A stretch of 64,000 nucleotides of DNA from Chloroflexota bacterium (GTDB lineage: Bacteria; Chloroflexota; Anaerolineae; JAAYZQ01). The DNA is taken from positions 62,001 to 126,000 of the forward strand of contig JAGVRI010000010.1 in assembly GCA_018606645.1 (NCBI GenBank), given 5' to 3'. The translations under genes were made by a program, and so were the position numbers. Below are positions 1 to 64,000 of the stretch, in pieces. The stretch's first letter is position 1. Every line of letters starts with the position of its first letter. A model generated the notes under the pieces. The model did not search any database. It was not told the DNA's origin and worked only from the letters and a program-made list of their open reading frames with translations.

Positions 1-360
1 CACCGGATCCGGCTCGTCCAGCCAGGAGGGAGGGTTCTTGGGCCAGTCAGGATTCCAGTAGAAGCGATAGTTCTCGGTCTGGCCAATGCTCATGTAGCAC
101 AGGACGAGCTTTTCGCCGCCGGGGCTGCTCTTGAGTGCAGGGATGACAGCCTTTGAGTTGCCGGCGGCCGCAATGCTGACCACGACCAGGTCGAAGGCCG
201 TTTCGCCAATGCGATCAGGCCGGGCGCGCTGCAACTGATAGACAAAGTCGTCGACGGCCAGCCAATCGGGGCCCGGCAGCGCCGTGGGCGTCAGGGTGCC
301 GCCGCAGCCAGCGACCACACAGACGGCAATCCACAGGAGAAGCTGAAGCCGCTTGTCCAT
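1..360 (-). CDS. GH114-like / TM1410-family TIM-barrel glycoside hydrolase (N-terminal part, truncated by window edge)
   Basis: Minus-strand translation from ATG at 360: [21 protein letters not shown] (lipoprotein signal) ... ALKSSPGGEKLVLCYMSIGQTENYRFYWNPDWPKNPPSWLDEPD, typical of endo-alpha-1,4-polygalactosaminidase-like proteins. Confidence 0.7.
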   Translation of the reverse strand, partial: MDKRLQLLLWIAVCVVAGCGGTLTPTALPGPDWLAVDDFVYQLQRARPDRIGETAFDLVVVSIAAAGNSKAVIPALKSSPGGEKLVLCYMSIGQTENYRFYWNPDWPKNPPSWLDEPDPV

Positions 361-1238
361 CAGCACTTGAGCCCGCTCATCGTAAAGCCGCGCACGACCC
401 ACCGTTGGAAGAAGAAGTAGACGATCAGGATAGGCATGACGATCATCACTGTGGCGGCCATGGTGAGGTTAGGTTGGGTGCTGTGCTGCGAGTTGTACCA
501 GGTCAGGATGATAGGCAGCGTCCGGCGCTCGATCTTGGTGATGACCACCATCGGCCACAGGTAGGCATTCCAGTTGTGCATGAAGGTCAGAATGCCCAAC
601 GTAGCCAGCGGCGGCCCGAGCTGGGGCAGAACGATGCGCCAGTAAAGCTGCCACTCCGAGGCGCCGTCGATGCGGGCGGCATCCAGCAGCTCGTTGGGCA
701 ACGACTCAATGAACTGTCGCATCAAAAAGATGCCAAAGGCGTCAAGCGCGCTGAACACGATCAGTCCCCACAGGCTGTTGAGCAAGCCGACCTTGGCCAG
801 GATCAGGTAGCCGGGGATCATGGTCATCTGCCCCGGGATCATCATCGTCAGCAGGAACCAGCCAAACAGGACCCGTTTGCCGTGGAACTGGTACTTGGCA
901 AAGAGGAATCCGATGAGCGAGCTGGTGAATAGGGTGATAAGGACGTTGGTCACGGCGACAAACAGGCTGTTGCCGTAGAAGCGCAACAACGGCAGCTTCG
1001 GGTCGTTCAGGATCGTCAGGTAGTTGGCCAAGGTCGGATTGTCCGGCCAGAAGGTGGGCGGGACACGCAGGATCTCGGTCGCTGTCTTTAGGGAAGAGAG
1101 GATCATCCACAGGAAGGGCATCAGCGTCATTGACAGGCCGACAATCAACAGGACATAGACCATGAGATGACCAAGGCCGCACCTGAGCCGGTCAAATGCC
1201 GGCCTGGACCGGGCACGAGCAGCAGCAATCGTCGCCAT
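360..1238 (-). CDS. Carbohydrate ABC transporter permease (MalG type)
   Basis: Multi-TM ORF with EAA-type motif ([35 protein letters not shown]). Confidence 0.93.
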
Positions 1239-1239
1239 G

Positions 1240-2214
1240 TCAGTACTCCCATTCGGTGCGCAGCAGGCGCATCTGGACGATGGTGACGAGCATCACGATT
1301 ACGACCAACACGAGCGAGACGGCTGCCGCCCAGCCCATCCGCTGGTAGCGGAAGGCGTTGTCGTAGATATCGAGCACCAGAACACGCGTCTGATTGTTGG
1401 GGTTGCCGTTGGTCATGACCTGGATGATGTCAAAGACCTGGAAGGAGCTGAGCATGGTCATCACACACACGAAGAGCAGAGTGGGACGCAGGAGTGGTAT
1501 CGTGATCTTGCGGAATACCTGCCGGGGGTTGGCGCCGTCGATCAGCGCTGCATCTTTGAATTCCTGAGGAATCCCCTGCAAGGCGGCGATAAAGATGACC
1601 AGGTTGTAGCCAAAGTCCTGCCACAGGTAGGCGCCGATGACTGCCCACATGGCCACCGAGACACCAAGGAATTGGGCGCGCGGGTCGGAAAGCCAGGCAA
1701 CGGGGGTACCGCCGAACAGCCGGATGACGGCGTTGAATAGACCTCGCTGAGGATCGTACAGGTAACCCCACATCATGGCCACGCCCACCGACGAGGTGAT
1801 GACCGGCAGGAAGTAGATGGCGCGGAAGGCGGTCTTGAGCCGCCGGTCCACCGACTCGATAAGGGCGGCCAGGGGCAGGGTGATGGCCAGATTCAGGGGC
1901 AATACGGCCAGGGCAAAGATCAGGGTATTTCGCAGGCTGATGCGGAACTGGGTAGCCTCGCGGGAGACGCCGTCGATCATGTTGGCAAAGTGCTTGAGGC
2001 CAACAAAGGGGTTGCTGCCTCCCAGGCCCAGAATTGGGCCGCCAGCGCGGCCCGGGCTGTAGTCAAAGAAGGCCAGCACCAAGGCCCAGCCGATGGTGAA
2101 TAGACCCACGCCACTATATAGGATCATCGGGATGGTGACGCTCAGAATGAAACGGCGCTGGCTGACCCACAGCCCGCCGCGCTTCTTCGCCCGGCCCACG
2201 GTCAGAGTGCTCAT
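1240..2214 (-). CDS. Carbohydrate ABC transporter permease (MalF type)
   Basis: [32 protein letters not shown] motif; multi-TM; adjacent to MalG-type permease. Confidence 0.93.
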
Positions 2215-2277
2215 GGCTGTCTCCCTGTGTCCTGGGGTGCAGGGTCGCGGATAGCGCGCCCTTGTACCATTCCGTTG

Positions 2278-3618
2278 CTACTCGAACGTGGCGTTGGCCT
2301 CATCGTCGATCGCTTGCAGAGCATCATCCACCGTTTCCACACCCTGCAGGGCATTCAGGATGTGGGGATAGAGGATGTCGTAGATGACCAGATCGCGATC
2401 GGGCATGGCGCCCAGGTAACGGCCGTAGGGCAGGATCTGCAGCGCCTTGGCCACCCAGGGCATCGTCTCGGCGATCTTGGGCGACGCGGCGACCTCGGGT
2501 ATGGCGGGGATGGTGCCGCTGGTGAGGTTGAACTGGAGCGCATTGTCCACGTCGGCGGCCGCGAATTTAACAAACTCCCAAGCCACGTCCTGGTGCTTGC
2601 TGTTGGGCGAGACGGTCAGGCCCCAGCCCGAGTCGGCCACAAAGACCGGATCTCCCCGCATCGAGGGCAGGAAGAAATAGTCCCACTCGTCAGCAAAGTC
2701 GGGATAGTTGTTCTTGCCCTCGGCGATGGCCCATGTCCCGATGTAGCCGATGGCCACCCGGCCCTCGAAAAAGGCCGAGCCCACCCAGTTGGTCGTGTCG
2801 TTGAACAGCACCGGGTCCAGCACGCCCCACTTGCTCACGGCATCGACCATCCATTGGAGCATCTGTTTGGCCTGTGGGGTGTTAAAGGTAAAGCCGGTGC
2901 GGTCGGCGTTCCAGTAGTCGCCGCCAAGCTGCAGGACGCCGGCCAGGAACGAGAAGGAGGCCGGGTCCGAGGCGTTAAAGTCGAATCCGGCGACCGTCAT
3001 TACCCCAGCCTCGTCACGCTGGGTCAGCGCCTTGCCGTCGGCCAGCACGTCGTCCATCGTCTTCCACGCAGGAGGATAGGTGAGGCCAGCCTTTTCGTAC
3101 ATTGTCTTGTTGACCAGCACGCCGCCATATTCGCAGTTGAACTCCTGCGGCAGGCCATACAGTCTGCCGTTGATGATGTAGCCCCCGATAGGAGCGGCGT
3201 AGTAGAGCTGTTGAGCCTGCTCCACGGTCATGACACTGTCCGGCATGGGTGCCAGCCGCTCGGCATACTCGGCGGTCCAGGTGCCGAACATCTGCAAGAT
3301 GTCGGCCTCTTCGCCGGCTGGCATGGCAGTTTGCAGCGTCTGGATGTAGGTGTCATAGTCAAAGGTCTCGAGGGTGATGTCGACGCCGGGATGGGTTGCC
3401 TTGAAGGCCTGGATCAATGCCTCGTAGCCGGCATTGAAAGCGTTGTTCTGGTGCGTCCACAGCCGCAGGCTGACCGGCTCGGCCGCCTTGGCCGTGGCCG
3501 GCGTCTCAGCCGGCTGAGGGTTCTCCGCCGTTGAGGCCGGTTCCTGGGTCCCGCGACAGGCGGCCAGGCCAAGCACCAGCAGGACGACCAACAAGCCCTG
3601 AACTAGATTCCCTTTCAT
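2278..3618 (-). CDS. Extracellular sugar-binding lipoprotein of ABC transporter
   Basis: Start reassigned to MKGNLVQGLLVVLLVLGLAACRG (lipobox) preceded by a strong purine-rich RBS; SBP family 1 features (SLRLWTHQNN..., GRLYGLPQEF). Confidence 0.92.
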   Translation of the reverse strand: MKGNLVQGLLVVLLVLGLAACRGTQEPASTAENPQPAETPATAKAAEPVSLRLWTHQNNAFNAGYEALIQAFKATHPGVDITLETFDYDTYIQTLQTAMPAGEEADILQMFGTWTAEYAERLAPMPDSVMTVEQAQQLYYAAPIGGYIINGRLYGLPQEFNCEYGGVLVNKTMYEKAGLTYPPAWKTMDDVLADGKALTQRDEAGVMTVAGFDFNASDPASFSFLAGVLQLGGDYWNADRTGFTFNTPQAKQMLQWMVDAVSKWGVLDPVLFNDTTNWVGSAFFEGRVAIGYIGTWAIAEGKNNYPDFADEWDYFFLPSMRGDPVFVADSGWGLTVSPNSKHQDVAWEFVKFAAADVDNALQFNLTSGTIPAIPEVAASPKIAETMPWVAKALQILPYGRYLGAMPDRDLVIYDILYPHILNALQGVETVDDALQAIDDEANATFE

Positions 3619-3646
3619 TTCCTCCTCCTCTTTTTTTACCTTCCAC

Positions 3647-4714
3647 TCAGTCTGGCAAAAAACTCGACTTTTCCAGGAATACGACCGCCTCCAGGTTGCG
3701 CGGCCGATCGGGATCCAGCCCTTTAGCGACCGCCCGGTGGTAGGCCAGTAGCTGCAGCGGCGGCAGGTAAAGGACCGGCATGGCCCACGCCGGCAGGTGA
3801 CAGGCGAGGCGGATGCGACGCGGTCCGCCGTCTGCGCCAGGCCAGGGGGCCAGCACGAGGATGTCGCCACCCAAGGCAGCCATCTCGTCCAAGACCTGCT
3901 GCTCATGGGCATGGACCTGGGGAGAGAGCAGGCCAACGACGAGGGATTGGCCGTTGACCACCGACTTGGGGCCGTGACGGAACTCGAGAAAATGGAACGC
4001 TTCGCTGTGGCAAAGGGCCATCTCTTTCATTTTGAGCATGGCCTCACTGGCGATGCCGTATTGCGGCCCGGACCCCAGGAAAAAGAAACGGTCTATGTGG
4101 TCGCTACCCCCCAATTCCTGGGCGATAGGCGCTGCCTGCTCTAACACCTTGCATCCAAGCCCGGGTAGGGGGTCCAGGATAGAGACGTCGTATCCAGCAA
4201 GCGCAGCCGCCATCGCTTGTGCCAACACCAGCATGCTGGCGAACGACCGGGTCTGGGCGATGCTCCGCTCTTGGGCCGCCTCAGCCGGGAGTACCAGGTC
4301 GGTCGCTTCGGCCAGAGGGCTATTGGGATAGCAGGTTATGCTCCAGACAGCCTGTCCGCCGAGGCGCCGGAAGCGTTCCGCAGCGATCAAGGTCTCGGTG
4401 GTTGTGCCTGAGCGCGAGATAGCGACCAACAGGCTGTGGGGCGGGTCGACCACGACTTCAGTTCCAAACAGGACAAGTTCTGAACTGGGATAGGCGCGAG
4501 CAGTCACGCCGGTCAGACCTTGGAAGAGTGAGGCGGCGGTCTGCGCCAGGTAATAGGTAGAGCCGCAACCGACGAACAGCACCTGCCAAGGGTTGAGGGA
4601 GACCCATGCCCGTGCCAGGTCAGCGCGTGCGGCGGCAAAGGCGCGCAGGGCATCAGCCCAGGCCGCCGGTTGGGTTAGAATCTCGGTGTGCGTGTGTTGT
4701 CCCTTGTTCTCCAT
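3647..4714 (-). CDS. SIS-domain sugar isomerase/deaminase (AgaS/GlmS C-domain-like)
   Basis: Two SIS motifs: LFVGCGSTYYLAQTAAS, LLVAISRSGTTTETL; SEAFHFLEFRHGPKS. Confidence 0.88.
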   Translation of the reverse strand: MENKGQHTHTEILTQPAAWADALRAFAAARADLARAWVSLNPWQVLFVGCGSTYYLAQTAASLFQGLTGVTARAYPSSELVLFGTEVVVDPPHSLLVAISRSGTTTETLIAAERFRRLGGQAVWSITCYPNSPLAEATDLVLPAEAAQERSIAQTRSFASMLVLAQAMAAALAGYDVSILDPLPGLGCKVLEQAAPIAQELGGSDHIDRFFFLGSGPQYGIASEAMLKMKEMALCHSEAFHFLEFRHGPKSVVNGQSLVVGLLSPQVHAHEQQVLDEMAALGGDILVLAPWPGADGGPRRIRLACHLPAWAMPVLYLPPLQLLAYHRAVAKGLDPDRPRNLEAVVFLEKSSFLPD

Positions 4715-4723
4715 CGATGCCCA

Positions 4724-5797
4724 TCACTTTTCAAAAGCGGTCACAGGGCCTTGGCCCTGTAAAAGCTTCAGCGCGTTCAGACGGTACACCTTCTCCAGCA
4801 CGTCGCCGGGGAGATAGAGCCCGTAGATGCGCCAACGCCCCTGACCGGGGATGGCGTCTAGATCGTAGGCAAAGTACTCGTCGTCTGTTTCCAGGAAGCG
4901 GTAGTAGATGCGGTACCAGGCGGGGTGTACGCCTATATCGGTGCCGAATAGGATCCGGTCAGCGTATTTCAGGAAGAAACGACGGGCCGTATACGGCTGC
5001 CGACCAAGCTCGGCGATGCGGGTAGCAATATCCACGTACAGGTTAGGCGCCCGGTCCAACAAGGCGCTCACCCAGGCCAGGTTCTCTGCGTAGCAGCCCA
5101 CGTGCGCTCCGATGAATATCGTGTGTGGATGACGCCGTACAAGATTGGCAAACCCTTCGACGATCGTCGCAAAGGCGGGATAGGGTGGAGAAGGAAAGTG
5201 CCAGTCGGGGTGGGCGTGGAGCTCTTCCCAGCGTTCGTTGTACTGATCCAGCGGGTCGAAAAAAGCGACGGGATCGGCGACGTGAATGAGGACGGGAATG
5301 TGCAGCTCGGCGGCGGTCTGCCACAGCGGGTCCAGGCGGGTGTCATCAACGGCGACGAGATGGCCGTGGTGATCGCACACCTGGAGGCCAAAGCCCTTCC
5401 AGATCTTGAGTCCCTGGGCACCGCGCGAGACCTGCTGGCGAAGGCGGGCGGCTGCCCACTCGGCAAAACCGTCCCCCTGCTCAGGCCATTGGCTCCAGTC
5501 GACGCCGCCAAAATGGAAAAAACGATCGGGGGCGCCGGCCTTGAAGTGGTCGAGGTGCCGGTAAAGGATCTCTTCGCCCCAGCCACCATCCAGGTCTACC
5601 ACCGCCTGCACACCAGCTTCGTCCATGGCATCCAGCAATTCAATGAGGGGGCGATCGGCCCAGCCGCCGCCCCACACCGGTCCGAGGTGGTTATGGGCGT
5701 CGATGGCCGGGTAACGTGGTCGCTGAGGCGTGTGGTCTTGAGTGACAAGTGCCGGGCGCGGCCGGAACTCGTACAGTGACAAGTCGGCAGCGGACAT
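4724..5797 (-). CDS. Amidohydrolase family protein (TIM-barrel metal-dependent hydrolase)
   Basis: IDAHNHLGP metal-binding motif, LIHVADP, IGAHVGCYAENLAW, ILFGTDIG. Confidence 0.85.
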   Translation of the reverse strand: MSAADLSLYEFRPRPALVTQDHTPQRPRYPAIDAHNHLGPVWGGGWADRPLIELLDAMDEAGVQAVVDLDGGWGEEILYRHLDHFKAGAPDRFFHFGGVDWSQWPEQGDGFAEWAAARLRQQVSRGAQGLKIWKGFGLQVCDHHGHLVAVDDTRLDPLWQTAAELHIPVLIHVADPVAFFDPLDQYNERWEELHAHPDWHFPSPPYPAFATIVEGFANLVRRHPHTIFIGAHVGCYAENLAWVSALLDRAPNLYVDIATRIAELGRQPYTARRFFLKYADRILFGTDIGVHPAWYRIYYRFLETDDEYFAYDLDAIPGQGRWRIYGLYLPGDVLEKVYRLNALKLLQGQGPVTAFEK

Positions 5798-5834
5798 GGT
5801 CTCTCCCCCAAAAACCTGCTATGAAACCAATCTA

Positions 5835-5863
5835 ATTATAACACAAGAATGAGCGATTGTCAA
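5835..5863 (-). promoter_or_regulatory. Sigma70-type promoter for the sugar operon: TTGACA-17-TATAAT (minus strand)
   Basis: -35 = rc of tgtcaa 5858-5863; -10 = rc of attata 5835-5840; 17-bp spacer; both hexamers consensus. Confidence 0.85.
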
Positions 5864-5907
5864 GCCATTCCGTCACAAACGCCACAAATTCGGTCACAAT
5901 CGCTCAT
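5849..5907. promoter_or_regulatory. Candidate DeoR-type operator pair: ATGAGCGATTGT ... ACAATCGCTCAT
   Basis: Perfect 12-bp inverted repeat (5849-5860 / 5896-5907), one arm inside the minus-strand -35/spacer, in the intergenic region divergent to a DeoR regulator. Confidence 0.7.
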
Positions 5908-5925
5908 ATTTTGGTCAATTGATGC

Positions 5926-5954
5926 TTGACTGGTTCATTGCTTTGTATTATAAT
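5926..5954 (+). promoter_or_regulatory. Sigma70-type promoter for the DeoR gene: TTGACT-17-TATAAT
   Basis: TTGACT 5926-5931, TATAAT 5949-5954, 17-bp spacer. Confidence 0.8.
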
Positions 5955-6006
5955 GGAACTGTTCGTATCACGAGCAACGAGCCTCATCAGGAGGGAGTCA
6001 GCGGCG

Positions 6007-6768
6007 ATGGCCAAAGCAGAACGCAAGGAAAAGATCCAGCAACTTGTGTACGAAACAGGCGGGGTGACGGTCGCAGAGCTGTGTGCCCGCTTTGGCGTCA
6101 GCGAGGCAACGATCCGCCGTGACCTGGAGGAATTGAACGCAGCAGGCGCCGTGCAGCGTGTACACGGCGGTGCGCGAAGGCCTGCCTCGTTCGTGCCTGA
6201 ACCGCCTATCTTGCAGCGGACGCACGAGCAAGCCGCGCTCAAGGAGCAGATCGGGCGCGCAGCAGCGGAACTGATCGGCGAGGGGGAGACTGTCTTCCTG
6301 GGGAGTGGCTCGACAGTGCTGGCCGTAGCCAAGCACCTCAAGGGTCGCCGCAACCTGACCGTCATTTCCAATTCGCTGCCGGTGATCAACCTGCTGGCCG
6401 ATGCCCCCCAGATCACCGTCATTGTCCTGGGCGGGCTGCTCCGCCCATCGGAGCTCTCGCTGATCGGACACATCACCGAGCAGTCCTTGAACGAGCTGCG
6501 GGCCGACAAGGTGATCATCGGCATCCGGGCGATCCACCTGGACCATGGCCTGACCAATGACTATCTCCCGGAGACAATGACCGACCGGGCGATTGTGAGA
6601 CTATCTAACCATCTGATCGTCGTGGCGGACCACACCAAGTTCGGCCGGACGGCACCTGCCTTTGTCGCGCCCCTATCGGCGGTGGACACGCTGGTGACGG
6701 ATTCTGGCGTCGCGCCGGAGGTTGTTCAGAGCCTGACCGAGGCCGGGGTCCGCGTCATCCTCGCCTGA
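6007..6768 (+). CDS. DeoR/GlpR family transcriptional regulator
   Basis: MAKAERKEKIQQLVYETGGVTVAELCARFGVSEATIRRDLEELNAAGAVQRVHGGA HTH plus DeoR C-terminal sensor domain (ADKVIIG...DHTKFG). Start moved to 6007 because the ORF-track start lies inside the promoter. Confidence 0.93.
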   Translation: MAKAERKEKIQQLVYETGGVTVAELCARFGVSEATIRRDLEELNAAGAVQRVHGGARRPASFVPEPPILQRTHEQAALKEQIGRAAAELIGEGETVFLGSGSTVLAVAKHLKGRRNLTVISNSLPVINLLADAPQITVIVLGGLLRPSELSLIGHITEQSLNELRADKVIIGIRAIHLDHGLTNDYLPETMTDRAIVRLSNHLIVVADHTKFGRTAPAFVAPLSAVDTLVTDSGVAPEVVQSLTEAGVRVILA

Positions 6769-6838
6769 GACCAGCTACTGATAGGTGACGCCTCTCGTTG
6801 GTACAAGGGAGGGAACCGGTGCTGGATGGGGATAACCG

Positions 6839-7021
6839 TCACCACGCGAACCACTGCCTTAATCGTATCAGAAGCGCAAGCTTGCCGCTGACCTTGATCC
6901 GGCCGGCCATGAGCGCTTTCATGGCATCTAGTTTGCCGACCACCAGCACGATGAAATCGTCCGATTTCATCCGGATGGTGGCGGTGGGACTTGGCACGGG
7001 CTCGCGAACGGTCCACCACAT
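6839..7021 (-). pseudogene. Fragment resembling the C-terminal part of an SCP2 sterol-binding domain
   Basis: ATIRMKSDDFIVLVVGKLDAMKALMAGRIKVSGKLALLIRLRQWF fits the SCP2 C-terminal pattern; in-frame stops immediately upstream, so truncated. Confidence 0.45.
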
Positions 7022-7095
7022 CGTCTACGAAGAGATGGTCAGCGAGCGAAATCGCATTGCCTATCGCTACACCTGGCGGGGAAAGCACAGCGGCC
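7011..7095 (+). pseudogene. Possible SnoaL-like/ester-cyclase fragment
   Basis: EEMVSERNRIAYRYTWRGKHSG resembles the central motif of SnoaL-like polyketide-cyclase folds; no complete flanking domain. Confidence 0.25.
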
Positions 7096-7145
7096 GATCG
7101 CGCGCGGCTGACATCGGTCCCAGGCATGGGAATGCGCCCCTGCTT

Positions 7146-8381
7146 CTAAAGCTGCGGGGGCGCATCAAAGTAAGCTGGATCTCCGAAATAGGGAAACATG
7201 GCAAAGCCGCGCTCCAGGTCCCGGGTTTCCCACACCAGATTGGTCTCACAGTAGGCTAACGAACCGTGTCCCGGAGGTGAACACTCGGGATGAGAAAGGA
7301 AGTCGGTTCGCGGCCAGATGCTGCGGTGCCGGATGAACACGCCGCGCAAAAAGTTGTTCTCGATGAATTCGCGGATATGGGCATACTGGCGCTGGTATTC
7401 GGTCCCCGGCCCCCACTCGACCAGGTTCCCCAGATCAGACCCAGCTTCCTGAATCTCGGTCACCGAAAGGGGGACGCCGTCTTTCCACAGGATGGCATCC
7501 AGATTCGGGTCAACCATGACCCATTTGCCGTACTCCTCAAACCACACTTCGGCCACGAAATGGCCGTCCGAGCCGTTAGGAGTGCCCATCATCACCGCAC
7601 AGCGAGCCGGAATGCCGATCGCCTGGCAGCAGGTCACAAAGGTCACCGCATAGTGCACACACATCACGATGGGCAACCGGCCGTTATGCCCCACTCGGGC
7701 TTGGCCCCAGGCCAGGATCGTCTCCGCGTCCCACGGCGCATATTGTGAGGCGCGAAGCGAGTCAGTATGCTCCCAACTGGAGCTGATCCAGGAGGTCAAG
7801 GCGCGCACCCGTTTCAGCAACGGCGCCGGCTCAAGAGCCTGGACGGGCATGATGCGGTGCAGGCTTTCCAGGCGCGGATTGGCTGGATCTTCCCAGACCA
7901 TGGCCGGTGGCGCCGGGTCCTGACCTTCCGCCAGACGGATGCGGACCACATACTCACCTCGCAGGACATTGAGATAGCCCATCTTCTCGTTGCGCCAGGT
8001 CTGGCCGCCGTCGTCGCTGATGAAACTCTCTGGCTGGGCGTGACCGTCTTCGATCGCCAGCGCCCAGGCGTTCATCGCGGTCGAATCCGTCCAGAAGTCA
8101 AAGAGATTGGCTCCGGGTCTGAGCAGAGAGGCAGGAATGGAGACCTCATACCAGGCATAGGCCGGCCAGGGACCCGGGGGAATCGCCGCAACCTCGGCGT
8201 CGTTGACGCGCAGTCGAAGAGGAGGGGCGCTATTGGCGTACGGCCGGGCCAGGATGTATAGGATGCCGGGCGCAGCCGTGGCGGGCAGATGCAACACTTT
8301 GCGCGCCCTTCGGTAGGTGGTCAGCTCCTCGCACAGCGTGGGAATGACATGCCCTTGTTCGCTCAAGTACAATTTGCTCAT
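7146..8381 (-). CDS. Transglutaminase-like (cysteine protease fold) domain protein
   Basis: PIVMCVHYAVTFVTCCQAIGIPARCAVMMG...GHFVAEVWFEEYGKWVMVDPNLDA: Cys/His/Asp motifs of transglutaminase-like superfamily. Confidence 0.85.
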   Translation of the reverse strand: MSKLYLSEQGHVIPTLCEELTTYRRARKVLHLPATAAPGILYILARPYANSAPPLRLRVNDAEVAAIPPGPWPAYAWYEVSIPASLLRPGANLFDFWTDSTAMNAWALAIEDGHAQPESFISDDGGQTWRNEKMGYLNVLRGEYVVRIRLAEGQDPAPPAMVWEDPANPRLESLHRIMPVQALEPAPLLKRVRALTSWISSSWEHTDSLRASQYAPWDAETILAWGQARVGHNGRLPIVMCVHYAVTFVTCCQAIGIPARCAVMMGTPNGSDGHFVAEVWFEEYGKWVMVDPNLDAILWKDGVPLSVTEIQEAGSDLGNLVEWGPGTEYQRQYAHIREFIENNFLRGVFIRHRSIWPRTDFLSHPECSPPGHGSLAYCETNLVWETRDLERGFAMFPYFGDPAYFDAPPQL

Positions 8382-8443
8382 CGTAAAACTCCACCCCCTC
8401 CAGCCCGGCGGACCAGCCATCTGCTGCCTGATGGGGTAGCGCG

Positions 8444-11050
8444 TCACCGGACGGCGGCGACCTTGCGGTACACCTCTTCAGGAGGCCATCGTTCCTCTCC
8501 GACCTGGAGCAACGCCTCCACGGCGATGCCGAACCACCGCTCGTTTTCGGTCAGGTACGGGAAGAGCAGCGTCCAGTCGGCCTCCGTCATCGGCACGAAA
8601 CACCCCCCATTCAACTGGTCCGAGGTCACCAACCGGTACGGGTCGCGGATGTAGACCGCTCCCCCGGAGGCCAGCGAAAAAAGGTTCCCCCCAGGGTAGG
8701 GGGTGGGCAAGGGCTTCATCTGACCGTGGGCATCAAAGCCGATCCCGTTCAGGATCACAAACCCACCGCCATGAAGCGGATCACCAGCCATAAACGACTC
8801 GGCCAGATAGTCCAGGCTGGTCCCATTGATCACCACGCGAGGGCAGCCGGCGGCGTTGATGAGAGGCCGGCCAGCCGTGTTGCCCAGGACATAGGCTTCC
8901 CCCCCCTTGGCCCCGTACAGAAATGCCTGTCCCACATCTCCATGGATAACCAGTTTGCCCGCCTTCAGGATCTGGCCGACCTGGTCCTGAGCGCTGCCGT
9001 GGACATGGACCTCAGCTCCCTGCAGGCCGGAGCCGAGGTAATCGCCGCTGGAGCCATAGACATCAATCCGCACGCCCCTGCCACGCGGCCCCAGCCCACA
9101 GCCGCAGAAGCGGCCTCCGCGCCACTGGTAGGTCACCAGCCGCCGCCATCCCAAGGTCACGGCCTGCACGATCCACCGCGCAGCCGAATCGTCTCCCTCG
9201 GGTGGAAACCGGCCCGCATCTATCACCAGCCATTCTTCCTCTGCCTCGGGCGGGCGGAACGTCCAGCGCATCGTCCAATCCATCCGCCGCCAGCGGCTCT
9301 TGCTTCCTCCAGCCAGCGGAGGGACGTGGTCCAGGATCCGGATCAAGGCTCGATCGACCAGGGCCAACACCGAAGCCCGGCGCTTGGCGCCGGGATCGTA
9401 CGCTCGGTCCCGCAGGCGGGTGAGCAGGGCCACGGCAAACGACCGGGCCTCATCTCCACCATCGGCCAGGGCTCCCATCTCCTGGCAGAATCCGGTCAAT
9501 GTCCCATAATCCCACGCCTGGATCTCCCGCCGGAGTCGCTCCCAGGCTGCATCCACCCCCTCCGGTCCGGCCACGGTCCATCGTTCCAGGTCCAGGGCCG
9601 CCGGCCATAGCCGCGATGAGTCCCGGGTGGCGGTGCTGGGGTTGTTGGGGACCTGATCGAGCGGAGCTCTCAGCCGCGTCCCAAACTTGTCGGTGGCCAC
9701 CAGTTCCATCTTCTGACTCTCGGGGTGGGGTCCCATCGCCCGTCGCACGGTAAAAAGAAATGCTCCTCCGTCGGTGTGGCTCCCGCCGCGCGCATTCCAA
9801 TAAAGGTCTGCCACGGGACAGACGCGCGGATCCTCTGTGGACAGACTCTCCAGAGCAGCGTCGATCGCCTGCTTCTCCGAGGCGATCAGGCCGATCTGGA
9901 CCTTGCCTTCGTGCAGGGCAAAGACTTGGGGACGGAGCATCGAGGTATCGGTGATGCCCAGCAGTTGCCACTGGCCCAGCTCCGGCTGGCTCCGGGCGAT
10001 AATAAAGAACCACGGCCCGTCCGGGGACGCATGAAGATGGGTGGCCTGAACCGCCTTGTAGAGCCGCTGTTTTTCGGGTGGCAGTCGCTCGAAATCCCGC
10101 TCTGTGGTCGGGGCCAGGGCCTCGATGGCCACTTCCAAAGGGTAGCCATAGACCCGGACCAACAGGTCAAAGAGGAGCGCGCCAACTTCTGTGTCGGTCA
10201 GGAACAGGGGAACAATGTTCCGCTGGCGCAAGTAGGTAGCCACCGCGTAATAGTTGGCAAAATCCCCATTGTGCACCAGGGCTTCATTTAACCCGACAAA
10301 AGGATGAGCGCCACCTGGATGCCACACCCGCCCCTTGGTCGGATACCGCTGATGGGCGATCCAGACGTGGGCGCGCAACTCGTCGAGCTGATAATAGGCG
10401 ACCGCCTGCTCGGCATACCCCACGATCTTGAATACCAACAAATCTCTCCCATGGCATAGGACAAAGGCGCGCTTTTCCCCCAGGCTGGCGTAGAACTGCT
10501 GGTTGAGGCGGAAGCTGGTCTGATAGACAAATTCGTCCTCGACCTGACGAGGCGCCGTCTCCTCCAGGCCGTGTTCCGCTGCAAAGCGCGCGAGATGGTC
10601 CGGTTTCACCCGCAGGAAATAGCGCCACACCTCCGGCGGCTGTACCTCCAGCCCGGGCACGTCGCGATAGTCATCCAGGGTGGGCACCGTGTACCCCTGG
10701 AGGATGTCATACTGCGGCGCCAGGATTTCTCGCTCTACTTCGGCGCGGGCGCATGGATCCAGGTAGGCCACCTGGAACAGCGTCGCTTCCTGCAATATCT
10801 CTGGAGTCACCCGCATCTGGGCCGGGCAGAGACCGGCCGCGGCCAGGCCTCCGCCCTTGCCGTTGCCCCGGTTGTGCATCTGCCGCGCCGGGGCAGCGAG
10901 ATGTTTTCCGGCCACCGGCTCCGATGCGGCCAATCCCACCACCCCGCATCCCCCCTCGGCCTCCATCGCCCGGAGGGGCGGCCCAGGCATCCCTTCGACC
11001 AGACTGCGGCGGGAGATAATGATCCGTTCTGCACTGGCATGAGCGTCCAT
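8444..11050 (-). CDS. Glutamate-synthase-like protein: class II glutamine amidotransferase domain fused to GXGXG domain
   Basis: CGVVGLAAS...QMHNRGNGKGGGLAAAGL (N-terminal nucleophile Cys context), HNGDFANYYAV, and C-terminal GXGXG beta-helix (VHGSAQDQVGQILKAGKLVIHGDVGQAFLYGAKGGEAYVLGNTAGRPLINA). Confidence 0.85.
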   Translation of the reverse strand: MDAHASAERIIISRRSLVEGMPGPPLRAMEAEGGCGVVGLAASEPVAGKHLAAPARQMHNRGNGKGGGLAAAGLCPAQMRVTPEILQEATLFQVAYLDPCARAEVEREILAPQYDILQGYTVPTLDDYRDVPGLEVQPPEVWRYFLRVKPDHLARFAAEHGLEETAPRQVEDEFVYQTSFRLNQQFYASLGEKRAFVLCHGRDLLVFKIVGYAEQAVAYYQLDELRAHVWIAHQRYPTKGRVWHPGGAHPFVGLNEALVHNGDFANYYAVATYLRQRNIVPLFLTDTEVGALLFDLLVRVYGYPLEVAIEALAPTTERDFERLPPEKQRLYKAVQATHLHASPDGPWFFIIARSQPELGQWQLLGITDTSMLRPQVFALHEGKVQIGLIASEKQAIDAALESLSTEDPRVCPVADLYWNARGGSHTDGGAFLFTVRRAMGPHPESQKMELVATDKFGTRLRAPLDQVPNNPSTATRDSSRLWPAALDLERWTVAGPEGVDAAWERLRREIQAWDYGTLTGFCQEMGALADGGDEARSFAVALLTRLRDRAYDPGAKRRASVLALVDRALIRILDHVPPLAGGSKSRWRRMDWTMRWTFRPPEAEEEWLVIDAGRFPPEGDDSAARWIVQAVTLGWRRLVTYQWRGGRFCGCGLGPRGRGVRIDVYGSSGDYLGSGLQGAEVHVHGSAQDQVGQILKAGKLVIHGDVGQAFLYGAKGGEAYVLGNTAGRPLINAAGCPRVVINGTSLDYLAESFMAGDPLHGGGFVILNGIGFDAHGQMKPLPTPYPGGNLFSLASGGAVYIRDPYRLVTSDQLNGGCFVPMTEADWTLLFPYLTENERWFGIAVEALLQVGEERWPPEEVYRKVAAVR

Positions 11051-11060
11051 GGTGATCCCT

Positions 11061-11243
11061 CCTCGCGCCCCACGGGTCATGGGAACTCCCTTGAAAATTG
11101 ACCGCTCTCCGCACGCGGGAGTCGAGGCTTTAGCCAGTCAACCGCCTGAAGGCTCCACTCCCCCACCCGCAGTCGCGCCCTCCGCCACCGGCTCCTGGGC
11201 GTTTTCATCCCTCGTGGCGCCCCACGGGGCATGGGAACTCCCT
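11061..11243 (-). repeat. Dispersed intergenic repeat family 1, copy A (with a second partial tail)
   Basis: GCCAGTCAACCGCCTGAAGGCTCCACTCCCCCACCCG...CGGCTCCTGGGCGTTTTCATCCCTCGTGGCGCCCCACGGGGCATGGGAACTCCCT; tail CGCGCCCCACGGGTCATGGGAACTCCCT repeated at 11064. Confidence 0.8.
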
Positions 11244-11268
11244 CGATGATCATCAATACTATCTCCGC

Positions 11269-13773
11269 TCACTCCAGATATACCAACAGGTCGGTGCGGC
11301 CGCGCAATTCCCCTACACTCTTGAGCCCCAGACGGCCCAGGATGGCCCGCAGTTGCGTCCGCCATGAGGCATACAGGTTGGCGATGCGGCGGCCTCCCTC
11401 CAGCGGGTCGATCTGGTTCGCCAAGGTCGGATCGGTGGTGGCGATCCCGAAAGGGCATCCCCGGTCCCGTTCACAGGACCCCAGCCGGACGCAACCGAGA
11501 GCGATCAGTTCGGCCGAGCCGATCACACAACCGTCGGCCCCCAGGGCAATGGCTTTGGCGATGTCAAAGGCGGTGCGGACCCCTCCGGAGGCCATCACCA
11601 CCACCTCCTCGCGGATGCCTTCCTCCGCCAAAAAACGGTGCACCTTGGGAATGGCATATTCGAGCGGCATGGCGATGTTCTTCTTGGCGATCTCGGGGGC
11701 CGCCCCGGTGCCGCCATACGCCCCATCCAGGTGGATGATGTGCGCTCCGGCATAGTAACTGCCGACGGCCACCATGTCCACGTCGGTGGGCGTAGACACT
11801 TTGACCGAGATCAGAGCGCGGGGGTTGACGACCCGAATCCAGTCCACATGCTTCTTATGGTCCTCGACCGAATAGACGCTGTGAAAGGGAAACGGGGAAA
11901 AGAGGCTGGCGCCTTCGACGGCCTCGCGCATGGCCGCCACGGCCGGGGTGACCTTGCTGCCCAACAAATGGCCGCCCAGCCCCGGCTTGGCTCCCTGGGC
12001 GTACTTGAACTCTACGATGCGAGCGCGCTGGATGGTATCTTCCCGCACCCCAAACAAGCCGGTGGCGATCTGGGTGATGATGTGGTCGGCATAGGGGAGC
12101 AGCTCATCTGGATAGCCGCCTTCTCCGGTCGAGGTGAAGGAATCCCAGTATTGCGCGGCCCAGGCGCGGGCGATCATGGTCTGGAGGCTGATCGAGCCAA
12201 AGGACATCCCCGCTCCATACCAGGGGTGGGGAATGCGGATACGCGGACGGGTCGGGTCCCGGCGATTGAGCTCCAGGGACAGGTCAATCGGTTCGGAGGC
12301 ATCGGCTTCCCAGTCCTCGGGCTCCAGCGTTTCGTCCAGTTCAAAGACGAAACGCAGGCGGTCAAAGCCTCCTCCCGACCGGCCCACCCGGTACTCCAGC
12401 CCGGATTGGGGTGGACGGCCGGTGCGGGCTTGCTCGGCGGTGGCCAGGATGAGCACCGCCGGCCAGCGCAGGTCGCCCTCCAACTCCCCGTCACCCGGCC
12501 CAGGAGAGATGGCCTCAGCGTGTCCGGTGATGGTGCGTCCGCACAGACGGCGGAACGCCTCCTCTTCCTTGTTCCAGAAGATGGTGCGCCCCAATTCGCC
12601 TCGCAAACGGCGCACCTCGCGCATCCCCATCGCCCCCAACACCTCCAGCAATTGATCCCGCCAGGCGGCCATCAGGTTCACGATGCGTTGCTCCCCCCAG
12701 TCGGCATCGGTCTCCAGGTCTTCCACCGGGCAGGGGCGGCGCACATCCGCCCACAGGGCGCAGCCCAGGGCGACCATCAGCACCAGGTCCACCGCCACCG
12801 CATCGGCTCCACAGGCCAGCGCCTTGGGGACGTGCTCGGCGGCAGCAATCCCGCCGCTGACGACCAGGGTCACCCGGTCCCGCAAGCTCGACCCCACCAG
12901 CCGGTCATGGATCTCGCGCAGGGCATCGCTCAGAAACGAAGGGGGATCGCCCTCGAACGCATAGCCGCTCTCGTCGGCGTAAAGATGCACCATGCCGATC
13001 CCAGAAGCGACCGCGCACTCGACCAGCCTCGGACTGTCGGGACCGAGGGGAACGCGCAGGGCCACGATGCGGTTCGGGTTCGCGCCGCGAAGGAGGTCGG
13101 CCAGGGCCAGCGCCCGGCTCAGTTCCTGCCTTCGCTCCACCTCGATCTCGACCAACCGCGCCCCTCTTACCCAGGGCGAGCGGGGATCGTCGTCGGACAT
13201 GAGCACCGTAGCCACGGCATCGGCGTACTGAGCCAGATCATCGAACCACTCCTGGCTCCGAACGAGAGCCAGCGTGCCCAATCGAGCGGCAGCCCGCACC
13301 ACCGCCATCTGGGCCCCGCGCCCGGGCAACGGCCAGGGCAGCGGTCCCAACAGCACCGGAATCGGGACCTCGATCCAGGGCAGCAATGAGGAGGTCAACT
13401 GACCTGCCGCGTCAAAGTGGAGGGACGAAAGGCGCGGCCCCAGGATCACCGCCGTGGAGATATACTCCCGGCCGTGGATGCCATCGCGGGTCGGACGCAC
13501 GATCTCGGACATATCGAGCCAGATGCTGTCAAACCCCGGGCCGGCGAACGGCCCGCCATAGCCCGCGCCGGAAATCGGGATGCAACCGGTCTCTGCCTGG
13601 TACCAGGTCTGTGTGATGATCTCTGCGGTCCAGTGCTCATCGCCACCCCGCCGTCCCTGCTCAAAGGGGGCATGGCCATACTTGACATAGTCGTCCCCTT
13701 CATTCAGGCGGAATCTGGCCGGGTAGGGAAAACCCGGCGGCGCCGGTTGGGTATCAATGTGATAGCGAGCCAT
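11269..13773 (-). CDS. FMN-binding glutamate-synthase-family protein with a second, degenerate barrel in the N-terminal half
   Basis: Second half: GAGMSFGSISLQTMIARA...STGEGGYP...QGAKPGLGGHLLGSKV...SVKVSTPTDVDMVAVGSYYAGAHIIHLDGAYGGTGAAP...CERDRGCPFGIATTDP; first half carries a parallel but eroded C-terminal barrel pattern. Confidence 0.85.
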   Translation of the reverse strand: MARYHIDTQPAPPGFPYPARFRLNEGDDYVKYGHAPFEQGRRGGDEHWTAEIITQTWYQAETGCIPISGAGYGGPFAGPGFDSIWLDMSEIVRPTRDGIHGREYISTAVILGPRLSSLHFDAAGQLTSSLLPWIEVPIPVLLGPLPWPLPGRGAQMAVVRAAARLGTLALVRSQEWFDDLAQYADAVATVLMSDDDPRSPWVRGARLVEIEVERRQELSRALALADLLRGANPNRIVALRVPLGPDSPRLVECAVASGIGMVHLYADESGYAFEGDPPSFLSDALREIHDRLVGSSLRDRVTLVVSGGIAAAEHVPKALACGADAVAVDLVLMVALGCALWADVRRPCPVEDLETDADWGEQRIVNLMAAWRDQLLEVLGAMGMREVRRLRGELGRTIFWNKEEEAFRRLCGRTITGHAEAISPGPGDGELEGDLRWPAVLILATAEQARTGRPPQSGLEYRVGRSGGGFDRLRFVFELDETLEPEDWEADASEPIDLSLELNRRDPTRPRIRIPHPWYGAGMSFGSISLQTMIARAWAAQYWDSFTSTGEGGYPDELLPYADHIITQIATGLFGVREDTIQRARIVEFKYAQGAKPGLGGHLLGSKVTPAVAAMREAVEGASLFSPFPFHSVYSVEDHKKHVDWIRVVNPRALISVKVSTPTDVDMVAVGSYYAGAHIIHLDGAYGGTGAAPEIAKKNIAMPLEYAIPKVHRFLAEEGIREEVVVMASGGVRTAFDIAKAIALGADGCVIGSAELIALGCVRLGSCERDRGCPFGIATTDPTLANQIDPLEGGRRIANLYASWRTQLRAILGRLGLKSVGELRGRTDLLVYLE

Positions 13774-13916
13774 TGATCCTCCATGAGTACTTACAAAAAA
13801 AGCCCTTAGATGCAGAACCAAATCGGTTCTGGTCTAAGGGCTTCGCGGCCCTAATCTTCAGTTTGCCGCGCCAACCGCCTTATATAGCGTGGCGCTACTC
13901 TATCTATACCACAAAA
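13774..13916 (-). promoter_or_regulatory. Candidate ANTAR-responsive terminator/antiterminator leader
   Basis: Between ANTAR regulator and FMN-barrel gene; P1 hairpin 13868-13895 (hexaloop AUAUAA), P2 hairpin 13837-13852 (hexaloop CGCGAA), P2 overlaps the terminator 5' arm. Confidence 0.65.
13794..13842 (-). terminator. Intrinsic terminator upstream of the FMN-barrel gene
   Basis: Minus strand AGCCCUUAGA-cc-AGAACC..GGUUCU-gca-UCUAAGGGCU followed by U-tract (13794-13801). Confidence 0.9.
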
Positions 13917-14480
13917 TCACGAAAATGTCAAAATCTCCTCAGCTACCTGACGCATGGTCTGCCGTCGACGCCGGGCGCGATGCTGGATCTCGCGGAATGC
14001 CTCCTGTTCGGTGAGCCCCTCGCGCTCCATCAGCACCCGCTTGGCCTGGGCGACGATGGCCCGCGCCTCCAGCGCCTCCTGATAGCTGGATGCCTCCTGG
14101 CGGAGAGCCTGCATCTCGGTGAAACGGGCCACGGCCAATTCGAGAGTCGGCGCCAGCTCCGCTTCGCGGATTGGCTTGACCAGGTAGGCTTGAATTACCT
14201 CGGTGGCGGCGGCCCGCTCGACCAGATCGCGTTCGCTGTAGGCGGTGAGCATGACCACCGGCATGGGGCACTGCCGGGCCATCGCTTCCGCTACATCCAG
14301 GCCGCTCATGCCCGGCATGCGGATATCCAGAATGACCAGGTCGGGATGGAGCAGGCGGGCTAACCGGAGCGCGGTCACGCCATCGGCAGCGGCTCCGACG
14401 ATAGTATGTCCCATCTCCTCCAGCATCGTCCTAAGCCCCATCCGCGTCAGGGCCTCGTCATCAGCGATCAGAACGCGCAT
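13917..14480 (-). CDS. Response regulator with ANTAR RNA-binding output domain
   Basis: REC: MRVLIADDEALTRMGL...LVILDIRMPGMSGLD...VMLTAYS; ANTAR: ARAIVAQAKRVLMEREGLTEQEAFREIQHRARRRRQTMRQVAEEIL. Confidence 0.95.
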   Translation of the reverse strand: MRVLIADDEALTRMGLRTMLEEMGHTIVGAAADGVTALRLARLLHPDLVILDIRMPGMSGLDVAEAMARQCPMPVVMLTAYSERDLVERAAATEVIQAYLVKPIREAELAPTLELAVARFTEMQALRQEASSYQEALEARAIVAQAKRVLMEREGLTEQEAFREIQHRARRRRQTMRQVAEEILTFS

Positions 14481-14491
14481 CGCTATCTCCC

Positions 14492-14647
14492 GTGAAAACA
14501 GACCGCTCCCCGCACGCGGGAGTAGGGGGCGACCGGACCGGTCGCCGCCACTTCAGCCAGTCCACCGCCTGAAGGCTCCGCTCCCCCACCCGGACCGGCT
14601 CCTGGATATTTTCATTCATCGTGGCGCCGCAGCGGGCATGGTTGCTC
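14492..14647 (-). repeat. Dispersed intergenic repeat family 1, copy B
   Basis: GTGAAAACAGACCGCTCCCCGCACGCGGGAG...CAGCCAGTCCACCGCCTGAAGGCTCCGCTCCCCCACCCGGACCGGCTCCTGGATATTTTCATTCATCGTGGCGCCGCAGCGGGCATGG; insert palindrome GGCGACCGG-A-CCGGTCGCC. Confidence 0.8.
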
Positions 14648-14648
14648 C

Positions 14649-16304
14649 TTACACCCCTCTGGTCTCCAGGCCCCTTGGCTCCTTACCGTTGATGTCCAGC
14701 GGGATGGTGATCCGCGCCACCGTCCCGTGGTCGCCCGTCAGCGACCAGTCCCCGTGGAGGTCCTCGCGCACCAGCGTCTCGACAATCTCCAGCCCCAGTT
14801 GACGAAGCGAGTCGACGGCCAGGCCCACCCCATCGTCCCGCACCTCGACCGTCAGTTCGCCAGGCGACCGCCGCAGGGAGATGGCCACCCGTCCCTGGGT
14901 CCGGCCGGTGAACGCGTGTTCCATCGCATTCTGGACCAACTCATTCACCGCCAGTGCTAGTGAAGTGACCGCTTGCGAGGGAAGAGCTACTTCGTCCCCT
15001 TGAATCGTGACCTCCACGTCCAGGCCCGGTCGGCTCATGTTCTGAACCACGGCCTGCCCCACCCGGGTGAGCACCTCTTTTACGTCCACCAGTCGGAATC
15101 CCCGTTGGGAGAGCACCTCGTGGACCGCAGCAATACTTAAAATGCGGTTAATGCTTTCCGACAGCACCTCGCGAGCCGATACCGGGCGCCCGCCCCGCAG
15201 TTGCAGGCGCAGCAGCATGGCTACATTCTGCAGATTGTTCTTGATGCGATGATGCATCTCGCGGATGATGACGGCATTGGTCACCAGCCGGGCATTCTCG
15301 ATAGCCAGGGCTGTCTGGTTGGCCAGAGTGGAAAAGAGAGCGATCTCGTCAGGGGTGAAGCGATGAGGTTCGGCCGTGTAACAATTCAGGACGCCGATGA
15401 TCCGTTCCCGAACGGCGAGAGGAACGCACAGCAGCGAGACAAGCCCTTCCTGGCAGGCGACCTCGGTGTGGCGATAGCGCGGATCCTGACGGACATCCAG
15501 GCTGGTAGTCGGCCGGCCCGATTGAGCCACCGTTCCCACAATCCCTTCCCCTACTTTGAGCGGGGGCTTGTTCCGGTAGACGGGGCTGATGGGCCAGGCA
15601 GACCTCAGAACCAACTCGCCCGTCGTCTCGTCCAGGAGCATCAGCGAACAGAGGCGAGCCTTCATTACCTGCGCCGCCATCTCGACGATCACGTCCAGCA
15701 TCTCATCCAGGTATAGAGGAGAGGTCAGCGTTTCGCTGACTTCGGCCAGCGTCGAAAGCTCCGCGATCTGGCGCTGCATCCCTTCGTAGAGCATCGCTTT
15801 TTCCAGCGCCCCGGCGGCCAGGTCGGCGATGAGGCTGAGCAGGTCCACTTCATCGGCAGAGAATTCGTGATAGGCCCGGGTCTGGACATTCATGGCACCG
15901 ATCACCCGCCCCTGATTGATCAGTGGGACGGCTAACAGCGATTGAAAGCGAGTCTCTTTCGTTTCCGGCAGGAATTTGAAGCGGGGATCGCGTGCCGCAT
16001 CCGCCACAGCCACCGCCTGGCCGGTCTGAGCGGCCCAACCGGTCAATCCCTCTCCCAGTCGCAGGCGCGCCTGCCCGACTGCCTCGGCGGCCAGGCCGGT
16101 GGTGGCTTTGAGCACCAGGTTTTCCCCATCCGCATCCAGCAGATAGATCGAACAGGAATCCATCCCCATGACGTCGGCCGTGCGGCGGGTGATCAGTTCC
16201 AGGGTGGCATCCAGCTCCCAGGCGGCGTTCAAGGTGCGGCTGATCTCGCGCAAGGTCGCCAGTTGAGCCGTCTTCTGCCGGAGTTGATGCTCCAGATCCT
16301 GCAC
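14649..16304 (-). CDS. GAF-GAF sensor histidine kinase (HisKA_2/HWE type)
   Basis: Two GAF domains; REMHHRIKNNLQNVAMLLRLQLR phosphoacceptor motif; ATPase motifs LALAVNELVQNAMEHAF, DDGVGL. Confidence 0.92.
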   Translation of the reverse strand: MQDLEHQLRQKTAQLATLREISRTLNAAWELDATLELITRRTADVMGMDSCSIYLLDADGENLVLKATTGLAAEAVGQARLRLGEGLTGWAAQTGQAVAVADAARDPRFKFLPETKETRFQSLLAVPLINQGRVIGAMNVQTRAYHEFSADEVDLLSLIADLAAGALEKAMLYEGMQRQIAELSTLAEVSETLTSPLYLDEMLDVIVEMAAQVMKARLCSLMLLDETTGELVLRSAWPISPVYRNKPPLKVGEGIVGTVAQSGRPTTSLDVRQDPRYRHTEVACQEGLVSLLCVPLAVRERIIGVLNCYTAEPHRFTPDEIALFSTLANQTALAIENARLVTNAVIIREMHHRIKNNLQNVAMLLRLQLRGGRPVSAREVLSESINRILSIAAVHEVLSQRGFRLVDVKEVLTRVGQAVVQNMSRPGLDVEVTIQGDEVALPSQAVTSLALAVNELVQNAMEHAFTGRTQGRVAISLRRSPGELTVEVRDDGVGLAVDSLRQLGLEIVETLVREDLHGDWSLTGDHGTVARITIPLDINGKEPRGLETRGV

Positions 16305-16319
16305 CGCCGACCTGCCCCC

Positions 16320-18050
16320 TCAGTCTTCGTGATAATGGTTGGTGATCGGGAACCGGCGATCCTTGCCAAAAGCGCGAGGAGTAATCCGCACCCCGGGAGG
16401 GGCCTGGCGACGCTTGTACTCGGCCCGATCCACCATGCGAATGACACGGGTCACCGTCGCCCGGTCAAAACCGAGGGCCACGATCTCCTCCAGCCCCCGG
16501 TCCTCTTCCACATAGGCGTGCAAGATGGCATCCAGCAACTCATACGGAGGCAGGGTATCCTGGTCCGTCTGGTTGGGCCGGAGCTCGGCGCTGGGAGCCT
16601 TGTCGAAAATGCGCTGCGGGATGACTGCCCGGCCGGCCCGGTCGTTGACATAGGCCGCCAACTGATAGACGAGCATTTTCGGCACATCTTTGAGCACCGC
16701 ATAGCCGCCAGCCATGTCCCCATAGAGCGTGGCGTATCCCACACTCATCTCGCTCTTGTTGCCGGTGGTCAACACCAGCCACCCGAACTTGTTCGACAAG
16801 GCCATGAGGATATTGCCCCGGATGCGGGCCTGGAGGTTTTCCTCGGTCACATCCGGATCGCGGCCGGCGAACGGGCCGGCCAACATCTCCAGATATGCCT
16901 GGAATGTGTCGTCCATGGGCACGGTCAACAAGCGAATGCCCAGGTTCTCGGCTAGAAGCATCGCATCCTCGCGGCTCTCCGGCGATGAATAACGGGAGGG
17001 CATGAACACACCGGTGACGCTCTCACAGCCAAGAGCATCGGCGGCGATGGCGGCCGTGAGCGCAGAGTCAATCCCCCCGGAGAGCCCCAGGACCACCTCG
17101 CGGAACCCGTTCTTGCGCACATAGTCCCGCGTTCCCAGGACCAGCGCCTGATACACCTCGGCCACCGGCTCCAGAAGGGGCACGACCCTCGGGGACAGGC
17201 CCGACGGTTGAGGCCGAGAAGGAACCGGCTCCAGGGTGATTCGCTCCACCGGCACTGATGCCCGCCGCGCCCGTGCCTGACGCTGTCGAGGATCGTGGAG
17301 CCTCTGCCGAAAGACCGAGGATAGCTCCAGATCGGCGACGAGCAAATCTTCGGCAAACTGCATTGCTCGGGCGACCAGTTCCCCCCGCTCATCAAAGATG
17401 GCGCTGCCCCCGTCAAAGACCAGCTCATCCTGCCCGCCGACCAGATTGCAAAAGGCCACATACACGATATTGTCGGCAGCGCGGGTGGCCAGCATCCGCT
17501 CCCGTCTGGCGCTCTTGCCCCTATGGTACGGGGATGCAGAGAGGTTGATCACCAGTTGTGCCCCGGCCAGGACCTGATCGTCTGTCGGTCCAATCGGAAC
17601 CCAGATATCCTCACAGATGTTGACCCCCACCAGGACCTCGCCCAGGGAAAAGACCAACGGTCTCCCCCCGGCCTGGAAGTATCGCTCCTCGTCAAACACC
17701 GCATAGTTGGGCAGGTAGGCCTTGTGGTAGACCCCTGCCACCTGACCCTCGTGGAGCACCGCCGCCGCGTTGTACAGGTCATCCGTCCGGTCAACAAAGC
17801 CGACGATGGCGGTGATGCCTCGGATCGCCCGCGCCATCCGGTGCAAGGCGCACAAATTGGCGTCCACAAAGCTGGGCTTAAGAAGCAGGTCTTCCGGTGG
17901 ATAGCCGACCAGGGCCAGCTCTGGAAAGGCGACCACCTCGGCGCCGAGGGCCTGGGCCTGGGTGATGTACTCCAGGATCTTCTGCTGGTTCCCCTCCAGG
18001 TCTCCGACGGTGGGATTGATCTGAGCCAGAGCGATGCGTATCCGATTCAA
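16320..18050 (-). CDS. nadE: Glutamine-dependent NAD+ synthetase
   Basis: N-terminal nitrilase/amidase domain (VAFPELALVGYPPEDL, VNICEDIW) and C-terminal synthetase P-loop (VVLGLSGGIDSALTAAIA). Confidence 0.96.
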   Translation of the reverse strand: MNRIRIALAQINPTVGDLEGNQQKILEYITQAQALGAEVVAFPELALVGYPPEDLLLKPSFVDANLCALHRMARAIRGITAIVGFVDRTDDLYNAAAVLHEGQVAGVYHKAYLPNYAVFDEERYFQAGGRPLVFSLGEVLVGVNICEDIWVPIGPTDDQVLAGAQLVINLSASPYHRGKSARRERMLATRAADNIVYVAFCNLVGGQDELVFDGGSAIFDERGELVARAMQFAEDLLVADLELSSVFRQRLHDPRQRQARARRASVPVERITLEPVPSRPQPSGLSPRVVPLLEPVAEVYQALVLGTRDYVRKNGFREVVLGLSGGIDSALTAAIAADALGCESVTGVFMPSRYSSPESREDAMLLAENLGIRLLTVPMDDTFQAYLEMLAGPFAGRDPDVTEENLQARIRGNILMALSNKFGWLVLTTGNKSEMSVGYATLYGDMAGGYAVLKDVPKMLVYQLAAYVNDRAGRAVIPQRIFDKAPSAELRPNQTDQDTLPPYELLDAILHAYVEEDRGLEEIVALGFDRATVTRVIRMVDRAEYKRRQAPPGVRITPRAFGKDRRFPITNHYHED

Positions 18051-18054
18051 ACGG

Positions 18055-18951
18055 TCACCCTCCGATCAACAAACCCAGCGCCACCAGGGCCGGGGTCAGG
18101 ATCGTGGTCAAGACGTTCAACCCCATCGAGGGCACGAGTTTCTCCAGATTCTCCGCATGGCGATAGGCACCGGAAAAGGCCAACGCCGCCAGGGGAAGGC
18201 TGAGAAAGCCGAGGAGACTCGCCACCGGTAGAACCTCAAGGCCGACGCCGACCCCAATGGCGAGGTAGGTCAACAAGAGAAAGGCCCCATAGACCAGACT
18301 GCTGGTCCCTCGGCCCATGACAATGGGCAGATGCCGTCTCCCAATCGTGCGATCGGCTTCTACATCCGGGAACTGATTGAGAAGCAGAAGGTTACTGACC
18401 AGAAAGAATGGCACCAGCGAAGCCATGAACCCTGTCCAGGAGAAGCCGCCGGTCAGGGCAAACTCGGTGCCCATCACCATCAGCAGGCCGAACCCCAGAC
18501 CTGGGGCGATCAAACACAGAAGGGGTTGGCGGGTGATCCAGGGCGTGTAGCTAAAGATAAGGGCCAGACCAAGCAGACCGATGGGTAGCAACGCCCAGCC
18601 CCGGGTCAGCAGAAAATAGAGGCCAATCAGGGCCGTGATCGCCGCCGTGATCAGGCCGATGTGGAGCGCCGACCGGGCCATCGCCGGGTTGGCCGGCAAG
18701 GTCCCACTGCCTCCACTAAAGGGAGTTCGCATCGTCCGGAAATCCAGGCCGCTCTTGAAGTCAAAATACTCGTTGAGAGCATTCACGCTAATGTGCGCAG
18801 CCAGGGCGCCGACAAAGGCCAACACCAGGGACAGCAGGTTGATCGGGCCGTCGGTCCAGACGGCTGTCCCCACCCCGAGCAGGACACAGACCGGGGGCAA
18901 CACAAGAAAGGGAACACGCATCGGTCCAAGTAGTTGTTTCATCTCCTTCAT
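18055..18951 (-). CDS. UbiA-family prenyltransferase (MenA-like)
   Basis: NALNEYFDFKSGLD motif and multi-TM, NQFPDVEADRTIGRRHLPIVMG. Confidence 0.88.
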   Translation of the reverse strand: MKEMKQLLGPMRVPFLVLPPVCVLLGVGTAVWTDGPINLLSLVLAFVGALAAHISVNALNEYFDFKSGLDFRTMRTPFSGGSGTLPANPAMARSALHIGLITAAITALIGLYFLLTRGWALLPIGLLGLALIFSYTPWITRQPLLCLIAPGLGFGLLMVMGTEFALTGGFSWTGFMASLVPFFLVSNLLLLNQFPDVEADRTIGRRHLPIVMGRGTSSLVYGAFLLLTYLAIGVGVGLEVLPVASLLGFLSLPLAALAFSGAYRHAENLEKLVPSMGLNVLTTILTPALVALGLLIGG

Positions 18952-19021
18952 GTGGATCTCCCGAACGTTTGGATAGAATGGGTCTCCTGAAAGGTCATCG
19001 GATGATAAACATCTCCAGCCT

Positions 19022-20227
19022 TCACCAGGCCCGTCGCAAGAGCTCTTCCAGCGAGTTCACATCAAAGGGCCTGGGGTTCGCTCGCAACAGACGGACGATC
19101 TGGGCCGTCTCCTCGGCCAGGCGCCGCAACTCGGTCTCCGGCACGCCGAGGTCCCGCAAGCGGAGGGGGAGGCCGATATCTGCCTTCAGGCGATGCACCG
19201 CCTCCACCGCTTGCTCAGCCGCGGCCCACACCGACAGCCCCTCTACCTCCTCACCCAGGAGTTCGGCGACCACCGCTAACCGTTCCGGACAGGACGGCAG
19301 GTTGTACTCCATGACATAGGGCAGCATCAGGCCATTCCCAACGCCATGAGTGCAGCCGCTGGCCACGCCGATCGGGTACTCCAGGGCATGGACGGCGGTT
19401 AACCCGGCATTGGAGAAGGCCAACCCGGCCAACAGGCTGGCCAGATGCATCCCCTCCCGGGCTTCCAGATCTCCTCCCTGATATACAGCGCGGCGTAGAT
19501 ACCGGCCGATCAGTTCGATGGCTTCCTCGGCCAGCAGGTCGGTGAGGGGAGAGCGTCCCTGATAGGGACTGGCCGGATCTTCACCGCCGGCTTCCGTCAC
19601 CGAATCCACCACCATGTAGGCCTCCACCGCATGGCTCAGGGCGTCAATGCCGGCGTCAGCCGTCACCTTGGGCGGACAGCTCACCGTCATCAGAGGGTCA
19701 TAGATCGCCACCTGAGGGCGCACATAGTTGCTCAGGATCGAACCTCGGCGATGATGAGCCAGATCGGCGAGCACAGCCGCCCCCGACACCTCGCTCCCCG
19801 TGCCAGCCGTCGTCGAGACAGCCACCACCGGCAAGATCGGTCCCGGCACCCGGTTCTCGCCAAAATAGTCGGCCGGCGAGCCGCCATGGCGGAGCACCAC
19901 CGCCGCACCTTTGGCCAGATCAATATTGCTCCCGCCGCCGAGAGCGACCAGGGCCTCATACTGACCCTGCCCCATCGCGGCGACACAGGCCAACACCGCT
20001 TCCACCGTGGGCTTGGCCTGGCCTCCTTCAAAGCGATCCACCGTTACTCCGGCTTCGGCCAGCGATTGCTCAACCGGTTGATGGAGGCCGGCAGCCACCA
20101 GCGTCGGATCGGTGATCAGGAGCACCCGTCGCGCTCCTAGACGGCGAACCGCTTCGCCGGTGCGGCGTACTGTTCCTCGTCCAAAAATGATCTCTCCTGC
20201 GCTGTGAAAGCGCCATTCCCCGCGCAT
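19022..20227 (-). CDS. Iron-containing alcohol dehydrogenase
   Basis: GEIIFGRGTVRR, ALGGGSNIDLAKG, AVSTTAGTGSEVSGAAV, DALSHAVEAY, CTHGVGNGLMLPYVMEYN. Confidence 0.93.
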   Translation of the reverse strand: MRGEWRFHSAGEIIFGRGTVRRTGEAVRRLGARRVLLITDPTLVAAGLHQPVEQSLAEAGVTVDRFEGGQAKPTVEAVLACVAAMGQGQYEALVALGGGSNIDLAKGAAVVLRHGGSPADYFGENRVPGPILPVVAVSTTAGTGSEVSGAAVLADLAHHRRGSILSNYVRPQVAIYDPLMTVSCPPKVTADAGIDALSHAVEAYMVVDSVTEAGGEDPASPYQGRSPLTDLLAEEAIELIGRYLRRAVYQGGDLEAREGMHLASLLAGLAFSNAGLTAVHALEYPIGVASGCTHGVGNGLMLPYVMEYNLPSCPERLAVVAELLGEEVEGLSVWAAAEQAVEAVHRLKADIGLPLRLRDLGVPETELRRLAEETAQIVRLLRANPRPFDVNSLEELLRRAW

Positions 20228-20482
20228 ATTCTTCTCCTCAGAGTCTGTTTTTTGGGAAACCTGGACCCTCTGGAGAACCAGACCAACCTTGCCCCGCACC
20301 CGGGCCCGGTCACCCATGCGGCTTATTATAGCACGCGCCATGGTTTTTTGCCTAACCGCTGAGAGGCAATGGTAGACAGGTCCCTGCAATTCATGACCAA
20401 AACAGTCCAAATTGTGACCATCCTTACAGTTTGCAGGTGAAGATCGGGTATAATAAAGATACTCCTTTCTCCTCCTTGTGAG

Positions 20483-20528
20483 GAAGAAGAGCAGGGACAG
20501 TGGCAAGGGGCCCTGCTCTTCTTCTTTT
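20483..20528 (+). terminator. Strong hairpin (14-bp perfect stem) followed by TTTT
   Basis: GAAGAAGAGCAGGG (20483-20496) / CCCTGCTCTTCTTC (20511-20524) then TTTTG; no coding gene upstream on this strand. Confidence 0.7.
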
Positions 20529-20655
20529 GTAAAGCAGGTTAGCTGCGGCCTTGCGGAACGGCCCGGGGGTGGAAGCTTTCGCTGGGTTCTGAGTGATTCC
20601 CTTCCGGCTGAAGCCTCCACTGCTACTGAGTGCCGGACTTGCAACCTTATGGTGA
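20529..20655 (-). repeat. Dispersed intergenic repeat family 2, copy A
   Basis: Reverse complement of the GAGGCTTCAGCCGGAACGGAATCA...AAGCTTCCAC...CCGTTCCGCAAG.CCGCAGC element found at 53.1, 58.9 and 62.3 kb. Confidence 0.8.
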
Positions 20656-20666
20656 GATCCTCATTT

Positions 20667-20718
20667 TTGACAAGACGGGCCAAAGGTGGTATACTGAATT
20701 GGTCTGCTTTTCAGACCA
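20667..20718 (+). promoter_or_regulatory. Promoter TTGACA-17-TATACT plus palindromic operator TGGTCT-N7-AGACCA upstream of mttB-like gene
   Basis: TTGACA 20667-20672, TATACT 20690-20695, operator 20700-20718. Confidence 0.8.
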
Positions 20719-20782
20719 GTGGACCAAGCGTCTGCTGGGCACGGCACCTTGAGAGGATTCACAACGAAAGGAGGAAGAAACG

Positions 20783-22219
20783 GTGAAGCCGACGTTCCAG
20801 GTTTTGAGCGACAAGGAGTTATGGTCTATTCATTGTGCCTCCCTGGATACCCTGGAAAACGTTGGGATTGTCGTACATGATGAGCGAGGGCGTGAGTATC
20901 TTCGGGCAGCCGGAGCTCTGGTCAGCGGTTCCGATCGAGTGCGTCTCCCGGCCAGGCTGGTCAAGAAGGCGCTGGATCAGTGCGCTCCGGTGGTGTTGCT
21001 CTACGGTCGGGAGGGCCGGCCACCGATGCGCGTCGGCGGAGGACGGGTCTACTTTGGAACGTGCGGCTACCCCACTGCCGTAATCGACTGGCAGAGCGGG
21101 GAACTCCGAGCCCCCCGCCTGGCCGACCTGGAAGACACAGCCCGCCTCACCGACATGCTCGACAATATTGACTTTATCATGCCTCCCCTTTCGCCCGACG
21201 ATGTCCCGGTCGAATTTGTGGACCGGTATCAATGGCTGGCCACCCTTCTCTATACTCGCAAGCACATTCTCAACCAGTGCTACGGCGCGGCAGGATTCCG
21301 CGACCTGCTGGCCATGGCCTCCGAGGTTGCCGGGGGCCAGGAAGCGCTACAGCGTGAGCCTTTTGTCTCGCTCCTGGTGTCGGCGACCAGTCCTCTGACG
21401 ATCCGCGCCGATGCGTCGGAGGTGATCATCGGCGGCGCGGAACACTCGCTTCCTCTCTTTATCTTTGCCGGCCCGATGGCGGGCGCGACCGCCCCTTCGA
21501 CCCTGGCAGGGTCCTTGACCCTGGCCAATGCGGAAGTGCTGGCCGCGATTGTCCTGGCCAAAGCGGTCAATCCCAACGTTCCGGTGATCTATGCCAGTTG
21601 GGCCAGGACCTTGGATATGAAGTATGGCAATGTGACATTGGGTGCGCCCGAGTTTGCCATGCTCCGGGTCGCCTCGGCCCAGATGGCCCGGATGTATGGA
21701 CTGCCGTGCGGCGGCGGCGGCTTGCTGACCGACTCCAAGTTGCCGGATGCCCAGGCCGGGTACGAGAAGCTGGGCACGGCGCTGCTTCCCGCCCTGGCCG
21801 GTCTCAACATGATCTGCGGCGCTGCCGCCTACGGGGCCGAACTAGTTCTCACCCTGGAAGGATATGTCATTGATGATGAAGTTGCCGGCTGGGTCAAGCG
21901 GGTCCTGGCCGGGTTTGAATTGGACGAAGACCGTCTGGCTCTCGGCCTGATCGCTGCCCAGGGGCCGGGTGGGCAGTTTATCAAAGAAGAACACACGTTG
22001 CGCTATTTCCGCCAGGAGATGTGGATCCCCGCTCTGTCGGACCGGGAAGGGACCACCGGTTGGCTGGACCGGGGTGGATTGGACGTGCGCGCTCGGGCGC
22101 GGCGGGTAATCGAGAAGAAGCTCAAGCAGTACCGGCCCCCATCGCTCCCGGCGGGCACAGCCGAACGGCTACGGGCGATCATCGACCGCAGCGTGGCCGA
22201 GTCAACGCATACTCAATGA
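20783..22219 (+). CDS. Trimethylamine methyltransferase (MttB/COG5598) family protein, no in-frame amber codon
   Basis: Typical MttB-family sequence (LLTDSKLPDAQAGYEKLGTALLPALAGLNMICGAA); GTG start with GGAGG RBS; uninterrupted 478-aa ORF, so a non-pyrrolysine member. Confidence 0.88.
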   Translation: MKPTFQVLSDKELWSIHCASLDTLENVGIVVHDERGREYLRAAGALVSGSDRVRLPARLVKKALDQCAPVVLLYGREGRPPMRVGGGRVYFGTCGYPTAVIDWQSGELRAPRLADLEDTARLTDMLDNIDFIMPPLSPDDVPVEFVDRYQWLATLLYTRKHILNQCYGAAGFRDLLAMASEVAGGQEALQREPFVSLLVSATSPLTIRADASEVIIGGAEHSLPLFIFAGPMAGATAPSTLAGSLTLANAEVLAAIVLAKAVNPNVPVIYASWARTLDMKYGNVTLGAPEFAMLRVASAQMARMYGLPCGGGGLLTDSKLPDAQAGYEKLGTALLPALAGLNMICGAAAYGAELVLTLEGYVIDDEVAGWVKRVLAGFELDEDRLALGLIAAQGPGGQFIKEEHTLRYFRQEMWIPALSDREGTTGWLDRGGLDVRARARRVIEKKLKQYRPPSLPAGTAERLRAIIDRSVAESTHTQ

Positions 22220-22866
22220 CGCAGGAGGGCCAAGTGTTCACAGAAATCGCAGAGGCGGTCATTCACGGCGAGGTGGACAAGATCACCGCGCTCGTCCAGC
22301 AGGCGCTGAACAGCGGAGCGTCGGTCCATGACATCCTGGAGCAGGGGTTGATCGCCGGGATGAACGAGGTAGGGCAGCGCTTTCGGGACTATGAGATGTT
22401 TGTGCCCGAGGTCCTGTTATCGGCCAAGGCAATGCAGGCCGGCCTGAACCTGCTCAAGCCCCTGCTGGCCGGCACCGGAGGGCCCGGTCGAGGGAAAGTG
22501 GTGATCGGCACCGTCGAAGGGGATATCCACGACATTGGCAAGAATCTGGTCATTTCCTTCCTGGAGGGGGCCGGGTTTGAGGTGATTGACCTGGGCACCG
22601 ATGTGTCTCCCCAGCGGTTCGTGGAGGCGATCAAACAGGAGGCACCCCAGATCCTGGGCATGTCTTCCCTGCTGACCTCAACTCTGCCGGCGATGCACAA
22701 GACGATCGAGGCGCTGATCGAGGCCGGCATCCGCCACCAGGTCAAAGTCCTGGTGGGCGGCGCACCGGTCACCCAGGCCTATGCCGATTCGATCGGGGCC
22801 GATGGCTATGCGCCGGATGGTGCATCGGGAGCGATGAAGGCGCGCCAGTTGGTGGGACGGCCATAG
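22216..22866 (+). CDS. Corrinoid (B12-binding) methyltransferase-associated protein
   Basis: GTVEGDIHDIGKNLV cobalamin-binding DxHxxG motif; ATGA overlap with the upstream mttB-like gene. Confidence 0.95.
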   Translation: MTQEGQVFTEIAEAVIHGEVDKITALVQQALNSGASVHDILEQGLIAGMNEVGQRFRDYEMFVPEVLLSAKAMQAGLNLLKPLLAGTGGPGRGKVVIGTVEGDIHDIGKNLVISFLEGAGFEVIDLGTDVSPQRFVEAIKQEAPQILGMSSLLTSTLPAMHKTIEALIEAGIRHQVKVLVGGAPVTQAYADSIGADGYAPDGASGAMKARQLVGRP

Positions 22867-22953
22867 ACGCCCTCGCACACGCGGGCTGACCTGAACCTCG
22901 GTCCCGTAGGGCGGGTCCCCAACTGACCAGGGAGGGACGAAAGAGCAAGTTCC

Positions 22954-23685
22954 ATGGCCAATCTATTGCGCGTCGAACGGGCGATCAAGGATTTTGGCGG
23001 ACTCCGGGCCGTGGCCGATGTGTCCCTGGAATTGAGGCCCAATGAAATTGTGGGCCTGATCGGACCCAACGGCGCCGGCAAGACGACCTTGATCAACTGC
23101 ATCTCCGGGGTGCTGAAACTGACCTCGGGCCGGGTCTGGTTGAACGATCACAATATTACCCGCTGGCGACCGCACACGATCTGCCGGGCCGGCATCGCCC
23201 GGACCTTTCAGATCCCCCGTTCTTTCCCGCGTCTGACCGTATGGGAAAACATCCTGGTCTCATCCCGATCCGGTGAAGACCATGCTCGAGCCCAGCTCGA
23301 GTTGGTCGGGCTGGCAGCCAAGGCTGACCTGCGAGCCAGCAGTTTGACCTTTCATGAACGCCGCAAGCTGGAAATCGCTCGGGCCTTGGCTGCCCAGCCC
23401 CTTTTTTTGTTGCTGGATGAGGTGATGGCCGGCCTCAACCCCACCGAAACAGTCGAGATGGTGAACCTGTTGTGTCAGATCCGCTCCAGTCTCCAGATCG
23501 GCATTCTATGGGTGGAGCATGTGATGGGTGCGGTGATGGAGTGCGCCGACCGGATCATTGTCCTTCACCAGGGCACCAAGCTGGTCGAGGGTCTTCCCGC
23601 TGAAATTGCCAACGATCCCCAGGTGATCGAGGTGTATCTGGGCGAACGGTACGAATTTCGGGAGGAAAGACGTGCTCAAGGTTGA
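22954..23685 (+). CDS. Branched-chain amino acid-type ABC transporter ATP-binding protein (LivG-like)
   Basis: Walker A GPNGAGKTT; LivG-type architecture; ordering with LivF/K/H/M. Confidence 0.9.
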   Translation: MANLLRVERAIKDFGGLRAVADVSLELRPNEIVGLIGPNGAGKTTLINCISGVLKLTSGRVWLNDHNITRWRPHTICRAGIARTFQIPRSFPRLTVWENILVSSRSGEDHARAQLELVGLAAKADLRASSLTFHERRKLEIARALAAQPLFLLLDEVMAGLNPTETVEMVNLLCQIRSSLQIGILWVEHVMGAVMECADRIIVLHQGTKLVEGLPAEIANDPQVIEVYLGERYEFREERRAQG

Positions 23686-24379
23686 GGGTCTCAGTGTGGC
23701 GTACGATGGTCTCAAAGCGCTGGAGGGCGTGACCTTCGAGGTGCGGGAAGGAGAATTCCTGGCCCTTATCGGCAGCAACGGCGCCGGCAAGTCCACGCTG
23801 CTCAATACGCTGAGCGGATTGCTCAAGCCATTGGCCGGGACGATCACCTTGGATGGGGAGCGGATCGACCACCTGCGTCCGGCCGACATCGTGGACCGGG
23901 GGCTGATCCTGATCCCAGAGGGCAAATGGGTCTTTCCCCAGATGAGCGTCAAAGAGAACCTGCTCATGGGGGCCTACCCCCGCCGCTGCCACAAGCGCCA
24001 GAAGGAGATGTTGGAGCAGGTCTACACCCACTTTCCCCGGCTGAAAGAGCGAGAACGGCAGATGGCCCACACCCTGAGTGGCGGCGAGCTACAGATGCTG
24101 GTGATCGGGCGAGGTCTGATGGCCCAACCCCGTCTGCTCCTCCTGGATGAGCCGTCGCTCGGATTGGCTCCGCGGCTGGTGTTGGAAACGTTCGAAGTCT
24201 TGCAGACTTTGCACCGGAGCCTGGGATTGAGCATCCTCCTCGCCGAACAGGATGTCTCCCATGCCCTGCGCATCTCCAGCCGCGCCATTGTCCTAGAAAA
24301 CGGGCGGCTGGTGATGACAGGCAACAGCGCCGACCTATTGACCGATCCGGAAGTCAAAGTCCGTTATCTGGGTATGTAA
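23672..24379 (+). CDS. Branched-chain amino acid-type ABC transporter ATP-binding protein (LivF-like)
   Basis: Walker A GSNGAGKST; LSGGELQMLVIGRGLMAQPRLLLLDEPSLGLAP; GTG start overlapping upstream gene. Confidence 0.92.
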   Translation: MLKVEGLSVAYDGLKALEGVTFEVREGEFLALIGSNGAGKSTLLNTLSGLLKPLAGTITLDGERIDHLRPADIVDRGLILIPEGKWVFPQMSVKENLLMGAYPRRCHKRQKEMLEQVYTHFPRLKERERQMAHTLSGGELQMLVIGRGLMAQPRLLLLDEPSLGLAPRLVLETFEVLQTLHRSLGLSILLAEQDVSHALRISSRAIVLENGRLVMTGNSADLLTDPEVKVRYLGM

Positions 24380-24472
24380 CACTCGAGGAAAGGGGGGATG
24401 GTCAGGCGAAAAACAGGGCCGTTGATCGTTCTTGAAGAAGGAACTTTGGACTGAAGAAGAGGAGGAATTCGA

Positions 24473-25759
24473 ATGAAACGGAGTAGACTGCTCACATTGA
24501 TGGTGTTGATCACGTTGGCAGCATCTCTCCTGGCTGGGTGCCAGCCGACCCCGGCGCCAGCCACCCAGCCTCCGGCTCCGACATCGCCACCCACCCAGCC
24601 CCCGGCCCCGACATCGCCGCCTACCCAGCCCCCGGCCCCGACCTCGCCGCCTGCCGCCGAAGGCACAATCAAGATTGGAGTGCCGACTCCATTGTCGCCG
24701 CCAGCCGATTTCAAGGCCGGTGAGATCAACGTCAACACGGTCAAGCTGGCGATCCAGGAACTGAATGAGAAAGGCGGTGTATTGGGTCGGCAACTGGAAG
24801 CAGTCGTCGTGGACGACCAGGGCGACACCTCCACCGGAGTGAGCGTGGTGACCAAGCTGATCACCGAAGACAAGGTGTCCGCCATCGTCGGGCCGTGGCA
24901 TGGCTCGGTGGCCCTGGCCCAGTCGAAAGTGGCCCATGAGCAAAAGGTTCCGATCATGCTCCACTATAGCTGGCCGGATGAAATCACCGCCATGCACTCC
25001 GACTATGTCTTCCGCGTCAGCCCCTACAACTCCCAGATCGCCCAGCTCTTGATGCCCTTTATCAAACAGCAGGGCTACAAGCATATTGCGGTCATGGCCG
25101 AGGATTCCGCCTATGGCACCGGGTTTGCCGATGGCATGACCAAAGTGGCCACGCCGGAGGGAATCCAGGTGACCACTCGCGTCTTCCCGGCCGAGTCGAT
25201 GGACCTCAGCCCGCAGCTCCTGGAGATCAAGTCACTGACGCCGCCGGTGGATATGATCTTGATCGCGGCCGTGTACCAGCCCATGTACCTGATCCCCAAG
25301 CAGGCACGTGAGGTAGGACTGACCTGCGACATCATGGCCGGTTGGGATTATCCCGGTTGGTCGCCGGAGTACTGGGAAACGACCGGCGAGGCAGGCGTCG
25401 GTGTCTTTTATCCGACCTTCTACTCCAAGGAACTGAACCTCACTCCGCTGGGGACCCACTTCAAAGAGGCATACAAGGCGGCCTACGGCCACGAGCCGCC
25501 TATCTATGCCTACTATCTGTATGATGAAGTGATGATGATCGCGGAAGCGATCAAGACGGCCAACTCGGCGGAGCCGGACAAGATCGCGGCTGCCCTGAAG
25601 ACCATGGAATTCGAGGGGACCACCGGCACGATCAAGTTCGAGTCCCGCGACACCCCCGGTGACCCGGTCTGGAACCAGTGGCTGGGACAGCAGATCTTTA
25701 TCATGCGCCCCACCGAGGTAGGTCAGATGCAAGAAGACGCCGAGGTGGTCTGGCCATAG
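24473..25759 (+). CDS. Branched-chain-type ABC transporter substrate-binding lipoprotein (LivK-like)
   Basis: Lipobox LLAGCQP; Pro/Thr linker; periplasmic-binding type I fold features (IIGPWHGSVALAQSKVAHEQKVPIML). Confidence 0.92.
   Translation: MKRSRLLTLMVLITLAASLLAGCQPTPAPATQPPAPTSPPTQPPAPTSPPTQPPAPTSPPAAEGTIKIGVPTPLSPPADFKAGEINVNTVKLAIQELNEKGGVLGRQLEAVVVDDQGDTSTGVSVVTKLITEDKVSAIVGPWHGSVALAQSKVAHEQKVPIMLHYSWPDEITAMHSDYVFRVSPYNSQIAQLLMPFIKQQGYKHIAVMAEDSAYGTGFADGMTKVATPEGIQVTTRVFPAESMDLSPQLLEIKSLTPPVDMILIAAVYQPMYLIPKQAREVGLTCDIMAGWDYPGWSPEYWETTGEAGVGVFYPTFYSKELNLTPLGTHFKEAYKAAYGHEPPIYAYYLYDEVMMIAEAIKTANSAEPDKIAAALKTMEFEGTTGTIKFESRDTPGDPVWNQWLGQQIFIMRPTEVGQMQEDAEVVWP
24562..24651 (+). repeat. 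Three tandem 30-bp units encoding the (TQPPAPTSPP)3 linker of the binding lipoprotein
   Basis: cacccagcctccggctccgacatcgccacc / cacccagcccccggccccgacatcgccgcct / acccagcccccggccccgacctcgccgcct. Confidence 0.85.
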
Positions 25760-25777
25760 TGTCTCACGGAACAGATG

Positions 25778-25811
25778 CAGTGCAGCGGGGTGAACGCGCC
25801 CCGCTGCACTG
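25778..25811. other. Intercistronic hairpin (13-bp perfect stem, 8-nt loop) between binding-protein and permease genes
   Basis: CAGTGCAGCGGGG (25778-25790) / CCCCGCTGCACTG (25799-25811). Confidence 0.85.
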
Positions 25812-25837
25812 GCTCTGGGAACGAAAGGATCGATGAG

Positions 25838-26719
25838 GTGAGTGCAGCCGCGCTCTTTACCGAAGTGCTCGTCCGGGGGATCGCCATCGGCGTCGTCTAT
25901 GCGTTGATGGGTCTGGGGCTGACGCTCATCTTTGGCGTCATGCGCATCATCAATTTCGCCCAGGGGGAGTTCTACATGCTGGGCGCCTACGTCGTCTTTT
26001 TCATCATGACCACGCTGTCGGTGCCATTTTACGTGGCCCTGCCGGCCGGGATGTTGGTCATCTTTGTTCTGGGGGTGGTGGTGGAGCGGCTACTGCTCCA
26101 CCCCATCCACAGCCAGCGAGTGCAGAATGCGATGGAATACAGTCTGATCATCACCTTCGCCCTGAGCATCTTTTTCCAGAAAACCGCCATTCTGCTCTTT
26201 GGCCCGTTCTACAAAAAGATCCCCGACCTCCTGCCGGGCAACGTCCAGCTTGGCCCCGTCGCATTGCCGGGCACTCTGTTCCTGGCGACGATCCTCTCGG
26301 CGTTCTTGATCCTGGCCGTGACCCTGTTCATTGGCCGCACACGCACCGGCCGCGCCTGGCGAGCCATCGCCCAATCCCTGCCCGGAGCGAGCATCAGTGG
26401 GGTGCGAATTGACCAGCAGAGCAGTCTGGTCTTTGGCCTGTCCACGGCCCTGGCTGCAGCCGGGGGCGCGATCCTGGCTCCATTCACCCTGATCTTTCCA
26501 ACCGTGGGCAGCGCGCCATTGATCAAAGGGTACGAGATCATTGCCATCGGTGGACTGGGATCGATCCCCGGCAGCCTGGTGGGGGGTGTGATCCTGGGGG
26601 TGGCCGAAACCCTCGGCTCGGTGTACATCAATTCGGCCTACAAAGACCTGTATGGGTTCGGCCTGCTGATGCTCTTCTTGATCTTCCGGCCCCGTGGCCT
26701 GTTCGGCCAGGCCTCCTGA
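25838..26719 (+). CDS. Branched-chain-type ABC transporter permease (LivH-like)
   Basis: GVVYALMGLGLTLIFGVMRIINFAQGEFYMLGAY; start reassigned to GTG at 25838. Confidence 0.93.
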   Translation: MSAAALFTEVLVRGIAIGVVYALMGLGLTLIFGVMRIINFAQGEFYMLGAYVVFFIMTTLSVPFYVALPAGMLVIFVLGVVVERLLLHPIHSQRVQNAMEYSLIITFALSIFFQKTAILLFGPFYKKIPDLLPGNVQLGPVALPGTLFLATILSAFLILAVTLFIGRTRTGRAWRAIAQSLPGASISGVRIDQQSSLVFGLSTALAAAGGAILAPFTLIFPTVGSAPLIKGYEIIAIGGLGSIPGSLVGGVILGVAETLGSVYINSAYKDLYGFGLLMLFLIFRPRGLFGQAS

Positions 26720-26735
26720 GCGCAGGATGGGCACC

Positions 26736-27689
26736 ATGAAAAGGCAACCGTTCCTCAATCTGGCCGCGCTGGGCGTCATTCTGGCCCTGGTTCCGCTGGT
26801 CATCCGCTCCCCCCACTGGGTGCACGTCTTGAACATGACCTTCTACTACATCTTGCTGACGACCAGTTGGAACCTAATGATGGGCTTTACCGGATTGTTC
26901 TCCTTTGCCCACACCGCACTGGCTGCGGTGGGCGGCTACGCCTCAGGTCTGCTGGCGGTCAAAGCGGGTCTCCCGCCGGCAGTGGGCATCCCGCTGGGCG
27001 GTTTGGCGGCCGCGGTGGCCAGCTTCTTGCTCGGCGTGGTCAGCCTGCGCCTTCGGGGTTTCTACCTGTGCCTGGTGACCTGGGCCTTTGCCGAGATCGC
27101 CGTCGGCATCTTGCGGGTTGAATACAAGATCACCGGCGGCACGATGGGCCTGGTGGTGCCGGCCCTCTTTCCGGCGTCCGCCGGTCGGGTGCCGTTCTAC
27201 TATGTAGGTCTGGCCCTGGTCCTCGCCATCCTGCTGTTCATGATCTGGCTATCCCGTTCCAGAATCGGCATCTACCTGCGGTCCATTCGCGATGATGAAC
27301 TGGCCAGCGAAGCGCTGGGCGTGGACACGGTGGCGTGGAAGGTCTTTTGCTTTACCGTCTGTGGTCTGTGGGCCGGCCTGGCCGGGGCGTACTATGGCCA
27401 CTATATTGGGGTCGTGGACCCTGGGATGGGCTCGCTCGGCGAGATGGGATTGGTGATCCTGATGGTCATTATCGGCGGGATGGGGACCCTCGCCGGGCCG
27501 GTGATCGGCGCCATTCTGGTCATGATCCTGTCCGAGTTCTTGCGGGGCAGTCTGGCCGCGATGAGCATGTTCTTTTTTGCGATCGTGATGATCCTGGTCA
27601 TGCGCTTCTTCCCCGGGGGGTTGATGGCCGGTCTTTCTCGCCTGCGGCAGATCCGGTTGGGGTCCAGTCGCCCGGCCCAGGCCCGGTAG
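26736..27689 (+). CDS. Branched-chain-type ABC transporter permease (LivM-like)
   Basis: NLMMGFTGLFSFAHTALAAVGGYASGLL; IRDDELASEALGVD; start reassigned to ATG at 26736. Confidence 0.92.
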   Translation: MKRQPFLNLAALGVILALVPLVIRSPHWVHVLNMTFYYILLTTSWNLMMGFTGLFSFAHTALAAVGGYASGLLAVKAGLPPAVGIPLGGLAAAVASFLLGVVSLRLRGFYLCLVTWAFAEIAVGILRVEYKITGGTMGLVVPALFPASAGRVPFYYVGLALVLAILLFMIWLSRSRIGIYLRSIRDDELASEALGVDTVAWKVFCFTVCGLWAGLAGAYYGHYIGVVDPGMGSLGEMGLVILMVIIGGMGTLAGPVIGAILVMILSEFLRGSLAAMSMFFFAIVMILVMRFFPGGLMAGLSRLRQIRLGSSRPAQAR

Positions 27690-27705
27690 CAAGAGGAGAA
27701 TCTAC

Positions 27706-28693
27706 CATGGCAGGATACACCATTGTCGGCACGAATGACAACTTTGACGATTCCCTTGAGCGGCAGATTCTGGAATCGGCCGGACATACTTTTCATTACC
27801 GGCCCTGCCTGACCACGGCTGAACTGGCCGAAGCCATTTACGATGCGGATGTGGTGCTCATGGATGTGGTGCCTCTGCCTGGCTCTGTCCTCAGAGAGCG
27901 CCCCCGACTGAAGTTGATCGTCCTCTATAGCACCGGCTTTGACCAGGTGGACCTGGCCACGGCCACCGAACTCGGCATCCTGGTCTGCAACGCCGGAGAG
28001 TATTGCACGCGCGAGGTGGCCGATCACACCTGGATGTTGCTGCTGGCCCTCTGGCGGAGGCTGGTCGCATTTCGCCTCCGGGTGCAACAGGGCGCGTGGC
28101 GGTACGATCTCGCCGGTCCGATCCGGTCTCTGGAAGGAGCAGTGCTGGGGATCATCGGCGCCGGGCGGATCGGGACCGAGGTGGCCCGTCGGGCGCCAGC
28201 GTTTGGGATGGAGGTGATCGGCTATGATCCCTTTGTGCCGCCGGAGCAGATGAGACAACGCGGCATCGAACCGGTCGCCCTGGCCGAGCTGCTCGCCCGA
28301 TCGGACGCGATTTCGCTCCACCTCCCCAGCCAGAAGGACAAAAAGCCGGTGCTCGATCGGCAGGCCCTGGCTCAACTCAAGCCCGGTGTGTTCCTCGTCA
28401 ATGTCTCGCGGGCCGATCTGATCGATCTGGCAGCCGTCCGAGAGGCGTTAGACACCGGGCAGGTGGCCGGATTGGCGCTTGACGTCTGGACGACGGAACC
28501 ACCCGAGGCGGTCGATCCTCTGTTTGACCATCCCCGGGTGTTGGTCACCCCCCATGTCGGATGGTATTCCACCGCCAGCGCCGAACGGGTTCGCCGCCGG
28601 GTGGCCGAACAAACGGTGCGGCTCCTGTCGGGCTTGCCGTCGCCGTATGCGGTGAACCAGCCTCCCTCGCCCCGGCTCCGGGTTCCCGGTTAA
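27706..28693 (+). CDS. D-isomer-specific 2-hydroxyacid dehydrogenase family protein
   Basis: GAVLGIIGAGRIGTEVARRAPAFGMEVIGYDPF NAD-binding motif; FLVNVSRADLID; VLVTPHVGWYS. Confidence 0.93.
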
Positions 28694-28828
28694 GCTCGCC
28701 CTTCTGGCCCGGATCGATCAACCGGGTCCACCCGGACCCCGCCCGGCCATGAACGGTCTGGGGGGGCGGGTGATGGCACCTGATCCAGCGGGCTCCCTGT
28801 TTCGACGGCGTGCGTACGGTAGACTCTG

Positions 28829-28869
28829 CCCAGGTGACGGTCACCTTCGGAGGGTGACCGTCACCTGGG
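28829..28869 (+). terminator. Terminator hairpin between convergent genes (17-bp perfect stem)
   Basis: CCCAGGTGACGGTCACC-ttcggag-GGTGACCGTCACCTGGG then TTTCT. Confidence 0.85.
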
Positions 28870-28872
28870 TTT

Positions 28873-29964
28873 CTATGCCCCCGGCTCGCGGAGGATGTGC
28901 AGCGCCCTGGGGTGGATCTCGGCATAGACGCGGTCCCCGATCTGGAACCGATGCTCGCCGACCTCCAGGGTGGGGAGCATGGAGATCAGGGACAGGCCGC
29001 AATCCAGTTGGACAAAGTACTGGCTGCTGGCCCCGTAATACTTGATCGCCGTGACCCGACCGGGGAAGGAATTGAAGAAAGAACTGTCCGGACTGACGGC
29101 CAGGCAAACCTTTTCCGGACGGCAGGAAACGATGATCTGCTCTCCGACCGGTGCGGTGCCACTGACCGCCAGACGGATCCCGCCGGTGGTCTCAAGGACC
29201 GTGTATTCCGGATCGCTCCCGATCACCCGACCCTGAAAAAAATTGGAAACGCCGACAAAGCCGGCGACAAACGGGGTCCTCGGATGTTCATACACTTCGT
29301 CCGGCGTGCCGACCTGCTGGATCTGGCCATTCGCCATCACCGCCACCCGATGGGACATGACCAGCGCCTCGTCCTGGTCATGGGTGACAAACAGGACCGT
29401 GATCTCCAGGCGGTTCAACAGTTGCTTCAGTTCGAGTTGCATCTCCTCCCGCAATTTGCGGTCGAGCGCGCCGAGCGGTTCATCCAGGAGCAAGACGGCC
29501 GGCTCGGTGATCAGCGCCCGGGCGAGGGCCACCCGCTGCTGTTCACCCCCCGACAGTTTCTTGGGGCTGCGATCCTGATAGCCATCCAGTCGGACCAGGC
29601 TCAGGTAGGTTTTGACTTTTTCGGCAATGACCGACGGCGGAACCTGGCGCATGCGCAGGCCAAAGGCCACGTTTTCGGCGACGGTCATGTGGGGGAACAG
29701 GGCATAATTCTGGAACACCATCGCCGCATTGCGATGCTGGGGACGTTCAAAGGTCACATCTCGCCCGTCAATCCGGATCCGGCCCCGCGACGGAAACTCA
29801 AAGCCGGCGATCATCCGCAGGGTGGTTGTCTTCCCACAACCGCTCGGCCCCAGGAGGGCCAGGAATTCGCCTTTCCTGATCTGGAGACTGCACCCCCGAA
29901 CCGCCACCAGGCCGTTATCAAAGACCTTCCATACGTCCTCAAGCTCCACCACGCATGGTTGCAT
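28873..29964 (-). CDS. Spermidine/putrescine-type ABC transporter ATP-binding protein (PotA-like)
   Basis: GPSGCGKTT, LSGGEQQRVALARALITEPAVLLLDEPLGALD, C-terminal TOBE domain. Confidence 0.92.
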   Translation of the reverse strand: MQPCVVELEDVWKVFDNGLVAVRGCSLQIRKGEFLALLGPSGCGKTTTLRMIAGFEFPSRGRIRIDGRDVTFERPQHRNAAMVFQNYALFPHMTVAENVAFGLRMRQVPPSVIAEKVKTYLSLVRLDGYQDRSPKKLSGGEQQRVALARALITEPAVLLLDEPLGALDRKLREEMQLELKQLLNRLEITVLFVTHDQDEALVMSHRVAVMANGQIQQVGTPDEVYEHPRTPFVAGFVGVSNFFQGRVIGSDPEYTVLETTGGIRLAVSGTAPVGEQIIVSCRPEKVCLAVSPDSSFFNSFPGRVTAIKYYGASSQYFVQLDCGLSLISMLPTLEVGEHRFQIGDRVYAEIHPRALHILREPGA

Positions 29965-29992
29965 CGCGACCCATCCCTGCCACTGATTATCA

Positions 29993-30033
29993 GAGGTGCA
30001 ACGCACATGGGCTGTGCCCGTGCGTTGCACCTC
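29993..30033. other. Intercistronic hairpin (14-bp perfect outer stem) between PotD-like and PotA-like genes
   Basis: GAGGTGCAACGCAC (29993-30006) / GTGCGTTGCACCTC (30020-30033). Confidence 0.85.
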
Positions 30034-30046
30034 CCCCCAGGCTCCG

Positions 30047-31180
30047 TTATTGCCCGGCCTTGACCTCAGTCCACATCTGGCTGATCCGCTGTTGCTCTTC
30101 TTCGGTGAAGGGCCGGTAGAACTTGAGGTTGGCGACCGAGTCCTCGCCCTTGTCCACAAAGAGCATCTTGGCCAGCTCAGGGCTGATCTTTTGCGCGGCC
30201 ACCGCCGATGCGGGTGAGTAGCGGTTGATCTCGCACTCCTGGATCTGCATTTCGTCGTTGATCAACCAGTCAATGAATTTGTAGGCGCAGTTGGGATGAG
30301 GGGCATCTTTGACCAGAACCAGACCATCCACCCAGGTCTGCGCGCCTTCGGCAGGCAAGACATAGGTGATGCTGGGCACCTTTTCCGCCGCCTGCCGGGC
30401 CAGGCCGTCCCATCCGACTGCCAGCCAGCCCTCTTCATTCACCAGCAGTTGGACCAGATCGTCGCCATTGGCCCACAGCGTTTTGGCCTGCTTCATCATC
30501 TCCTGGAGGACGGGGCGGACCTTCTCGATGGCGGCCTCATCCCGCTGTTGGGGGTCAATCCCGGCATAGAGGGCGGCCGGCACCCAGGCCTCCGGCACCC
30601 CGTCGCCGTAAATGACCTTCCCCTTGAACTTGGGGTCCCACAGGGAGGACCAACTGGTCAGGTCCCCGGTCTTGTCGCGGTTGTAGATCAGGCCGGTGGT
30701 CCCCCAGGTATAGGGGATCAGGTACACCTTGCCTGGAGGATTGTACTTGCCCGGTTGGAATGCCTTGAACAGGTGGGTATAGTTTTCCAGCCGCGACACG
30801 TCAATTGGCTGGATCAGATCGGCCTGAATGGCCCGGTCGAAAAAGTTGTTGGTGGAGAAAAAGACGTCGAGTGTGCCCACCCCACCGGCTTTGACCTTGT
30901 TGATGGCCTCCATGGCGCTGGAAAAATAGCTGATGTTGACCTTGCAGTCCGGATATTTTGCCTCAAAGGGAGGGATGGCATAGTCAATATAGCCTCCCCA
31001 GGCCAGCACGTTCACCGACCCTTCCAGCTTGCCCTCCGCCGCCGGCGGTGAAGTGGGGGCCGGCGCTTCGGTCGGGGCGGTAGTTGGAGCCGGCGGCGCG
31101 GTCGGGGTTGGTTGACAGGCCGTGACCAGCCAGCCCAGCAGGACCACAATCACCAAGAGACTCACATGTTTTCGTATCAT
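30047..31180 (-). CDS. Spermidine/putrescine-type ABC transporter substrate-binding lipoprotein (PotD-like)
   Basis: Lipobox VTACQP, Pro/Thr linker, VNVLAWGGYIDYAIPPFEAKYPDCKVNISYFSSAMEAINKVKAG. Confidence 0.92.
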   Translation of the reverse strand: MIRKHVSLLVIVVLLGWLVTACQPTPTAPPAPTTAPTEAPAPTSPPAAEGKLEGSVNVLAWGGYIDYAIPPFEAKYPDCKVNISYFSSAMEAINKVKAGGVGTLDVFFSTNNFFDRAIQADLIQPIDVSRLENYTHLFKAFQPGKYNPPGKVYLIPYTWGTTGLIYNRDKTGDLTSWSSLWDPKFKGKVIYGDGVPEAWVPAALYAGIDPQQRDEAAIEKVRPVLQEMMKQAKTLWANGDDLVQLLVNEEGWLAVGWDGLARQAAEKVPSITYVLPAEGAQTWVDGLVLVKDAPHPNCAYKFIDWLINDEMQIQECEINRYSPASAVAAQKISPELAKMLFVDKGEDSVANLKFYRPFTEEEQQRISQMWTEVKAGQ

Positions 31181-31304
31181 TGTACCCTCCTCCTGATCAA
31201 GTTCCCGCCATTGATTGAGATGGCCGAAATCCAAGCCCGCCGTTTTCTCGATCCTCTCCCTCCTTTCTACCCTCAACGGGTTCCCATGAACCGTATGGAG
31301 TGTC

Positions 31305-32135
31305 TCAGGCGCGAGCCTGACGGCTGAGCGCCAGCCCCAACACAATCGTCGAAAACAGGATCACCAGGCTGGAAATGGCGTTCACTTCCGGGGAGATGCC
31401 AAAGCGCACCCCGGTGTAGATCTTGATGGGGAGCGTCACCGCCCGTTCCCCGATGACGAAAAAGGTAACGACAAACTCGTCCACCGAGATGGTAAAGGCA
31501 AAAAGCGCTGCAGCCAGGATGCCCGGCCACAGCAGGGGGAGGGTCACCTTGCGCAACACCGTCCACTCGCTGGCCCCCAGGTTTCGCGCCGCCTCCTCCA
31601 GGCTCAGGTCAAAGCCTTGCATGCGCGAGGCGATCACCAACGTCGTATAAGGAATGGCCAGGACGACATGGGCCAGCAGGACGGTGCCCAACCCGCGCGG
31701 GATGCCCAACGAATAATAAAAAGAGAGCAAGGAGATGCCAATGATCACCCCCGGGGTGAGCATCGGAGCCATGACCAGCGACGTAAGAAACCCCTTCCCC
31801 GGGAACCGGAAGCGGTTCATGGCATAGGCAAACATGAGACCCAGCACCGTGGCCACGACCATCGTCGTCACGGCGACGACCAAGGAGTTCCGCGCCCCCA
31901 ACCACATCAACCGGTCAGAGAACAGCGCCTGATACCAGCGCAGGCTGATCCCTTCCAGCGGGAAGAAGCTCAGCCGGCTGGCGTTGAACGACATGAGGAT
32001 GACCACCAGACTGGGCAAGAATAGAAAGAGGTAGGCCAATACCAGATAGACTATGACCAGCCATGGTCGCCTCTTCCTGGCGCCCGTTCCGAGCCTTTCT
32101 TCCCGCACCAGACGGTCGGTCTGCCTGTGCACCAT
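31305..32135 (-). CDS. Polyamine-type ABC transporter permease (PotC-like)
   Basis: SLEEAARNLGASEWTVLRKVTLPLLWPGI; SVDEFVVTFFV. Confidence 0.92.
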   Translation of the reverse strand: MVHRQTDRLVREERLGTGARKRRPWLVIVYLVLAYLFLFLPSLVVILMSFNASRLSFFPLEGISLRWYQALFSDRLMWLGARNSLVVAVTTMVVATVLGLMFAYAMNRFRFPGKGFLTSLVMAPMLTPGVIIGISLLSFYYSLGIPRGLGTVLLAHVVLAIPYTTLVIASRMQGFDLSLEEAARNLGASEWTVLRKVTLPLLWPGILAAALFAFTISVDEFVVTFFVIGERAVTLPIKIYTGVRFGISPEVNAISSLVILFSTIVLGLALSRQARA

Positions 32136-32137
32136 CG

Positions 32138-33037
32138 CTATAATCCGAACACGTCTTCGATCCGGAAAAACCGGAAATAAAGAACCATTCCGCCCAGGAC
32201 GATGATCAACAAGATCATGGCCATGGCCGAACCGAACGGCCAGTCCAGGATGGTGAACTGGTTATTGATGGCGTTGGCATACATGATCCCCCGCGTGCCG
32301 CCCAGGATCATGGGGGTCAGGTAGGTGCCGATGGCCGGGATAAAGACGACCAGACAGCCGGCCAGAACCCCAGGCATGCTCAAGGGCAGCACGATCCGGC
32401 GAAAAAGCTGTACTGCGCTCGCCCCCAGGTTCGCCCCGGCCTCCAGCAGATAGGGATCGATCTTTTCCAGCGAGGTATAGATGGGCAGCACCATCCATGG
32501 CAGATAGACGCACAGCAGCGCGATGACGACCGCCGTGGTATTAAAGATCAACGACAGCGGCTCCTGGATCAGCCCCAGGCGCAGAAGTGCATAGTTCACC
32601 AGGCCGTTCTGGCCCAGGATGATGATCCAGGCATAGGTCCGGATCAACAGGTTCGTCCAGGAAGGCAGCAGGAGAAGCGCCAGGAGCACCTCGCGCCACC
32701 GGCGGGCCACGATGCGGGCCAGCGCATAGGCGATGGGATAACCCAATAGCAACGATAGCACCGTCACCCCGGCCGCCATGGCCAGCGACTTGCCCAGCAG
32801 GGCGGGGTAGACCGGCGTGGTGACGAATCTGAGATACTGCTTCAGGGTTCCGGTGAGGTGAATCTGATACGACGGGTCAACCTCGCCAAAACTGTAGGTC
32901 CCCATGATCCCCAGGGGAAGGATGAAAAAGATCAGGATATAGAGTCCCGGGGGCAGCAGAAACAGGGCGAGAAAAGCCCGGCGCCGTCGCCGGGCGGGTT
33001 CCGGACCCGGCCAGCTTCCCATCGTCTGTTCGCTCAT
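32138..33037 (-). CDS. Polyamine-type ABC transporter permease (PotB-like)
   Basis: LLLLPSWTNLLIRTYAWIIIL; LLEAGANLGASAVQLFRRIVLPLSMPG. Confidence 0.92.
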   Translation of the reverse strand: MSEQTMGSWPGPEPARRRRRAFLALFLLPPGLYILIFFILPLGIMGTYSFGEVDPSYQIHLTGTLKQYLRFVTTPVYPALLGKSLAMAAGVTVLSLLLGYPIAYALARIVARRWREVLLALLLLPSWTNLLIRTYAWIIILGQNGLVNYALLRLGLIQEPLSLIFNTTAVVIALLCVYLPWMVLPIYTSLEKIDPYLLEAGANLGASAVQLFRRIVLPLSMPGVLAGCLVVFIPAIGTYLTPMILGGTRGIMYANAINNQFTILDWPFGSAMAMILLIIVLGGMVLYFRFFRIEDVFGL

Positions 33038-33070
33038 CCTCGGTCCAACCGTTTCCTGCCCGGCACTCCT

Positions 33071-33249
33071 CCGAAAACAGACCGCGATTGAAATCGTCCC
33101 TCAAGAGCCTTCGGCTGGCCGTCGGCCTGCGCCGACGGAGGGCGTCTACGCCGGGGGAGGCCCAGCCGCAGGCCCCCCAGGCACGGCTTCAGCCGCCAGC
33201 CCCGATATTTTCATTCCTCGTGGCACCCAGCCGGGCATGGCACCTCCCT
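33071..33249 (-). repeat. Dispersed intergenic repeat family 1, copy C
   Basis: Shares GAAAACAGACCGC and ATATTTTCATTCCTCGTGGC..CC...CGGGCATGG ends with copies at 11.1 and 14.5 kb; carries its own palindrome CCGTCGGC-CTGC-GCCGACGG. Confidence 0.75.
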
Positions 33250-33283
33250 GGTTTCCACGGCTCCTCCGGTCAGAGGATAGCAC

Positions 33284-34045
33284 TTATCCTGCGCCATCTT
33301 CCCCAGGCTCTTGATTGCGTGGGTGGATGGCCTGGCGGATGTCATTTCGGAACGAGTCAAAGTGATAGGAGACGGTCTGGCGGACCGCCTGGCTGTCACG
33401 GCGGTTCAGCGCCTGATAGATGGCCTGATGCTCCGCGATCAGGGCCGGGCGCATGCCAGGCACGAGGGTAAAGACACTGGTCCGGATCTCGTCCAGGGCG
33501 GCATAGAGGGATGCGTTCAAGATGGCAATAAACTGGTTGCGACTGGCGCGGCAAATCTGATCATGGAACTCGCGGTCGCAGGCCACCAGGTTTTGAATGT
33601 CCCCTCTCCCGGCATAGAATTCCATCTCGGAAACCAGCCGGGCCAGGTTGTCCAGCTCTTCATCGGTGATCCGCTCCGCAGCCAGGATTGCCGCGCGGGT
33701 CTCCAGGGCCTCCCGCGCCTCGAGAAGGTCCAGCACGGCGTGTTCGTGCTCCAGGAGCCAGGTCATCCATAACGAGATCACCTTGGATTCGCCCAGGTCG
33801 GCGCTGACAAAGGCCCCCGAACCCGGCTTGACCTCCAGCAGCCCCATCCCCTGCAGCGTGCGCAACGCCTCGCGCACCGAGCTGCGGCTTACTCCCAACT
33901 GCTCCACCAGATCCCGTTCCGGAGGCAATTGATCGCCCGGCTTGAGCTGACCCGAGAAGATCATATCCCGGATCTGTTGCACGGCCACATCCGAGAGCCG
34001 GGTGCGCTCGACCGGTTTGAACCGAATCCCCTCCTGGCGGATCAT
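33284..34045 (-). CDS. GntR family (FCD domain) transcriptional regulator
   Basis: LSDVAVQQIRDMIFSGQLKPGDQLPPERDLVEQLGVSRSSVREALRTLQGMGLLEVKPGSGAFV wHTH plus all-helical FCD domain. Confidence 0.95.
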   Translation of the reverse strand: MIRQEGIRFKPVERTRLSDVAVQQIRDMIFSGQLKPGDQLPPERDLVEQLGVSRSSVREALRTLQGMGLLEVKPGSGAFVSADLGESKVISLWMTWLLEHEHAVLDLLEAREALETRAAILAAERITDEELDNLARLVSEMEFYAGRGDIQNLVACDREFHDQICRASRNQFIAILNASLYAALDEIRTSVFTLVPGMRPALIAEHQAIYQALNRRDSQAVRQTVSYHFDSFRNDIRQAIHPRNQEPGEDGAG

Positions 34046-34062
34046 GGCTCACCTCAGAATGC

Positions 34063-34115
34063 TGGTCTACTGGTCAGACCAAACCCAATATACCATAGCC
34101 TGCCCCCTTTGTCAA
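34063..34115 (-). promoter_or_regulatory. gntR promoter TTGACA-17-TATATT with palindromic operator TGGTCT-N7-AGACCA
   Basis: -35 rc of tgtcaa 34110-34115; -10 rc of aatata 34087-34092; operator 34063-34081. Confidence 0.8.
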
Positions 34116-34132
34116 ATTTGTGATTTTTCCCC

Positions 34133-34175
34133 TTGTCGGTCTGAGCGTCCTGTGCTATACTGGTCGGGAAAACCA
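34133..34175 (+). promoter_or_regulatory. Promoter TTGTCG-17-TATACT overlapping partial operator TGGTCGGGAAAACCA
   Basis: -35 34133-34138; -10 34156-34161; imperfect palindrome 34161-34175. Confidence 0.6.
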
Positions 34176-34198
34176 GAGGAAGGTGATCGTAAAAGAAC

Positions 34199-35137
34199 AT
34201 GACTCTCACCGGAATCACGTTCAACGTGCAGCGCTTCAGCACCGAAGACGGACCCGGCATTCGGACCACCGTCTTTTTCAAGGGGTGCCTTTTGCAATGC
34301 CGGTGGTGTCACAATCCAGAAGGGTTGTCGTCTCGTCCGGAATTGGTGTGGTACGATGTGCGCTGCATTGGGGCGCGCGATTGCCTGCGCGTTTGCCCGG
34401 AGGACGCGCTGGAACTCACCCCGCAGGGGATGCGCATCAACCGGCAGCGGTGCACCGCCTGCGGCGCCTGTGTGCAGGCCTGTCCCGCCGCAGCGCTGGA
34501 GATCATCGGTCGGGAGTGGACGCCGGAGGCGCTTCTGGCTGAGGTGCAAAAGGATGCGGTCTTTTTCGAGACCTCTGGCGGCGGCGTGACCCTGTCGGGC
34601 GGCGAGCCGATGATCCAGTTCGAGTTCCTGGCCGCCTTTGGTCGCCTCAGCCAGCAGGCCGGGTTGCACGTGGCCCTCGATACCTGCGGAGCGGTCCCCT
34701 GGGAATGGTACGAACAGGTCCTGCCCTGGGTGAACCTGGTGCTCTATGACCTGAAGATCTGGGACCGGGAGCGCCACCGCGCCGCCACCGGTGTGGACAA
34801 CGCCCGCATTCTGGACAATGCCCGTCGCATCGCCGGCCTGGGCAAGCCGATCTGGATCCGCACGCCGGTCATCCCCGGCTACACCGCCGACGCCGACAAC
34901 CTCGCCGCGCTGGCCAACTTTATCGCCGCCGAGTTGCCGACCGTCCAGCGCTGGGACCTGCTGGCCTACACCAACCTGGGCCAGCCCAAGTACCACCGCC
35001 TGGACCGGCCGTACGCTCTGGAAGGAGTGCCACTGTTGACCCGCGCCGAGATGGAGGCTCTGCACGCGGTGGCCGTGGCGCGGGTGCCGGTGGCGGTGTG
35101 GTCGGGGGCGACGCGGGTTAGAGAGGGGACATCCTGA
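34199..35137 (+). CDS. Glycyl-radical enzyme activating protein (radical SAM with two-cluster ferredoxin insert)
   Basis: FFKGCLLQCRWCHNPEG (CxxxCxxC variant of GRE activases), CIGARDCLRVCPEDAL and CTACGACVQACPAAAL ferredoxin motifs, VTLSGGEPMIQ. Confidence 0.93.
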   Translation: MTLTGITFNVQRFSTEDGPGIRTTVFFKGCLLQCRWCHNPEGLSSRPELVWYDVRCIGARDCLRVCPEDALELTPQGMRINRQRCTACGACVQACPAAALEIIGREWTPEALLAEVQKDAVFFETSGGGVTLSGGEPMIQFEFLAAFGRLSQQAGLHVALDTCGAVPWEWYEQVLPWVNLVLYDLKIWDRERHRAATGVDNARILDNARRIAGLGKPIWIRTPVIPGYTADADNLAALANFIAAELPTVQRWDLLAYTNLGQPKYHRLDRPYALEGVPLLTRAEMEALHAVAVARVPVAVWSGATRVREGTS

Positions 35138-35176
35138 GTTCTCGCCGGCAGCCGGACGACCCGTCGGCGCGGCGGG

Positions 35177-36844
35177 TTATCCCTTCACCTGGCGCGGTGG
35201 GTCGGCTGTCGGCTCCCCGTGCACCACCTTGTCGGGCAAGGCTGCCTGGACGGCCTGAGCAAGCTGTTCGACGGTGAACGGTTTCACCACCCAGCCTCTG
35301 ACTCCCTCTTCGGCTCGCGGGTCGAGCCCTGCGTTCCGTGGAAAATGGGATAGGAGGACTGTTTCCAGGCCGGGGATCCGTTGCCGTAAAGTCCTGTACA
35401 ACGGCGTGCCATCTGCAGTGAGGAGCATGGCATCGATCACGGCCAGGGCGATCTCTTCGCCATGCTGAGCCCCAAGGGTAAGGGCCTCGCGGCTGTTCCG
35501 CGCCGTGAGAACCCGGTAGCCCAATTCCTCAAGTAACATGCGGGTCGTGTCCAGGAGGAATTCGTCGCCGTCGACGAGCAAGAGGGTCTCGCCGTGGCCG
35601 CACGGCCACCCTGCCTCCTTCTCTTCCTCTTTCCTTTCCTCCTGCGCCGCCGGCAGATAAAGCGTTACGGTGGTTCCCTCTCCCACCTGGCTCGTCACCA
35701 CGATATGGCCGTGGTGTTGTCGGACAATGCCATACGCCTGAGTCAGGCCGAGGCCGGTGGTCTCGGTCATCCCCTTGGTGCTGAAAAACGGCTCAAAGAC
35801 GCGCGGCAGCACCTCGGGCGGGATGCCCACTCCCGTGTCCGAGATGGAGAGCACCCACCACAGCCTTGGGGGCATGTCGGGCAAAGGGGGGGTCTGGCCG
35901 GGCCGAAGGCGCAAGGGCGATAACCGGAAGGTCAGTATTCCACCCTCCGGCATCGCGTCGCGGGCATTGTCGATCAGGTTAGATACCACCCGGCGGATCT
36001 GAGCGGCATCAGCGCGAATGGGATAGGCCCCGGGTTCGATGTCTCGTCGGATCCGGATCAGAGGCGGCAGAGTTCGTTCCAGATCGCGAATGATTTCGCG
36101 CAGCAGGAGACCGAGGTCAAAACGTTCCAGGCGATAGAGGGACTTGCCGCTGAAATCCAGCAGTTGCTGGACCAGGTGCGCGGCCCGCTGGCCCAGGTCC
36201 TTGATGCGCGTCAGCCGGTCGTGCGCCGGGTCGGGCAGGGAGGGGGAGTGCAGCAGCAGATCGGTGGCCAGCAACATGCCGGCCAGGATGTTGTTCAGGT
36301 GATGGGCCAGGCCGGCCGTCAACTGGCCGACGGCAGCCAACCGTTCCTGCTGCACGATCCGCGCCTGCGCCGCCTGGAGTTCGGCCAGCGATTCCTCCAG
36401 GCGACGGTTGATTTCCATCAACATCTGTTCGCGCGCCACACGCTCGGTCACGTCAATGATAAAGGTCAACGTGCCGACCACCTGATCATCCTGGGTGAGG
36501 GGGATGATCTGGGCGGTCTGAGCCATCTGTTCCGGGCCGGGCTGGTAGGTCGAGGGCATGGGCAGCAGGTGATGGTGGAAATACTGGGACAACACCTGGA
36601 CCCGGCCAGCCAGCGCGTCGCGATAGTATCGCTCCAGGCCGCGCTCGACGATCTCCGGATATGCCTCCAGCAGGTTGCGCCCCACCATTTCGGCAGCCGA
36701 TCGTCCGCTCCGGGTCTCCAGCCAGCGGTTCCAGGCGACGATGGTGAGATCGAAATCGGTGATCAACAGACCCAGCGGAGCCTCGCGGAGCAACCAATCG
36801 GCAGCCATCTGCTCCCAGGCCACCGCCGCCAACGCCTGCTTCAT
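35177..36844 (-). CDS. PAS-domain hybrid histidine kinase with C-terminal receiver domain
   Basis: LAHHLNNILAGMLLATDLLL H-box; DTGVGIPPEVLPRVFEPFFSTKGMTETTGLGL; receiver LLLVDGDEFLLDTTRMLLEELGY. Confidence 0.92.
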   Translation of the reverse strand: MKQALAAVAWEQMAADWLLREAPLGLLITDFDLTIVAWNRWLETRSGRSAAEMVGRNLLEAYPEIVERGLERYYRDALAGRVQVLSQYFHHHLLPMPSTYQPGPEQMAQTAQIIPLTQDDQVVGTLTFIIDVTERVAREQMLMEINRRLEESLAELQAAQARIVQQERLAAVGQLTAGLAHHLNNILAGMLLATDLLLHSPSLPDPAHDRLTRIKDLGQRAAHLVQQLLDFSGKSLYRLERFDLGLLLREIIRDLERTLPPLIRIRRDIEPGAYPIRADAAQIRRVVSNLIDNARDAMPEGGILTFRLSPLRLRPGQTPPLPDMPPRLWWVLSISDTGVGIPPEVLPRVFEPFFSTKGMTETTGLGLTQAYGIVRQHHGHIVVTSQVGEGTTVTLYLPAAQEERKEEEKEAGWPCGHGETLLLVDGDEFLLDTTRMLLEELGYRVLTARNSREALTLGAQHGEEIALAVIDAMLLTADGTPLYRTLRQRIPGLETVLLSHFPRNAGLDPRAEEGVRGWVVKPFTVEQLAQAVQAALPDKVVHGEPTADPPRQVKG

Positions 36845-37464
36845 CCTTGGCCGTACCCCACTTCCCAGGTCTCCACCGCCTGGATCAGGTGTTCCATCGA
36901 GTTGACGCCCAGAGCCACCACCAGATAGCCGCCCACATCGCTGTCGCGCAGGTGGAACCGGGTATAGACCACCAGCGCATAGCGCAATTCATCGCGGCCG
37001 ATCACCAGGGTGCGTAACAACGAATCCAGACTGTCCAGCCGCAGGCGCGGCACCGAGAAGGTAATGCGCAGGTCCAGCAGGTTGCCCATCATCCCCAGAC
37101 AGGCGTTGAGCAGGATGTTCCCGATCTCGGTCAGCACCTCCCGCGCTGACGCATCGAGGAGGGTGCTCGGCGCCGGACCTTCAATGAACAGATGGGCCAG
37201 TTCGACCGCGCCGGCATAGTTCAAGACCAGGAAGGCATCGCCGGCCATGGGGCCGTCGAAAATCTGATGCACGGTAGCTACTTCTTCGTGGATGAAACGG
37301 CTCAGCACCCCATACAGCTCATCAACGGTGCAGACCGAAACCTCTGGAGGGTAGAGCACCACCCGCTGCCCGGTGAGGTCCGACAGAGCGGCGGAGGTGC
37401 GGCCAAAGGCGATGTTAATGAATTCGGCCAGCGCATCGCGTTGGCGTTCGCTGAGCTGGATCAT
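36841..37464 (-). CDS. CheC-like phosphatase/adaptor
   Basis: LAEFINIAFGRTSAALSDLTGQRV and VLTEIGNILLNACLGMMGNLL repeated CheC motifs. Confidence 0.85.
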   Translation of the reverse strand: MIQLSERQRDALAEFINIAFGRTSAALSDLTGQRVVLYPPEVSVCTVDELYGVLSRFIHEEVATVHQIFDGPMAGDAFLVLNYAGAVELAHLFIEGPAPSTLLDASAREVLTEIGNILLNACLGMMGNLLDLRITFSVPRLRLDSLDSLLRTLVIGRDELRYALVVYTRFHLRDSDVGGYLVVALGVNSMEHLIQAVETWEVGYGQG

Positions 37465-37829
37465 GGTCCCTCCTTTCCTAGCGCCTGATCAACCGCCTGC
37501 AGTACCTCCGATTCGTCAAACGGCTTGGCGATATAGCCCATCGCCCCGCCGGCCATGGCCAGCGCCCGCGAGGAACTCTGAATGTCGGCCGTCGCCACAA
37601 CAACGCGCGCCTGCCGGTCCATCTCTCGCAGGCGATCCAGTACCTCCAGGCCGTTCATGTCGGCCATGATCAGATCGAGCAACACCAGGTCTGGCCGTTC
37701 CAGAAAGTACCGTTCGAGGGCGACCAGACCGCTCTCGGCCTCGACCACCTCGTGGCCGGCTGAGGAGAGGATGCGGCGCAGGATGCGTCGGGACAGGCCA
37801 GAATCGTCCACGATCAGGATCTTGGCCAT
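37461..37829 (-). CDS. CheY-like response regulator
   Basis: AKILIVDDSGLSRRILRRIL...LVLLDLIMADMNGLEVLD...GYIAKPFD. Confidence 0.93.
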   Translation of the reverse strand: MAKILIVDDSGLSRRILRRILSSAGHEVVEAESGLVALERYFLERPDLVLLDLIMADMNGLEVLDRLREMDRQARVVVATADIQSSSRALAMAGGAMGYIAKPFDESEVLQAVDQALGKEGP

Positions 37830-38872
37830 CACACCACCTCCAGGATCGCCTGGGCCATCTGGTAGAGAGGCACGCTCCGATCGCTCAGACCGGCTTCTAC
37901 CACCGCGCGGGGCATGCCGTACACCACACAGGTTTCCTCGGCTTCGGTAAACACCAGGCCGCCTTGAGCCTTGATCCAGGCAGCTCCCTGCACTCCATCG
38001 GAGCCCATGCCGGTCATGACTACGCCCAGGACCCGCGCGCCGTACGTTTGCGCCGCCGACTGAAAGAGCACATCCACCGACGGACGGTGAGGGGTATCGA
38101 ATGGGCGCGCATCGAGGTGAGCGACGACCCGGCCATCGGGCTGGCGCACCAGAGTCAGGTGTCGGCCGGCCGGGGCCAACAACGCCACCCCGGCTTCTAC
38201 TAGGTCGCCCTCCTGAGCTTCGAGGACGCGCAGCGGAGAGACCTCATCCAGTTTGCGGGCATACAGCTCGGTATACCCGACCGGAATGTGCAATACCATT
38301 GCCACCGGCACCGGCAGGTCAGCCGGCAACTGCGGGATCAGGTATCGGAGAGCCTGGGGGCCGCCGGTCGAGATGCCGATCACGACCACATCCACCCGCC
38401 CGACCCGCCGCACCGCCTCCCGGATCGGCTGGGGCGGAGGAAGCTGCGCCTGCACCAGATGGCCGCGAGGACCGACCCGCGCCGCGAGCTTGACCTTCTC
38501 GATCAGTTCCTGAGAGATCTCATAGATCTTGTCCGTGGCCAGCGCTGTCGGCTTTTGGACAAATTCCAGCGCTCCGGCATCCAGCGCCTGCAGGGCCATC
38601 TCGCCGCTTTCGCTGGCGATACTGACCACCACCACCGGAATCGGCCGTCGGGCCATCTGCGCCTCGAGGAACGCGATGCCATCCATCTCGGGCATGATCA
38701 GGTCCAGGGTCACCACGTCGGGATTGAGGGTTTCGACCATCTCCAGAGCTTCGACTCCGTTCCGGGCAGCACCTACCACCTCGATGAAGGGGCTGCGAGA
38801 TAGCATTTGGCGCACTACCTTGCGCACATACGCGGAATCATCAACGACCAGAACGCGGATGAGAGATTCCAT
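37829..38872 (-). CDS. cheB: Chemotaxis response regulator protein-glutamate methylesterase CheB
   Basis: Receiver domain plus methylesterase motifs VIGISTGGPQALRYLIPQLPADLPVPVAMVLHIP...GVVMTGMGSDG. Confidence 0.95.
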   Translation of the reverse strand: MESLIRVLVVDDSAYVRKVVRQMLSRSPFIEVVGAARNGVEALEMVETLNPDVVTLDLIMPEMDGIAFLEAQMARRPIPVVVVSIASESGEMALQALDAGALEFVQKPTALATDKIYEISQELIEKVKLAARVGPRGHLVQAQLPPPQPIREAVRRVGRVDVVVIGISTGGPQALRYLIPQLPADLPVPVAMVLHIPVGYTELYARKLDEVSPLRVLEAQEGDLVEAGVALLAPAGRHLTLVRQPDGRVVAHLDARPFDTPHRPSVDVLFQSAAQTYGARVLGVVMTGMGSDGVQGAAWIKAQGGLVFTEAEETCVVYGMPRAVVEAGLSDRSVPLYQMAQAILEVV

Positions 38873-38929
38873 CGACTCAGTTCCTTTCCTTCTCTAAGGA
38901 TTGTGTCGAATCGTGCCAGCGGCAGCAGG

Positions 38930-39769
38930 CTATTGCTTCACATAGACAAAGGCGCCGCCGACCTGCTGCAGTTCAAAGCCGGTGTTCAGCCTGAGCAGCG
39001 ATTCTGCGGCAGCGATGAACAGATAACCGGGCGAAGGCATCCGCTCGTAGAAGGCGCGGGCCACCCGGCAGGTGGCCTCGGGCGAAAAATAGATGAACAC
39101 GTTTCGACAAAAGATCACCGGAGACGAGGCGAACGGCGCGATCTCGTCTTCGGCCAACAGGTTAACCACCGCCCATCGGATGCGGGAGTGGAGGTGAGGT
39201 GCGATGCGCCATCCCTCCTCCTCGGCGGTAAAGTAGCGGGCGCGCAGCTCGGCCGGCAGGGCGCGAAACGATCGTTCGCGATAGAGCCCGCGTTGTGCTT
39301 TCTGGATGGCGACCGGGCTGGCATCGCTGCCATAGATCTCGATAGGGACACGGGCCAGCCAGCCGGCCTCGTGCAGGGCCATGGCAATGGACAGCGGCTC
39401 CTCACCGGTGGCGCAGGCCGCGCTCCAGATGCGCAACGGGTCCCGCCGCCCGGCAGCAAAATACTGGGGCACGAGCACGTCTACCAGGGCGCGCACCTGA
39501 TCCATCTCCCGCCAGAAGTAGGTTTCCTGCACCGAGAGCGCATCCATGATCCGTGGCCATTCAGCCGCTGCGGCCGGATCATATTTCAGAAAATAGTAGT
39601 AATCCAGAAATGAATGGAAGCCACACTCCACCACCCGCGCCGAGAGCTTGTCGGCCAGGATCTCCTGCTTGTTGTTCTCGTAGAACAGGCCGGTGCGCTG
39701 ATGGATCAGGTCGCACAGCAGGTTGAAGGCCGTATCGGATAAGCCCAGCGTTTCTGCATGGAACTTCAT
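38930..39769 (-). CDS. cheR: Chemotaxis protein methyltransferase CheR
   Basis: ALSVQETYFWRE, RIWSAACATGEEPLSIAMALHEA, VIFCRNVFIYFSPEA. Confidence 0.95.
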   Translation of the reverse strand: MKFHAETLGLSDTAFNLLCDLIHQRTGLFYENNKQEILADKLSARVVECGFHSFLDYYYFLKYDPAAAAEWPRIMDALSVQETYFWREMDQVRALVDVLVPQYFAAGRRDPLRIWSAACATGEEPLSIAMALHEAGWLARVPIEIYGSDASPVAIQKAQRGLYRERSFRALPAELRARYFTAEEEGWRIAPHLHSRIRWAVVNLLAEDEIAPFASSPVIFCRNVFIYFSPEATCRVARAFYERMPSPGYLFIAAAESLLRLNTGFELQQVGGAFVYVKQ

Positions 39770-42495
39770 GGCTGCAACGCGGTCTGAGCGGCGCGGCGCA
39801 CCTCGGGATCGGGATCGGTGTGGGCCAGGCGGGCCAGCATCGGCCCGGCGAACCGACTGCCCAGACGCCTGAGCGCCAGCACCGCTTCCAGGCGCACCGA
39901 TGCATCTTCATCGTTCAGAACGGTGGTCAACAGGGCCGAGGCCTTGGGGTGTTTCATCCGCGCCAGGGCGCTCACCGTCACACGCCGCACGGCGGGGTGA
40001 AGATGGCTCAAGCCCCGACCGACCTCCTCGATCGTGTCCACACCCATCCCCGCCAGGGCCGCCATACATCCTTCCCGGTGTCGGGGATCGACTGCCAATG
40101 AGAGCAACGCGGCCACCGCTTCCGGCGTGCCCAGGCGAGCCAGGGCTTCGATGGCTGCCTGGGAGACGGCAGCCTCGGTATCGGTGGCGGCCACCCATTG
40201 CAACGCGCCGGCGACCCCTTCCCCTCCCCGTTGCGCCAGGGCCTGGATGGCGCCCAGCCTCCTCTCTGCATCGGGCGAACGGGCGGCGGCCAGCAGCGGC
40301 GGCAGGGCGTCGGGATGTCCCACCTGCCCCAGCGCTTCGAGGGCGGACTGCCAGATATCCTTCTCCGTTGTTTCCAGCAGCGCGGCCAGAGTGCCGGCCA
40401 CCCGGCTCCCGCCGATCTGCCCCAGCGCCCACACCGCCGAGGCGCGGACCATCGGCACCTCCTCTCCGTCGAGCGCCAGGCGCACCAACGCATCCAGAGC
40501 CTCGGGAAAGGCATGCTGGCCCAGCGAGCGGGCGGCATAATAGCGGACCCAGAGGTCGGGGTCCTGGAGGGCGCCGAGCAGCGAGGACAAGATCTCTCGC
40601 CCTTCGACCAGGCCCAGGGAACGGGCCGCCACGGCGCGCACCCGGGGCCGATCGTCGTGGAGCGCCTTTTGCAACGTTGGCGCGACGCGAGGGTCATCCA
40701 GATGGGCGATGCTCCCCAGCGCAGCGCGACGCACCGTCTCGTCCTCATCGTGACAGGCGGCAAAGAGTTGATCCAGACAGTTGGCATAGCCAAAGTAGCC
40801 GGCGATTTGGACCGCCGACTCGCGGACCCAGGGGTTGGGATCCTTCAGCCGCTGGGCGATGTGAGCCGCCATATCGGGATGACCAATGGAATTCAGGGCC
40901 GAAATGGCCGCCTGTCGCACCGCCGCCTCGGGGTGGCCGAGCAAGGCCAGGAGCGGTTCAAAGGCGCGCCGGTCGCCGATCCGCGCCAGCGCCCCGGCCG
41001 TCGCAACCATCAACTCCGACGACCCGCTCAGAAGATCGATCAGGGCCGGCACAGCCTGGGGATCGCCAATGCGGCCCAAGGCCATGACCGCCGCCTGGCG
41101 AGTCTCCCGGTCATCAGCCGCCAGTTGAGCAAGCAGGAGATGGGTGACGCGACGGCCAAAGCGCACCAGAGCCTGGACCACCTCTGCGCGGGCATCGGGT
41201 CGGCCCAGCAGGTGGGTCAGCGCGCGTTCGACGGCTTCTCCTTCCAGCCAACCCAGGACTCGGGCCAGATTGCGCAGTTCATCCCCGTGCGCGGCAGGAA
41301 GGGCGTCCAGCAGGTTCTGGACCCCGACGGGCTGCAGGGCGCGGCGCGTCAGGTCGGCAATATACCGGCCTTCCTCATAGCGGGCCTCATAGCGGTCATA
41401 CAGAGTGACCAGGGCCTGGACGATGATGGCCGTGGGCGCATCTGGCTGACTGAGCAGTTGGGCCAGGGGGGCGACCGCTTGCTCATCGCCGAGCTGACCC
41501 AGCGCCTCTGCGGCCGCTGTACGGAGGAGAGGATCGGTCAGCAGCGGCACTATCCGCGGCGCGGCGCGAGGGTCGCCGATCTGGGTCAGGGCGTCGAGGG
41601 CAGGAAAGGCCAGAAAGAAATCCCGCCCTTCGGCGATCTCCAGCAGGGCATCCACCGCTTCAGCGGCCCGCAGCCGCCCCAGCGCCTCGATGACGTGATA
41701 GCGGACGTTGACATCGGGGTCGGCCAGGGCGTTGAGCAGGGCCGGCGCCGCGCGTCGGTCCCGGCGTTCGCCCAGCGTGAGAGCGGCATAGATGCGCAGA
41801 TCAGCTTCCGGGGCGCGGAGGAACTCGATCAGCGGGGTCATCACATCCAGATTGCTCATGGCCAGTACCTGGATGGCGCTGTTCAACACGCTCAGATCGT
41901 GGCGTTCCTCCCGCAGCGCGCGCAACAGAGCCGCCACCGCCCGATCCCCACCCCGGCGGACCAGCCCGTTCACCGCCTGGCTCCGCACCCGCCAGCTTTT
42001 GTCCGCCAGCGCCTCGAGCAACGCCGGTTCGGCGTCCTCGACCTCTTCCTCGGCCAGCCGCCGGGCGGCCTGCACGCGCGTCGCCTCGTCGGGACTGGCC
42101 AGTTGTTCGGCCAGTTCGCGTTCCTGTTCCAGACGTCCGGTGACATCTTCAATGGTCACCAGAGTTCCAACGATATTCTCCCCTTCGCGCAACGGAGCGA
42201 GGGTGACCCGTTGTTGCATCCGGTCAAAATAGCGGGACGGAGGTTGCGGTGGGCAGGGGATCAGGTAATGGTGAAACGTCGGCGCCAACACCTCCACCAC
42301 CCCCTCGCGCAGGACCCGTTCGAGACGGGCCAGCAGGCCGCGCTGTTCCAGATCGGGCACGAGGCCCGTCAGCGGCTGCCCCTGCGCTTCAGCGGCTGGA
42401 ATGCCGGTGACCCGCTCCAGCCACGGGTCCCAGGAGCGGACGATCAGTTCCGAATCGGTGGTCAGGATGCCGATCCTGTCTTCTTGTGAGCTCAC
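39766..42495 (-). CDS. PAS domain fused to a long HEAT/PBS-lyase repeat array
   Basis: N-terminal PAS (TDSELIVRSWDPWLERVTGIPAAEAQG...), then many about 31-aa HEAT repeats (WVRYYAARSLGQHAFPEALDALVRLALDGEEVPMVRASAVWALGQIGG). GTG start overlaps stop of upstream gene. Confidence 0.88.
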   Translation of the reverse strand: MSSQEDRIGILTTDSELIVRSWDPWLERVTGIPAAEAQGQPLTGLVPDLEQRGLLARLERVLREGVVEVLAPTFHHYLIPCPPQPPSRYFDRMQQRVTLAPLREGENIVGTLVTIEDVTGRLEQERELAEQLASPDEATRVQAARRLAEEEVEDAEPALLEALADKSWRVRSQAVNGLVRRGGDRAVAALLRALREERHDLSVLNSAIQVLAMSNLDVMTPLIEFLRAPEADLRIYAALTLGERRDRRAAPALLNALADPDVNVRYHVIEALGRLRAAEAVDALLEIAEGRDFFLAFPALDALTQIGDPRAAPRIVPLLTDPLLRTAAAEALGQLGDEQAVAPLAQLLSQPDAPTAIIVQALVTLYDRYEARYEEGRYIADLTRRALQPVGVQNLLDALPAAHGDELRNLARVLGWLEGEAVERALTHLLGRPDARAEVVQALVRFGRRVTHLLLAQLAADDRETRQAAVMALGRIGDPQAVPALIDLLSGSSELMVATAGALARIGDRRAFEPLLALLGHPEAAVRQAAISALNSIGHPDMAAHIAQRLKDPNPWVRESAVQIAGYFGYANCLDQLFAACHDEDETVRRAALGSIAHLDDPRVAPTLQKALHDDRPRVRAVAARSLGLVEGREILSSLLGALQDPDLWVRYYAARSLGQHAFPEALDALVRLALDGEEVPMVRASAVWALGQIGGSRVAGTLAALLETTEKDIWQSALEALGQVGHPDALPPLLAAARSPDAERRLGAIQALAQRGGEGVAGALQWVAATDTEAAVSQAAIEALARLGTPEAVAALLSLAVDPRHREGCMAALAGMGVDTIEEVGRGLSHLHPAVRRVTVSALARMKHPKASALLTTVLNDEDASVRLEAVLALRRLGSRFAGPMLARLAHTDPDPEVRRAAQTALQP

Positions 42496-43613
42496 GGGTT
42501 CTGCGATCCCTCCTGGATCAAGGGCAGGACCACGGTAAAGGTGGTCCCCTTCCCCGGGATTCCCTCGCTTTCGGCCCACACCCGACCCCCGTGGGCCTGG
42601 ACAATCTCTTTGACGATCAATAACCCCAGCCCGGCGCCATGAACGCCCCGCGTCGCCTCGCCCGGCACGCGGTGGTATTTGCTGAACAGGGACGGGATCT
42701 GCTCCGCCGGGATGCCAAAGCCGGTATCCGCCACCTGGAGGATCGCCTCTCCCGCCTCTTCCCGCAAGCGCACCCAGATCTGCCCCCCTTCCGGGGTATA
42801 TTTGATGGCGTTGGACAGGAGGTTGTCTACCACCTGACCGATCCGCCGCGCATCCACCCAGGCCCGTATTGGCGCGGAGGGGAGTTCCAGGTGCAACGTC
42901 TGGCGCTTGGCCCGGGTCTGCACCTCGGCCAGGGCCGCGCTGGAGCGCACGATCTCGCCCAGCTCTGCTGGCCCAAGATCGAGCCGCAGATAGCCGCTGT
43001 CAATCTGGGCAAAGTCCAGGTAATCGTTGGCCAGCTCCAGCAGCCGGTGGGCGGCCGTCTGGGCGAGGGAGAGCAGTTCGCGCTGGGCGGGAGTCAGCGG
43101 TTCCATCTCCAACAGCAGTTCGGTGATGCCCAGGATCTGGCCCACCGGATTGCGCAGGTCGTGGGCCACCATCGAATAGAATTCGCCCTTGACCTTGTCC
43201 AGTTGTTCCTGGGCGAGCAGGCCGATGCGGTGCTGCCAGGCCTGCTCCAGAGCGTAGAAGAGTTGGCTATAGTCGCTGCTCACCGCCACTTCTTGTTTCT
43301 GGAGGTAGCCATCCGCGCCATGGCGTACCGCTTCGAGCGCCGTCTTGATGTCGGCAAAGGCGGTGAGGATCACCACGGCGCTTTCCCGATCCCTCTCGCG
43401 AATGCGTTGGAGCACCTGAAGGCCGCTCATATCGGGCAGCAACAGGTCCAGCAAGATCAGATCATACCGCTGGCCGGCGTCCAACCGATCCAGGGCCTCC
43501 TGCCCGGTGCTGGCCTCGTCGGGATGCGCACCCTGCCGGGCCAGCAGGTTGCGCATCAGGTGGCGAATAGAGAACGAATCGTCCACGATCAAGACCCGCT
43601 TTTGATCCAGCAT
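42492..43613 (-). CDS. Receiver-histidine kinase hybrid
   Basis: MLDQKRVLIVDDSFSIRHLMRNLL receiver; MVAHDLRNPVGQILGITELLL H-box; DTGFGIPAEQIPSLFSKYHR. Confidence 0.92.
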   Translation of the reverse strand: MLDQKRVLIVDDSFSIRHLMRNLLARQGAHPDEASTGQEALDRLDAGQRYDLILLDLLLPDMSGLQVLQRIRERDRESAVVILTAFADIKTALEAVRHGADGYLQKQEVAVSSDYSQLFYALEQAWQHRIGLLAQEQLDKVKGEFYSMVAHDLRNPVGQILGITELLLEMEPLTPAQRELLSLAQTAAHRLLELANDYLDFAQIDSGYLRLDLGPAELGEIVRSSAALAEVQTRAKRQTLHLELPSAPIRAWVDARRIGQVVDNLLSNAIKYTPEGGQIWVRLREEAGEAILQVADTGFGIPAEQIPSLFSKYHRVPGEATRGVHGAGLGLLIVKEIVQAHGGRVWAESEGIPGKGTTFTVVLPLIQEGSQNP

Positions 43614-43656
43614 ACCTCCAACCCCCGCTTCGCTGTCCCGGTCCAACGGCCTGCCC

Positions 43657-45717
43657 TTACCGACCTTCCATCTGGTCCATCAGTTCGTCCAGGGTCCTGG
43701 CCCTGTCCCGCAGGCTGGTCACGGCGCGGGAGGTGTCTTTGACTCCGGCGGCGTTGCGGTCCGCAACCTGGCGGAGGTCGGCCAGAGCCTTCAGAATCTG
43801 ATCGGCGGTGGTCAGGTGCTCGCGGTTGGCCTGGCTGATCAGGGCGATCTGGCGGGAGACGTTGGTCGTGGCGGCGACCATCTCCTGTCCGGCGCGCGCC
43901 TGCTCATTCATCGCCCGCGCCACCTGGTCGGACTGTCGCCGGATGGCCTCCACCGCGGCCATGATCTGGCTGATGGCATTGGCCTGCTCGTTTACTGCCT
44001 GGCTGACGTTCTTGGCCAGACGAGTCATGCGGTCCGCCTCGGTGGACACCTGAGCGCTGGCCTTGGATTGCTCGGCCACGGCGCGGGCGGTCGAGGCGGC
44101 GTTGCGCCGCATCGTCTCGGCCGTTTGGGCGATCTGCTCGGCCGCCTTGCTCTGTTCGCCAGTTGCCTTGCGCACCTGGACCGCCAGTGAGCTCGTGCTC
44201 TGAGCGGCCTTGATCACATCGCGGGCAGCGCGTCCCTGCTCGGCCATGGCCTGGCTCACCTGCTGAGCGGTGCGGCGCATCTGGGCCACGGCCTGGACGA
44301 TGGAATCCACCGCCCTGGCCTGTTCGCTCGTGGCCGTTCGCACCTGCCGGGCCTGATCGGCGGTGGTCTTGACCGCATCCACCACCACATCGGCGGCGGT
44401 GAGTTGCTCTCTGGTGGCCTGAGCGATCTGGTTGACCACCCCCCGCACCTCGCGCACGCCGCCCATGATCTTTTCCAGGCCCGCCAGCCCGTCCTCGGTC
44501 AGCCGACTGCTTTCTTCGGCCACCTGCAACCCCGCCTCCGAGGCGCTGACCGCCTCCTGGGCCGTTTGCTGCAAGATGCGGATGATGGCCGCAATGTCGG
44601 AGGTTGCTTTGGCTGCCCGGTCGGCCAGGTTGCGGATCTCTTCGGCCACCACCGCAAAGCCGCGCCCCGCCTCGCCGGCGCGCGCCGCCTCGATCGAGGC
44701 GTTCAGCGACAGCAGATTGGTGCGCTCCGCGATCAGATTGATGGTATCAACAATATCGCCGATTTCGGTTGTCCGCCGTCCCATTTCGCGGATCACACCG
44801 GACGATTGGGCCATGGCGTCCCGGACCCGGTTCAGGCCCTGGATCGAGCGCCGCACCGTCACGCTGCCCTGCTCCGCATCCTGGGCCGCCTGGCGGGTGA
44901 TTTCGTCTCCCTGCTGGGCCAGCGCCGCCACCGACCGGGCCGAGGCGCTCAGTTGGGTGACGCTGGTGGCCGCTCCCTCCGCCGCGCTGGCGATCCGGTC
45001 GGCGCTCTGGGCCGTCGCCTGGATCGACCGCGCCATCTCCTCCACGCTGGTGGAGGTCTGTTCGACCGCCGAAGCCAGGTTCTCGGTCATGGCGCTGACC
45101 TCCTCGATGGAGGCCGCCATCTCGTTGATGGCCGAAGAGGTTTCCTCCGCCGCGGAGGCCAGATCATCGGCGTGTTCGGCCACCCCCTGGATCGAACGAG
45201 CCATCTCTTCGATGGTCGTGGCCGTTTCTTCCACGGCCACGGTCAGCGCCTCGGTGTCTTCGCTGACGCTCTGGATCGAAGCGGCCATCTCGTTCATGGA
45301 CGCGGTCGTCTGGGTGGCCGAGGCGGCCAGCTCCTCGGCCATGTCCCTCACCGTTTTGATCGAGGCGGTAATCTCCTGGACCGAGGTGGCCGTCTCGTTG
45401 ATCGAAGCGGCCAGATCGGCGGCGCTGGCGCTGACCTGCTCGGTCGAGGCGCCCATTTCATTGACCGAAGAGGCGAGTTGCGTCGCCGAAGCGGCGATCG
45501 ATTCGGCCTGGAGGGCCGTCTCGCGCAGCGAGGCAGCCATCTCGTTGGTGCGGCTGACCATCTGATCCAGAGAACGGATCTGCGCTTCCGCGCCCTCGGC
45601 CACCTGGCCGGCCACGCCGGCGATCTCGTCCGCGTCGCGGGTGACCTGCTCCACCTGCTGACGAAAGACGATCATTTTCTGCCGGTTGTTTCGTGAAAAT
45701 CGTCCGAAAATGCCCAT
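43657..45717 (-). CDS. Soluble methyl-accepting chemotaxis protein, almost entirely coiled coil
   Basis: MCP signalling hairpin [39 protein letters not shown]; no TM helix or recognisable sensor domain; long heptad-rich repeats. Confidence 0.93.
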
Positions 45718-45759
45718 CGGTTCCTCCTTCTCAACTCGGCAACGGCGGAGGTTTCCGCC

Positions 45760-46245
45760 TCATGCCGTGGAAATCGCCTCGGCCAGCTCCAGAACCGCGT
45801 TCACGTCCAGGATGAGGACCAGCCGTTTATCCAGGGTGGCAATGCCTTCCAGAAACCGGCCGCTCAGACCGGCGATGCTCTCCGGCGGCGGCTGGATGGC
45901 CTCGGCGGGAATGGTCACAAACTCCCGCGCCGCGTCCACGATCAATCCCACCGTCCGGCCGTCGGCGTGGACGATGATCAGCCGCGTACGCAGGTCGTAG
46001 GGGATCTTTTCAAAGCCGAAACGAAGCCGCAGATTAATGGCCGGGATGACCCGCCCCCGCGACAGGACCACCCCCTCGACAAAGGGCGGGGCGTTGGGCA
46101 CCGGCGTGACATGCTCGATCATTTCCATCTGTTGCACAAACCGGCTACGGATGCCATAGCTGGTTTCCCCTAGTTGAAAGAGAACGTGGGGTTCTGAGAG
46201 AACGGGTGTCTCTGACATCTCTTCCTCCTCTTGGCTGGCAGACAC
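45760..46245 (-). CDS. cheW: CheW-like coupling protein
   Basis: VLFQLGETSYGIRSRFVQQMEMIEHVTPVPNAPPFVEGVVLSRGRVIPAINLRLRFG. Confidence 0.92.
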   Translation of the reverse strand: MSASQEEEEMSETPVLSEPHVLFQLGETSYGIRSRFVQQMEMIEHVTPVPNAPPFVEGVVLSRGRVIPAINLRLRFGFEKIPYDLRTRLIIVHADGRTVGLIVDAAREFVTIPAEAIQPPPESIAGLSGRFLEGIATLDKRLVLILDVNAVLELAEAISTA

Positions 46246-46249
46246 CGTT

Positions 46250-48232
46250 TCAGCCTGTGCCTCCGATCCGGGCCAATGCCCCGGCGTCGAGGATCAAAAT
46301 CGGTCGTCCGTCGCCCAATTCGGTGGCTCCGGCAATGCCGGGTTGCTGGACCAGAGGGTCGGTGATGGCATGAACGACGATCTCCTGCTGGCCCAGGATG
46401 CGGTCCACCACAATCCCGGCCCACTGGGGCGCCGCCCCGACGACAAAGGCATGATAGGCGCGCCTGGCGCGCGCTTCCAGGCCAAACCGATCGGCCAGTC
46501 GCACCAGGGGCAACACCCCTCCTCGATAGGAGATAATCTCTTCCCGGCCTCTGGTCACCGTCGTGATCTCGCCCGGCGCAATCTCCAGGACTTCCTGAAC
46601 GGCCGGCAGGGGCACGGCAAACGTCTGGCCGCCGACCGACACCAGCAGCGCATCCACGATGGCCAGGGTGAGGGGCAACTGGATGACAAAGCGCGTCCCC
46701 CGCCCGGGTTCGGTGTACAGGGTTAACGCGCCGCCCAGGTTCTCCACCGCGCTCTTGACCACCGACATGCCCACGCCGCGCCCACTGGCCCGGTCTGCTT
46801 CGTGGCGGGTGGAAAAGCCCGGCGCACACAGAATGTCCAATATGCGCGCTTCATCCAGGGAGCCATCGGCCTCCAGCCAACCCAGGACCCGGGCCCGCTC
46901 GGCAACCGCCTGTCGGTCCACCCCCCGCCCATCATCCTCGACTTCGATCACCACCCGATCGCCGGCCGTGGCGGCCCGCAACCAGATGCGCCCTTCGGCC
47001 GGTTTGCCCCGGGCGAGGCGCTCTTCGGCCGGCTCCAGGCCGTGGCTGACTGCATTGCGCACCAGATGGAGCAGGGGGTCGGCCATCCGCTCGACGACCA
47101 GCTTGTCCACCTCAGTTTCCTGGCCGCTCAACTCCATGATGACCCGCTGGCCTCTTTCGCGGGCCAGGTCCCGGACGGCAAACTGCATCCGCTCAAAGAC
47201 CTCGCCAATAGGGACCAGGCGCACCCGCATCACCCCTTCTCGCAGGTCGCGCAACTGGCGCTCCAGTGCGGTGTTGACCTCCTGCAGGGCCCGCCATTGC
47301 GCCGTCGGCATGGTCTTTTCCAGGTCTCGCAGCTTCCCCTCCAGGCGCGCGCGGCTGATGACCAGATCGCCCACCTTGCGCATCAGATCGTCGAGGCGCG
47401 AGAGCTCCACCCGCACCACGCCGGATGACAGGCTGGGGGCCCAAGAACCGACGCCCGGCTCAGGGGATGGGGCTGCAGCCGGGGGCGGTTCGTGCGGCGC
47501 CCAGCTCAGTCCATCATCCTGCCAGCCGTGAAAGCTTGATTCCTCCCGGCGGGTGGCGACCAGGAACTCGAAGAGGACCTGACCTCCCGGTTCCACCCGC
47601 GGGGTTGCGCTCAGGATATCGCCCGCTTCTTGCAAGCGGGCGCGGATCGTTTCGACGGTAATGCCCCGGCCGGCCAGTTCCGGGGCGGGCGTAAACTGGA
47701 AACGCCACACCGTCGCTCCATCCCGCCGGGCAGCAGTCACCCGCTCCGCCAGCCCGTCGGCAGCCGCCGCAACCGGGGCGACCGGCGCCGGCGGAGGACG
47801 GGTCGGAGCGGGAGCGGGCATGGCCGGGGTCAGCCACGCCGACAACCGATCCAGGATGGCCGCCGGGTCAGGAAGGGGCTGTCTGGCCTGGTGAGCGGCC
47901 ACGATCTGTTCCAGCGTCTGGGCCCCATCCATCATGGTGTCCAGCATCAAAGGGTCGAGGATCGCCTGGCCGGCGCGCAGAAGGCGCAGGAGGCTTTCCA
48001 TGCCGTGGGCAAGCTGCTCCGCCGGGCGGAGCCCCACCATGGCCGACAGCCCTTTCAGGGTGTGGAGATGGCGAAAGAGCTCATCCAGCCGCGCCGGATC
48101 GGCCGCAGAACCGGCTGCGACCGGTTCCAGGGCCAGGAGAAGGCGACGCACCGCCTTCAGGTGTTCCTCGCACTCGGCATAAAAGTCGTCGAGGAATTCG
48201 GAATAGAGCAGGTCCGGTTCCCCAGCCATCAT
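46250..48232 (-). CDS. cheA: Chemotaxis histidine kinase CheA
   Basis: Hpt HLHTLKGLSAMVG; MRLVPIGEVFERMQFAVRDLARERGQRV; HLVRNAVSHGLEPAEERLARGKP; C-terminal CheW-like domain. Confidence 0.96.
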   Translation of the reverse strand: MMAGEPDLLYSEFLDDFYAECEEHLKAVRRLLLALEPVAAGSAADPARLDELFRHLHTLKGLSAMVGLRPAEQLAHGMESLLRLLRAGQAILDPLMLDTMMDGAQTLEQIVAAHQARQPLPDPAAILDRLSAWLTPAMPAPAPTRPPPAPVAPVAAAADGLAERVTAARRDGATVWRFQFTPAPELAGRGITVETIRARLQEAGDILSATPRVEPGGQVLFEFLVATRREESSFHGWQDDGLSWAPHEPPPAAAPSPEPGVGSWAPSLSSGVVRVELSRLDDLMRKVGDLVISRARLEGKLRDLEKTMPTAQWRALQEVNTALERQLRDLREGVMRVRLVPIGEVFERMQFAVRDLARERGQRVIMELSGQETEVDKLVVERMADPLLHLVRNAVSHGLEPAEERLARGKPAEGRIWLRAATAGDRVVIEVEDDGRGVDRQAVAERARVLGWLEADGSLDEARILDILCAPGFSTRHEADRASGRGVGMSVVKSAVENLGGALTLYTEPGRGTRFVIQLPLTLAIVDALLVSVGGQTFAVPLPAVQEVLEIAPGEITTVTRGREEIISYRGGVLPLVRLADRFGLEARARRAYHAFVVGAAPQWAGIVVDRILGQQEIVVHAITDPLVQQPGIAGATELGDGRPILILDAGALARIGGTG

Positions 48233-48630
48233 TCCAACTCCAGCAATCGGCGCACATGCCCGGCCAGGGTCTGGGGTTCGTACGGTTTGGTGAGATAGAC
48301 TGACGCCCCGGCGGCGAGGGCAGCCGCCTGGCTGGTCGGGTCGTCGCGGGTGGTAAGCACGATGACCGGCAGATGGCGATAGGCAGCCTGTTGGCGCATG
48401 AACTGCAACAGGTCCAGCCCGTGCAGGTCCGGCATGTTCAGGTCCAGGATGACCAGGTGGGCGGGCGCCAGCGCCAGCCGCTCGATCGCTTCCAGGCCGC
48501 TGCCGGCCTGATCAAAATGAACGCCATCGAGATCGCGCAGGGAGGCCATCACCATCCGCCGCATGGTGGGCGAATCGTCTACGACCAGAATCCGTTTCAT
48601 TCCTTCCTCCCTCGACCGCCCTTCCTTCAC
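48229..48630 (-). CDS. CheY-like response regulator
   Basis: MKRILVVDDSPTMRRMVMASL...LVILDLNMPDLHGLDLLQ...VYLTKPYEP. Confidence 0.94.
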   Translation of the reverse strand: MKEGRSREEGMKRILVVDDSPTMRRMVMASLRDLDGVHFDQAGSGLEAIERLALAPAHLVILDLNMPDLHGLDLLQFMRQQAAYRHLPVIVLTTRDDPTSQAAALAAGASVYLTKPYEPQTLAGHVRRLLELE

Positions 48631-48641
48631 CCGGGTTGGCC

Positions 48642-51600
48642 TCAGCCCAGCGCCTCTTCGACCTTCTGGATCAAGGCTTCCAGGGTAAACGGTTTGGGCA
48701 AGAAGGCCACCCCCGCTTTGAGCACGCCATGAGTGGCAATGACATTTTCGGTGTAGCCCGACATGTACAAGACCCGCATCTCCGGCCGCCGGGCCTGTAG
48801 CCGGCGCGCCAGCTCGCCCCCTCCCATCTGGGGCATGACCACATCGGTCAGCAACAGGTGGATGGGACCTTCATGGGTCTCGCTGAGTTCCAGCGCCTCA
48901 ACCCCCTGGGTGGCAACCAGCACCTCATACCCGCTCTCCCGCAAAGCCTGGGTGATGAGCTGCCGAATATCGGCCGCATCCTCAACCACCAGCAACGTAG
49001 CCTGGCGGGGACGGCGCACTACAGCCGCCGAAGGCTCCAGGATGGCCGGCCTGGCCTCCGCCTCCCTCCCATCGCGCGGCAGATAGACCTTGAAGGTGCT
49101 TCCCTGCCCCACCTCGCTATAGACGCCGATATGGCCGCCATGGCGCTTGACAATGCCATACACCGTGGACAACCCCAACCCGGTGCCCTGCCCCGGCCCC
49201 TTGGTGGTGAAGAACGGCTCAAAGATACGCGCCTTGACCTCCTCGCTCATCCCCTCCCCGGTGTCGCTCACCGCCAACATCACATACTCCCCCGGCTCCA
49301 CCCCAAAGTGATGCTCGGTATAGACCCGATCCAGGACCACGTTGGCCGTCTCGATCAGCAGCCGCCCGCCCTGCGGCATGGCGTCGCGGGCGTTGACCGC
49401 CAGGTTGAGCAGCACCTGGTCGAGCTGGTTGGCGTCGCCCACCACCGGCCAGAGGTCCTCGCTCAGGGCCAGAACCAGTTCGATGTCCTCGCCCAGGAGG
49501 CGAGGCAGCATCCGGCTCATCTCGCGGATACTGTCGTTGAGGTCCACCCGCCGCGTCTCCAGCGGCGTCTGACGGCTGAAGGTCAACAGTTGTTTGGTCA
49601 GCTCGTTCGCGCGATGGCAGGCCTCCTGGATGCGTTCCAGTTGGACCTGGAGAGGGTCTTCGGCGTGGAGCTGTTTGCCCATCAGCCGCGCGCTGAGCTG
49701 GATGATGGTCAACAGGTTGTTGAAGTCGTGGGCCACCCCGCCGGCCAGCCGCCCGACCGCCTCCATCTTTTGTGCCTGGCGGAACTGCTCCTCCAGACTC
49801 ACCTCCTGGGTGACATCGCGACCGGTGCTCACATAGCCGACGATCTCGCCGGCTGCGTCGCGCAACGGGGCGATGGTCGTATCCTCGTAGTAGAGCTGAC
49901 CGTCCTTGCGGCGGTTAATGAACCGCCCCTGCCAGGCCTGCCCACTCTGGATCGTCTCCCACAGGCGGCGGTAGAAGGCAGCATCGTGCCGGCCGCTCTT
50001 GAACAGGCGCGGGGTCTGGCCCACCAGTTCAGCCCGGCTGTAGCCGCTGATCCGCTCCAGGGCGGGGTTGGCGTAGGTGATGACCCCCTGCCGGTCGGTG
50101 ATGAGCACCGACTCGGCCGCCTGCTCGACGGCGGTGCTGAGCCGCACCCGCTCCTCCTCCAGCCAGGCGCGGGCCAGCGCCCCGCCCACCTGCTCGGCTA
50201 CCCGCCAGGCCAGCTCGACCTCCTCCGAGGTGAAGCGACGGGCTTCTAACGCGTCCAGGCCCAGGCTGCCTACCACCTCCCCCTCGACGAGGAGGGGCAG
50301 GAGGAGGATCGAGGCGACGTCCCGCCGGCGCATCAGGTCGTGGACGGGCGACAGGCGCGGGTCGGAGGTAGCATCGTCAATGACCAGCGGCCGCTTTTCG
50401 GTGAGCAGGAACTGAAAGGAGGGGTTGCCCTCGACGGGGATGATCGCGCCCAGGGCGGAGGGTCGGCCCTCGGTGTGGTACTCGGCGACCACCACCGCTT
50501 CTGTCCGGGCGGCGTTGAGGAGGGCGGCGCCGCTCTGGGGCAGTTGGAAGGCGAGGGCCAGCTCACGGCAGGCGGTTTCCAGGATCGTCTCCACGCGGGA
50601 GGTGGTGGCCGAGGCGGCGATGACCCGGTTGAGGAGAGCCAGTTCGCGGTTACGGCGTCGGGCCTCCTCGTACAGCCGCGCGTTCTCCAGGGCGATGGCG
50701 GCATGGGCGGCCAGCATCTCTAACAACTTCAGGTCCTCATCGGTAAAGGCGTCTGGCCGGTAGCTCTGGGTGGAGAGCGCCCCGATGATCCGCTCCCCGA
50801 GACGCATTGGAGCGACCAGGAGTGAACGGACCGACTCAGCCGCGCCAAAATGAACCCCGCGCGCTGCGTCCTGCGCCGCCAGGTCGTCGATCTTGAGCGA
50901 CTGGCCGGTGATCATGACGCGGCCGGTCAGGCCCTGTTCGAGGGGGAGGCGAAGCCCGGGCCAGCGCCCACCGCGGTCGATCAGATACACGCCGACGCTT
51001 TCGCCCCGAGATTCATCCAGCAGGGCGATCACAAACGCCTCGCACGGCATCAGCCGGGCCACGGCCTGGTGGATGGCGGTATAGACCTGCTCCGGATCCG
51101 TCCGTTCGCGGGTGGCCAGCTCCAGGCTCACCTCGCGCAGCACCTCCAGCCGCGCCGACCAGCGGCTGAGCGTCTCCTCGGCCTCTTTGCGGGCGGTGAT
51201 GTCGCGGGCGACTCCTTCCAGCGCGATCAGATTCCCGTCCGGATCATAGACCGGCACGTTGATCTGCTCGGTCCAGAAGACGTGGCCATCTTTGTGCACC
51301 CAGCGCAGGGTGAGGGGTGTGTGAAAGGCGCCCTCTCCCTGAAAATAGGCCTCCAGCAGCGGCCGATCGTCGGGGTGGACCAGCTTGAGCCCCAGTTGGG
51401 GGTCGGCGTAATGTTCCTCCGGCGTGTAACCGGTCATCCCTGTCGCTGCGGGATTGACGTAGGTGAAGCGCGGCTTGGGAACAAATTCATAGCGGTAGAT
51501 CAGGTCCCGGGCGCTCTCGGCCAGCCGGCGGAACCTCTCCTCACTCTCGCGCAGCGCGGCAGCGGCTGCTTCCTCATAGGCCAGCAACGCGGCCAGGTCG

Positions 51601-51965
51601 TGGAGGAGAATCAACGCCCCCCGGATTCGGCCGGCGTCCGGGAGGGGAAACATGCGGACCTCGGGGCGGATCGGCGGGTCAAAGGGTCGGCCAAGTTGAT
51701 GCAGGGCCGGCGAAAGGACGCGCGGCTGTCCCTCGGTCAGGACCGAGCGCAGCGCCTGCCAGACCGTCGGGGGCAGCTCCGGAAGGAGTTCGGCCAGAGG
51801 GCGGCCCTGGGCCGTGTCGGACGGGATGCCGGTGCGCACCGCCAGCCACTCATTCCACAGGATGACGCGCTCCCGCTCATCGAGGACCAGCACGCCCAGG
51901 TCGCTGGCGTCGAGAAAGACCTGGATCAGCGTCTGGATCAAGGGAAGAGAAAGGCTGTCGAGCAT
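48642..51965 (-). CDS. Multi-domain hybrid sensor kinase (PAS-PAS-GAF-GAF-PAS-HisKA-HATPase-REC)
   Basis: Start reassigned to [15 protein letters not shown] at 51965; [22 protein letters not shown]-box; C-terminal receiver [18 protein letters not shown]. Confidence 0.9.
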
Positions 51966-51988
51966 GGGGTTCCTCCCACCGATCTGGT

Positions 51989-52966
51989 TTATCGGGTCAG
52001 CCTGGTCAACAGCCGCGCCACATCCGCCTGGGGCATGATCAGGATGAGATAGGTGATCAACTCGGTGTCGCTGATCGTCAGGCTGCTCAAAAAGACCACG
52101 GCCCACGCTGCCCCCGGTAACAGGCGGAGCAGCGAACTCACGGCGGTGGGGCCGGAGAGGTTCACGCTCATCTGGGGAATGCCCACCTGAAGCCGCACCT
52201 GGAGCTGGTTGCCGAGGGTGGCGAGGGCGGCGTTGAGGATGATGTTGCCCGCCTCGGACAGGACCGATTGTTCCGTCGGCGAAAGACGGGCCAACTCCGA
52301 CTCGCCGCCCCAGAGGGTGCGCACCAGGAGCAGAGCGTGGATCGGCGGTAAGACCAGGGCCGCCACCCCCTCCAGCGGGCCGCTGAACCGCTGCTGGACG
52401 AGGGTGCCGACGGCCGGGACCTGGCACTCGAAGAAGGCCCGCAGCCCGGCGGTGGTCATCACTTCTACCTTGGGCACCTTCAACAGGCACGGTCGTTCCA
52501 GGAGCACGCTCAGTGCCTGGGCGGCCTGGCCCATGGCGATGTTCATCAGCTCGGTAAAGGCGTCCAGTTGCAGGTCCGACAGGGTCGTCAGGTCGGCCGG
52601 CCCGATCAATTCACACACGGCTTCCAGGACCTTGTCGGTCGGCTCGGTCTTGCTCAGAAAGCGGGAAGCGCCGGCGGCGAACGCCTGTTCCTGGGTGGCT
52701 CGTTGCACATCGGCCGAGTAGGTGAGGATGGGGACGGATGGCCGGCGCGCTCGCAGCCGGCGGATCACCTCCAAACCATCCATGTCCGGCATCAGCAGGT
52801 CCACGGTGATCAGATCGGGATCGACCGCATCCAGCATCTCCAGCGCCACGCGGCCCCCCTCCGCTTCGGCGACAGTGTACCCAGCATGGCTCAGCAGAGC
52901 CTTTAACCGATGACGCGCATAGGCAGAGTCGTCAATGATCAAGACCTTCCCGGCCATCCTCTCCAC
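51989..52966 (-). CDS. Receiver-CheC fusion protein
   Basis: N-terminal REC (VLIIDDSAYARHRLKALLSHAGY...LITVDLLMPDMDGLEV) plus CheC-like C-terminus (FTELMNIAMGQAAQALSVLLERP, VLSEAGNIILNAALATLGNQL). Confidence 0.88.
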   Translation of the reverse strand: MERMAGKVLIIDDSAYARHRLKALLSHAGYTVAEAEGGRVALEMLDAVDPDLITVDLLMPDMDGLEVIRRLRARRPSVPILTYSADVQRATQEQAFAAGASRFLSKTEPTDKVLEAVCELIGPADLTTLSDLQLDAFTELMNIAMGQAAQALSVLLERPCLLKVPKVEVMTTAGLRAFFECQVPAVGTLVQQRFSGPLEGVAALVLPPIHALLLVRTLWGGESELARLSPTEQSVLSEAGNIILNAALATLGNQLQVRLQVGIPQMSVNLSGPTAVSSLLRLLPGAAWAVVFLSSLTISDTELITYLILIMPQADVARLLTRLTR

Positions 52967-53005
52967 CTCATCTTCACGTTCAAGGCTCGATCCAAAGCTG
53001 ACGTA

Positions 53006-53035
53006 ATTATACTAAAAATTGCTCATGCTGTCCAA
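53006..53035 (-). promoter_or_regulatory. Candidate promoter of the chemosensory operon: TTGGAC-18-TATAAT
   Basis: -35 rc of gtccaa 53030-53035; -10 rc of attata 53006-53011. Confidence 0.6.
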
Positions 53036-53047
53036 TATTCCGAACTG

Positions 53048-53195
53048 GCGGTTCACGGCTGCTGCCAGGTCAAGCCCCCAATGGGAGCCGAGGCTTCCGC
53101 CGGAACGGAATCACGCCGAACCCCAGCTCAAGCTTCTCCTCCTGCGCTGTTCCGCAACGCCGCAGCGGGCTTGTCAACCACCTGGCAATAGCCGT
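53048..53195 (+). repeat. Dispersed intergenic repeat family 2, copy B
   Basis: GAGGCTTCCGCCGGAACGGAATCACGCCGAACCCCAGCTCAAGCTTCTCCTCCTGCGCTGTTCCGCAACGCCGCAGC; imperfect terminal inverted repeat 53056-53070 / 53180-53194. Confidence 0.8.
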
Positions 53196-53423
53196 TATTC
53201 ATTCATGGAGAGCTGCTGCATCGTCCGGCCTGAGGCAAGGCATTCCCGGCAATGGCGTATAAAGACACTCGGCTCTGGCCAATTCGCGGTGGTTGCAGTG
53301 GCAGGTGGTCAACGGGAATGCCTCGCTTCCTATGTGGTCAATGGAGAATGCAACCGCCTTGTAACCGCGTGGGCCGGACACTGACCGCCGTGGGATGAAA
53401 TTGGACTGCGATAGCTCACCCGC

Positions 53424-54614
53424 TCAAATCCACCGCACCCGCTGGCGGGGCAGGTTGCGGCCTTTCCACATCGCCCGGCCCGTCGCCGTCCAGAGCATCG
53501 ATCGAAAAGCGATAAAGACCAGCAACAGGACGTGGATCGGATAGAGAAAGGCCAGGTAGAGGGGAAAGCGGAGACGGGCCATGACGATTCCCCACAGGGC
53601 CAGCATCTCCGCCGCGGCCAGCACCGCCGGCCACACGGCGAACGTCTGGCTGCCCAGCCCCAGCGCCCGGAGCGCCAGCACCAGCAGCGGTTCTTCGCTG
53701 ATCAGCAGGACCCACAGCCAGACAAACAGGTACTCGGCCAGCCGAAAGTCAAAGACGGCAAACAAGTTCTTGGTGAACCCCTCCAGCGCCCCGCGAAACC
53801 CGGAATACATCCGGCAACATACCAATTCTCCGGCATCCACCACCCGCCAGCGGAGGCGGTGCTCCTTCACCCGCCGTCCCAGGGCAATGTCATCGATCGG
53901 GCTGGTGCGTACCGCCGCGTGCCCCCCCACCGCCTCGTAGGCCGTCCGGCGGAAGAACATCCATTGCCCATTGGTTAAGGAAAGGTCGGGGGTGCGCACC
54001 CGATGGGCCAGCGCAATCGGCAAAAAGGAGAAGAAGCACCAGAAGACGGCCGGTATCGTCAGCCGCTCCCCCCAGGTGAGCAAGCGCTGGCGGAGAAAGC
54101 CGCTGAGCAGATCGGCTCGCTCCGCGCACAATGCCGCCACGCCCGCCTGGAGCATCTGGGGATGATGGAGCGTATCGGCGTCGGTAAAGAGCAACAGTTC
54201 GCCCGATGCTGCTTCGGCCAGTTGCTGACAGGCCCAGTGCTTGCCCAGCCAGCCCTCTGGCAGCGGCCGGCCGGTCAGGACCCGCAGTCGATCGTGGGCG
54301 TGGTCCAGTTCGGCCAGCAGCTCGGCCGTGCCGTCCACCGAGCCATCATCCAGCACCAGGACCTCAAAGTCGGGGTAGTCCTGCGCCAATAACGAGCGCA
54401 GGCAGTCCCCGATCACGGCGTGCTCGTTTCGGACCGGGATCAGGACCGAAACGCGCGGGAAACGCACCGGACTGGGATAACTCCGGAGACGCCGTAGCGC
54501 CAACAGGTTACTGAGCGCAATAAGGAGCAGAATCCCCACAAAGACGACAATGCCAACCTGATGGCGGAACCAAAAGGGGGTCAACCCCGCCTCCCCAGCC
54601 GACGCCGCAGCCAC
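53424..54614 (-). CDS. Membrane-associated family 2 glycosyltransferase
   Basis: VSVLIPVRNEHAVIGDCLRSLLAQDYPDFEVLVLDDGSVDGT, FTDADTLHHP, TM helices at both ends. Confidence 0.9.
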   Translation of the reverse strand: MAAASAGEAGLTPFWFRHQVGIVVFVGILLLIALSNLLALRRLRSYPSPVRFPRVSVLIPVRNEHAVIGDCLRSLLAQDYPDFEVLVLDDGSVDGTAELLAELDHAHDRLRVLTGRPLPEGWLGKHWACQQLAEAASGELLLFTDADTLHHPQMLQAGVAALCAERADLLSGFLRQRLLTWGERLTIPAVFWCFFSFLPIALAHRVRTPDLSLTNGQWMFFRRTAYEAVGGHAAVRTSPIDDIALGRRVKEHRLRWRVVDAGELVCCRMYSGFRGALEGFTKNLFAVFDFRLAEYLFVWLWVLLISEEPLLVLALRALGLGSQTFAVWPAVLAAAEMLALWGIVMARLRFPLYLAFLYPIHVLLLVFIAFRSMLWTATGRAMWKGRNLPRQRVRWI

Positions 54615-55381
54615 GGCCGCAGCCGGGGCGGGTTCCGCAGCTCAGACCAATGCTTGCCGAGGACCACGAGCAGGTTGCCCACCCAGACGACCAGCAAGGA
54701 AGATGATGCACCTGAACCCAGCAGATAGAGCAGGAGCGCCACCATCCCCAGGACCGCCGACCAGGCATCGGTCGCGTTGACGGCGATGGCCAGCAAGAGG
54801 GTCAGTCCCAACACCGTCGGCCCAGCCCACAGGGTCAGCCCACTCCAGACGCCGAAGGTGACGGCCACCGCCTTGCCGCCCCGAAATCGCAGGAGGGGCG
54901 AAAAGGCATGTCCGGCAATGGGAGCCAGCGCCACCGGGACCAGAGGCCAACCACTCAGACCGGCCTCAAAGTGGGCCAGACCCACCGGCACTGCGCCCTT
55001 CAAATAGTCCAACAGCACGGCCGGCACTCCGGCTCGCCATCCACCAGCGCGCCAGGCGTTGGCTGCACCAGGGTTACCATCCCCGTAGCGGCGAACGTCA
55101 GATCGGGCGATGAGACGGCCCATCCAGACGGAGAAGGGAAGCGAGCCAGCGAGGAAACCCAGAACCGTCCACAGCAGCACCGCCCCGAAAGACGGCCCCG
55201 CCGGAAATAAACTGCCCACCGGCGTCCAGTAGTGCTGCATCGTATCGGGCGGGATATCTGCTCCCTCAAAGAACGGCTGGTGGGCCTGCACCGGCGCTGC
55301 AGCCAGGAGCAGCCCGATCAGGGACAGCCCCGCCGACAGCACCCGGATGCCCCATGGCTGCAGACTCCGGGTGGGGTGCAT
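54581..55381 (-). CDS. plsY: Glycerol-3-phosphate acyltransferase PlsY, with about 75-aa N-terminal extension
   Basis: GSLPFSVWMGRLIARSDVRRYGDGNPGAANAWRAGGW, GHAFSPLLRFRGGKAVAVTFG. Confidence 0.9.
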   Translation of the reverse strand: MHPTRSLQPWGIRVLSAGLSLIGLLLAAAPVQAHQPFFEGADIPPDTMQHYWTPVGSLFPAGPSFGAVLLWTVLGFLAGSLPFSVWMGRLIARSDVRRYGDGNPGAANAWRAGGWRAGVPAVLLDYLKGAVPVGLAHFEAGLSGWPLVPVALAPIAGHAFSPLLRFRGGKAVAVTFGVWSGLTLWAGPTVLGLTLLLAIAVNATDAWSAVLGMVALLLYLLGSGASSSLLVVWVGNLLVVLGKHWSELRNPPRLRPWLRRRLGRRG

Positions 55382-55384
55382 TCG

Positions 55385-55735
55385 CTAGATCCCGATCCGG
55401 ACACGCCCGTTCTCCGTCCGAACCGGGTACACTGGAAGGGCGTGCTCCCGCCGCAGAGCGCCCAGCACCCGCCCTACCCCTGGCGGCCACGGGCTCCACT
55501 CCGCCACTTCTCCGGTCTGCAAAGAGAAGGCACTGCGGTGCCGCGGACAGACCAGAAATCCGTCGTCGGTGATCCTGCCGTTTTTCAGCGAGGCGCCCAG
55601 ATGGGGGCAGCGGGCGGCAACAGCATAGATCTGCCCCTGGTAGCGAATCAGGAGGATGGGGGCGCCCTCCACCTCGACCACCTCCCGCACCCCCTCGGGC
55701 AGGCGGCTTTCATCCAGAATGTCCAACCATTTCAT
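55385..55735 (-). CDS. Rieske [2Fe-2S] ferredoxin-like protein
   Basis: CPHLGASLKNGRITDDGFLVCPRHRSAFSLQTG (CxH...CxxH). Confidence 0.92.
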   Translation of the reverse strand: MKWLDILDESRLPEGVREVVEVEGAPILLIRYQGQIYAVAARCPHLGASLKNGRITDDGFLVCPRHRSAFSLQTGEVAEWSPWPPGVGRVLGALRREHALPVYPVRTENGRVRIGI

Positions 55736-55809
55736 CGCAAGGTCCCTTTCATTGGTGCCACTCTATTCGTGCCCCACTAAATCGCGCGAGAGGAGTATAG
55801 TTGTACCCC

Positions 55810-55839
55810 AGTATACCATCCCCGCGCGTTCTCTGTCAA
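55810..55839 (-). promoter_or_regulatory. Promoter TTGACA-18-TATACT upstream of the Rieske-plsY-GT2 operon
   Basis: -35 rc of tgtcaa 55834-55839; -10 rc of agtata 55810-55815. Confidence 0.7.
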
Positions 55840-55955
55840 ACCATTGCGTTCCGTCATGTACGAGGTGACCAAGATGTAGCCCAGGGGAGCGGCTTGGCGC
55901 CTCCCCCTGCCTTGAGGTTCGCTCTTTCGACCCGGCCCGTGGTATAATGGTCGTC

Positions 55956-57080
55956 ATGCAACGGCGAAATGTGGGGCGACGGAAGTTCAAACACGTACGA
56001 TTCCCATGGCTGGCTTTGCTGGCGCTGCTGGCCGGCACGCCATTCCGTCCGGTGGTGTCCTTGGGACCTCCCCAGACGGTGGAAAGCATCAACCCTAAAA
56101 TGGGCATCCATACCCGCCTGACCGACGAGGTAGAGCCGTGGAAGATCAAGCGTACCCTGGAGATGGTGCGCGAAATGGGAGCTTCGTGGATCGTCGAGTA
56201 TTTCCCCTGGGCCTATTATGAGCCATCGCCGGGTCACTTCGACTGGAGCCACGCCGATCTGGTGGTGGACCATGCCCGCCGCCAGGGATTGACGGTGATT
56301 GCCCGGTTGGGATATGTCCCAGAGTGGGCCCGCCCCGACCCAGAAGAACAGGTGACGACCTTCACCTATCTGGACGAAGCCCATTATGAGACCTTTGCCC
56401 GCTACGTCCAGGCGTTCGTCGCCCATTTCCGTGGACGCGTGGGGCACATTGTCATCTGGAACGAGCCGAACCTCAGCCTGGAATGGGGCTACCGTCCCGT
56501 CGATCCAGAGGGCTATACAGCTCTGCTGCGGGCCGTGTACGCCCGGGCCAAGGCCGCCAACCCGGATGTTGTGGTCTTGGGCGGAGCCCTGGCTCCCACG
56601 CTGGCCCCGGTGGACGATCCGGAGGGGATGAACGACCTGGACTACTTACGACGGATGCTGGCGGCCGGAGTCGGCGAGGTGATGGACGGATTAGCCGTCC
56701 ATGCCTATGGCTGGCAGTTTCCCCCCGACGCCCCAGCCGACCCGAACACGGTGAATTTCGCCCGCACGGAACTCCTCCATCAGTTGCTGGTGGAGGCAGG
56801 GTATCCCAACCTGCCGATCTATGTGACGGAAGGGGGCTGGAACGACCATCCCCGTTGGACAAAGGCTGTCCGGCCGGCGCAACGAGCCGCCTTTTCCATC
56901 CGCGCCTATCAAAAGGCGCTGGAGGAATGGCCCTGGTGCCCGGCGGTCGTCCTGTGGGCCTTCCGCTACCCTCGTCCGGCCAACACTTACCAGGACTATT
57001 TTACGTTTGTCACCGCCGACTTTACCCCTAAACCGATCTACTTGGCCGTGCAACGCTACGCCAGAGGGCAGGAGCCATGA
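55956..57080 (+). CDS. Secreted glycoside hydrolase, TIM-barrel (clan GH-A, GH39/GH5-like)
   Basis: IVIWNEPNLSLEWG (acid/base NEP motif), PIYVTEGGWNDHP (nucleophile Glu), signal-peptide-like N-terminus. Confidence 0.85.
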   Translation: MQRRNVGRRKFKHVRFPWLALLALLAGTPFRPVVSLGPPQTVESINPKMGIHTRLTDEVEPWKIKRTLEMVREMGASWIVEYFPWAYYEPSPGHFDWSHADLVVDHARRQGLTVIARLGYVPEWARPDPEEQVTTFTYLDEAHYETFARYVQAFVAHFRGRVGHIVIWNEPNLSLEWGYRPVDPEGYTALLRAVYARAKAANPDVVVLGGALAPTLAPVDDPEGMNDLDYLRRMLAAGVGEVMDGLAVHAYGWQFPPDAPADPNTVNFARTELLHQLLVEAGYPNLPIYVTEGGWNDHPRWTKAVRPAQRAAFSIRAYQKALEEWPWCPAVVLWAFRYPRPANTYQDYFTFVTADFTPKPIYLAVQRYARGQEP

Positions 57081-57931
57081 GAGGCTGGAAGGGAGGACCG
57101 TCCGGCCTCACGTCATGGAGGGGGTTGAGACGTCTCTCCCGAATCGGGTTGGTGGCGGGAGGGGTAGCCCTGGCTGCTCTGCTGGGGATCGGGGCCTGGC
57201 TGTGGTCGCGCCAGTTATCGGGAATGCCCGATCCGACGTGGGAACGGATCGTGAGGACCGGCATGTTGCCGGTGTGCACCGATCCCAGTTGGCCCCCTTT
57301 CGAATATGTGAACGAGGATACCGGCCAGATCGAGGGGTACGATATCGAGCTGGCCCGCTTGATAGCCGGACGGATCGCACCGGCCATCAGCGTCCAGATC
57401 GTGCCGGTGGGATTCGATGGTCTGTATGACGCCCTGGCAACCGGCCGGTGCGATATGGTCCTGTCTGCGTTGCCGTACGATCCGACGCGCACCAAAGATG
57501 TGGCCTTTTCGATCGCCTATTTCAATGCCGGACTCGTGCTGGCCGTGAATGAAGATCAAGCCTCCATCCAGAAGCTAGCCGATCTAAAGGACCGGGTGGT
57601 GGGCGTCGAATGGGGCTTTGTGCCAGAGGGCGACGGCCGTCAGCGGGCTTTTCTTCGGAGCCTGACGGTACGTCGCTATGACACGACCGAAGATGCTCTG
57701 CGCGCCCTCCAGGCCGGGGAAGTGGAGGCGGTGCTGGTCGATCGCATCGCCGCACTGACCTATCAGCGCGACCATGCGGGGGTGCGCCTCGTGGGTGAGC
57801 CCATCCACGATCTCAATTATGTCATCGCCGTGCGCCGCGATAGTTTCCGCCTGCTGCAGGCGATCGATCATGCCTTGCTGACCATGCGGGAGGATGGCAC
57901 GCTCAAGGCACTGGAGGAAAAGTGGTTCTGA
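57077..57931 (+). CDS. Amino-acid-type ABC transporter substrate-binding protein (SBP family 3)
   Basis: LPVCTDPSWPPFEYVNEDTGQIEGYDIELARLIAGRI; LSALPYDPTRTKDVAFS. Confidence 0.9.
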   Translation: MRGWKGGPSGLTSWRGLRRLSRIGLVAGGVALAALLGIGAWLWSRQLSGMPDPTWERIVRTGMLPVCTDPSWPPFEYVNEDTGQIEGYDIELARLIAGRIAPAISVQIVPVGFDGLYDALATGRCDMVLSALPYDPTRTKDVAFSIAYFNAGLVLAVNEDQASIQKLADLKDRVVGVEWGFVPEGDGRQRAFLRSLTVRRYDTTEDALRALQAGEVEAVLVDRIAALTYQRDHAGVRLVGEPIHDLNYVIAVRRDSFRLLQAIDHALLTMREDGTLKALEEKWF

Positions 57932-58821
57932 GCGTAGGCGCGGGCAAATTCCAAAAAGTGAGAGACGAGGGGGTCGCCGGCTCGCGAGGAAAGATAGGCC
58001 AGATACAGATGGCGGGAAAGGTCCACCCCGATCAACCGTGCACAGGCGAGCCGGCCAGCCGCCTGCGCCTGGGCACAGGCCCGCGCCGAGACAAAGCCCA
58101 GGCCCAATCCCTGCTCGACCGCTCGCAGCACGGCCTGGGTGCTGCCCATGGTCAAGACGACATCCTCTTCCGACAGGCTCATCCCGACTCCTTCCAGCGC
58201 CTTGTCCACACTCTGTTGCGTCCCTGAGCCCTTTTCACGCAGGATCAGAGGCTGGCCCTGAAGCTCCTCCACTCGCACTTCTGGCCGCTCAGCAAACGGA
58301 TGGTCCAACGGCACGGCTAGTACGATCTCGTCGCTGGCCAAAGGTTCCAACCGCAGGCCAGGTCGCTGGATCGCCGAACCGATCACCCCCACGTCTATTT
58401 CTTCGGCCAGCACTTGGTCTACCACCTCGGCGGTGTCCGTCACGGTCATCTGGACATGAACCTGCGGATACTCTCGCCGAAATGCCCCCAGGATACCGGG
58501 CAGCACATATTCGCCGGGGATGGTGCTGGCGGCCAAGGTCAGGACGCCTGGCCCGACCGCTTTGAGTTCGGCCAATTCTCGCTCAAGAATCTCAAGACGG
58601 GCCAGAGTTTCACGGGCAAAGGCCAGAACCCGCCCTCCTGCTGGCGTGAGGGCGATCTGGCGTCTGGGGCCCCGTACCAGCAGGCTCAGCCCCAATTCCA
58701 ATTCCAGTCGTTGGAGTTGTTTGGTGACGGCCGGCTGGCTGACGCGCATCGCCCGCGCCGCCGAGGAGAGGCTACCGTGCTCCGCAATCGCCACCAACGT
58801 ACGGAGGTAATCCAGGTTCAT
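57868..58821 (-). CDS. LysR family transcriptional regulator
   Basis: MNLDYLRTLVAIAEHGSLSSAARAMRVSQPAVTKQLQRLELELGLSLLVRGPRRQIALTPAG; start reassigned to 58821. Confidence 0.95.
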   Translation of the reverse strand: MNLDYLRTLVAIAEHGSLSSAARAMRVSQPAVTKQLQRLELELGLSLLVRGPRRQIALTPAGGRVLAFARETLARLEILERELAELKAVGPGVLTLAASTIPGEYVLPGILGAFRREYPQVHVQMTVTDTAEVVDQVLAEEIDVGVIGSAIQRPGLRLEPLASDEIVLAVPLDHPFAERPEVRVEELQGQPLILREKGSGTQQSVDKALEGVGMSLSEEDVVLTMGSTQAVLRAVEQGLGLGFVSARACAQAQAAGRLACARLIGVDLSRHLYLAYLSSRAGDPLVSHFLEFARAYAQNHFSSSALSVPSSRMVSKA

Positions 58822-58920
58822 GGGTATCAGACCTCCCGCCGAAATGGATTCCGCTGTCTTGTGGATTCCATAACGTCCGATTATGATTATACTGCATTTC
58901 TGAACGAACCGCAATTGGTC

Positions 58921-59080
58921 TGCGCCAACCCGAAGGGCCAAGTCCAGCGCCCAGCAGGAGTGGAGGCTTCAGCCGGAACGGAATCATCTGGAATCCAGCG
59001 AAAGCTTCCACTCCTGGGCCGATCCGCAAAGCCGCAGCGGAGGTGTGAACCTACGTTGCAACCGGTACCCAACCCGGCGC
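58921..59080 (+). repeat. Dispersed intergenic repeat family 2, copy C
   Basis: GGAGTGGAGGCTTCAGCCGGAACGGAATCATCTGGAATCCAGCGAAAGCTTCCACTCCTGG; 15-bp internal stem 58955-58969 / 59002-59016 with one G.U. Confidence 0.85.
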
Positions 59081-59242
59081 GGAACGGCCAATTTGCGCTC
59101 CCGGCAGTCTTGAGGTAAACTGCTATGTCATGCAGCCGAAGCAAAGGACGATATGCCAGGTTCCTGGGCCAGGAATCAGGCTCGCCCAACGTTTGGCTCC
59201 CGATGGGGCGCGGATGGTTGGTCAACCAGGAGGGAAAGGGAG

Positions 59243-60241
59243 ATGAAGATCGTGGTGGATGCGATGGGGGGCGACCGGGCCCCGGCTGTGGTCGTAGACG
59301 GGGCAGTGCAGGCCGCCCGTGACTTGGGTCTGGAGATTGTCCTGGTCGGGCAGCGGGATGCCGTGCAGGCCGAACTGGATCGGCACGACACCGCCGGCTT
59401 GCCGCTGACTCTGGTCCACGCCAGCGAGGTGATCGAGATGCACGAGCATCCGGCAGCGGCGGTCAAGGCCAAAAAAGACTCCTCGATGGTGGTGGGCATG
59501 GACCTGATCAAACAGCATGAAGCCGATGCCTTTTTCACCGCCGGCAATTCGGGAGGCGCCCTGGCAGCCGCCCTGTTCCGTCTGGGCCGCATCCGGGGCA
59601 TTCAGCGGCCGGCGCTGTCCACCGTTTTCCCCAGCCAGACCCCTCACGGTCATTGCTTTCTCCTGGACATCGGCGCCAACACCGACTGTAAACCCGAGTA
59701 TCTGCTCCAGTTTGCCCTGATGGGGTCGGTATATACCGAGCGGGTGTTGGGCGTCCCCAATCCGCGGGTCGCTATCCTCTCGAACGGGGAAGAGGAGGGG
59801 AAGGGGAATCAACTGGTGCAGGACACGGTGCCGCTGCTGAAAGCAAGCACCCTGAACTTTGTCGGAAACGCTGAAGGGAAAGACATCCCCTGGGGCCTGG
59901 CCGATGTGATTGTGACCGATGGCTTTACCGGCAATGTGGTGATCAAGCTGGCCGAGGGAGTTTCCAAGTTCCTGATCGATGTACTCAAGCAAGAGATCAC
60001 CAGCCGGACCCTGTCCAAGGTCGGGGCACTGCTGGCCAGGCCCGCGTTTGATGAGATCAAACGCCGTCTGGATTATCGAGAGTACGGCGGCGCGCCGCTG
60101 CTGGGGGTGGATGGGGTCGTCATTGTCGGGCATGGCCGCTCGGATGCCCTGGCTATCCGCAACGGCATTCGCGTGGCCGCCAAGACGGCAGAGAACCAGG
60201 TGCTGGAAGCCATCAAGTCCGGCCTGGCCGACTATATATAG
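59243..60241 (+). CDS. plsX: Phosphate acyltransferase PlsX
   Basis: MKIVVDAMGGDRAPAVVVDGA; FTAGNSGGALAAALFRLGRI; GFTGNVVIKLAEG. Confidence 0.96.
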   Translation: MKIVVDAMGGDRAPAVVVDGAVQAARDLGLEIVLVGQRDAVQAELDRHDTAGLPLTLVHASEVIEMHEHPAAAVKAKKDSSMVVGMDLIKQHEADAFFTAGNSGGALAAALFRLGRIRGIQRPALSTVFPSQTPHGHCFLLDIGANTDCKPEYLLQFALMGSVYTERVLGVPNPRVAILSNGEEEGKGNQLVQDTVPLLKASTLNFVGNAEGKDIPWGLADVIVTDGFTGNVVIKLAEGVSKFLIDVLKQEITSRTLSKVGALLARPAFDEIKRRLDYREYGGAPLLGVDGVVIVGHGRSDALAIRNGIRVAAKTAENQVLEAIKSGLADYI

Positions 60242-60256
60242 GATCAGGAAGAGGTC

Positions 60257-61513
60257 ATGCGCGCGAGAGAGATCGAAACACGGGTGGTCATCACCGGAAT
60301 GGGAGCCCTGACCCCCCTGGGTCTTTCTGTCGAGGAGACCTGGACCGGGCTGGTGGAGGGCCGATCCGGGATCACCCCCATTACCCAGTTCGACGCCAGC
60401 CACCTGCCCATCCGCATCGCCGGAGAGGTCAAGGGCTTTGACCCGGTCGCGTACATGGACATGAAAGAGGCGCGGCGCATGGCCCGCTGTTCCCAACTGG
60501 CCGTGGCGGCAGCCGTCCAGGCCATGGCCGACGCCGGCCTGGGCGACCGGGTTCCCGATTCGGAGCGAGCTGGAGTGGTGATCGGCACCGGAGTGGGCGG
60601 TCTGGAGGCCGCCCTCGAGGCATGGGATACCTACCGGAAGCAGGGGCTGCGGCGGGTCAATCCCTTCTCGGTGATGGCGTCCTTGTGTAATATGCCGGCG
60701 CACTATGTCAGCCTGCGCTTTCAGTGCCAGGGGTACAATTCCACGGTGGTCACCGCCTGCGCCGCCGGCACTCAGGCCATCGGCGAAGCGACCGAGGCAA
60801 TCCGACGAGGCGACGCCGACCTGATGCTGGCCGGAGGGGTCGAAGGGCTGATCCACGAGGTCATGATCGGAGGCTTTACGGTGATGCGCGTGCTGGCCTC
60901 CGACAACGACCATCCGCAGCAGGCATGCAAACCGTTTGATGCCCGCCGCGATGGCTTTGTCGCCGCCGAGGGTGCCGCGATCCTGGTCCTGGAGCGTCTG
61001 GACAAGGCGCTGGACCGGGGTGCGCGGATCTATGCCGAGGTGCTGGGTCACGCCGCCAACACCGATGCCTTCCACGCAGCCATCCCCGATCCAGAAGGAG
61101 CCGGCGCCATCCGGGTCATGCGTTGGGCGTTGCAGGATGCCGGCGTGGCCCCGACCGAGATCGATTACATCAACGCGCACGGTCCGGGGACGCAAGTGGG
61201 TGATCGGGTCGAAACCAAGGCCATCAAAGCCCTGTTCGGTGAATATGCCTATCGCCTGCCGATCAGCTCGACCAAGTCGATGGTCGGTCACGCTCTGGGC
61301 GGCGGGGGCGCCATTGAGGCAGTGGCTTGCGTCAAGACCATTACCGACGGCGTGATCCATCCCACCATTAACTACGAGGTGCCCGATCCTGACTGCGACC
61401 TGGACTATGTGCCGAATCAGGCCCGCAGGAGCGATGTGCGAGTGACCCTGTCCAACTCGTTCGGATTGGGGGGGCAAAACGCCTGCCTGGTGCTGGGGCG
61501 GTTTGAGGAGTAG
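60257..61513 (+). CDS. fabF: 3-oxoacyl-[ACP] synthase II
   Basis: VVITGMGALTPLG; VVTACAAGTQAIGEA active-site Cys; INAHGPGTQVGD; STKSMVGHALGGGGAIEA. Confidence 0.96.
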   Translation: MRAREIETRVVITGMGALTPLGLSVEETWTGLVEGRSGITPITQFDASHLPIRIAGEVKGFDPVAYMDMKEARRMARCSQLAVAAAVQAMADAGLGDRVPDSERAGVVIGTGVGGLEAALEAWDTYRKQGLRRVNPFSVMASLCNMPAHYVSLRFQCQGYNSTVVTACAAGTQAIGEATEAIRRGDADLMLAGGVEGLIHEVMIGGFTVMRVLASDNDHPQQACKPFDARRDGFVAAEGAAILVLERLDKALDRGARIYAEVLGHAANTDAFHAAIPDPEGAGAIRVMRWALQDAGVAPTEIDYINAHGPGTQVGDRVETKAIKALFGEYAYRLPISSTKSMVGHALGGGGAIEAVACVKTITDGVIHPTINYEVPDPDCDLDYVPNQARRSDVRVTLSNSFGLGGQNACLVLGRFEE

Positions 61514-61524
61514 CGAGGTACGGA

Positions 61525-62232
61525 ATGCAGAACCTGGTGAACACGGACAAGGTTGCCAGCGGAGCGCGCCTGGGCAAGATCGGTACCTTTGCCGGGTTAG
61601 GGTTCCTGGTGGCAGGACTGGTTATCTCTCTCGCCTTGAAAGAGTCGCCTCTGTTGTGGCTGTCATTTGTCTGCCTGCTAGCCGGGATCCTGGTCTCAAG
61701 CATCGGCACGGCGAATCTGAACCGCTGGGTGCGACAACCCCGTGCTGACCAGGCCCTGGCGCAGGGGCTAAAGGGCTTTGACGACCGCTACCGGCTCTAC
61801 AACTATCTGCTTCCCGCGCCCCACGTCCTGTTGAGTCCGGTCGGTCTGTACGTTCTGACGGCATTGGGGACGGAGGGAGTGATCCGGTACGACGGGACGC
61901 GGTTCCGCCGTGACTTTAGCCTGGGGCGCCTGTTTCGGTTCATGACCGATGAGCAACTGGGACGCCCCTTTGCCGAGGCCGATGTTCAAGTCCAGGCCCT
62001 GCAAAAGTTCCTGGACACCCATGACCTGGGTCAGGACGTTCAAATACAGAACATCCTGGTCTTTTACCACCCAGGCGCCCAGCTCATCGTCTCGGATCCA
62101 CCACGGCCGATTGTGGACCCCAAAGGACTCAAGAAGGCCATTCGCCGGCAACCGGGAGACAAGCTCTCCGCCAGCGTCTATCAGAGACTCCAGGAGCTGT
62201 TTGACGGAGCGGCGGGCCAGTTCGCCACGTGA
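61525..62232 (+). CDS. Membrane protein of unknown function (two N-terminal TM helices)
   Basis: ORF with hydrophobic IGTFAGLGFLVAGLVISLAL and LLWLSFVCLLAGILVSSIG; no family recognised. Confidence 0.7.
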   Translation: MQNLVNTDKVASGARLGKIGTFAGLGFLVAGLVISLALKESPLLWLSFVCLLAGILVSSIGTANLNRWVRQPRADQALAQGLKGFDDRYRLYNYLLPAPHVLLSPVGLYVLTALGTEGVIRYDGTRFRRDFSLGRLFRFMTDEQLGRPFAEADVQVQALQKFLDTHDLGQDVQIQNILVFYHPGAQLIVSDPPRPIVDPKGLKKAIRRQPGDKLSASVYQRLQELFDGAAGQFAT

Positions 62233-62253
62233 GCGTGTGCCCCGCCCCGGCAG

Positions 62254-62400
62254 GGCGGTTGCCAAGTCCGGCACCCAGCGGGAGGGGAGGCTTCAGCCGG
62301 AGCGGAACCACGCAGACCCCAGCTCAAGCTTCCACTCCTGGCTGTTCCGTCAAGCCGCAACAGCTTGTCAACCTACGGTGCAACCGCCGTACCCGGCCCG
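62254..62400 (+). repeat. Dispersed intergenic repeat family 2, copy D
   Basis: GGCGGTTGC (62254-62262) ... GAGGCTTCAGCCGGAGCGGAACCACGCAGACCCCAGCTCAAGCTTCCACTCCTGGCTGTTCCGTCAAGCCGCAACAGCTTGTCAACC ... GCAACCGCC (62380-62388). Confidence 0.85.
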
Positions 62401-62401
62401 G

Positions 62402-63787
62402 CTAGTGCCCGGGAAGCATCTTTCCGGGGTTCAGGATGTTCTTGGGATCCAGCGCGCGCTTGATCTGGCGCTGGATCTGAACGGAGTTGGTCCCCAGCGC
62501 CAGTTCCATAAAGTCCCGCTTCAGGGTCCCGATCCCGTGTTCACCGGAGAGCGTCCCGCCCATTTCCACGGCGGCGGCAAAGGTATCCCGCACTGCCTGT
62601 TCCACCCGCGACCATTGCGCCGCGTCCCGCCGGTCAAACAGAATCGTGGGATGCAGGTTCCCATCGCCGGCATGGCCAAAGACGACCATCGGGAGATCGT
62701 ACTGGCGGCCGATCTCCTTGACCCGTTGGACCATCCTGGGGATCTCGCTGCGCGGCACCGAGACATCCTCCAGGAGCTGGTTGGGCGCCCGGCGTGCCAG
62801 GGAGGGCAACAGGGACCGCCGTGCGCGCCACAATTCGGCTCGCTCCCGCTCATCACCGGCGATCCGCACCTCGGAGGCGCCCGATTGACGGCAGACGTCC
62901 GCAATCGTGTCCATCTCGCGGAGCACCGAGGCCTCATCGTTGCCGTCCGCTTCGAGGAGAAGAAGCGCCTCCTTGTCCAGTGGCAACCCCAGGTGCATGG
63001 CTTCCTCAATACAGGCCACCGCCGTTTCGTCCATTAGTTCCAAGGTAGCGGGAATGACACCGGCCATCAACACCCGGTTGACCGCCCGGCTGGCGTCATC
63101 CAGACGGGGGAATACGGCCAGCGCCGTGCGCACATGTTGGGGTTTGGGGATGAGCCGGACCAGCACCTCGGTAATCACCCCCAGCGTGCCCTCGGAGCCG
63201 ATAAAGAGCTGGAGCAACTGATAACCGGTGACGTTCTTGATCGCTTTCCCCCCCATACGGAGCGCCCGGCCGTCCGCCAGGACGACCGTCAAACCCATCA
63301 CGTAATCGGCGGTCACCCCATATTTCAGGCAGCGGGGGCCGCCGGCGTTGCAGGCGACATTTCCTCCCAACGTGGAATGTTTGATGCTCCCTGGATCGGG
63401 GGGATAGAACAGCCCCACCGACTCTACCTCCTCGGCAAAGGCGGCGGTGATCACCCCTGCCTCGGCGCTGGCGGTCATGTTCTCCCGATCGATCTCCAGG
63501 ATCCGATTCATCCGCGTCAGGCTGAGGGCGATCCCTCCCCCAAATGGCACACTCCCGGCGGCCAATCCACTGCCCATCCCCTGGGGTACCACCGGGATCC
63601 CCTCTCGATAGGCGATCTGCAGGACCCGGCTGACCGCCTCGGTGGTCGTCGGCACCACCACCACATCCGGCAACTCCTCGGCAAAGGTGCCATCGAAGGA
63701 ATGACAGATCCGATCCTCCAGCGTGTCCAGCACATTCTCCGGACCGATGGCCTCTCGCAATTCGGCAATGAGAGAGGGGTTGAGCAT
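62402..63787 (-). CDS. FAD-binding oxidase (glycolate oxidase subunit GlcD-like)
   Basis: VVVPTTTEAVSRVLQIAYREGIPVVPQGMGSGLAAGSVPFGGGIALSLTRMNRI; VFGHAGDGNLHPTIL; GGTLSGEHGIGTLKRDFM. Confidence 0.95.
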   Translation of the reverse strand: MLNPSLIAELREAIGPENVLDTLEDRICHSFDGTFAEELPDVVVVPTTTEAVSRVLQIAYREGIPVVPQGMGSGLAAGSVPFGGGIALSLTRMNRILEIDRENMTASAEAGVITAAFAEEVESVGLFYPPDPGSIKHSTLGGNVACNAGGPRCLKYGVTADYVMGLTVVLADGRALRMGGKAIKNVTGYQLLQLFIGSEGTLGVITEVLVRLIPKPQHVRTALAVFPRLDDASRAVNRVLMAGVIPATLELMDETAVACIEEAMHLGLPLDKEALLLLEADGNDEASVLREMDTIADVCRQSGASEVRIAGDERERAELWRARRSLLPSLARRAPNQLLEDVSVPRSEIPRMVQRVKEIGRQYDLPMVVFGHAGDGNLHPTILFDRRDAAQWSRVEQAVRDTFAAAVEMGGTLSGEHGIGTLKRDFMELALGTNSVQIQRQIKRALDPKNILNPGKMLPGH

Positions 63788-63804
63788 CTAGGGTCCTCCC
63801 ATAT

Positions 63805-64000
63805 TCATAGCTTTTGCTCTACGGCCTTCCACACGAGTTCGGTGAGGTCCAGCACCCGCAGGCGGACCTTTTGCCGGCGGACGGCCTGAGCCAGGGTTCG
63901 CTCGCACTGCTGGCACGCCGAGACGATCGTCTGAGCGCCGGTTTCCACCGCCTGCGCCAGCCGTCGGCGTGAGGCGGCCAACACCAGTTCCGGATCGTAC
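63805..64000 (-). CDS. C-terminal fragment of an (Fe-S)-binding GlcF/CCG-domain protein (truncated by window edge)
   Basis: Minus translation ...VSACQQCERTLAQAVRRQKVRLRVLDLTELVWKAVEQKL*, directly upstream of the GlcD-like gene. Confidence 0.7.
   Translation of the reverse strand, partial: YDPELVLAASRRRLAQAVETGAQTIVSACQQCERTLAQAVRRQKVRLRVLDLTELVWKAVEQKL

Follow-up and report, generated by a model that had tools for sequence, protein, structure and literature searches.

The question raised by this locus is whether the 143-nt gap that separates the gene for an ANTAR response regulator from a glutamate-synthase-like gene (13916-13774, minus strand) is an antitermination leader, and whether the two-component system encoded just upstream controls it. 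The window, as the whole 64,000-nt stretch of DNA that was analysed is called here, comes from a member of the Chloroflexota, probably of the Anaerolineae to judge by its closest named relatives, and carries the following genes around this gap.

16320..18050, minus strand: NAD+ synthase of the glutamine-hydrolysing type, the upstream neighbour (NCBIfam PRK13981 4.6e-228)
14649..16304, minus strand: sensor histidine kinase with two GAF domains, HisKA_2 and HATPase_c (Pfam GAF_2 1.6e-50, HisKA_2 4.7e-18, HATPase_c 2.1e-10)
13917..14480, minus strand: ANTAR response regulator of 187 aa, receiver plus ANTAR (Pfam Response_reg 1.4e-25, ANTAR 1.4e-17)
11269..13773, minus strand: glutamate-synthase-like FMN-barrel protein of 834 aa (Pfam Glu_synthase 1.1e-104)
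8444..11080, minus strand: amidotransferase-like and GXGXG (GltB-like) protein (Pfam GXGXG 7.6e-11, GATase_6 weak)

The FMN-barrel gene has its ATG at 13773 and a GGAGG at 13782-13778, and the top NCBIfam match of its protein is the glutamate synthase large subunit, far under the cut-off. The gene at 8444..11080 is probably in one operon with it, and in most related loci a GXGXG/amidotransferase-like gene likewise lies 3′ of the FMN gene. Elsewhere in the window, Rfam PYLIS_3 (the pyrrolysine insertion sequence of mttB) was matched with 60.4 bits at 21725-21824 on the plus strand, within an MttB-family gene (20783-22219, plus strand) that is followed 3′ by a corrinoid-protein gene and branched-chain-type ABC transporter genes. 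This gene has a 478-aa reading frame without an in-frame stop and therefore probably encodes a non-pyrrolysine MttB homolog.

The hairpins P1 and P2 and the intrinsic terminator, which the sequence-only reading had placed in the gap, were all confirmed, and a promoter was read directly in front of them.

13903..13931, minus strand: leader promoter, near-consensus and sigma70-type, with TTGACA at 13931-13926, a 17-nt spacer and TATAGA at 13908-13903
13868..13895, minus strand: hairpin P1, with GCGCCA at 13895-13890, CGCU at 13889-13886, loop AUAUAA at 13885-13880, GGCG at 13879-13876 and UGGCGC at 13873-13868
13837..13852, minus strand: predicted antiterminator hairpin P2, with AGGGC at 13852-13848, hexaloop CGCGAA (C1..G4-A5-A6) at 13847-13842 and GCCCU at 13841-13837
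13795..13842, minus strand: intrinsic terminator, a 10-bp outer stem with arms AGCCCUUAGA at 13842-13833 and UCUAAGGGCU at 13810-13801, an apical stem, and a run of seven U from 13801

The score of the promoter is matched by about 0.5% of shuffles. It overlaps the final codons of the ANTAR gene and its predicted start at about 13896 is just 5′ of P1; near-consensus promoters in the same place, just 5′ of P2, are found in most related leaders. With a predicted promoter of its own, the window leader is a separate transcription unit. A simple terminator and promoter scanner found neither element, owing to its loop-size rule and to a -10 rule demanding T at the last position. Bases 13842-13837 are common to the 3′ arm of P2 and the 5′ arm of the terminator, and the two structures are for this reason mutually exclusive, as had been proposed. 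The leader folds with -49.2 kcal/mol vs -32.8 for shuffles (z = -4.7), and the predicted folds differ with length, the nascent RNA ending before the terminator 3′ arm forming P1 and P2 and the full RNA forming the terminator.

The earlier claim of an ANTAR-linked terminator/antiterminator leader in front of the glutamate-synthase-like gene held up beyond the window, as the leader recurs at orthologous loci and before other nitrogen genes, has a covarying terminator stem, often adjoins an ANTAR gene and co-occurs with one ANTAR clade. P2 and the terminator are present 5′ of the orthologous FMN gene in three other genomes, namely G074 (L032/L165), where the kinase and ANTAR genes are adjacent to the leader, and those of L060 and L067. 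An ANTAR gene lies directly 5′ of the leader in the window and in L165, L009, L140, L141, L143-L146, L171 and L002. Other arrangements occur as well: in L071 about 40 nt separate the ANTAR gene from the FMN gene 3′ of it, with no leader, and in L072 and L109 the kinase and ANTAR genes are upstream with an NAD-synthase-like reading frame between. The genomes of these last three loci, which carry an R-type ANTAR (defined below) near the same genes, gave no leader with the covariance model.

This model was built from 29 leaders, and a pattern search of 397 genomes of the window's class gave 44 matches vs 20 for a reversed-pattern control. The 39 distinct strong model matches precede nitrogen-assimilation genes or an ANTAR gene in 30 cases, comprising 18 ammonium transporters (amt), 6 glutamine synthetases (glnA/glnN), 4 gltB-like genes, 1 nadE (in another genome, L156) and 1 second ANTAR gene; three of the 39 are CCAGCA hairpins, two of them before amt. 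The other strong matches include those before a LysE-like permease, an APC-like permease, an SLC13-like transporter and an ABC permease, names that were read from the sequences alone. In the window's own genome the leader described here was the only one found by pattern and covariance-model search. The only ammonium-transporter-family gene found there is divergent (G000:C4:255626-256924), its matched frame contains a TAA, and its surroundings yielded no leader. Nor were such leaders present upstream of the 30 top-scoring amt genes, most sampled amt genes being from lineages without leaders. Among the matches rejected as false positives of the model are T-boxes before lysC (L289, L318), with L278, L279, L287 and L301 looking alike, and attenuator-like matches at argC and ilvB.

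Several further arrangements were seen in the class. Leaders before SLC13-like transporters, LysE-like exporters and APC-like permeases (L284:3998-4056, L270, L274, L286:9677-9738, L280, L288) suggest extra regulon members. Two or three leaders per nitrogen-gene cluster, some back to back before one gene, occur in L291, L286, L284, L288, L290 and L305. Apparent full-length glutamate synthase genes (gltB) are preceded by leaders in L294, L298, L304 and L309, all of family f14, and in L316; their P2 loops are UACGAA, GACGAA or UAUGAA, with G4 kept and position 1 variable (that of L316, AACGUC, being weaker), and a GC-rich GGCGCC-type hairpin lies immediately 5′ of P2. In family f43 (L244, L245, L246, L266, L267, L276) serA and amt are preceded by a GGCGCC..UGACGCCGCCCAAU hairpin, to which most of these loci add GGGC-CCAGCA-GCCC and a terminator. 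These CCAGCA hairpins have a C1/G4 loop in an architecture that differs from the main family, and are possibly another element.

In the terminator stem of the 29 leaders 96.1% of cells are paired and 57 cells are changed on both sides vs 15.6 in shuffles, a signal that is abolished by sliding the partner. The core of the P2 stem (GGC/GCC) hardly varies in the family, so that covariation neither supports nor refutes P2 pairing, and related leaders keep the core GGCC(N)(N)GAAGCC. Counts from the 39 strong leaders, which are biased by the model, give G4 in 39/39 and C1 in 38/39. Circularity was avoided in an unbiased search for GGGC-N6-GCCC followed by GGGCTTTT, with the loop left free. Where this was followed by a strong terminator of at least 8 contiguous pairs (n=14), G4 was found in 10/14, C1 in 9/14 and A6 in 12/14, vs 19/66, 13/66 and 10/66, respectively, with weak terminators (n=66). 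The deviation of the loops from A1/G4 noted at the outset is borne out: the G at position 4 is kept, as it is in known ANTAR targets, but the first position is mostly C and not the textbook A. Canonical A1/G4 P2 loops are also present, in L242 before amt and in L243 before an apparent alanine dehydrogenase. In the EutV-RNA structure G4 is the sole base-specific contact and A1 contacts none (PMC8934654), and a C1 loop is for that reason compatible with ANTAR binding.

The window protein is of the receiver-ANTAR class (PF03861), with both the receiver and the C-terminal ANTAR domain present, and its best solved relatives are Rv1626 (1s8n) and EutV (6wsh, 6ww6), both matched over full length. It keeps the EutV residues that contact G4, namely R142, K149, E160 and an aromatic at 164 (Y164=F). 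It differs in K143=A, K147=Q and M172=R, which counts against control by this protein, as the three positions are needed for RNA binding by EutV; they are not defining for the ANTAR family. Nearly all leader-adjacent ANTARs are R172 (R-type) and form one clade (support 0.84-0.92), separate from a 49-member M172 group that occurs in most genomes of the class. An R-type ANTAR was found in 20/22 leader-bearing vs 4/27 leader-free genomes (Fisher P = 7e-8), where the 4/27 includes G039 by score only and the P value, which ignores relatedness, is optimistic; the leader-bearing genomes span about 13 families. The exceptions are G013 and G075, which have a leader and only M-type ANTARs in the sequence examined, and G009, G012, G034 and probably G039, with an R-type or similarly divergent ANTAR and no leader detected. 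Position 172 was rejected as the determinant of C1 vs A1, as G184 combines an R-type ANTAR with an A1 loop. The M172-type clade (e.g. G000:C2:371791-371949, L004-L030) is itself highly conserved, forms the second ANTAR in most genomes of the class and does not track C1 leaders.

P1 and P2 had been read as the tandem hexaloops of a canonical ANTAR switch, both bound in the window with relaxed loop specificity, and this we now regard as unlikely. Both hairpins close six-nucleotide loops, both are predicted to form in the nascent RNA, and a minority of related leaders is genuinely dual, including the orthologous L165 with the A1/G4 P1 loop AUAGUC. However, when P1 was called as a hexaloop hairpin of at least 6 bp near P2 with the loop sequence unspecified, it was absent in 33 of the 43 clear-promoter leaders among 54 of nitrogen type, and present in 10/43. 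All ten loops have G4 (CUUGAC, AUAGUC, CAGGGU, CACGGU, CGUGAC twice, CUCGAC, CGAGAC, GACGUA and GUGGAC), on stems that vary in sequence (GAGUGC/GCACUC, GAAUGC/GCAUUC, GCAUUC/GAAUGC, GGGUGC/GCACCC), whereas the window P1 has a 4-bp upper stem and the loop AUAUAA, which lacks G4, and is not kept in related leaders. Its linker to P2 is about 15 nt vs about 2-11 nt in the P1-bearing relatives, and the orthologous leaders of L060 and L067 have their start about 19 nt 5′ of P2 and no comparable P1. Judged by these sequence features, the window P1 is not of the conserved P1 kind. Upstream 3-bp G4 hexaloops were not enriched in the 33 leaders lacking P1 (3 observed, 2.0 expected). The commonest loop size in upstream hairpins with 5 bp or more was 6 nt (22 observed vs 7.6 expected), with 8-nt loops (19 vs 7.1) and 4-nt loops (15 vs 7.7) also in excess. 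EutV requires both hexaloops in vivo (PMC3369931), which counts against a switch of the single-hexaloop form that predominates here; according to the structural paper, a single hexaloop is the minimal ANTAR target, and the in vivo need for a second is left unexplained there (PMC8934654).

A riboswitch or T-box-like attenuator that senses glutamine or uncharged tRNA directly, with the ANTAR gene a mere neighbour, would fit main targets that are all related to nitrogen or amino acids, and the weak model matches do include the T-box antiterminators before lysC (L289, L318), which have a similar GCGAAGCCC and are recognised by GGGTGGAACCGCG. We nevertheless consider it very improbable. The leader matches no Rfam family, T-box included (at the gathering threshold for the window and at E<=1 for eight leader loci), the window leader has no GGUGG motif and shows neither the T-box sequence GGUGGNACCGCG nor a specifier stem, and many members have only about 15-35 nt from predicted start to P2, too short for an aptamer or specifier loop; moreover the conserved part is the G4 hexaloop, and the leader tracks one ANTAR clade genome-wide. 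Also very improbable is a constitutive terminator that insulates the ANTAR gene from the next operon, with P2 incidental. A terminator is ordinary behind a regulator gene, and P2 stem pairing is not demonstrable by covariation. Against this, the promoter lies 5′ and the gene with its ribosome site 3′ of the terminator, which is therefore part of the leader of that gene; the P2 sequence GGCCNNGAAGCC is retained whereas the terminator stem is free to vary, and amt, glnA and gltB-like genes are preceded by the same arrangement even at loci without an adjacent ANTAR gene.

The gap in the window is thus, in our assessment, very probably an antitermination leader under the control of the ANTAR two-component system whose genes lie immediately 5′ of it. 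Transcription from the promoter that overlaps the 3′ end of the ANTAR gene would give a short leader RNA, which by default would fold into the strong terminator and halt transcription before the glutamate-synthase-like operon. The GAF-domain kinase would phosphorylate the ANTAR regulator in response to a signal which, because of the target genes, is presumed to be nitrogen or amino-acid status, and phosphorylation would, as with EutV and NasR, lead to dimerisation. The dimer would bind the P2 hexaloop CGCGAA, contacting G4, and stabilise P2; with P2 held, the terminator 5′ arm would be occupied and the polymerase would read through. Control in cis by the neighbouring kinase and ANTAR protein, as originally proposed, is plausible for the window but too narrow: the same leader stands in front of amt, glnA, gltB-like and nadE genes, in many cases at a distance from every ANTAR gene, a distribution that indicates regulon-wide action in trans. 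The leader would be part of a Chloroflexota regulon (amt, glnA, gltB-like, gltB, nadE) that is served by a distinct ANTAR clade, with most members carrying the single P2 hexaloop and a minority a true P1 hexaloop. With lower confidence, though on balance favouring it, we propose that a central nitrogen-assimilation regulon is under the control of the Chloroflexota R172 ANTAR clade, which would act on promoter-proximal leaders that have a single C1-N-N-G4-A-A hexaloop. If true, antitermination would proceed without a recruiting P1 hairpin, unlike that by EutV, and a whole switch could be as short as about 75 nt.

Among known systems, NasR has a fused nitrate-sensing domain, whereas in the window a receiver-ANTAR protein is paired with a GAF kinase; AmiR is under the control of a partner protein. 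The leader RNAs of nasF and amiE both carry A1/G4, unlike the C1/G4 of the window P2. Both NasR-nasF and AmiR-amiE resemble the window in ANTAR antitermination of nitrogen genes via a hexaloop 5′ of a terminator (PMC3369931). The EutV/EutW-eut leaders of Enterococcus faecalis (PMC3369931, PMC8934654) share with it a two-component ANTAR regulator and partner histidine kinase, a P2 hexaloop with G4 that overlaps an intrinsic terminator, and the residues R142, K149, E160 and aromatic 164. They differ in having two hexaloops with A1 and G4, where the Chloroflexota leaders have mostly one with position 1 mainly C, and in M172, K143 and K147, where the window protein has Arg, Ala and Gln. The actinobacterial ANTAR RNAs show a similarly looser loop conservation, with >50% A1 and G4 reported, but are dual stem-loops, many overlapping ribosome sites or in coding regions and few linked to terminators (PMC8164766).

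The kind of system is known, as ANTAR control was already predicted in other phyla: Desulfotomaculum and other bacteria have candidate leaders 5′ of genes for glutamate synthase, glutamine synthetase, ammonium transporters and P-II (PMC3369931). Those regulons were found with a dual-hexaloop A1/G4 model, and the main text of that paper does not mention Chloroflexi; A1-based models could miss the present family because its loops are C1. A literature search found no paper describing such a system in Chloroflexota, and, within the literature searched, the regulon in Chloroflexota, the C1 hexaloop, the prevalence of leaders with a single hexaloop and the R172 ANTAR clade are new. The family holds natural one- and two-hexaloop leaders in the same regulon, sometimes before orthologous genes, and the role of P1 is therefore directly testable. 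It also provides a testable candidate for the control of ammonium uptake and of glutamine and glutamate synthesis in the Chloroflexota.
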